A stretch of 32,315 nucleotides of DNA. Source: Alphaproteobacteria bacterium (GTDB lineage: Bacteria > Pseudomonadota > Alphaproteobacteria > Rhizobiales > Beijerinckiaceae). The stretch lies in assembly GCA_016869555.1 (NCBI GenBank), contig VGDY01000021.1:1-32315 (forward strand), read 5' to 3'. Shown piece after piece: positions 1 to 32,315 of this stretch. The position numbers and the translations under genes are program-made. Under the pieces are notes generated by a model. It made no database searches and was not told where the DNA came from. It saw nothing but the letters and a program-made list of their open reading frames with translations. Positions within the stretch are counted from its first letter, which is position 1; the number at the start of each line of letters is the position of its first letter.

Positions 1-380
1 GCGGGAGCCGGCGCCGGTCGCGCGATCCGCGCGGGCGTCGTCGGCGTTTCGGCCTGGCGCAGCGTCGCGCCGTCGGCGCGGTGCGCGGGCGCGCCTTTCC
101 AGGCGAAATGGGCCGCCAGACCGCCGCCGCCAAACAGAATCATCGCGGCGACGAGGTAAAGCCAGACCGGCGCTTTGGATGAGCTGGCGCCGTAGCGTGC
201 GCGCCGCGCGCCGGCCATGCCGCTTGAAAAACCTTCGGTCCAGCCCGTCGCCCGCGCCTTGCGAAACGGCCGCTCCAGGCTTTCCAGCTCGCTGAGCAGG
301 CGCTGCTTCTCTTGGAATATCCGCCGTTCAAAGTTCTCTAACTCGGCGACTTTGCGTCGCTTTTCGAGTGTTACGCTCAT
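1..380 (-). CDS. Hypothetical coiled-coil, single-pass membrane protein, cut off by the window edge
   Basis: The minus strand is open from an ATG at 378-380 to the left edge, so the C-terminus is missing; about 126 residues are visible. A GGAG sequence lies 8 nt before the ATG, which supports this start. Residues 1-45 are charged and rich in E, K, R and L (starting MSVTLEKRRKVAELENFERR), suggesting a short coiled coil or amphipathic helix. A hydrophobic stretch follows at about residues 71-90 (VWLYLVAAMILFGGGGLAAH), probably one membrane helix. After it comes an Ala/Pro/Thr-rich segment of the kind seen in periplasmic linkers. I do not recognise a family and no function is proposed. The gene is the first of its strand here and diverges from rpmG. 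Confidence 0.7.
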   Translation of the reverse strand, partial: MSVTLEKRRKVAELENFERRIFQEKQRLLSELESLERPFRKARATGWTEGFSSGMAGARRARYGASSSKAPVWLYLVAAMILFGGGGLAAHFAWKGAPAHRADGATLRQAETPTTPARIARPAPAP

Positions 381-765
381 ACTGTTCACTCCAGGCGCGG
401 CTCACGTGAAGATTACCCAAGACTTTCTTCACGTTGAAACATGACGACCCCGCGCTCAACACCGCACGAGAGTGTCAGCTTCTTACAAATTAGTTCGCCC
501 CGCCCGAGTGTTGCCATACGCTTGTCAGGAGCACTTCCTGAGTTGCGCCGTCCTCCTTTGTGATTTGCCAACAAAATTATGGCTGTTCTTTGCCGACTGC
601 TCCAGACGATGATCGGTTCGCCTCCTGGAGCGCGTTGCGAAAAAGCGGGAACAGTTTTTTCACGAATGCGCCTCGCGGCATGGTCGGCCGCGACAAGCAC
701 GGCGAAGACGCGGAAGGCCAGCCGCTCGTTCGGTTGGATTGTCGCTTGGCCGCGCCCGCGCGTCC
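381..765. other. Intergenic region between the divergent genes, no gene seen
   Basis: This is the 5' side shared by the left-edge membrane protein gene (-) and rpmG (+). The frames that stay open here run mostly antisense to rpmG and show no recognisable protein, so I call no gene. The stretch contains a degenerate Hyphomicrobiales-type palindrome at 628-674 and ends just before the rpmG promoter. Confidence 0.5.
628..674. repeat. Degenerate intergenic palindrome, Rhizobiales REP/RIME-like
   Basis: The left arm begins GAGCGCGTTGCGAAAAAGCG. The right arm, read on the other strand, begins GAGGCGCATTCGTGAAAAAA. With one or two gaps these pair into an imperfect stem around the centre GGGAACAG. 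Palindromes with a GCGAAAAAG..GGAACC..CTTTTTCGC core are familiar from intergenic regions of Rhizobiales. The match here is decayed, and assignment to a named family would need a genome-wide comparison. Confidence 0.45.
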
Positions 766-793
766 TTGACATCGCCCGCGCCGCACGTATGTT
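766..793 (+). promoter_or_regulatory. Putative housekeeping promoter of rpmG
   Basis: TTGACA at 766-771 is a perfect -35 consensus. It is followed after 16 bp by TATGTT at 788-793 as the -10. It lies about 70 nt upstream of the rpmG start and in the right direction. Confidence 0.6.
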
Positions 794-863
794 GCCGGCC
801 AATTCGCTCCCGGTCGCCTCAGCGGCCGGGACGATTGCTTTTCTCTGATAGACGGAACGAACG

Positions 864-1031
864 ATGGCCAAGTCCGCCATGATCAAGATCAAGCTCCTGT
901 CCACGGCGGATACGGGCTATTTCTACGTGACGAAAAAGAACGCCCGCACCAAGACGGAAAAGCTCGTCTTCAAGAAATATGATCCGGTCGCGCGCAAGCA
1001 CGTGGAATTCAAGGAAACCAAGATCAAGTAA
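864..1031 (+). CDS. rpmG: Large-subunit ribosomal protein bL33
   Basis: This 55-residue basic protein has the alphaproteobacterial L33 pattern: [20 protein letters not shown] at the N-terminus, then [14 protein letters not shown], and [19 protein letters not shown] at the C-terminus. L33 binds 23S rRNA near the E site of the large ribosomal subunit. The four zinc-binding cysteines of the other L33 type are absent, so this is the zinc-independent form. The length is normal. The gene stands alone, with its own promoter just upstream and a possible hairpin terminator about 110 nt downstream. Confidence 0.95.
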
Positions 1032-1140
1032 GCGCGGATAGCGCATCAGGCTTTCGTCGCCGCGGCGATTCGGATCGCCCGGCAGCGCACAGGGCGAAAA
1101 AACCGGCTTCTGCTTCTCGGCGGCGCACGCGTCATGCAAC

Positions 1141-1166
1141 GGGAGCGGCGCTATGGCGACGCTCCC
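1141..1166 (+). terminator. Possible terminator hairpin after rpmG
   Basis: GGGAGCG at 1141-1147 and CGCTCCC at 1160-1166 form a perfect 7-bp stem with a 12-nt loop. GATTGTTT follows, so the U-tract is short and interrupted. The distance from the rpmG stop (about 110 nt) is long for a terminator. Confidence 0.35.
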
Positions 1167-1226
1167 GATTGTTTGGCTGGCATCAGAAAAATTTTGGCTG
1201 GAAGAGCGACCGCTTCGGGGCAAGGC

Positions 1227-1278
1227 GGCCGACTGACGATGGCTTCAAGGAGGCCACTCCAACCACCGCCAGTCGGCC
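1227..1278. repeat. 9-bp inverted repeat with 34-nt loop
   Basis: GGCCGACTG at 1227-1235 pairs perfectly with CAGTCGGCC at 1270-1278. The loop contains a smaller TGGC..GCCA pairing. No T-run follows on either strand. It may be part of a folded RNA or be a chance GC-rich pairing. Confidence 0.4.
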
Positions 1279-1450
1279 AACCCCACGGACCCAGGAGATG
1301 CGGCGGACCTGAGCACTCCGCAGGGTATTCAAAGTTGTGCCGAATACGCATCAAACGCTTACGTGCGCCACGGGTCTTCTTTAGGCCCTTCGACGCCGCC
1401 AGACGCGCAACTCATTTGGCCGGGTTACGTTACTCCGGCTGCACAAAATT

Positions 1451-1489
1451 GCAACTATCTGATATGAATTTTCACAGATAGGGCGTTGC
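1451..1489. repeat. Inverted repeat upstream of the lipoprotein gene
   Basis: CTATCTG at 1455-1461 and CAGATAG at 1475-1481 pair perfectly around a 13-nt AT-rich loop. An outer GCAA (1451-1454) and TTGC (1486-1489) can add pairs across a 4-nt bulge. It ends 67 nt before the lipoprotein start. It could be a leader hairpin or an operator. Confidence 0.4.
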
Positions 1490-1555
1490 GAAGCGTTTGC
1501 ACGCCAGCGTAACAAGCAATAACGCGCCGCAACGAGCGCCGCGCCGGAGGAGTAG

Positions 1556-1969
1556 ATGGCATCTGGATTTCGCTTTGTTCTCGGGCTCGTGGCTGGCCTC
1601 TCGGGCTCCCTGGCGCTTTCCGCTTGCGGCGAGCATATGCCAGGCGACGCCACCGGCGCCAAGGTCTTGCGCAGTCTTCTAGAAAAGAACGGCGTGGACG
1701 CCAAACTCGTCTCTTTCAAGAAGGTGCAGGGCCGAGAAGTCAAGCGTGAAAATATTGACGCCTATGAATTGATGTATGAGGCTGAAATTCAGTTCCCCGA
1801 GGGCTTCGAAGCCAAATGCGCGGATGAGCGGGCGCGCGGGAAATGCGCCTTTCTTGGCCTCGACGACGACCGGACCTTCGCCAAGAGCGAAGTGCATACG
1901 AGCGAAGGCACGCTGCATTTCGTCAAGAGCGAAAAGGGTTGGATGGCCGAGGACAACAACGCCTATTGA
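1556..1969 (+). CDS. Small predicted lipoprotein of unknown function
   Basis: The product has 137 residues. The N-terminus has a hydrophobic signal (residues 6-23) ending in a lipobox, Leu-Ser-Ala-Cys, with Cys24 as the predicted lipidated residue. Gly follows at +2, so there is no inner-membrane retention aspartate. The ATG at 1556 follows a GGAGGAG sequence closely, which supports this start. The mature part is hydrophilic with two further cysteines (KCADERARGKCAF) that might form a disulfide. I do not recognise the family. The gene is probably co-transcribed with kdsB, whose likely start codon overlaps this stop. Confidence 0.75.
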   Translation: MASGFRFVLGLVAGLSGSLALSACGEHMPGDATGAKVLRSLLEKNGVDAKLVSFKKVQGREVKRENIDAYELMYEAEIQFPEGFEAKCADERARGKCAFLGLDDDRTFAKSEVHTSEGTLHFVKSEKGWMAEDNNAY

Positions 1970-2739
1970 CGCCGCCATTTGACGCCGCCCCGCCGGCGCT
2001 CGCGCCGATTGTCGTCATTCCGGCGCGTTTAGCGTCGACGCGTCTGCCCGGCAAGGCGCTCGCCGACATCGACGGCCGACCGATGATCATTCACGTCTGG
2101 GAGCGCGCCTGCGCTGCGGCAGTCGGGCCTGTCGTGGTCGCGACCGACGCGCCGGAAATCGTGCGCGTTGTTGAAGCGGTCGGCGGACAAGCGGCGCTGA
2201 CGCGCGGCTCACATGCCTGCGGCAGCGACCGCATCAGCGAGGCGCTGCGCGCGCTCGACCCGCAAGGCCGCCATGGCGCCGTCGTCAATCTGCAGGGCGA
2301 CCAGCCCTGCCTGCCCGACGGCGCGCTTGAGGCGGCGCTCGCTTTGCTCGACGACCCTTGCGTCGACATCGGCACCCTGGCCTGCCCGACGCGCCCGGAA
2401 GAAGTCGAGGATCCCGACGCCGTGAAGCTCGTCGGAACGTCGCTCGCGCCCGATCGGCTGCGCGCGCTCTACTTCACCAGAGCGGCCGCGCCTTTTGGCG
2501 AGGGTCCGCGCTGGAAGCACATCGGCGTCTACGCCTTTCGCCGCGCCGCGCTTGAGCGTTTCGCGTCGCTGCCGCCCTCCCCGCTCGAATTGCGCGAGCG
2601 GCTTGAACAGCTGCGCGCGCTCGAGGCTGGCATGCGCATCGACGCCGCGCTGCTGGACAACGCCGCCCTATCGGTGGATACGGAACGCGATTTAAGCGCG
2701 TTGCGCGCCGCCGCGGCGCGCGAACAGGACGCCAAGTGA
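1966..2739 (+). CDS. kdsB: 3-deoxy-manno-octulosonate cytidylyltransferase (CMP-Kdo synthetase)
   Basis: KdsB joins CTP and Kdo to CMP-Kdo, the activated sugar for the inner core of lipopolysaccharide; the enzyme is cytosolic. The family signatures are clear: IPARLASTRLPGKALADIDG near the N-terminus (nucleotide binding), VVVATDAPEIV, the LQGDQPC segment that holds a metal-binding acid, and WKHIGVYAFRR. The frame is open further upstream into the lipoprotein gene, but homology begins only after that gene's stop. The only sensible in-frame initiation codon is TTG at 1966, which shares a TTGA overlap with the upstream stop and suggests translational coupling. This gives 257 residues, the usual length. 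The stop overlaps the start of pheA in the same manner. Confidence 0.93.
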   Translation: MTPPFDAAPPALAPIVVIPARLASTRLPGKALADIDGRPMIIHVWERACAAAVGPVVVATDAPEIVRVVEAVGGQAALTRGSHACGSDRISEALRALDPQGRHGAVVNLQGDQPCLPDGALEAALALLDDPCVDIGTLACPTRPEEVEDPDAVKLVGTSLAPDRLRALYFTRAAAPFGEGPRWKHIGVYAFRRAALERFASLPPSPLELRERLEQLRALEAGMRIDAALLDNAALSVDTERDLSALRAAAAREQDAK

Positions 2740-3614
2740 CTCAAAATCAAGTGACGCAATATATCGCCTATCAGGGAGAGCCCGGCGCGAATTCGGACCT
2801 CATCTGCCGGCAGGCCTATCCGCATCTGACGCCGCTCCCTTGCGCGAGCTTCGAGGACGCGTTCGCGTCGGTCACCGAGGGACGCGCCGCGCTCGGCATG
2901 ATCCCGCTCGAAAATTCGATCGCCGGACGGGTGGCGGACATCCATCATTTCCTGCCGCATTCCGGACTGCACATCGTCGGCGAACATTTCCTGCCAATCC
3001 ATTTTCAACTGATGGCGCCCAGAGGCGCGACGCGGCAGGGGCTCAGAAGCGTCTACAGCCATGTCCATGCGCTCGGCCAGTGCCGCCGCGCCATTCGCAA
3101 CTTCGGGCTCGAAGCCCATACCGCGGGCGACACCGCCGGCGCCGCGCGCGAAATCGCCGAATGGGGCGATCCGACCAAGGCGGCGATCGCGCCGGGGCTC
3201 GCCGCCGAAATATACGATCTCGACGTGCTGGCCGAGAACATCGAGGACGAAGCGCACAACACCACGCGCTTCATCGTGTTGTCGAAGACAAGGGAGTGGG
3301 CGGCGCCGAACGCCGGACCGACCATCACCACCTTCATCTTTCGCGTGCGCAACGTGCCGGCCGCGCTCTACAAGGCGCTCGGCGGCTTCGCCACCAACGG
3401 CGTCAACATGACGAAGCTCGAAAGCTACATGGTCGACGGCGAATTCGCCGCGACGCGCTTTCTCGCCGACGCCGACGGCCATCCCGAGCAGCCAGCGATG
3501 GCGCGCGCCTTGGAAGAATTGCAGTTCTTCTCCAAGGAAGTGGAGATTCTCGGCGTCTATCCCGCGAGCGATTTCCGGATCACCAATATCCGCGCCTTCG
3601 CCTTCGGGGATTGA
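2736..3614 (+). CDS. pheA: Prephenate dehydratase
   Basis: This enzyme converts prephenate to phenylpyruvate in phenylalanine synthesis. The 292-residue product has a catalytic domain in the first two thirds (YQGEPGANS, IPLENSIAGRV, and NTTRF with the catalytic Thr). A C-terminal ACT regulatory domain follows (about residues 197-280; LGGFATNGVNMTKLESYMVD), which binds phenylalanine for feedback inhibition. There is no chorismate mutase domain, so it is the monofunctional form. The ESRP motif of the ACT domain reads ESYM. The start is a GTG at 2736 that overlaps the kdsB stop (GTGA), so the two are probably translationally coupled. Confidence 0.95.
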   Translation: MTQNQVTQYIAYQGEPGANSDLICRQAYPHLTPLPCASFEDAFASVTEGRAALGMIPLENSIAGRVADIHHFLPHSGLHIVGEHFLPIHFQLMAPRGATRQGLRSVYSHVHALGQCRRAIRNFGLEAHTAGDTAGAAREIAEWGDPTKAAIAPGLAAEIYDLDVLAENIEDEAHNTTRFIVLSKTREWAAPNAGPTITTFIFRVRNVPAALYKALGGFATNGVNMTKLESYMVDGEFAATRFLADADGHPEQPAMARALEELQFFSKEVEILGVYPASDFRITNIRAFAFGD

Positions 3615-3780
3615 CAGGCCATAGAGGCAGTTGCTTTCCTTGCCGGCCTTCTTCCACGGGAACGGAGCGTCGTCGCCCGACGATATCCGTTCGCGGCATG
3701 AGCGGCGTCCCTTGAGGCGCAAGCGCACGTTGGAACGGCCAAAACGATATTGAGGAGCAAGCGCTCGAAGGGAACCGCCC

Positions 3781-4215
3781 ATGGCCGTCGCCTACGATCC
3801 CAACAATATCTTCGGCAAGATTCTGCGCGGCGAAATCCCCGCACATACAGTCTTTGAGGATCACGTCGCGCTGGCGTTCATGGACATCATGCCGCGTGCG
3901 GAAGGCCATGTTCTGGTGATTCCCAAGGAGGGCGCGCGCGGACTGTTGGACGTGTCACCGGAAACGCTCGGGCAATTGATGAAGCGCGTGCAGCATGTCG
4001 CGAAGGCGATCGAAAAAGCCTTCGACGCCGACGGGCTGACCCTTCATCAGTTCAATGAAAGCGCTGGCGGCCAGGTGATCTATCACCTGCATTTCCACCT
4101 GCTGCCGCGCTGGGAAGGCGTCGGCTTGCGGCCGCCCGGCACAATGGCGGACGACGCCAAGCTTGCCGAACAGGCCGAAAAAATTCGCGACGCGATGGAG
4201 CCCTTCGCGGCTTAA
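3781..4215 (+). CDS. HIT family nucleotide hydrolase/transferase
   Basis: The 144-residue protein is a complete histidine-triad protein. It has NIFGKILRGEIPAHTVFED at the N-terminus, the middle segment PRAEGHVLVIPKE, and the active-site triad H102-x-H104-x-H106 (YHLHFHLLPRW). Proteins of this family hydrolyse nucleoside phosphoramidates or similar substrates through a histidine-linked nucleotide intermediate. The precise substrate is unknown. An AAGGGAA ribosome binding site precedes the ATG. The gene stands 166 bp after pheA and converges with the helicase gene. Confidence 0.92.
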   Translation: MAVAYDPNNIFGKILRGEIPAHTVFEDHVALAFMDIMPRAEGHVLVIPKEGARGLLDVSPETLGQLMKRVQHVAKAIEKAFDADGLTLHQFNESAGGQVIYHLHFHLLPRWEGVGLRPPGTMADDAKLAEQAEKIRDAMEPFAA

Positions 4216-4218
4216 GCC

Positions 4219-4242
4219 GGCTTCGAGCTCGACGGCGAAGCC
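4219..4242 (+). terminator. Possible hairpin terminator between HIT and helicase genes
   Basis: GGCTTCG at 4219-4225 and CGAAGCC at 4236-4242 form a 7-bp stem with a 10-nt loop, four bases after the HIT stop. CTATTCTT follows on the plus strand, a poor U-tract. The position between convergent genes supports the call; the sequence support is modest. Confidence 0.4.
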
Positions 4243-5730
4243 CTATTCTTCGCCGACCTTGGCCGGTTTCAACGCCACGGGACGCAGCAGGAAGGACGGC
4301 ACATGGTCGCCGAGCCCGACGACCGGCGGCCCGTCGTCCTCATGCCGACGCGGCCGGCGCTCGCCGCGTTCCCGACGATCGGTCGGCGCCGCACAGGCAG
4401 GAGACCGGAAGCTTTCCTCCTCCAGCCTCGGGCGCCCGCCACGCGGCCGGCCAATGCTGACGGGCGCTTCGCGCTCGACGGCCGCTTGTCTGCGGATCGG
4501 CGCTTCGCGCTCGGAGGCGGCTGGTCGGCGGCCGCGATCCCGACGCTGCCCACGCTCGCCGCGGCGTTCCTGCGGACGGCTCGTCTCCATCGGCGGCGGC
4601 AGAGCGTCGAAACCCGGCCCCTCCCAGTCGATCGCCTTGCCGATCAGGCTCTGAATTTGATCGACATATTTCATGTCGTCTTCGGTGACGATCGTCAGGG
4701 CCACGCCCGACCGCCCGGCGCGGCCGGTGCGGCCGATCCGGTGCACATAATCTTCGCTATGAGTCGGGACGTCGAAATTGAACACATGACTTACGTCAGG
4801 AATGTCCAGACCGCGGGCCGCCACATCCGAACATACGATGAGCGACACATCACCGTTCTTGAAGGCGTCGAGCGACGCCATGCGCGCCAGCTGATCCATG
4901 TCGCCGTGCAGCGCGCCGGCGGAAAAGCCGTGCTTGACGAGAGACCGGTGGAGGATCGCCACGTCACGTTTGCGGTTACAGAAGATGATCGCATTCTTGA
5001 AGTTTTCGGCGCTGCGGATGAGATTGCGCAACGTCTCGCGCTTGTCGGCGTGGCCGCGCGAGGCGACGAGAATCTGCCTGATGGTGACCGCCGTCGTCGC
5101 GGCGCGCGACACTTCGCAGCGGATCGGATTGTGCAGGAACGCTTCGGTCAGCCGAGTGATTTCCGGCGGCATCGTCGCGGAGAAGAAAAGCGTCTGGCGG
5201 GTGAACGGCACCAGCTTGCAGACGCGCTCGATGTCGGGAATGAAACCCATGTCGAGCATGCGGTCCGCCTCGTCAATGACGAGAATCTCGATTCCCGTCA
5301 GCAGCAGCTTGCCGCGATCGAAAAAGTCGAGCAGGCGGCCCGGCGTCGCGATCAGCACGTCGGCGCCGCGCATGATCTTTGTTTCCTGATCGCCGAAGGA
5401 AACGCCGCCGATCAGCAGCGCGACATTCAGCCGATGATTCTTGCCGTATTTGGCGAAGCTCTCTTCGACCTGCGCGGCAAGTTCGCGCGTCGGCTCCAGA
5501 ATCAGCGTTCGCGGCACTCTGGCGCGGGCGCGGCCGCTTTCAAGACGGCTCAGCATCGGCAGGGTGAAGGCGGCGGTCTTGCCGGTGCCCGTCTGGGCGA
5601 TGCCGAGAATGTCGCGCCCCTGCAAGGCGGGGGGAATGGCCTGCGCCTGAATCGGCGTCGGGGTCGTATAGCCGGATGTTTGGACGGCTGCGAGAACCTT
5701 TTGGGAAAGGCCCAGTTCCTCGAATGTCAT
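4243..5730 (-). CDS. DEAD-box ATP-dependent RNA helicase (RhlE-like)
   Basis: The 495-residue product has all core motifs: the Q motif (PTPIQAQAIP), motif I AQTGTGKT (about residues 45-52), PTRELAAQ, TPGRLLDFF, DEAD (153-156), SAT (184-186), and in domain 2 ARGLDIPDVSHVFNFD and HRIGRTGRAG. It should unwind structured RNA, for example in ribosome assembly or mRNA decay. The tail from about residue 390 is rich in Arg, Gly and Glu, a typical RNA-binding extension. The frame could begin at TTG 5733, but ATG 5730 sits 8 nt after an AGGA and is the better start. The family has several paralogues per genome and I do not choose a gene name. Confidence 0.93.
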   Translation of the reverse strand: MTFEELGLSQKVLAAVQTSGYTTPTPIQAQAIPPALQGRDILGIAQTGTGKTAAFTLPMLSRLESGRARARVPRTLILEPTRELAAQVEESFAKYGKNHRLNVALLIGGVSFGDQETKIMRGADVLIATPGRLLDFFDRGKLLLTGIEILVIDEADRMLDMGFIPDIERVCKLVPFTRQTLFFSATMPPEITRLTEAFLHNPIRCEVSRAATTAVTIRQILVASRGHADKRETLRNLIRSAENFKNAIIFCNRKRDVAILHRSLVKHGFSAGALHGDMDQLARMASLDAFKNGDVSLIVCSDVAARGLDIPDVSHVFNFDVPTHSEDYVHRIGRTGRAGRSGVALTIVTEDDMKYVDQIQSLIGKAIDWEGPGFDALPPPMETSRPQERRGERGQRRDRGRRPAASEREAPIRRQAAVEREAPVSIGRPRGGRPRLEEESFRSPACAAPTDRRERGERRPRRHEDDGPPVVGLGDHVPSFLLRPVALKPAKVGEE

Positions 5731-5956
5731 CAATTATCCTGAGTACGGCTCAGCTGTGCGGCAGGCCCGCTCGCGCGCCAGCCGTAGAAAGCGCGCGTGA
5801 ATAGGAGAGAAATTCCGTCGCCGCCGCGACGGCGCTCGGCCCGCCGACAGTCCGCCGCAAAGAAGCGCGGGCGATAGCCACGGGAATGCTTTAAGGGCAA
5901 TCGCCGGATTGTCAATGAATATATGTAGTCCCGGCGCCGCCCGCCAGGCTTCGTCC

Positions 5957-5989
5957 AAAAAATAGCTAGTGGCCGGCAGTTTCGCCGGC
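5957..5989 (-). terminator. Possible intrinsic terminator overlapping the stop of the small membrane protein gene
   Basis: On the minus strand GCCGGC-GAAACT-GCCGGC forms a 6-bp stem, with the two arms at 5984-5989 and 5972-5977. The run of six T's (5957-5962) comes about 9 nt after the stem, which is further than ideal. Confidence 0.4.
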
Positions 5990-6322
5990 GTCGCCGCAAG
6001 GCGTCAGAGCGGGGCGCACGTTCATTCTGTCTGGAATCGTTCCTGTCGTCAGATAGTCCACATCGGCGTCTCTCCGCTCCTTAGGCGCCGGCGCCTCGAC
6101 TTGCGGCGCCGATCTGGCGCGACCGGGCAGTTCGGCGGCGGCGGCCCGGGAAAAGCGGGCCGGCGCGGGCGCGTCGGGCGGATCGAACAGATTTGAGAGC
6201 AGTTTCGCGCCAAGCACGCTGCACAAACAAGCGGCGACCGACAGCGCCGCAAGACTCCAGGTGCCCGTCGGCAGTCCGGTGCGATGTTGGCTGATGCGGC
6301 TGTGCTCGCCCATTGGACGCAC
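5966..6322 (-). CDS. Hypothetical small membrane protein
   Basis: The product has 118 residues with one hydrophobic segment at about residues 22-46 (WSLAALSVAACLCSVLGAKL). It is preceded by a short basic N-terminus and followed by a Pro/Ala-rich, charged, probably periplasmic region. The C-terminal DYLTTGTIP resembles a YxxTGxI sequence I recall from small Rhizobiales membrane proteins, but no function is known. The GTG at 6322 lies 7 nt after GAGG and is my preferred start; ATG 6313 is the alternative. The gene diverges from clpS. It reads in the same direction as the helicase gene, 235 nt upstream of it, so both could share a transcript. Confidence 0.6.
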   Translation of the reverse strand: MRPMGEHSRISQHRTGLPTGTWSLAALSVAACLCSVLGAKLLSNLFDPPDAPAPARFSRAAAAELPGRARSAPQVEAPAPKERRDADVDYLTTGTIPDRMNVRPALTPCGDAGETAGH

Positions 6323-6564
6323 TTATGAGCCTCAGGGTTAGCGGTAAAGACGCTAGTCCTGCGAAGGTAAATTTTTGGTTGACGGCGCGCCCGGTCCGGT
6401 CGTGGCGCGGCGCGTCGCGCAGCCCCTTGCAAAGCCGCGGCGAAAGCTCAAAACTGACGATGTTCCTGATTTCCCTCACCATGGAAGTGGCCCGGATTCT
6501 GCGAGGCGACACCTAAAAGAACCGCCGTGCCGACCTACATGGAAAGGACCGAAAGGGTAAGGAC

Positions 6565-6954
6565 GTGGCTGCGGAGGACTTAACTTCTTTGACGGCGAAA
6601 GTTCGTCTTGCGCCTCGTGCGGCGAAAGATCCGCGCCGGGGAGCGGACGTTGGTCCCGGCGCCGGCACCGCCCTCGTCACAAGAACGCGTCCCCAGACGC
6701 GCAAGCCCAATATGTATCGGGTGTTGCTGCTCAACGACGATTACACGACGCAGGAGTTCGTGGTGATCGTGTTGCGCAAATATTTCAACAAATCGCTGGA
6801 GGAAGCCACCCGCATCATGCTCCACGTCCATAATCATGGCGTCGGCGAATGCGGCGTCTACACCTATGAGGTCGCTGAGACCAAAGTCACCCAGGTCATG
6901 GATTTTGCAAGGAAGCATCAGCATCCTCTGCAATGCATCATGGAAAAGAAATAG
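6565..6954 (+). CDS. clpS: ATP-dependent Clp protease adaptor protein ClpS
   Basis: ClpS delivers N-degron substrates to ClpA. The conserved core lies at residues 47-129: [20 protein letters not shown], then [19 protein letters not shown], then [13 protein letters not shown]. The NDDYTT loop and the following hydrophobic residues form the pocket for bulky N-terminal residues in the family. The first 45 residues are a variable, Arg/Ala/Gly-rich extension of the kind used to engage ClpA. The start is GTG 6565, after AAGG; an ATG at 6539 is in another frame and stops quickly. The gene lies 9 nt upstream of clpA, so the pair is one operon. Confidence 0.95.
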
Positions 6955-6963
6955 GACGAGCGC

Positions 6964-9408
6964 ATGCCGACCTTCTCGCGCAATCTCAAGCAGACACTCG
7001 ACCGCGCGCTCGCTTCCGCCCGCGAGCGGCGCCATGAATATGCGACGCTCGAACATCTTCTGCTCAGTCTCGTCGAGGACGTCGACGCTTCGGCCGTTTT
7101 GCGCGCCTGCTCCGTCGATCTCGACGTTCTGACCAAGAATCTGCGCGATTATATCGATCGCGAGCTCGACAATCTGGTCAACGACGACGCCGACGAGTGC
7201 AAGCCGACCGCCGGCTTTCAGCGTGTGGTGCAGCGCGCGATCATCAGCGTCCAGTCTTCCGGCCGCGAGGACGTGAGCGGCGCCAATGTTCTCGTCGCGC
7301 TGTTCGCCGAACGCGAGAGCCACGCCGTTTATTTCCTGCAGGAGCAGGACATGACGCGCTACGACGCGGTCAATTTCATCAGCCACGGCATCGCCAAGCG
7401 CCCGGGTCTTTCCGACGCGAGCCGCGCCCCGCGAGGGGTCGAGGACGACGGCGAGCGCAGCGATGGCCGCGAGGGCCGCGAGAACGAGAGCCGCAAGAAG
7501 GAAGGCGCGCTCGAAGCCTATTGCGTCAACCTCAACAAAAAGGCGCGCGACGGTCGCATCGACCCGCTGATCGGCCGCGAGCCGGAAGTGCTGCGCACGA
7601 TCCAGGTGCTGTGCCGCCGGCAAAAGAACAATCCGCTGCTCGTCGGCGATCCTGGCGTCGGCAAGACGGCGATCGCCGAGGGTCTCGCCCGCAAGATCGT
7701 TTCGGGCGACGTGCCCGACGTTCTCTCCGGCGCGACCGTCTTCGCGCTCGACATGGGCGCGCTGCTCGCCGGGACACGCTATCGCGGCGATTTCGAAGAG
7801 CGCTTGAAGCAGGTCGTGAAGGAAATCGAGAATCACAAGAACGCGATTCTCTTCATCGACGAGATTCACACCGTGATCGGCGCCGGCGCCACCTCCGGCG
7901 GCGCGATGGACGCCTCGAATCTTCTCAAGCCGGCGCTGGCGCAGGGCGTTCTGCGCTGCATCGGCTCGACCACCTACAAGGAATACCGGCAGTATTTCGA
8001 GAAGGATCGCGCCCTCGTCCGCCGCTTCCAGAAAATCGACGTGAACGAGCCCTCGATCCCCGACGCGATCGAAATCATCAAGGGGCTGAAGCCCTATTTC
8101 GAGGAATTTCACAAGATCCGCTACACCGCCGATGCGCTGAAGGCGGCGGTGGAGCTCTCGGCCCGCTACATTCATGACCGCAAGCTGCCGGACAAGGCGA
8201 TCGACGTGATCGATGAAACCGGCGCGGCGCAGATGCTCCTCGCCGAGAACAAGCGCAAAAAGACGATCGGGCTGAAGGAGATCGAAATAACGATCGCGAC
8301 GATGGCGCGCGTGCCGCCGAAGACGGTCTCCAAGGACGACGCCGAGGTTCTCGCCCATCTCGACGAGACGCTGCGGCGCGTCGTCTATGGTCAGGACAAG
8401 GCGATCTCGGCGCTTACCTCGGCGATCAAACTCGCGCGCGCCGGCCTGCGCGACCAGGAGAAGCCGATCGGCTGCTATCTCTTCTCCGGGCCGACCGGCG
8501 TCGGCAAGACGGAGGCCGCGCGCCAGCTCGCGACTTCGCTCGGCATCGAACTCATTCGCTTCGACATGTCGGAATATATGGAGCGCCACACGGTCAGCCG
8601 GCTGATCGGCGCGCCGCCCGGCTATGTCGGCTTCGATCAGGGCGGTCTCCTGACCGACGCCATCGACCAGCATCCGCATTGCGTGCTGCTGCTCGACGAA
8701 ATCGAGAAGGCGCATCCCGATCTCTACAACATCCTGCTGCAGGTGATGGATCACGGCAAGCTGACCGACCACAACGGCAAGACCATCGACTTCCGCAACG
8801 TCATCCTGATCATGACGACCAACGCCGGGGCGCAGGATCTGGCCCGCACGCCGATCGGCTTTACCCGCACGCGCCGCGATCTCGACGACAGCGAGGCGAT
8901 CAACCGGCTGTTCGCGCCGGAGTTCCGCAACCGCCTCGACGCGATCGTGCCTTTCGGACATCTGCCGGTCGAGGTCATCAAGCGCGTCGTCGACAAATTC
9001 ATCATGCAGCTCGAAGCGCAGCTCGCCGACCGCAATGTCACGATCGAACTCACCGACGAAACGCGCGACTGGCTCGTCGAACACGGCTATGACGAAGCCA
9101 TGGGCGCGCGGCCGATGTCGCGGGTCATTCACCAGCACATCAAGACGCCGCTCGCCGATGAGGTGCTGTTCGGCCGGCTCAAGAACGGCGGCGCGGTGCG
9201 CGTCGTCGTGGTCGGCGACGACAGCGGCGCGAAGTCGCTCGGCTTCGTCTTCCCGGAAGGGCCGGTGCTGCCGCGGCCCGAGCGCGACATCATCGAAGCC
9301 GGCAAGAAACGCGCAAGCGCCGAAGGCCAGGAGCCCGCGGCCAATGCGTCGCTTGCCGACAATACGGACGCGGAATCCGACGCGCGGCCGGCGCCGTTGA
9401 AGAACTGA
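6964..9408 (+). CDS. clpA: ATP-dependent Clp protease ATP-binding subunit ClpA
   Basis: ClpA is the hexameric AAA+ unfoldase that feeds proteins to ClpP and works with ClpS. The 814-residue protein shows the N-domain ([16 protein letters not shown], residues 1 to about 140) and a charged linker. The first AAA+ module has Walker A GDPGVGKT at 228-235 and Walker B LFIDEIH. The second module has GPTGVGKT at 509-516, LLLDEIEK, and the sensor region MTTNAGAQ. The loop that docks into ClpP reads I-G-F (631-633) rather than I-G-L. Absence of the coiled-coil middle domain excludes ClpB. The length is slightly above the usual because of a hydrophilic C-terminal tail. Confidence 0.97.
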
Positions 9409-9435
9409 CGCGCGCGCCGTTATGCTTTCGCGGGG

Positions 9436-12468
<3,033 letters not shown>

Positions 12469-12492
12469 TCAAAAAGGCCGTAGGTGAAGGGA

Positions 12493-12510
12493 AGCGCCTA
12501 TTTAGGCGCT
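12493..12510. promoter_or_regulatory. Perfect 8-bp-arm palindrome upstream of uvrA
   Basis: AGCGCCTATTTAGGCGCT has perfect 8-bp arms around TT. It ends 25 nt before the uvrA start on the minus strand. It could be an operator or an mRNA hairpin in the uvrA leader. It does not match the alphaproteobacterial LexA box. Confidence 0.4.
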
Positions 12511-12633
12511 GAGCAAGGCAAATGCCACGCGCCAAAAGATAAATCCATTGGGCCCCGCCGAGCAGGATCGCTTCGCGGGCGACCGGTCCATAACTCCGAA
12601 GAAAAAATTTTAGGCTTGCTCCCGCGATCACGA

Positions 12634-12652
12634 TTGATATCTTTGATATCAA
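12634..12652 (+). promoter_or_regulatory. Probable autoregulatory operator of the toxin-antitoxin pair
   Basis: TTGATATCTTTGATATCAA is a perfect inverted repeat (8-bp arms, 3-bp spacer). It also contains the same GATATC core twice. It runs directly into the AAGGAG ribosome binding site (12651-12656) of the antitoxin gene. Antitoxins with ribbon-helix-helix domains usually bind such a site, alone or with the toxin, to repress their own operon. Confidence 0.6.
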
Positions 12653-12661
12653 GGAGTCATA

Positions 12662-12925
12662 ATGCCGGATATTTTGTTACGAGACGTTCCCCCGGAAATG
12701 AAACGCCAGATCGAGGATTTGGCGCATGGGCACAAGCGCAGCATTTCCAGCGAAGCGAAATCGCTGCTCGAACGCGCCTTGGCTCAGTCCGTTGGCGGCG
12801 CGAGCGCCCGAAGCGCGGGAGGTCTTGGAACGCGGCTCAAAGGCCTCGTTCGGGAAGAGGATTGGACCGACGATTTCATTCGGCCGCGCGATCAAAGCGA
12901 CCGCGCGCCGCCGGACTTCGAATGA
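12662..12925 (+). CDS. vapB: FitA/VapB-type antitoxin, ribbon-helix-helix DNA-binding protein
   Basis: This 87-residue protein begins with a FitA-like ribbon-helix-helix segment: MPDILLRDVPPEMKRQIEDL, then HKRSISSEAKSLLERAL. The C-terminal half (GLVREEDWTDDFIRPRDQ) is hydrophilic and acidic, as in antitoxins whose tail wraps and inhibits a PIN-domain toxin. AAGGAG lies 5 nt before the ATG. The stop overlaps the toxin start by ATGA, the normal arrangement for a co-translated pair. Its job would be to neutralise the downstream RNase and repress the operon through the palindrome just upstream. Confidence 0.88.
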   Translation: MPDILLRDVPPEMKRQIEDLAHGHKRSISSEAKSLLERALAQSVGGASARSAGGLGTRLKGLVREEDWTDDFIRPRDQSDRAPPDFE

Positions 12926-13344
12926 TCCTGCTCGACACGAATGTCGTTTCCGAAATGATCAAGCCGACGGGCGACGCCAATGTGCGCCGCTGGATGGATT
13001 CTTTCGCCGATATCGACTTCTTCATCGCCGCGCCGATCATCGCCGAGCTTCGCTTCGGTCTGGCGTTACTGCCCGACGGCCGTAAGAAGGAGGCGCTGAC
13101 CAGGGCTTGCGATACGATCGAAAACGAGATTTTCGCCGGCCGCATCCTCGCCTTCGATCAGCGCGCGGCGCATGCCTTCGCGCGGCTGCGGGCGAAGCGG
13201 CAGGCGCTCGGCAGGCCGCTCAATGTCATGGACGCGCTGGTCGCGAGCATCGCCTCGGCGCACGCCATGACTCTCGCGACACGCAACGTCGCCGATTTCG
13301 TCGATCTCGAGCTGGTCGTAGTCAATCCATTTGCCTTCGAGTAG
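12922..13344 (+). CDS. vapC: PIN-domain toxin ribonuclease (VapC/FitB family)
   Basis: The 140-residue product is a complete PIN domain. Its acidic active site is visible as D5 (MILLDTNVVSE), E42 (APIIAELRFG), D104 (NVMDALVAS) and D125 (ATRNVADF). Toxins of this family cleave RNA, often tRNA or rRNA, with a divalent metal. The frame is open upstream to 12484, but ATG 12922 is the right start because it begins the PIN fold and overlaps the antitoxin stop. All catalytic residues are present, so the toxin is probably functional. Together with dctA the pair sits between uvrA and ssb. Confidence 0.92.
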   Translation: MILLDTNVVSEMIKPTGDANVRRWMDSFADIDFFIAAPIIAELRFGLALLPDGRKKEALTRACDTIENEIFAGRILAFDQRAAHAFARLRAKRQALGRPLNVMDALVASIASAHAMTLATRNVADFVDLELVVVNPFAFE

Positions 13345-13373
13345 AACGTCATTCCCTTTCCAGGAGCAATGAA

Positions 13374-14702
13374 GTGCCGTTCGACGCAAGCAGAGGCGAT
13401 GGCGAAACGGCGCTGAGGAAGCCCCTCTACCGCCACCTCTATGTCCAGGTGCTCGCGGCCATTGCGCTTGGCGCGCTGTTTGGCTGGCTGGCGCCGGACG
13501 CCGCCGCGCAGGATTGGGTGAAGGCGCTTGGCGACGGCTTCGTCAAGCTGATCAAAATGGCGATCGCGCCGATCATTTTCTGCACCGTCGTCTCCGGCGT
13601 CGCCCATATCGAGGACGCGCGCAAAGTCGGCCGCGTCGGCCTCAAGGCGCTCGTTTATTTCGAGATCGTCTCGACCTTCGCCCTCGCGCTCGGCCTCATC
13701 GTCGGCAATTTTTCGCAGGTCGGCGCGGGGTTCGCCGGCAAGCCCGATCCTTCGGCAATCGCCAAATATACCGCGCTCGCCGAAAAGCGTGGCGGCGTCG
13801 AGTTTCTGCTCGACATCATTCCCGACAGCGCGATCGGCGCCTTCGCCAGGGGCGATATTCTGCAGGTGCTGCTGTTCTCGCTGCTGTTCGGCTTCGCGCT
13901 CCTGGCGCTCGGCGAGCGCGGCCGCGCGCTGCGCGTCATCGTCGACGATCTCGGCCACGCCATGTTCGGCGTCATCGCCATCGTCATGAAGGCGGCGCCG
14001 GTCGGCGCCTTCGGGGCCATGGCCTATACGGTGGCGAAATACGGTTCGACCGCGCTTCTGTCGCTCGCCGGACTTGTCGGCCTGTTCTATCTCACGGCCG
14101 GGCTCTTCGTGACCTTGGTGCTGGGCCTCATCGCCCGCGCGGCCGGCTTCAACATCTTCAGCCTCATCGTCTATCTGCGCGACGAATTGCTGATCGTGCT
14201 CGGGACCTCGTCCTCGGAAAGCGCCCTACCCGCGCTGATGGAAAAGCTGGAGCGGCTCGGCTGTTCGAAATCGGTCGTCGGACTCGTCGTGCCGACCGGC
14301 TATTCCTTCAATCTCGACGGCACTAATATCTATATGACGCTGACGACGCTGTTCATCGCCCGCGCCATGGGCGTCGAGCTAGACGCGACGCATCAGGCGA
14401 CGATCCTTATCGTCGCGATGCTCACCTCCAAGGGCGCGAGCGGCGTTTCAGGCGCCGGCTTCATCACTTTGGCGGCGACATTGACCGCCGTCGATCCGCA
14501 ATTGGCGCCGGGCATGTCGCTGGTGCTCGGCGTCGACAAATTCATGAGCGAATGCCGGGCGCTGACCAATTTCATCGGCAATGGCGTCGCCGCGATCGTC
14601 GTCGCTAAGTGGGAGGGCGAACTCGACCGCGCCCGCCTCGAAAGCGGACTCGCCCGCCGCATCGATCCTTCCGATGTGGAAACCGCCGTCGCCACGGATT
14701 GA
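13374..14702 (+). CDS. dctA: C4-dicarboxylate:cation symporter (DAACS family)
   Basis: DctA imports succinate, fumarate and malate across the inner membrane. The 442-residue protein has many hydrophobic segments from residue 20 on. It shows the family motifs GTSSSESALPALMEKL (serine-rich substrate loop from residue 277), PTGYSFNLDGTNIYMTLTTL and SKGASGVSGAGFITLAATL. The frame extends upstream into vapC, but GTG 13374 lies exactly 7 nt after AGGAG and gives the normal length, so I place the start there. DctA and glutamate:proton symporters are close relatives; the sequence resembles DctA more closely, but substrate is inferred. It lies 29 nt after vapC and may be co-transcribed. Confidence 0.9.
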   Translation: MPFDASRGDGETALRKPLYRHLYVQVLAAIALGALFGWLAPDAAAQDWVKALGDGFVKLIKMAIAPIIFCTVVSGVAHIEDARKVGRVGLKALVYFEIVSTFALALGLIVGNFSQVGAGFAGKPDPSAIAKYTALAEKRGGVEFLLDIIPDSAIGAFARGDILQVLLFSLLFGFALLALGERGRALRVIVDDLGHAMFGVIAIVMKAAPVGAFGAMAYTVAKYGSTALLSLAGLVGLFYLTAGLFVTLVLGLIARAAGFNIFSLIVYLRDELLIVLGTSSSESALPALMEKLERLGCSKSVVGLVVPTGYSFNLDGTNIYMTLTTLFIARAMGVELDATHQATILIVAMLTSKGASGVSGAGFITLAATLTAVDPQLAPGMSLVLGVDKFMSECRALTNFIGNGVAAIVVAKWEGELDRARLESGLARRIDPSDVETAVATD

Positions 14703-14733
14703 CGCCGCTTGCAGCGGACGCTGGCCGATGCTA

Positions 14734-14748
14734 GAACAAAAAAAGAAC
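14734..14748 (+). promoter_or_regulatory. LexA (SOS) box upstream of ssb
   Basis: GAACAAAAAAAGAAC matches the alphaproteobacterial LexA site GAAC-N7-GAAC (GTTC-N7-GTTC on the other strand) exactly. It lies 102 nt before the ssb start. ssb is a known SOS gene in related bacteria, which supports the call. Confidence 0.75.
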
Positions 14749-14850
14749 ACTGGCACCGCGACGGCGCATCATCTGTGGACAAGGCGCGCCGGCGCGCCGG
14801 ACGGCCGGCCTTTGCACTAGAGTGCGGCGATCTAGCGAGCGGAGAGAGTC

Positions 14851-15360
14851 ATGGCGGGCAGCGTCAACAAAGTGATCCTGATCGGCAATCTCGGCCGCGA
14901 TCCCGAGGTGCGCACCCTGCCCTCGGGCGATCGCGTCGTCTCCTTTTCGGTGGCGACGACCGAGTCCTGGCGCGACAAGAACACCGGCGAGCGCAAGGAC
15001 CGCACCGAATGGCACAACATTTCCATATTCAATGAGAATCTCGGCAAGATCGCCGAGCAATATTGCCGCAAGGGCTCGAAAATCTATCTCGAAGGCCAGT
15101 TGCAGACCCGCGAATATACCGACAAGGACGGCAATCAGCGCAAGGCGACGGACGTGGTGCTGCAGCGGTTTCGCGGCGAGCTGACGCTGCTCGACAGCAA
15201 GGGCGGCGGACGCGGCGAAGGCGATTACGACAGCGGCGGCTATGGCCAGAGCGGCGGCTCGTTCGGCCGCTCCTCGCCGATGGAGCGCGCCCCCGGCGAG
15301 CGGCGCCCCGCTCCGGCCGGAAAGCTCTCCGACCAGCTCGACGACGATATTCCCTTCTGA
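14851..15360 (+). CDS. ssb: Single-stranded DNA-binding protein
   Basis: SSB coats single-stranded DNA in replication, recombination and repair and recruits partner proteins. The OB-fold occupies residues 1 to about 115 (MAGSVNKVILIGNLGRDPEV, WHNISIFNENLGKIAEQYC, KIYLEGQLQTREYTDKDGNQ). A Gly/Ser-rich disordered linker follows and ends in the conserved acidic tip DDDIPF, which contacts partner proteins. The length of 169 residues is normal. GGAGAGA precedes the ATG. The gene converges with lpxB, leaving only 17 bp between the stops. A LexA box upstream predicts DNA damage induction. Confidence 0.97.
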   Translation: MAGSVNKVILIGNLGRDPEVRTLPSGDRVVSFSVATTESWRDKNTGERKDRTEWHNISIFNENLGKIAEQYCRKGSKIYLEGQLQTREYTDKDGNQRKATDVVLQRFRGELTLLDSKGGGRGEGDYDSGGYGQSGGSFGRSSPMERAPGERRPAPAGKLSDQLDDDIPF

Positions 15361-15377
15361 TTGCCGTTCTGATCGCC

Positions 15378-16520
15378 TTACGCGCGACCGCGCGACGCAT
15401 AGTCAAGAACGATTTCCGCCGCCCTTGCGCTGGGCGATCGGCCTGCTTCGAGCAGGCGCGCGCGCACGCGCTTGAATGCGGCGATCTGCGCGTCGCGGGC
15501 GGCGCTCTCTCCGATCAGCGGCCGGAGCGCTCCGGCGAGGGCGCGCGGCGTCGCCTGATCCTGCAGGAATTCCGGCGCGACATTCTCGCCGATAACAAGA
15601 TTTGGCAGCACGATCGAGTCGACATTGACGAGAAAGCGCAACAGCGATTCAGCGCGCGAGACCCGATAGGCGACCGCCATCGGAACCTCGGCGAGCGCCA
15701 GTTCCAGCGTCGCCGCGCCGGACGTGACGAGCGCGGCGCGCGCCCTGCGAAAGGCGGCGAATTTTTCCGCCTGGCCAATCAGACGCGGCGTCATCGGCCA
15801 GCCCTGCAATTCGCGGCGCAAAGCCTGTTCCATAGAAGGCGCGACCGGAATGACGACGTCGAAATCGGCGCGTTCGCGCAGGAGAAATTCAAGCGTCTTG
15901 CCGTAAATCGGCGTCATGCGCCGCACTTCGGCGAGGCGCGATCCCGGCAGCACGAGCAGCGATCGCGCGCCGTCGCGGTCGCGAGAATGCGGAGTCAATT
16001 CGTCGAGCCGCTCGACCAGCGGATGGCCGACATAGACGCATCGCGGTCCGCCAAGCCGCGCATGCGCCTGCGGCTCGAAGGGCAGCAGCGCCAGCACGCA
16101 ATCGACATAGTGCCGCATCGCGCGCGCGCGACCCGGCCGCCACGCCCAAACGGTGGGACTGACGTAGTCGACGATCGGCAGTTCGGGCCTTGCGGCGCGG
16201 ACGCGACGCGCGACGCGATGGGTGAAATCCGGCGCGTCGATAAGTACGAGACAATCGGGGGGCCGATCGACGATCGCGCGCGCGGTCTCATCGATGCGCC
16301 GTAAAATTCGCGGCAGACGCGCGATCACCGGAACGAGCCCCATCACCGCGATGTCTTCAAGCGGAAACAGCGAAGCCAGTCCTTGGTTCGTCATCGCTTC
16401 GCCGCCGACGCCGGCGAAAACGATGTCGGCGCGCGCGACGCGCAGGGCGCGCATCAGGGCCGCGCCGAGCTGATCGCCGGAGGCTTCGCCGGCTATAAGA
16501 AAGATTCGCGGCGCCGTCAT
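15378..16520 (-). CDS. lpxB: Lipid-A-disaccharide synthase
   Basis: LpxB condenses UDP-2,3-diacylglucosamine with lipid X to form the lipid A disaccharide at the inner membrane. The 380-residue protein carries the family segments IFLIAGEASGDQLGAALM, DAPDFTHRVA, VSPTVWAWRPGRA, YVGHPLVE, LPGSRLAEVRRMTP, and SGAATLELALAEVPMAVAYR. The start lies 6 nt after the lpxA stop. In many alphaproteobacteria lpxI is encoded between lpxA and lpxB; here nothing is. This is the last gene of the minus-strand envelope cluster within the window. Confidence 0.96.
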   Translation of the reverse strand: MTAPRIFLIAGEASGDQLGAALMRALRVARADIVFAGVGGEAMTNQGLASLFPLEDIAVMGLVPVIARLPRILRRIDETARAIVDRPPDCLVLIDAPDFTHRVARRVRAARPELPIVDYVSPTVWAWRPGRARAMRHYVDCVLALLPFEPQAHARLGGPRCVYVGHPLVERLDELTPHSRDRDGARSLLVLPGSRLAEVRRMTPIYGKTLEFLLRERADFDVVIPVAPSMEQALRRELQGWPMTPRLIGQAEKFAAFRRARAALVTSGAATLELALAEVPMAVAYRVSRAESLLRFLVNVDSIVLPNLVIGENVAPEFLQDQATPRALAGALRPLIGESAARDAQIAAFKRVRARLLEAGRSPSARAAEIVLDYASRGRA

Positions 16521-16526
16521 GATTAT

Positions 16527-17318
16527 TCAGCGCGCGGGGGGCGCGCACAGCGGGCGCGTCGACGGCGCGCGCAGGAATTCGACGATCGCCGCAACGTCTG
16601 CGTCGCCATCGCATGCCTGCGACAGAATTTCGATGCGCTCGCTCAGCACCCGCGCGTCGCTTCGGGCAAACAGCAGGCGATAGGCGCCTCGCAGCCGCTC
16701 GATGCGCTCGGCCGCGAAGCCGCGCCGCTTCAATCCGACAAGATTGAGCCCGAAAAGATGGGCGCGATTGCCGCAAGCGAGGGCGAAGGGAATGACGTCG
16801 CCTTCGACGCCTGACAACCCGCCGACAAAGGCCTGCGCGCCGATGCGCACATTCTGATGCACCGCCGTCGCGCCGCCGATCATCGCGCAATTCCCGATCT
16901 CGACATGGCCGCCGAGCAGAACCTGATTGGACAATATCACGTCGTCGCCGAGCCGGCAGTCATGAGCGACATGCGACGAAGCGAGACATAGGCAGCGCGC
17001 GCCGATGCGCGTGCCTTCCCCGGCGCCCGCATTGATCGTCACGCCTTCTCGAATGACGCAATCATCGCCGATCGTCAGCGCGCCCTCCGCCAGCGCGGCT
17101 TTGACGTCCTGCGACGGCAGGCCGATGGCGGCGAAGGGGTAGATCTTGGCGCGCGCGCCGATGCGCGTCCGGCCGCCGACGACGACGTGGGAACGGAGCC
17201 TCGCGCCGTCGCCGATCTCGACGAAGGCGCCGATATGGCAGAAAGGTCCGACGACGACGCCGGCGCCGAGCCGCGCGCCGTCTTCGACGACGCTGGAAGG
17301 ATGGACCGACGCGGTCAT
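16527..17318 (-). CDS. lpxA: UDP-N-acetylglucosamine O-acyltransferase
   Basis: LpxA makes the first step of lipid A synthesis, transferring a 3-hydroxyacyl chain from ACP to UDP-GlcNAc. The 263-residue protein is made of hexapeptide repeats (left-handed beta helix) from residue 5 to about 190. The catalytic histidine is H119 in SSHVAHDC, equivalent to E. coli H125. A helical C-terminal part follows (about residues 195-263). The gene starts 22 nt after the fabZ stop. LpxA and LpxD are related; position and the HVAHDC signature distinguish this one. Confidence 0.96.
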   Translation of the reverse strand: MTASVHPSSVVEDGARLGAGVVVGPFCHIGAFVEIGDGARLRSHVVVGGRTRIGARAKIYPFAAIGLPSQDVKAALAEGALTIGDDCVIREGVTINAGAGEGTRIGARCLCLASSHVAHDCRLGDDVILSNQVLLGGHVEIGNCAMIGGATAVHQNVRIGAQAFVGGLSGVEGDVIPFALACGNRAHLFGLNLVGLKRRGFAAERIERLRGAYRLLFARSDARVLSERIEILSQACDGDADVAAIVEFLRAPSTRPLCAPPAR

Positions 17319-17340
17319 TGTCGCATCCGGCGCGGCGATC

Positions 17341-17805
17341 CTAAGCGCCCATCATGATGCTGATCTGCGCCTCGCAGACCAGCACGCCGTCGACCGTCGC
17401 CCGTCCAGCATACCACCAGATGTTGCGCTTCTGCGCAGTCTTCGTCAGGTGGAATTCGACGCGGTCGCCGGGCGTGACCGGTTTGCGAAACTTGGCGTTG
17501 TCGATCGTGACGAAATAGACGAGACGCGAACGCTCCGCGCCGTTCGTCGCGCGGATGGCGATCACGCCGGCGGTCTGCGCCATCGCCTCGATAAGCAGAA
17601 CGCCGGGCATGATCGGCCGCTCGGGAAAGTGCCCCTGAAACTGCGGTTCATTGACCGTGACGTTCTTCACGCCGACGCAGGATTCATCGCCGCGAATGTC
17701 GAAGATGCGATCGACCAGCAGAAACGGATAGCGATGCGGCAACTGACTCATGATCTGCAAAATGTCGGCGCTTTCGAGAGTCGCGCCGGCCGCGGCCTCG
17801 ACCAT
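17341..17805 (-). CDS. fabZ: 3-hydroxyacyl-[acyl-carrier-protein] dehydratase FabZ
   Basis: FabZ dehydrates 3-hydroxyacyl-ACP in fatty acid elongation, competing with LpxA and LpxD for the same hydroxyacyl-ACP pool. The hot-dog fold motifs include the catalytic pair H59 ([13 protein letters not shown]) and E73 (LIEAMAQ), and [15 protein letters not shown]. The frame could begin at TTG 17832. ATG 17805 is correct because AGGAGG lies 6 nt upstream; this gives 154 residues, the normal length. It lies between lpxD and lpxA, as in many proteobacteria. Confidence 0.96.
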
Positions 17806-17859
17806 GGTGTCCTCCTTTTGAAGCAGGGCCAACGCCGTGCTCGTTTTTGTCGGCGTGTC

Positions 17860-18924
17860 TTACGTCGGCTTGTCCTTGCGCGCGAGTCGGTCGACGAGCG
17901 CCGCGCCGCGCAGGAACCGCCGCAACGGGCGCGCCGGCGCGCCGCCGACCCTTTGTCCGGCCGGCACGTCGCGCATGACCCCGGATTTGGCCGCCACCGC
18001 GGCGCCTTCGCCGATCGTGAGGTGGCCAGCGACGGCCGACTGCCCGCCAAGCGCGACAAAATCGCCGATCTCGCATGAGCCGGCGATGCCCGACTGTGCG
18101 ACGATGGCGCAAAACCGGCCGATCACCACGTTGTGGCCAATCTGTACGAGATTGTCGATCTTCGTCCCTTCGCCGATGATCGTATCGCGCGAGGCGCCCC
18201 GATCGATCGTCGCATTGGCGCCGATCTCGACATCGTCTTGCACGATCACGCGGCCGATTTGCGGAGTCTTCAGATAGCCCTGTCGGGTCGCTACGAAGCC
18301 GAAACCGTCCTGTCCGAGCCGCGCCCCCGGATGAATCACGACGCGGTCGCCGATCAGCGCATGCGTCAGGCTGACATGCGCGCCGATCGAACAGTCGCGC
18401 CCGACCCGCACTTGGGGGCCGATGACCGCTAGCGGGCCGATGATCGTTCCGGCGCCGATCTCGGCGCCGGGCCCGATCACCGCGCCGGGATCGACGATGA
18501 CGCCGGGCTCCAACCGAGCCCCCGGATCCACGACCGCGCCCGGAGAGACGCCGCTTGACCGAAACAGCGACGCGGGCCGGAGCGCGTCGGGAAAAAGATG
18601 CGCGGTCGCAAGCGTCATGGCGCGCTGAGGATCGTCGACGACAAGCGCGGCGACGGATGTTGGAAGCTGGGCGAGGTCGCGCGCGCGCAGGAAACACGCG
18701 GTCGCGCGGCATTCCGAGAGCGCCTTGCGATAGCGTGGACTGTCGTAGAAGCAGAGATCGCCCGGCTTGCTCCAGTCGAGCGGCGCAACGCCGATGATGA
18801 GAGCGGACGCAAGCTCGCCGGAAGGCGAGCGGCCCGAACCGCCGCGGATTTCGGCGCCGGCGATCCGCGCGATCTCGTCCAAAGACGCGGGTCGCGCCAA
18901 GGGAAAAAAGTCTGCGGCGCTCAC
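17860..18924 (-). CDS. lpxD: UDP-3-O-(3-hydroxyacyl)glucosamine N-acyltransferase
   Basis: LpxD adds the N-linked hydroxyacyl chain in the third step of lipid A synthesis. The 354-residue product has an N-terminal uridine-binding domain (about 1-120), then a long hexapeptide-repeat helix, and a short helical C-terminus. The probable catalytic histidine is H264 in [10 protein letters not shown]. The only usable in-frame start is GTG 18924; an upstream in-frame stop rules out more and no good ribosome binding site is visible. skp, which often sits between bamA and lpxD, is absent. A stable hairpin occupies the 82-bp gap to bamA. Confidence 0.94.
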
Positions 18925-18969
18925 AGTGAAATGTCCGGAGCCGCGAGGCTCGTCAGAGCGTCAGACGTT

Positions 18970-18992
18970 CGCCGGGCGCGATTCGCCCGGCG
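18970..18992 (-). repeat. Stable hairpin between bamA and lpxD
   Basis: Arms CGCCGGGCG (18970-18978) and CGCCCGGCG (18984-18992) pair perfectly, 9 bp, around a 5-nt loop. It starts about 14 nt after the bamA stop on the minus strand. No T-run follows, so it is not a plain intrinsic terminator. It may protect or separate the bamA and lpxD parts of the mRNA. Confidence 0.55.
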
Positions 18993-19006
18993 ACCTTCGC
19001 CGACCA

Positions 19007-21346
19007 TCAGAAGTTGGTGCCGCCGCTGAAGCGGAAGTTCTGGGTGATGTCGCCTTGGACCCTTGAGGTCACGACCGCATAGTCAAAGCGAATCGGTCCC
19101 ATCGGCGAATTCCACAGCACCGAGGCGCCAACCGACGAACGTATCGCGAAATTGTTCGAGACCGGCGTCAGGCAACTGCCTTGACCGAAGGCGGCCAACG
19201 CCGTGTAGGCGGCGACACATGTGCCAATCTGACCTGGCGCGAATATCGGTATGGTGGGCATATTGTTCGCGTAATTGGTCCTTCCACTGAAATTCCACAG
19301 CGAGCCCGCGTCGGCGAAGAGCGCCCCCCTCAATCCGAGATCCTTTGGCAGACCCCAGATCGGGAACTGAACCTCGAGCGAACCGCCCACATATTGGGAG
19401 CCGCCAAGCGAGTTACCGCGGTTGTTGCTGAGGCTCGTCAAGACATTCCAATCGCGCGGGCCAAGGCCGCCCGGCGCAAAGCCGCGCACCAGGCTCGGAC
19501 CGAGATTGAAATTATCCTGAATGCGCGCCTTGTAGTTGCCGAAGGTCGACAGGTCGCCGCCTTGCAGGCGAGCGATGCCGACCACGTCGTCGAGGTAGGG
19601 AACCTCCTTGAAGTAACGGATGTCGCCGGTCGTGCGAAGGTAACGCGCGCCGCCGCCGAGACCGGCCGCGTCCTGATTGAGCGACGCCAGCCAGCCATTA
19701 TGCGGATTCTTGAAATTGTCGATCGTGCTGTAGTTCAGCGAGTAGCCGACGAGCGACGTGACCAGCGTCCCCTCCGACCCTTTAATGCCCAGCGAGGCTT
19801 CGCCGTTCGACTGACAGTTGACCAGCAGGCTCGGAAAGTCCGGCTGCGGGTAGAACGGGCTGAAGCCCGGCGTGTAGCCGGGAACCGGCACCAGACAGTC
19901 GTTGTACGGGCGGTTCTTGTCGTTCGGGATCGAGATCGTCGTCTGATAGATCGAGTAGTGCGGCGAGAAGCTGAGTTCGTCGGTGATCGGTATGCCGAAG
20001 CGCACCGTGCCGCCGATCGAGGTCGAACTGTAGATGGAGTAGCTGTAGGCGTCCTGCCGGCGCGCAAAGACGTCGAAACCGGCCGCGATCCGCTGGTCCA
20101 GGAAATAGGGCTCGGTAAAGCTGAACGTCACGCCGCGGGCGATCTGGCCGGCCTGCACCGAAAGTCGAACCGCCTGGCCGCGGCCCATGAAGTTGCTTTC
20201 CGACACGGACACTTCGGCGATGAAGCCCTGGTTGGTCGAATAGCCGCCGGAGACGCCGAAGTTGCCGGTGGGCTGATCTTCAACGTCGACGTTCAGGATC
20301 ACACGGTCGGGCGCCGAGCCCGGCTCATTGGTGACCTTCACCTTCTTGAAATAGCCCAGTCCGTTCAGACGGCGCTCGGCTCGATCGATCAGCACGCGGT
20401 TATAGGCGTCGCCTTCGCCGATATCGAATTCCCGGCGAATGACATAGTCGCGCGTGCGCGAATTGCCGTGGATGTTGATGCGTTCGATATAGACCCGCGG
20501 TCCTTCCTCGAGCAGGAACTGAATGGCGACCGTTTGATCCGCCGGATTGCGCTGGCCGCGGGGACGCGCCTGGGTGAAGGCATAGCCCTTCTTGGAGATT
20601 TCGCGCGTCAAGGCTTCGACGGTCTTCTCGACCGCGTCGCCGTTGTAGACGTCGCCGGGCTCAAGGCGCAGCAGATCGTTCAGCGCGGCCCCGTCCACGT
20701 CGGGCAGATGCGATTCGACGCTCACCGACGACACGCGATATTGCGGCCCTTCATTCACGGTAATGGTGATGATGTAGCCGCCGGCCGACGGATCGAATTG
20801 CACGTCGGAACTGATCACCCGGAAATCGGCGTAACCGTTCTTGAGATAGAAGCGACGAATGAGTTCGAGGTCCGCGGCGATTCGATCCGGATCGTAAACG
20901 TCGCTCGTCTTGAGGAACGACAGAAAGTTCATCTCCGTCGTTTCCATCATGCCGACGAGACGGCCCGTGGAATAGACTTCGTTGCCGATGAACCGGATTT
21001 CCTTAACGCCGGTCTTGTCGCCTTCGACAACGGTGAAAACCAGGTCGACACGTCCGTTCGGCAGATCGACCGTGCGGTAGCTCACCTTCGCCGCGGCGCG
21101 TCCCGACCGGCGATAGACTTCCGTCAAACGCACGACGTCGGTCTCGGCGAGTTGCGGGTTGAACGGCGTACGGGCGCGCGAGCGCACCTGCTCCTGCAGG
21201 GTGTCTGTCTTGACCTTGCTGTTGCCTTCGAATGCGACTCGATTGATGTCCGGCGCGGCGAATGCCGGAACGCTAAAGGCCAACATGGCTGCGGCGACGA
21301 CCGCGAACAGGAACGAAGTTTTCCAAATGCCGCTGATTGAGCGCAT
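19007..21346 (-). CDS. bamA: Outer membrane protein assembly factor BamA
   Basis: BamA folds and inserts beta-barrel proteins into the outer membrane. The product begins with a signal peptide (MRSISGIWKTSFLFAV..., cleavage probably after AFA). About five POTRA repeats follow (residues about 30-420, for example INRVAFEGNSKVKTDTL and VKEIRFIGNEVY). A 16-strand barrel ends in Phe as expected. The conserved loop-6 motif VRGF is at 620-623. ATG 21400 in the same frame would add 18 charged residues before the signal and has no ribosome binding site. ATG 21346, with GAGGA 10 nt upstream, is preferred, giving 779 residues. It follows rseP, as usual, but with a 0.3-kb gap that may contain its own promoter. 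Confidence 0.96.
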   Translation of the reverse strand: MRSISGIWKTSFLFAVVAAAMLAFSVPAFAAPDINRVAFEGNSKVKTDTLQEQVRSRARTPFNPQLAETDVVRLTEVYRRSGRAAAKVSYRTVDLPNGRVDLVFTVVEGDKTGVKEIRFIGNEVYSTGRLVGMMETTEMNFLSFLKTSDVYDPDRIAADLELIRRFYLKNGYADFRVISSDVQFDPSAGGYIITITVNEGPQYRVSSVSVESHLPDVDGAALNDLLRLEPGDVYNGDAVEKTVEALTREISKKGYAFTQARPRGQRNPADQTVAIQFLLEEGPRVYIERINIHGNSRTRDYVIRREFDIGEGDAYNRVLIDRAERRLNGLGYFKKVKVTNEPGSAPDRVILNVDVEDQPTGNFGVSGGYSTNQGFIAEVSVSESNFMGRGQAVRLSVQAGQIARGVTFSFTEPYFLDQRIAAGFDVFARRQDAYSYSIYSSTSIGGTVRFGIPITDELSFSPHYSIYQTTISIPNDKNRPYNDCLVPVPGYTPGFSPFYPQPDFPSLLVNCQSNGEASLGIKGSEGTLVTSLVGYSLNYSTIDNFKNPHNGWLASLNQDAAGLGGGARYLRTTGDIRYFKEVPYLDDVVGIARLQGGDLSTFGNYKARIQDNFNLGPSLVRGFAPGGLGPRDWNVLTSLSNNRGNSLGGSQYVGGSLEVQFPIWGLPKDLGLRGALFADAGSLWNFSGRTNYANNMPTIPIFAPGQIGTCVAAYTALAAFGQGSCLTPVSNNFAIRSSVGASVLWNSPMGPIRFDYAVVTSRVQGDITQNFRFSGGTNF

Positions 21347-21647
21347 GTAATGCAGGTCCTCGTCGCAACGTCGCCGCCTGAGCCGCGGCGCGATCTTCAT
21401 GTTTAAAGCGCCGACGATCGACGCTCCGCCAGCGTTGAGCGATTCCTTCTACAGGGTTTACCCAACCCTGCAAACGCAGAATAAATATTGTTTTCGCAAT
21501 TTGTCGAAGGCGTGACGTTAAAGCCACGATTCATGGTCAGCGCATGGTTAAGGCGTGACGCCGGATACGCGATCATGTCCAAATTGCGACTCAAATCGCA
21601 CGCTTCCGCGGCGCTAAGACGCCGCATCGGCGCCGGCCGCTTTAGCG
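21347..21647 (-). promoter_or_regulatory. Leader and probable promoter region of bamA
   Basis: This 301-bp gap between rseP and bamA has no gene. It contains an AT-rich patch at 21479-21505 that is unusual for this genome and probably includes a promoter for bamA, although I could not settle a -35/-10 pair. Downstream of it in the bamA direction is a perfect hairpin, CAGGGTT (21452-21458) with AACCCTG (21464-21470) and a 5-nt loop. A further 6-bp hairpin at 21608-21625 (GCGGCG/CGCCGC) lies just after the rseP stop. Confidence 0.45.
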
Positions 21648-22826
21648 TCAGGAGCCGGAGCCGGCGAGCTTGTGGATAAGACGCGCGATGTCGTTGTAAG
21701 TGGAAAAAATCATCAGCGCCCCGACCATCGCCAGACCGACGCGAAAGGCGACTTCCTGCGCGCGCTCGTTCAGCGCGCGGCCGCGCGCCGCCTCGATCGC
21801 GAAGAACAGCAAGTGACCGCCGTCCAGCAGCGGCACCGGCATCAGATTGAGCAGACCTATCGACACCGAGAGAATCGCGATGAGGCTCAGCAGCGGCGCC
21901 ATGCCGACCTTGGAGGCCGCCTGCGCCATCTGCCCCGAGACCTGGGCGATGCCGATTGGTCCCGATAGCTGATCGGCGCTCTCGCGGCCGGTGACCAGCC
22001 CGCCGATGTAACTGCCCGTGCGACGCACGACCGTCCAGGTTTCCTGCACGCCCATGGCCAGCGCGTCGGCCGGACCGTATTTCTCCCGGCGGATGTCGGC
22101 GGCGGCCTTCGAAGCCTGGATGCCGAGCATGCCGATGCGAACCTTGCCGATCGCGCTTTCGACTTCGCGCAGCGCCGGGACGGCGGGCAGCGTCAACTCC
22201 TGATCGCCGCGCTGTACGACGAAGACGAGTTTCTTGTCGGCCGACGCCGACACGATTTCCTGTAGCTTCGAAAATGAATCGATCGGCGCGCCGTCAACGC
22301 TGAGCACCAGATCGCCAGGAAGAAAGCCCGCAGCGGCCCCGGCGCCCCCGGCGGTGAGCGAACCGACGCGCGGCGCATAGATCGTGCGCCCGTAAACGCC
22401 GAAAAGGATGGCGAAAATCGCAATCGCCAGAACGAAATTGGCGAAAGGCCCGGCGAAGACGATGGCGGCGCGCTTCCACACCGGCTGCGCGGCGAAGGTC
22501 ACTTTGCGTTCGGCCGCCGGCATCGCGCGCACGGCTTCTGGGTCCGGCGCGCTCGCGGCGTTGGCGTCGCCATGGAAGGTGACATAGCCGCCGAGCGGAA
22601 TGCCCGCGATGCGCCAGCGCGTGCCGTGACGGTCCACGCGCGACCAGAGCTCGGGTCCGAAACCGATCGAGAAGGCGTCGACCTTCACGCCGCACCAGCG
22701 GCCGACGATAAAGTGCCCGAACTCATGCACGAACACGACCAGCGTCAGGACGAACACGAAGGGCAAAAGGTAGAAGGCGAAGGTGGTCAGGATGTTTAGC
22801 AAAGCGCTGTCTCGCCGGTCTCGCAT
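21648..22826 (-). CDS. rseP: Site-2 zinc metalloprotease RseP (RIP protease)
   Basis: RseP cleaves transmembrane segments of anti-sigma factors and leftover signal peptides in the inner membrane. The 392-residue protein has the zinc-binding HEFGH motif at residues 34-38 in the first membrane helix. One PDZ domain follows (around GAGAAAGFLPGDLVLSVDGAP), and the second active-site motif is NLMPVPLLDGGHL, with the metal-binding Asp near residue 335. E. coli RseP has two PDZ domains; a single one is typical in alphaproteobacteria. ATG 22826 is my choice; GTG 22850 would add eight mostly basic residues. It lies 31 nt after dxr. Confidence 0.93.
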   Translation of the reverse strand: MRDRRDSALLNILTTFAFYLLPFVFVLTLVVFVHEFGHFIVGRWCGVKVDAFSIGFGPELWSRVDRHGTRWRIAGIPLGGYVTFHGDANAASAPDPEAVRAMPAAERKVTFAAQPVWKRAAIVFAGPFANFVLAIAIFAILFGVYGRTIYAPRVGSLTAGGAGAAAGFLPGDLVLSVDGAPIDSFSKLQEIVSASADKKLVFVVQRGDQELTLPAVPALREVESAIGKVRIGMLGIQASKAAADIRREKYGPADALAMGVQETWTVVRRTGSYIGGLVTGRESADQLSGPIGIAQVSGQMAQAASKVGMAPLLSLIAILSVSIGLLNLMPVPLLDGGHLLFFAIEAARGRALNERAQEVAFRVGLAMVGALMIFSTYNDIARLIHKLAGSGS

Positions 22827-22857
22827 GCGCCAAGCCCGACGGCGGCGCACGCCATGA

Positions 22858-24108
22858 TCATTGCAACGTCAGCATGCCCGATGCGGCATGTCCGGCCAAG
22901 GCCGATCGCGATCTTTCTCTGACAATATGGTCCACGGCGAGGGCGTCCTCAACGCTTTCCGGCGCATTTGCGGTTCCGTCGCGCAGGGCGGCCTCGCAGG
23001 CCTCGGCCACATGGCGGGAAATCCCGTCGAAGGAAATGCGCCGGTCGAGGAAAGCCTCCACGGCGATTTCATTGGCGGCGTTGAGCACGGTCGGCAGGCC
23101 GCCGCCGGCGCGCAAGGCGTCGAGCGCCAGTCCCAGCGCCGGAAAGCGTTCGAAATCAGGCGCTTCAAAGGTCAGAGTGGCGATTTTCGCCAGATCGAGA
23201 CGCGGCGTCGGCGTCGCCAATCTGTCGGGGTAGCCGAGACAATGGGCGATCGGCGTGCGCATGTCCGGCGCGGCCATCCCCGCCGTCACCGAGCCGTCGG
23301 AAAAGGCGACGAGGCCATGCACGATCGACTGCGGATGAACGACGACGTCGAGCTTTTCGGCCGGCACGCCGAAGAGATGATGGGCTTCGATCAGTTCGAG
23401 CCCCTTGTTCATCATGCCCGCCGAATCGACGGTGATTTTCGGACCCATCGCCCAGTTCGGGTGATTGAGCGCCTCTTCGACGCGCGCCTCGGCGATTCGC
23501 TCCTTGCTCCAGGTGCGGAACGGGCCGCCCGAGGCGGTGATGATCATGCGCTCGATTCGGGACGGGTCCTCGCCGCCGAGCGCCTGGAAAATGGCGTTGT
23601 GCTCGCTGTCCATGGGCAGCAGCCGCACCCCAGCCTCGGCGGCGGCGCGCATGAAGGGAACGCCGGCGCAGACCAGACATTCCTTGTTGGCGAGCGCCAC
23701 GTCGCGGCCCGCGGCGAGCGCGGCGTAGGTCGGCTCCACGCCGGCCGCGCCGACGATCGCGGAGACGACCAGATCGGCGTCGCGCAGCGCGGCCTCGATG
23801 ACCGCCTCGCGTCCCGCGGCCGCCTGAATATTCGTCCCGGCGAGCGCCGCCTTGAGCGCGTCATAGGCGGTCTCGTCGCGAATCGCGGCGAATTCGGCCC
23901 CGACGGCGCGGGCGACGCGCGCGAGCGCCTCGACGTCCCGTCCGCCCGCCACCGCCGATACCGAAAACCTTTCCGGATCGCGCTCGAGCAGATCGACCGT
24001 CGAACGGCCGATCGAACCGGTCGCGCCGAGGAGGACGATGCGACGCGGCGCATGCGTCCGCCATTGCGACGAATCGCGCCTCTCAGTCTGTCCATTTCCT
24101 GACGCCAT
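22858..24108 (-). CDS. dxr: 1-deoxy-D-xylulose 5-phosphate reductoisomerase
   Basis: Dxr makes 2-C-methyl-D-erythritol 4-phosphate, the committed step of the non-mevalonate isoprenoid pathway, and supplies precursors for undecaprenyl diphosphate made by the nearby uppS. Motifs are LLGATGSIGRSTVDLL (NADPH binding), ANKECLVCAG, MDSEHNAIFQ (metal and substrate), TASGGPFR, NHPNWAMGPKITVDSA and LNAANEIAVEAFL. The frame is open further upstream into cdsA, but ATG 24108 follows GGAG and is 10 nt after the cdsA stop, giving 416 residues with a slightly long N-terminus. Confidence 0.96.
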   Translation of the reverse strand: MASGNGQTERRDSSQWRTHAPRRIVLLGATGSIGRSTVDLLERDPERFSVSAVAGGRDVEALARVARAVGAEFAAIRDETAYDALKAALAGTNIQAAAGREAVIEAALRDADLVVSAIVGAAGVEPTYAALAAGRDVALANKECLVCAGVPFMRAAAEAGVRLLPMDSEHNAIFQALGGEDPSRIERMIITASGGPFRTWSKERIAEARVEEALNHPNWAMGPKITVDSAGMMNKGLELIEAHHLFGVPAEKLDVVVHPQSIVHGLVAFSDGSVTAGMAAPDMRTPIAHCLGYPDRLATPTPRLDLAKIATLTFEAPDFERFPALGLALDALRAGGGLPTVLNAANEIAVEAFLDRRISFDGISRHVAEACEAALRDGTANAPESVEDALAVDHIVRERSRSALAGHAASGMLTLQ

Positions 24109-24118
24109 CCGCTCCGCC

Positions 24119-25003
24119 TTACCAGAAGAAGAGACCCGCGGCCACCGACGGCCCGCCGCGCAGCAAGCCCACCGTCGCGGCGAAAACGCTGGCGAAGATG
24201 AAGCCGTCGAGCCGATCCATGATTCCGCCATGGCCCGGAATGAGCCGGCTTGAGTCCTTCACGCCGAAGCGGCGCTTGACCGAGGATTCGAAAAGATCGC
24301 CGACCTGGGAAAAGGCGGCGGCGGCAAGGCCCAGCATGAAGACTGGCCAGGACGCAAGTTGCGGACCACCCCCGAAATAGGCGGCGCAAAGGCCAAGCAT
24401 GGCGCCGCAGACGACGCCGGTAATCGTGCCGGACCAGGTCTTTCCCGCCGATATTCGCGGCCAGAGCTTTGGTCCGCCGATCAGCCTGCCGCCGAAATAG
24501 GCAAAAATATCGGTGCCCCAGACGGTGGCGAACAGGAAGGCGACGGCAAGCGCGCCGACCTCGGGCGATTCGCGCAACAGGCAAACGGCGAAGGCGGGCG
24601 CGCCAGCATAGACGATGCCGGTCGCCGCCCAGAGGCGGCGGTCGGCGCCCGCGAAGCCTGCGCCCGCCAGGGCAAGGAACGCAATCGCCAGAGCCGCGGC
24701 GCCCGGCATGGCCACGCGCCCAAAGGCCGCGGCGGCCGCGACCGCCGCGCCGCCGACCGCGATTCGAGCCGCGCGGCCCTCGCCGCCGATCAGATTTTGC
24801 CACTCCCAGCTGACAGCGAAAGCGGCGGCGAGCCAGAACAGCGCGAAGGCGTCGCCGCCGACATAGAGCGTTCCAAGCGCCGCGACGACCATCGCCACGG
24901 CGGACGCGACGCGCGGGCCGAGATCAGCAAAGCCGCCGGCGGACGCGTTCAGCGCCGGCGCCCTGGCCTGGCTTATGGTTCGCTCCCGGCGATCCCCCGT
25001 CAT
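24119..25003 (-). CDS. cdsA: Phosphatidate cytidylyltransferase (CDP-diacylglycerol synthase)
   Basis: CdsA forms CDP-diacylglycerol from phosphatidic acid and CTP, feeding all phospholipid head-group branches. The 294-residue protein is a multi-helix membrane protein rich in Ala, Leu and Val. The C-terminal signature is present: [20 protein letters not shown] followed by [15 protein letters not shown]. The preceding [20 protein letters not shown] and SAGKTWSG segments are also typical. The start overlaps the uppS stop by ATGA, so the two genes are translationally coupled. Confidence 0.95.
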
Positions 25004-25779
25004 GAAGCGGTCTTGGCGCTGCGCGCCGCGGCTTCAAGCCCGCCAAATCGGCGATCCCGATGGGCGTATTCGGCGATCGCGGCGGCAAGCGCCGCTTCGT
25101 CGAAATCGGGCCAGAGAATCGGCAGGAAGACGAATTCGCTGTAAGCCGCCTGCCACAGCAGGAAGTTCGACAGCCGCTGTTCGCCCGAGGTGCGGATGAT
25201 CAGGTCCGGATCGGGAATGTCCGCGGTGTCGAGCCGCTGCGCGATCGCTTCGGCGTCGATCTCCTCCGGCGCGAGCCGTCCTTGCGCCACCATTTCGGCG
25301 AGCGCGCGCGCCGCCGCCGCAATTTCCTGCCGCGAGCCATAGTTGAAAGCGACGACCAGCGTGAGCCCGGTGTTCGCCTGCGTCACCTGCTCGGCCTCGC
25401 GGAGCAGATCGGAAATGTCGGGCGCGAGGTCGGCGCGCGCGCCGATGACGCGCACGCGCACATTGCTGGCGTGCAATTCGGCAAGATCATTGCGGATGAA
25501 ACGATGCAGAAGCGAGAGCAGGCTTTCCACCTCCTCGCGCGGACGCGACCAGTTTTCCGCCGAGAAGGAATAGACCGTCAGATAACGGATATCGAGCTTG
25601 ATCGCCGCCCGCACCGCGCGGCGCAACGCCTCGACGCCGCGCCGGTGGCCTTCGAATCGCGGCAGCCCCCGCTGCGCCGCCCAGCGGCCGTTGCCGTCCA
25701 TGATCAGCGCGACATGGCGGGGCGCCGCGCAGGCGCGCTGCGCGTTCGTTTCCGCCTCCAGAATGTCGCTCTCCGTCAT
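25000..25779 (-). CDS. uppS: Undecaprenyl diphosphate synthase (isoprenyl transferase)
   Basis: UppS is the cis-prenyltransferase that builds the C55 lipid carrier for peptidoglycan and O-antigen. Signatures are [20 protein letters not shown] with the catalytic Asp at residue 28, [34 protein letters not shown], and [20 protein letters not shown] with WPDF. The frame includes TTG 25791, but ATG 25779 is the better start, giving 259 residues. It lies 50 nt after frr and overlaps cdsA at its end. Confidence 0.95.
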
Positions 25780-25829
25780 ACTCGGTTCCAAATGGCCATC
25801 AAGCCTGCGCCATACAACGCCGCAGAGCC

Positions 25830-26390
25830 CTAGACCTGCATGATTTCCTTTTCCTTGGCGGCGAGCGCGGCGTCGATCTCCTTCACCGTCTCATCCGTGG
25901 CCTTCTGCACCTCTTGCTCGTGCCGCTTCTCGTCATCCTCGGGGATCGCGTGATCCTTCAGCAACTTCTTCAAGATGTCGAGCCCGTCGCGGCGCACGTG
26001 GCGCACGGCGACCCGCGCATCCTCGGCGTATTTATGCGCCACTTTGACGAGCTCCTTGCGGCGCTGCTCATTGAGTTCAGGCATGCGGATGCGCAGAATC
26101 TGCCCTTCAACCGTGGGCTGAAGACCGAGATTCGCCTCGCGAATCGCCTTGTCGACGGCAATCACCAGGGCCTTGTCCCAAACCTGCACCGAAAGGAGAC
26201 GCGGCTCGGGCACGCTCACCGTGGCCACCTGATTGAGCGGCGACACCTGGCCGTATGCGTCGACATGAACCGGATCGAGCAGGCTCGCCGACGCGCGTCC
26301 GGTGCGCAGCCCGCCGAATTCGTGCTTGAGCGTCTCGAGCGCGCCCTGCATGCGGCGCTTCAATTCCGCGAGGTCAAAAGTTTCCGCCAT
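25830..26390 (-). CDS. frr: Ribosome recycling factor
   Basis: RRF, with EF-G, splits the post-termination ribosome. The 186-residue protein shows the whole family pattern: [74 protein letters not shown] and a C-terminal helical stretch with the EVQKATDE segment. An AGGT lies 7 nt before the ATG. It is 162 nt after pyrH, its usual partner. Confidence 0.96.
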
Positions 26391-26552
26391 TTGCTTAACC
26401 TGTCTTGATAATCGCCGCCGTCGTCACCGCGACTCGGCCACTTATGCTTTCGAATTTGGCGTGGCGAAAGCCGCGCACGCCGCCGGCTTCGCCAGTTGGG
26501 CGCTGCGGCGCCGGGATTTATGGCACGATTTCCGCTCGCGTGCGAAACTGTC

Positions 26553-27281
26553 TTACGGCGCGACCAGCGTCGCGCGGCCTCTGCCCGACAGCGCCGCATC
26601 GATGGCGCCCGCCTCGGCGATCGAAAAGACCAGAATCGGAATCCTGTTCTCGCGGGCGAGCGCGAAGGCCGCGGTGTCCATCACCGCCAGATTTTTGCCG
26701 ATCGCCTCGTCATGGCTCAAGCGCTCGTAGCGCTGTGCGGTCGGATCGCGCTTCGGGTCGGCGGTATAGACCCCGTCGACCTGGGTGGCCTTGAGCACCG
26801 CGTCGGCGGAAAGTTCGGCCGCGCGCAGCACCGCGCCGGTGTCTGTGGTGAAGAACGGATTGCCGGTGCCCCCGGCCGCGATCACGACGCGCCCCTTGGC
26901 GAGATGATGCAGCGCGGCGCGGCGCGAGAAGGATTCGCAGACCGACGGCATCGGCACGGCGGAGAGGCAGCGGGCCTGGCGCCCCTGCCCTTCGACCGCC
27001 TGTTCGAGCGCCAACCCGTTCATCACGGTGGCCAGCATGCCGATCGAATCGGCGCGGGCGCGCTCGATGCCGGTGTCGGCCCCCTTGATGCCGCGAAAGA
27101 AATTGCCGCCGCCGACGACGACGGCGATCTCATGCCCCGCCGCCGCGGCGGCTGCGAGATCGGCGGCGATGCGAGCGAGCGTAACGGCGTCGAGCCCATG
27201 CGGCGCCGCGCCCTGCAGCGCCTCGCCCGACAGCTTGACGATCACGCGCTTCCATTTCCGCGTCGACGTTGGGTCGGACAT
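26553..27281 (-). CDS. pyrH: UMP kinase
   Basis: PyrH phosphorylates UMP to UDP in pyrimidine nucleotide synthesis and belongs to the amino acid kinase fold. The 242-residue protein has KRVIVKLSGEALQG at the N-terminus, VVVGGGNFFRGIKGAD, GMLATVMNGLALEQAVE, GTGNPFFTTDTGAVLRAAEL, KATQVDGVYTADPKRDP, and MDTAAFALARENRIPILVF. The length is normal. Its usual upstream neighbour tsf lies 0.9 kb away, across the repeat-bearing gap. Confidence 0.96.
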   Translation of the reverse strand: MSDPTSTRKWKRVIVKLSGEALQGAAPHGLDAVTLARIAADLAAAAAAGHEIAVVVGGGNFFRGIKGADTGIERARADSIGMLATVMNGLALEQAVEGQGRQARCLSAVPMPSVCESFSRRAALHHLAKGRVVIAAGGTGNPFFTTDTGAVLRAAELSADAVLKATQVDGVYTADPKRDPTAQRYERLSHDEAIGKNLAVMDTAAFALARENRIPILVFSIAEAGAIDAALSGRGRATLVAP

Positions 27282-27826
27282 GAGGCGAATCTCGCATAGC
27301 TAGCGGGGCGCGTTCTTCATACGGACGCGGCGGGGCGTGGGCAAGTGAGGCAGTCGCGACGCACAGGCGCCAGGATCCTCCCAACACTTGCCGAGGCCTG
27401 ATCGCAGCCTGCCGATATGTTGCGGAGCGCACGACGACTTCTTAAACGTCGAAGCGTAGGAATTCGCTCGCACGAACACCAACGAAACCGCTGTCAGGTT
27501 AGCCTTTTGTGACGACCGTCGGAATCCTTCTAAGGCAATGACCATATCGTGCGATTTCGGCGGCTTGAGTCTTTGTAAGACTGCAAATTGCAGACCCGAC
27601 GAAATCCCATTGTGAGGTATCTAGAGGAACCGCATCGCTCGGTATGAGCAGGGTTTCTGACGAATATTTACGAGACAAAAACTCAATCTTTCGGCTATAG
27701 ACGCAGATGTTCATGTCGACTTTTCCAGCGGTTGGGACATGCCGTCATCACGACGGGATGGGCAAATATCGACCTGATTCGTTCGCCTTTCAACCGCTTT
27801 TCTGACGAATACGAACGCGTCTCTAT

Positions 27827-27976
27827 TCATACGCGAGACCTATGGCACCAATTCGCGAACTTCGGCGCCGACGCGGCGCTCGGCTGCAAGGCCGTCCAGA
27901 GGGCGCCGGGCGCGACAGCGTGGTTGAACAGAATGTCGAGCCCGCCGAGATCGCGCGCCGCATCATCGATGAGTCT
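27827..27976 (-). pseudogene. Probable remnant of a short-chain dehydrogenase/reductase gene
   Basis: Read on the minus strand, this frame gives RLIDDAARDLGGLDILFNHA and continues to a stop at 27827. The stretch GGLDILFNHA resembles the GG(I/L)DILVNNAG segment that follows the NAD-binding part of short-chain dehydrogenases. The two Asn of the usual NNAG are one Asn and one His here. There is no start, Rossmann glycine motif or active-site YxxxK in frame nearby. It is a fragment at most, and a chance match cannot be excluded. Confidence 0.35.
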
Positions 27977-28019
27977 TCGGCGCGGCGATGCGAGGGGCGT
28001 GACGGCGCGGACTTTCAGC

Positions 28020-28051
28020 CGTCATGGCCGGGCTTGTCCCGGCCATCCACG
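28020..28051 (+). repeat. REP-like palindrome, copy 1
   Basis: The element has a perfect 9-bp stem, ATGGCCGGG (28024-28032) with CCCGGCCAT (28038-28046), loop CTTGT, flanked by CGTC and CCACG. It is the inverted partner of copy 2 at 28096-28127. Elements of this form are frequent between genes in Hyphomicrobiales genomes. Confidence 0.75.
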
Positions 28052-28095
28052 TGGCGACATTGCGCAATGATCGCGAGACGCGCGTGAGGGCGCCG

Positions 28096-28127
28096 CGTGG
28101 ATGCCCGCGACAAGCGCGGGCATGACG
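28096..28127 (-). repeat. REP-like palindrome, copy 2 (inverted)
   Basis: The perfect 9-bp stem is ATGCCCGCG (28101-28109) with CGCGGGCAT (28115-28123), loop ACAAG. Read on the minus strand, 28 of 32 positions equal copy 1. The four differences fall on two stem pairs, and both pairs stay complementary. Confidence 0.75.
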
Positions 28128-28147
28128 CGGAAAGATTTTGCAAAAAC

Positions 28148-28174
28148 AAAAAAAGCTGGGGTCGACGCCCCGGC
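28148..28174 (-). terminator. Intrinsic terminator after tsf
   Basis: On the minus strand the stem GCCGGGG/CCCCAGC (loop CGTCGA, one mismatch) is followed at once by seven T's, one other base, and five more T's. It lies about 44 nt after the tsf stop in the right orientation, so it would end the rpsB-tsf transcript before pyrH. Confidence 0.65.
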
Positions 28175-28217
28175 CTCTTGTTCTGACCTTATACCCCAAG
28201 CGGGGAGAAGGAATGAC

Positions 28218-29144
28218 TCACCCCTTCGCGGCCGCCGCCACCTCCGCCGCGAAATCATTCGTCGCCTTCTCGATGCCCTCGCCCAGCGCGTAGCGCTCGA
28301 AGCCCTTGATGACGATCGGCGCGCCGGCCTTGCCCTCTAGCTCCTTGACCGCCTGGGCGACGGTCTTGCCGCCGTGATCGGGATGGTTCGAGACCTGATC
28401 GAGCATGCAGACCTCCTTGGCGTAGGTCTTGATGCCCGACTCGACGATTTTCTGCAGCACGTTTTCCGGCTTGCCGGCGTTCTTCTCCATAAGAAGCTTT
28501 TTCTCGCGCTCGACCGTCGCCGGGTCGAGGCCGGAGGCGTCGAGCGCCAGCGGATTGGCCGAGGCGACATGCATGGCGAGCTGGCGCGCCAGCGTCGCCA
28601 GCACTTCCTTGTCGCCTTTAGATTCGAGCGCGACGATCACCGCGATCTTGCCCTGGCCGTCGACGACCTGGGCATGGACATAGCGGCCGACGACGCCCTC
28701 GCCGACGCTTAAGGACGCGGCGCGGCGCAGCGTCAGGTTCTCGCCGATGGCGGCGATGGCGTTGGTGACCGCTTCGCTCACCGTGCCGCCGCCGGGATAG
28801 GCCGCCGCGCCGAGCGCCTCGACCTCGGTCTTGCCGCTGCTCAGCGCGACTTCGGCGATGTTCTTGACCAGCGTCTGGAAGTCGGCGTTGCGGGCGACGA
28901 AGTCGGTCTCCGAATTCACCTCGACGACGACGCCGGTCTTGTCGCCGGTCAGCGCCGCGACGAGCCCTTCGGCGGCGACGCGGTCGGCCTTTTTCGCGGC
29001 CTTCGACAGGCCCTTCTTGCGCAGCCAGTCGACCGCCGCTTCGAATTCGCCGTCGGTCTGGGTGAGCGCCGCCTTGCAGTCCATCATGCCGGCGCCGGTG
29101 CTCTCGCGCAGTTCCTTGACAAGGGCGGCGGTGATCGTAGCCAT
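28218..29144 (-). CDS. tsf: Translation elongation factor Ts
   Basis: EF-Ts exchanges GDP for GTP on EF-Tu. The 308-residue protein begins with the conserved [20 protein letters not shown], has [21 protein letters not shown] and [14 protein letters not shown], and carries the two dimerization subdomains. The frame continues upstream as far as 29189, but the family start is at ATG 29144, with GGAAGGAA upstream. It is co-transcribed with rpsB, 89 nt upstream, and a terminator follows. Confidence 0.97.
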
Positions 29145-29233
29145 GGTCGAAATTCCTTCCAAAGGGGTCATGCGACGGCGCCGGCCCATTGGACCGGCGC
29201 GCGCGTCTTAAGCATTCGGACGTGACGAACGGA

Positions 29234-30301
29234 TCAGGCGGCGAGCAGCGCCTTCGCCTGATCGACCCAGCCGTCGCGCGCGATGCGGCCGTTCAGCTTC
29301 AATTCGGCGTCGAGCTTTTCGACATCGGCCGCGGTCATCGCGGCAAGCTGCCAATAGTGATAGACGCCGGCGTCGTTCAGTTTCTTGACAAGCTGCGGGC
29401 CGACGCCATGCAGCTTGGCGAGATCGTCCGGCGCGCCGCGCGGCGCGGAGAGAAGTTCGAAAGCCTCGGCGGGAGTCTCCGCATCCGCGCCGGCGGCGTC
29501 GACGGCGATCTCCTCGGCCGTGCGCAAATCTTCGCGGATCACCGGGCCCGGCTCGAGCGCCGGTTCGACCGCGGGAGCCTCCTCGGCGCCAAGGTCGACT
29601 CCCATCGCGCCGTGGCTGCGCGAAATGCCGTCGATCGCGGCGCGCGCGACGAGATCGCAATAGAGCGCGATGGCGCGGCCGGCGTCGTCATTGCCCGGAA
29701 TCGGATGGGTGACGCCGTCCGGGTCGCAATTGGTGTCGAGCACCGCGACGACAGGAATCTTGAGGCGGTTCGCCTCCTTGATGGCGAGCTGCTCCTTATT
29801 CGTGTCGACCACGAAAATCAGGTCGGGCGTGCCGCCCATATCCTTGATGCCGCCGAGCGCCTTTTCGAGCTTGTCGCGCTCGCGGGTCAGCAGCAGCCGT
29901 TCCTTCTTGGTGATGCCCGACGCGCCGGCGGAAAGCTGCTCGTCGAGTTTGCGCAACCGGTTGATCGAACCTGAAATCGTCTTCCAATTGGTGAGCGTCC
30001 CGCCGAGCCAGCGGGAGTTGATGTAATATTGCGCGCTACGCATGGCGGCCTCGGCGATCTGCTCCTGCGCCTGGCGCTTGGTGCCGACGAACAGCACCCG
30101 TCCGCCCTTGGCGACGGTGTCCGAAACCGTCTTCAGCGCCTGATGCAGCAGCGGCACCGTCTGGGCGAGATCGATGATGTGGATGTTGTTGCGGGCGCCG
30201 AAAATAAACGGCGCCATCTTCGGGTTCCAGCGGTGCGACTGATGGCCGAAGTGGGCGCCAGCCTCGAGCAGGCCGCGCATGGTGAAATCGGGAAGAGCCA
30301 T
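29234..30301 (-). CDS. rpsB: Small-subunit ribosomal protein uS2 with a C-terminal helix-hairpin-helix tail
   Basis: S2 binds the 30S head/body junction and is needed for S1 binding. Family segments are clear: [75 protein letters not shown] and the loop around [11 protein letters not shown]. The protein is 355 residues, about 110 longer than E. coli S2. After an acidic linker (about 240-290) the tail at 292-355 starts [17 protein letters not shown] and looks like a helix-hairpin-helix domain; similar tails occur on S2 in Rhizobiales. The start ATG 30301 follows GGAG, and the upstream frame to 30358 is not coding. Confidence 0.96.
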
Positions 30302-30412
30302 GTATCGTTTCTCCGGTTGAGCCTCGGCGAAAGATGGATGAGGCCGGAAGCCGGCCACCGGAGCGACGTCTTGAGGCAGACGCCGCGTAACCCTCGCCTG
30401 TGGAATGGCGCG

Positions 30413-30441
30413 CTTATAAGCGATGCGCCCACGCCAGGCAA
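30413..30441 (-). promoter_or_regulatory. Putative promoter of rpsB-tsf
   Basis: On the minus strand TTGCCT (30436-30441) is followed after 17 bp by TATAAG (30413-30418). The spacing is ideal and the -10 matches consensus at five of six positions. It lies about 110 nt upstream of the rpsB start. Confidence 0.55.
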
Positions 30442-30613
30442 GCGCCGCGACCGGGCTGAGCCGCCCTCGTCAGCCCTGCCCGCGCAGAGGCGCCGGCCGC
30501 GGAATCTCGCACCGGCGAGAACGGCCGGCATGCTCTCACCGGGACGTTGCGACAACCAGTCTTCGGGTCGCTTGCCCGCGGGCCCATCCACCCGGCGCGT
30601 CGGCGCGGCAAGC

Positions 30614-30643
30614 TTGCCAGAACGCATAAGTCAAAGCTATTGA
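30614..30643 (+). promoter_or_regulatory. Weak candidate promoter of the secreted protein gene
   Basis: TTGCCA (30614-30619) and TATTGA (30638-30643) are separated by 18 bp. The -35 is good and the -10 poor. It lies about 50 nt before the start at 30695. Confidence 0.3.
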
Positions 30644-30694
30644 TCTCGACACATCAACTCATCTAGCGAATGCCTGAAAAAGCAGGAGCACCGC

Positions 30695-32221
30695 ATGAGA
30701 ACCTCGCCCAAACTGGCCGTCCCATTATACATCGTGACGCTTATCAGCGCATACGGCGGCGGATCTTCGTCAAATGCGATCGAATATCAGAGTTTTTTGC
30801 CTCCAGCGTTCTCCACTCAAAACAATCTTTTTTCCGCGGGGACAGTTCGAGGCTGGCCCGCTTACCTGGCGATGGGCGCAATCGGCGGCCCGAATGTTAC
30901 GCCGCCAACTGCGACGTCTCGCGGTGGCGATGATGACTTTGGCGGCAGGCCGGTCGACGTGGTCTTCAAATATGAAGGGGTAAACGGCAACGGAGACCCG
31001 GGGATCATCGATCCCCCCACTATTGAATTAAGAATGACAAACGACTTAACCACACTCAGCGCAATTAACAAGCATCCAATGCGCGTCGCAATCGTGGAAT
31101 ATACCGCTCAAATGAGTGGGGGGGCGGCTTTTACCGATTTCACGAATGTTTCAACGCCAGACCCAGCGAGTAGCGGCGGCACCTATCTTATGGCGCGGCA
31201 TTTTATTACCCTTGCAGGAGGCGTAATCGCGTTAAATGACAAGCCTGTTACTTACAATGGAGCAAAATATTATGGTTCTTTGATCATGAACCCTGATTTG
31301 ATGGGACAGATTCAGCAAGTCGACGCGATCGGCAACGCCAACCATGCGCTTCCGGCAAATTCGGTTAATATAGCCGTTGATCAAGCGTTATGTTTTCTGA
31401 CACAAACTCGTTCATATCACAACGTATATGAACCAAACACCTCTGGCGGGAAATGTCCCAGCCAGGGTGGACCGAAGTATTGTAACAAAACCTACGCCGG
31501 AACCCCCGTTAAAATATTAGAGACCATGTTCGCTGACGGGTACCCGGCATATAGTTTTTATAGTCCAACAGATGCATATTGGAATGTGGCGACCAACAAC
31601 TTGATCGGCGGAACAGGCAATACTTATAGTCAAGTCGGGACCTGGTTTAATAGCTGCATCGCTAGCCCGACCTATAATAAGAGCGTTTATATTAGGCCGA
31701 ATTTCCCCGCTGGTTTTGAAGGCTGGGTCCAAGCCAATATTTGGCTCATTCGCACATTCTCGCCGATTGGAAATGTCACATTCGGCTGGCAAGAGAATAT
31801 GTGGTCAGTCAGCGGCGGCGGTGGCGGTTGGTGGCCGCACAAGGACCTGACGGATTCCGAGATCGCGACCAAATATTCAGCGCCGGTGTCGAACTGGCTG
31901 AAAACAAATGCGCCAAGTTCCATAACCGCCGGCGCTCTTGGACGTAATTATGTTCCAGACTTTTTTGTTTTTGACCGCTATGAAACGGACGACAGCGCCG
32001 CGCCTGATCAGGCAACGCTCTATAATGCGCGGTCATGGGACAACTACCTGTCGGCTGTTGGGCAAGTCAGCAAAAACTTCAATAACATCCCTGTGATGAT
32101 TTGGCAGATTCCTGGTTCCCATATTCCCTATGTCGGCGAAGCAGAGCCGGAAACGTCCACGCCTGGAAACTATGTGTTTAGCACGGCGGTAATTGCTCAC
32201 CCCTGGTTTGGAGCGAGCTGA
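30695..32221 (+). CDS. Secreted protein of unknown function, possibly a glycoside-hydrolase-like fold
   Basis: I do not recognise this 508-residue protein with certainty. It begins with a signal peptide (hydrophobic residues 7-20; cleavage perhaps after Ala28). Gly, Asn, Ser, Tyr and Trp are frequent, as in exported enzymes and binding proteins. Four cysteines (in QALCFL, GGKCPSQ, KYCNKT and NSCIAS) may form disulfides. The C-terminal FVFDRYETDD (424-433) and VMIWQIPGSH (467-476) look like barrel strands with acidic residues of a glycoside hydrolase, which is an inference only. The start has AGGAGC before it. The DNA is AT-richer than its neighbours: positions 31021-31080 hold 21 G/C in 60. 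The end may be affected by a frameshift. Confidence 0.8.
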   Translation: MRTSPKLAVPLYIVTLISAYGGGSSSNAIEYQSFLPPAFSTQNNLFSAGTVRGWPAYLAMGAIGGPNVTPPTATSRGGDDDFGGRPVDVVFKYEGVNGNGDPGIIDPPTIELRMTNDLTTLSAINKHPMRVAIVEYTAQMSGGAAFTDFTNVSTPDPASSGGTYLMARHFITLAGGVIALNDKPVTYNGAKYYGSLIMNPDLMGQIQQVDAIGNANHALPANSVNIAVDQALCFLTQTRSYHNVYEPNTSGGKCPSQGGPKYCNKTYAGTPVKILETMFADGYPAYSFYSPTDAYWNVATNNLIGGTGNTYSQVGTWFNSCIASPTYNKSVYIRPNFPAGFEGWVQANIWLIRTFSPIGNVTFGWQENMWSVSGGGGGWWPHKDLTDSEIATKYSAPVSNWLKTNAPSSITAGALGRNYVPDFFVFDRYETDDSAAPDQATLYNARSWDNYLSAVGQVSKNFNNIPVMIWQIPGSHIPYVGEAEPETSTPGNYVFSTAVIAHPWFGAS

Positions 32222-32315
32222 ATGGCGCCGGAAATTTGACATGGGACTCCGCGGCTGATTCAAGCTTTGGATGACTCGCGAAGCACTTGATTCGCTTGAC
32301 AAGGAAACGCTTATC

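Follow-up and report, generated by a model that had tools for sequence, protein, structure and literature searches.

Glycoside hydrolases of family GH6 are built on a barrel of seven strands, with the Asp of an E-P-D motif as the acid, and in enzymes of clan GH-A strand 4 ends in an Asn-Glu pair and strand 7 in a Glu. In CfCel6B the catalytic acid Asp, D188, is presumably the one in E-P-D. The D188A mutant of this protein is described as having lost its catalytic acid Asp in the available part of the report (PMC7586223). In Salmonella, the GH18 gene STM0018 is given as chiA, and ChiA is reported to exit via a holin/peptidoglycan-hydrolase system, both in the accessible part of PMC10109510. The adjoining gene, STM0019, encodes a relative of the protein considered here. 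No description of the domain that they share was found in the available parts of the literature on chitinases, new glycoside hydrolase families, GH6 in connection with chitin, and STM0019. Word searches of PMC10109510 and PMC9049507 (main text, as far as accessible) did not return STM0019; in the records available, the string 'stm0019' belongs chiefly to potato papers by title, and also to a Fis-regulon paper (PMC3662779).

The window analysed here, 32,315 nucleotides long, is the entire contig C21 of genome G000, a draft of 295 contigs. At 30695-32221 (+) it contains an open reading frame of 508 codons with an ATG start. Sequence comparison indicates that this frame covers the 5′ three quarters of a gene into which an insertion sequence (IS) has inserted; the gene occurs whole, with 640 residues and at the same place beside rpsB, in Methylocystis sp. 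Bin_68_1 (locus L002, genome G027, JALHNQ010000001.1). We favour the reading, with a probability of roughly 0.55, that it encodes a horizontally acquired secreted glycoside hydrolase of an undescribed, GH6-like, chitin-linked family, broken here by the IS. The features on which the argument draws are as follows.

29234-30301, minus strand: rpsB, a conserved neighbour by which the insertion locus is recognised
30684-30688, plus strand: Shine-Dalgarno-like AGGAG, read directly from the sequence
30695-30829, plus strand: export-type N-terminal segment, assigned by eye, outside the conserved domain (similarity of the relatives begins at about residue 46)
30695-32188, plus strand: the first 498 of the 640 codons of the acquired gene, from its likeness to L002 and the same place beside rpsB
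31295-31297, plus strand: Asp201, directly after predicted strand 4; candidate acid, conserved as Asp in 22 of the 25 domains aligned
31973-31990, plus strand: Asp427-x-x-Glu430-x-Asp432 (FDRYETD), end of predicted strand 6
32102-32122, plus strand: Trp470-Gln471...His476 (IWQIPGSH), end of predicted strand 7
32181-32188, unstranded: 8-bp target-site duplication GCACGGCG, second copy at C44:128-135 on another contig of G000
32189-32315, plus strand: one end of an IS66-type insertion sequence; the contig ends within it
32189-32221, plus strand: ten final codons and stop of the listed frame (residues 499-508), supplied by the IS
32271-32315, plus strand: beginning of an IS reading frame, as read, cut by the contig end

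The initial annotation had described the gene as AT-richer than the rest of the window, without a recognised family and placed beside the rpsB operon, and each of these observations holds. Its G+C content is 0.510, compared with 0.611-0.702 in 15 other open reading frames of the window of at least 200 residues (pyrH added by hand, an antisense frame excluded). Codon use is likewise not typical of the genome, with a GC3 of 0.541 and a CAI of 0.409; CAI is 0.64-0.83 in 13 of the 15 comparison frames, and the remaining two, with values of 0.31 and 0.50 at normal G+C, are probably wrong-strand frames. No match was obtained in Pfam-A or NCBIfam at E ≤ 10, the top match in a PDB sequence search had an E-value of 0.84, and searches with profiles A1 and A5 also gave nothing useful. 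The frame adjoins rpsB/tsf, and its N-terminus, judged by eye, is plausibly of the Sec type.

Horizontal acquisition, also proposed at the outset, is well supported by this composition together with the distribution of the gene. In a kinship search of 101 genomes it was matched in two, both of the same genus; in the same-genus set of 29 genomes, 27 gave no match (five of these are less than 85% complete), and RpsB was found in 27 of the 29. Twenty-four loci (L071-L094) were usable for inspecting the site, after exclusion of the gene-bearing genomes G000 and G027 and of a partial locus in G015. At 21 of them the site is empty: the DNA located downstream of the gene in L002 (from 8058-8107 on) lies ∼270-410 bases upstream of rpsB, compared with ∼2.5 kb from rpsB in L002 itself. 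At the other three (L077, L093 and L094) this DNA is not found at that place. A search of G000 found no second copy besides the window's own; the A2 profile adds only a piece on C44 that belongs to the same gene. In a tree, L002 clusters with two alphaproteobacterial MAG copies (support 100/99). None of the relatives L003-L007 looks like a low-GC donor, since their GC3 values are 0.74-0.87.

Profile comparisons place the domain in a patchily distributed proteobacterial family for which Pfam has no model. Three branches are distinguished: branch 1, the subfamily of the window protein, which has a long insert (L002-L007 and L037-L042, the insert being shorter in L041 and L042); branch 2, STM0019-like and related proteins (L018-L021, L033-L035, L043, L046 and L049-L051); and branch 3 (L044, L045, L052, L066 and L068). 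A profile built from branch 3 only recovers all 20 other A5 members at E 3.7e-9 or better (Z 100,000), and hhalign of the window's subfamily (A4) against branch 3 gives a probability of 99.9%. Matches to the A2 profile occur in 9 of 398 genomes from the phylum (one of them G000), in 11 of 349 in the order of G346 and in 17 of 247 in the order of G464, in overlapping genome sets and with weak matches to degenerate copies counted. Among viral contigs, 28 pattern matches to A2 were found and none was confirmed.

The Salmonella relative STM0019 (EHB43725.1, serovar Infantis) lies immediately downstream of STM0018 and aligns with L002 residues 335-629 at 31.3% identity, and over an N-terminal piece. 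It differs in its length of 998 residues, with ∼560 extra at the N-terminus, in its annotation as hypothetical, and in having no counterpart of the long insert of the window's subfamily. The same domain is present in BEM41301.1 of Serratia marcescens pE10, which is annotated as a chitinase and has no Pfam match at E ≤ 1.

Several members have surroundings or records of their own interest. The pE10 relative (L018:1143-9782) has an IS91 family transposase gene on either side, vapC and a gene for a DDE-domain transposase are close by, and this setting is a plausible vehicle for spread. The Salmonella relative L021:2751-5747, which adjoins chiA, starts without a signal peptide evident by eye, and it might share the holin/peptidoglycan-hydrolase route of ChiA. 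Three Salmonella 'plasmid' records of 5-8 kb that carry the gene of this relative, which is of chromosomal type (L022, OX345454.1; OX345622.1; OX345182.1) may be mislabelled chromosome fragments, and AFYI01000001.1, held in a phage collection, is a 290-kb Salmonella contig. The Cupriavidus campinensis copy (L020:2633-4824) is split over two overlapping frames and may be frameshifted. Two of the three Andreprevotia genomes match the family; members from different branches occur together in G571 (L036, L046 and L068) and in G999 (L064 and L066), the genus being assigned because L036 is the L007 gene. Andreprevotia ripae IGB42_00302 rises on chitin and has only CBM5/12 modules recognisable, according to the accessible part of PMC8802321. 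It is not claimed as a family member, and the genome taken to be that strain gave no match.

The initial annotation had suspected a hydrolase barrel from the segments FVFDRYETDD and VMIWQIPGSH. Structure prediction agrees, giving an eight-stranded barrel with conserved acids in which these segments map to predicted strands 6 and 7. AlphaFold2 models of L002 (pLDDT 81.9, pTM 0.88) and of the 441-residue domain of L033 (pLDDT 83.5, pTM 0.89) both form alternating barrels of eight main strands. Across 25 aligned domains, which range down to 22% identity with L033, Asp427 and Asp432 at the end of strand 6 and Trp470 and Gln471 at the end of strand 7 are invariant (25/25), His476 is present in 24 and Glu430 in 19. 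Asn349 and Trp365 are also invariant, when polar and aromatic positions are considered. The motif around Asp201 is N-P-D in the window protein and E-P-D in branch 3.

From these models, the full protein would comprise an export-type N-terminus and a catalytic domain of ∼590 residues folded as an eight-stranded (β/α) barrel. The active site probably involves Asp201 from strand 4, Asp427 and Asp432 from strand 6, and Trp470-Gln471-His476 from strand 7. By analogy with GH6, Asp201 would be the proton donor, and Asp427 or Asp432, with Gln471 and His476, would place water or substrate, the presumed reaction being hydrolysis of a glycan.

The same residues bear on a different account, in which the barrel would have a non-catalytic role, as an accessory or chitin-binding domain that aids chitinases, hydrolysis having been lost or never present. 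In L028:673-3288 and L053:247-3219 a degenerate copy of the domain, which has lost the strand-6 and strand-7 motifs, stands ahead of a C-terminal segment that we take, by motif, to be GH19-like; Pfam calls no GH19 in that segment, and the genomes of these two may be Vibrio-like. The strand-4 Asp is absent from three of the 25 domains, and the Asp of the GH6 GExDG motif is not kept. Because of the missing strand-4 Asp and the degenerate copies before a GH19-like segment, some family members may only bind. The strict conservation of Asp427, Asp432, Trp470 and Gln471, however, is difficult to account for unless there is an active site, and in L002-L004 and L040 (584-640 residues) the domain makes up nearly the whole protein. 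We therefore consider a purely accessory role unlikely, and prefer a secreted glycoside hydrolase.

A remote relationship of the family to the GH6 cellulases is probable, judging from profile and motif comparisons. The GH6 model PF01341 matches L045 (E 0.002, 18.5 bits) and L068 (E 0.0039, 17.5 bits), both below its gathering score of 27. It is the sole glycoside hydrolase model to match any of the ten domains scanned at E ≤ 10, and it gave no match on the other eight, L002 included. Against a comparison profile of six GH6 sequences, hhalign scores branch 3 at 44.2 (E 5.6e-5, 75 columns) and A5 at 34.3 (E 0.0018). The controls for branch 3 reach 27.7 at most in 200 column shuffles, 21.7 with the reversed alignment and 14.5 with GH18; those for A5 reach 24.5, 18.0 and 15.0 respectively. 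The window's subfamily (A4) does not reach the GH6 profile (A6) directly by hhalign (probability 0.35, E 0.17), and direct HMM searches gave no significant match of branch 3 with GH6 (best E 0.22, Z 100,000).

Under relaxed extension past the 75 columns, the alignment of branch 3 with GH6 is co-linear over 359 columns. It pairs E-P-D with E-P-D, W-V-K-P-P-G-E-S-D-G with W-Q-L-P-V-G-H-V-N-G, and GH6 D-T-S-R-N-G with S-F-D-K-Y-G, the two Asp residues of the last pair lying two positions apart. The similarity to GH6 includes an E-P-D after strand 4 in branch 3, and N-P-D in most other members; the full E-P-D occurs in five of the 25 domains, all from branch 3. There are also differences. No A5 row has a G-E-x-D-G motif, the place being occupied by W-Q in 25/25 and His in 24/25, and the GExDG Asp is replaced (GHxNG, GSHIP); the strand-6 Asp is off register; the family models have eight strands; chitin modules and neighbours accompany the family; and the scores fall below the Pfam cut-off. 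Among the 50 Foldseek matches listed, 15 are GH6 enzymes (E 4e-5 to 3e-4), 13 of them by title and two that we assign to GH6.

The case for chitin comes from the company that the family keeps. CBM5/12-type modules were found by Pfam above the cut-off in 10 of 30 distinct members and in the other 20 not above it, in a scan that left the duplicates L036 and L024 uncounted and in which several proteins are cut by the fetched flank; three of the ten carriers (L028, L030 and L053) come from the group with degenerate copies. A ChitinaseA_N module is present in all five branch-3 members. In Andreprevotia lacus, two GH18 chitinase genes precede the relative, and one of them contains two CBM5/12 stretches, as does the relative itself; the host of one relative is named Andreprevotia chitinilytica. 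Other observations run counter to it: no CBM was found in the window protein or in L002, L003 and L004, the alphaproteobacterial members of the window's subfamily carry none, no chitinase occurs among seven neighbours scanned around L003, L004, L005 and L007 (of 10 proteins scanned at all loci), and GH18 is absent from G000. Because many members accompany chitin-binding modules or chitinase genes, we take chitin, or a glycan bound up with it, to be the likely substrate. Of the initial proposal of an exported enzyme or surface protein, the first part gains from these modules and neighbours, which point to a secreted glycan-active enzyme, and the second has no specific support.

The likeness to the GH18 chitinases (PF00704) is confined to the CBM5/12 and ChitinaseA_N partner modules and to the adjoining genes in two genomes. 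The domain itself differs from this DxDxE family; kinship with GH18 was considered and rejected, with no PF00704 match on the domain at E ≤ 10 and an hhalign probability of 0.1.

Weak kinship to GH6 would also fit a cellulase or β-glucanase whose CBM5/12 modules bind cellulose; endoglucanase Z is matched by the CBM_5_12_2 module of L028 (E 6.9e-8). Against such a specificity stand the ChitinaseA_N modules throughout branch 3, the GH18 neighbours in A. lacus and Salmonella and the host name A. chitinilytica, and we regard it as quite unlikely.

If the chitin-linked hydrolase that we prefer does act on chitin, the family would add a catalytic class to chitin turnover, which has long been studied as part of carbon and nitrogen cycling. 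It would then also supply a testable function for the uncharacterised Salmonella gene that adjoins the chitinase operon, and would connect the cellulase fold of GH6 with an N-acetylated substrate, in a setting where substrate evolution is directly testable. A broader proposal, which we put forward tentatively and with somewhat less than an even chance, is that this is a new glycoside hydrolase family, distantly akin to GH6, that moved from cellulose-type to chitin-type substrates and spread horizontally among chitin-digesting proteobacteria, including the Salmonella chiA locus; such a class of chitinolytic enzymes would lie outside the usual chitinase families.

Structural searches raise the further alternative of a clan GH-A member, similar to GH5, GH53 or GH35, with a Glu acid on strand 4 and a Glu nucleophile on strand 7. 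The top VIA-align Z-scores belong to GH53, GH5 and GH35 enzymes, with values of 15.7 and 17.7 at the head of two lists; for the L033 domain the best is the GH5 mannanase 1rh9 (Z 17.7, rmsd 3.8 over 290 residues). All of the 50 matches listed for this domain are glycoside hydrolases, bar two named glucosyltransferases; GH6 is not among the matches listed in either search, which excludes nothing. The best structural matches by Z are thus non-GH6, at identities of 5-12%, and we read the modelled likeness as one of fold, not of function. Foldseek gave 96 matches at E ≤ 0.001 with the 441-residue domain, the best being a designed Kemp eliminase that we presume to have a xylanase-type scaffold, and none at E ≤ 0.001 with the 595-residue model. 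Strand 7, however, ends in Trp-Gln in 25/25 domains, strand 4 is followed by Asp in 22/25 and not by Asn-Glu, and no GH-A Pfam model matches. Membership of clan GH-A is very unlikely, and the GH6-like hydrolase remains the preferred reading.

The interruption of the gene is seen at both of its ends. The reading frame and L002:6001-7923 are identical at 474 of the first 495 residues, and the DNA of the window and L002 is 93.8% identical over 1890 alignment columns, with the likeness ending at the IS boundary. A search of G000 located the missing 3′ part at C44:127-549 (92% identity over 141 residues), and past the IS junction C44 continues as the downstream DNA of L002. In the window, GCACGGCG is followed by GTAATTGCTCAC, the 12-bp terminal repeat of the IS (32189-32200), of which the inverted counterpart lies on C44, where GTGAGCAATTAC is followed by GCACGGCG.

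IS66 elements make 8-bp target duplications, and the element resembles this family in its 8-bp duplication, in its matching terminal repeats and in sequence common to an IS66-annotated locus. Over 80 bases its end shares 77.8% identity with a stretch of Methylosinus trichosporium pOB3b2 that lies ∼380 bases upstream of a gene annotated as an IS66 family transposase, and the frame at 32271-32315 resembles what we take to be IS66 TnpC starts. The same end recurs at 100% identity on three more contigs (C142, C217 and C59). It differs from described IS66 elements in being only partly assembled in G000: the ends are seen, but C21 and C44 stop inside the IS with no transposase gene, and PF03050 (IS66 transposase) is found on C55 and C70.

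The 508-residue protein of the initial annotation is therefore not supported as a natural gene product: the intact relative at the same locus has 640 residues, and the last ten codons are derived from the IS. The element entered after codon 498, and the 142 native residues lost include predicted strand 8. Without this strand and the conserved C-terminal residues, the listed protein is probably no active enzyme. Against L002, dN/dS is 0.020/0.225 for the first 495 codons and 0.049/0.29 for 144 codons of the 3′ part, so purifying selection acted on both halves of the gene until recently, and the G000 copy is probably a recent pseudogene. That the interruption is an assembly artefact, with a repeat run into an intact gene, is highly improbable: G000 is a draft with an estimated contamination of 8.61% and the contig ends in a repeat, but the 8-bp duplication and matching inverted ends mark both junctions, which lie on two contigs, and C44 carries on with the expected downstream DNA. 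At a single mapped position, the window thus gives a clear example of a gene that was gained and then inactivated by an IS.

The neighbouring RpsB (29234-30301, minus strand) has a C-terminal extension whose final ∼110 residues are matched at a second place in 20 of the 29 same-genus genomes. This second place consists of open frames of 243-332 residues, as at G000:C29:4455-4781 (40% identity).
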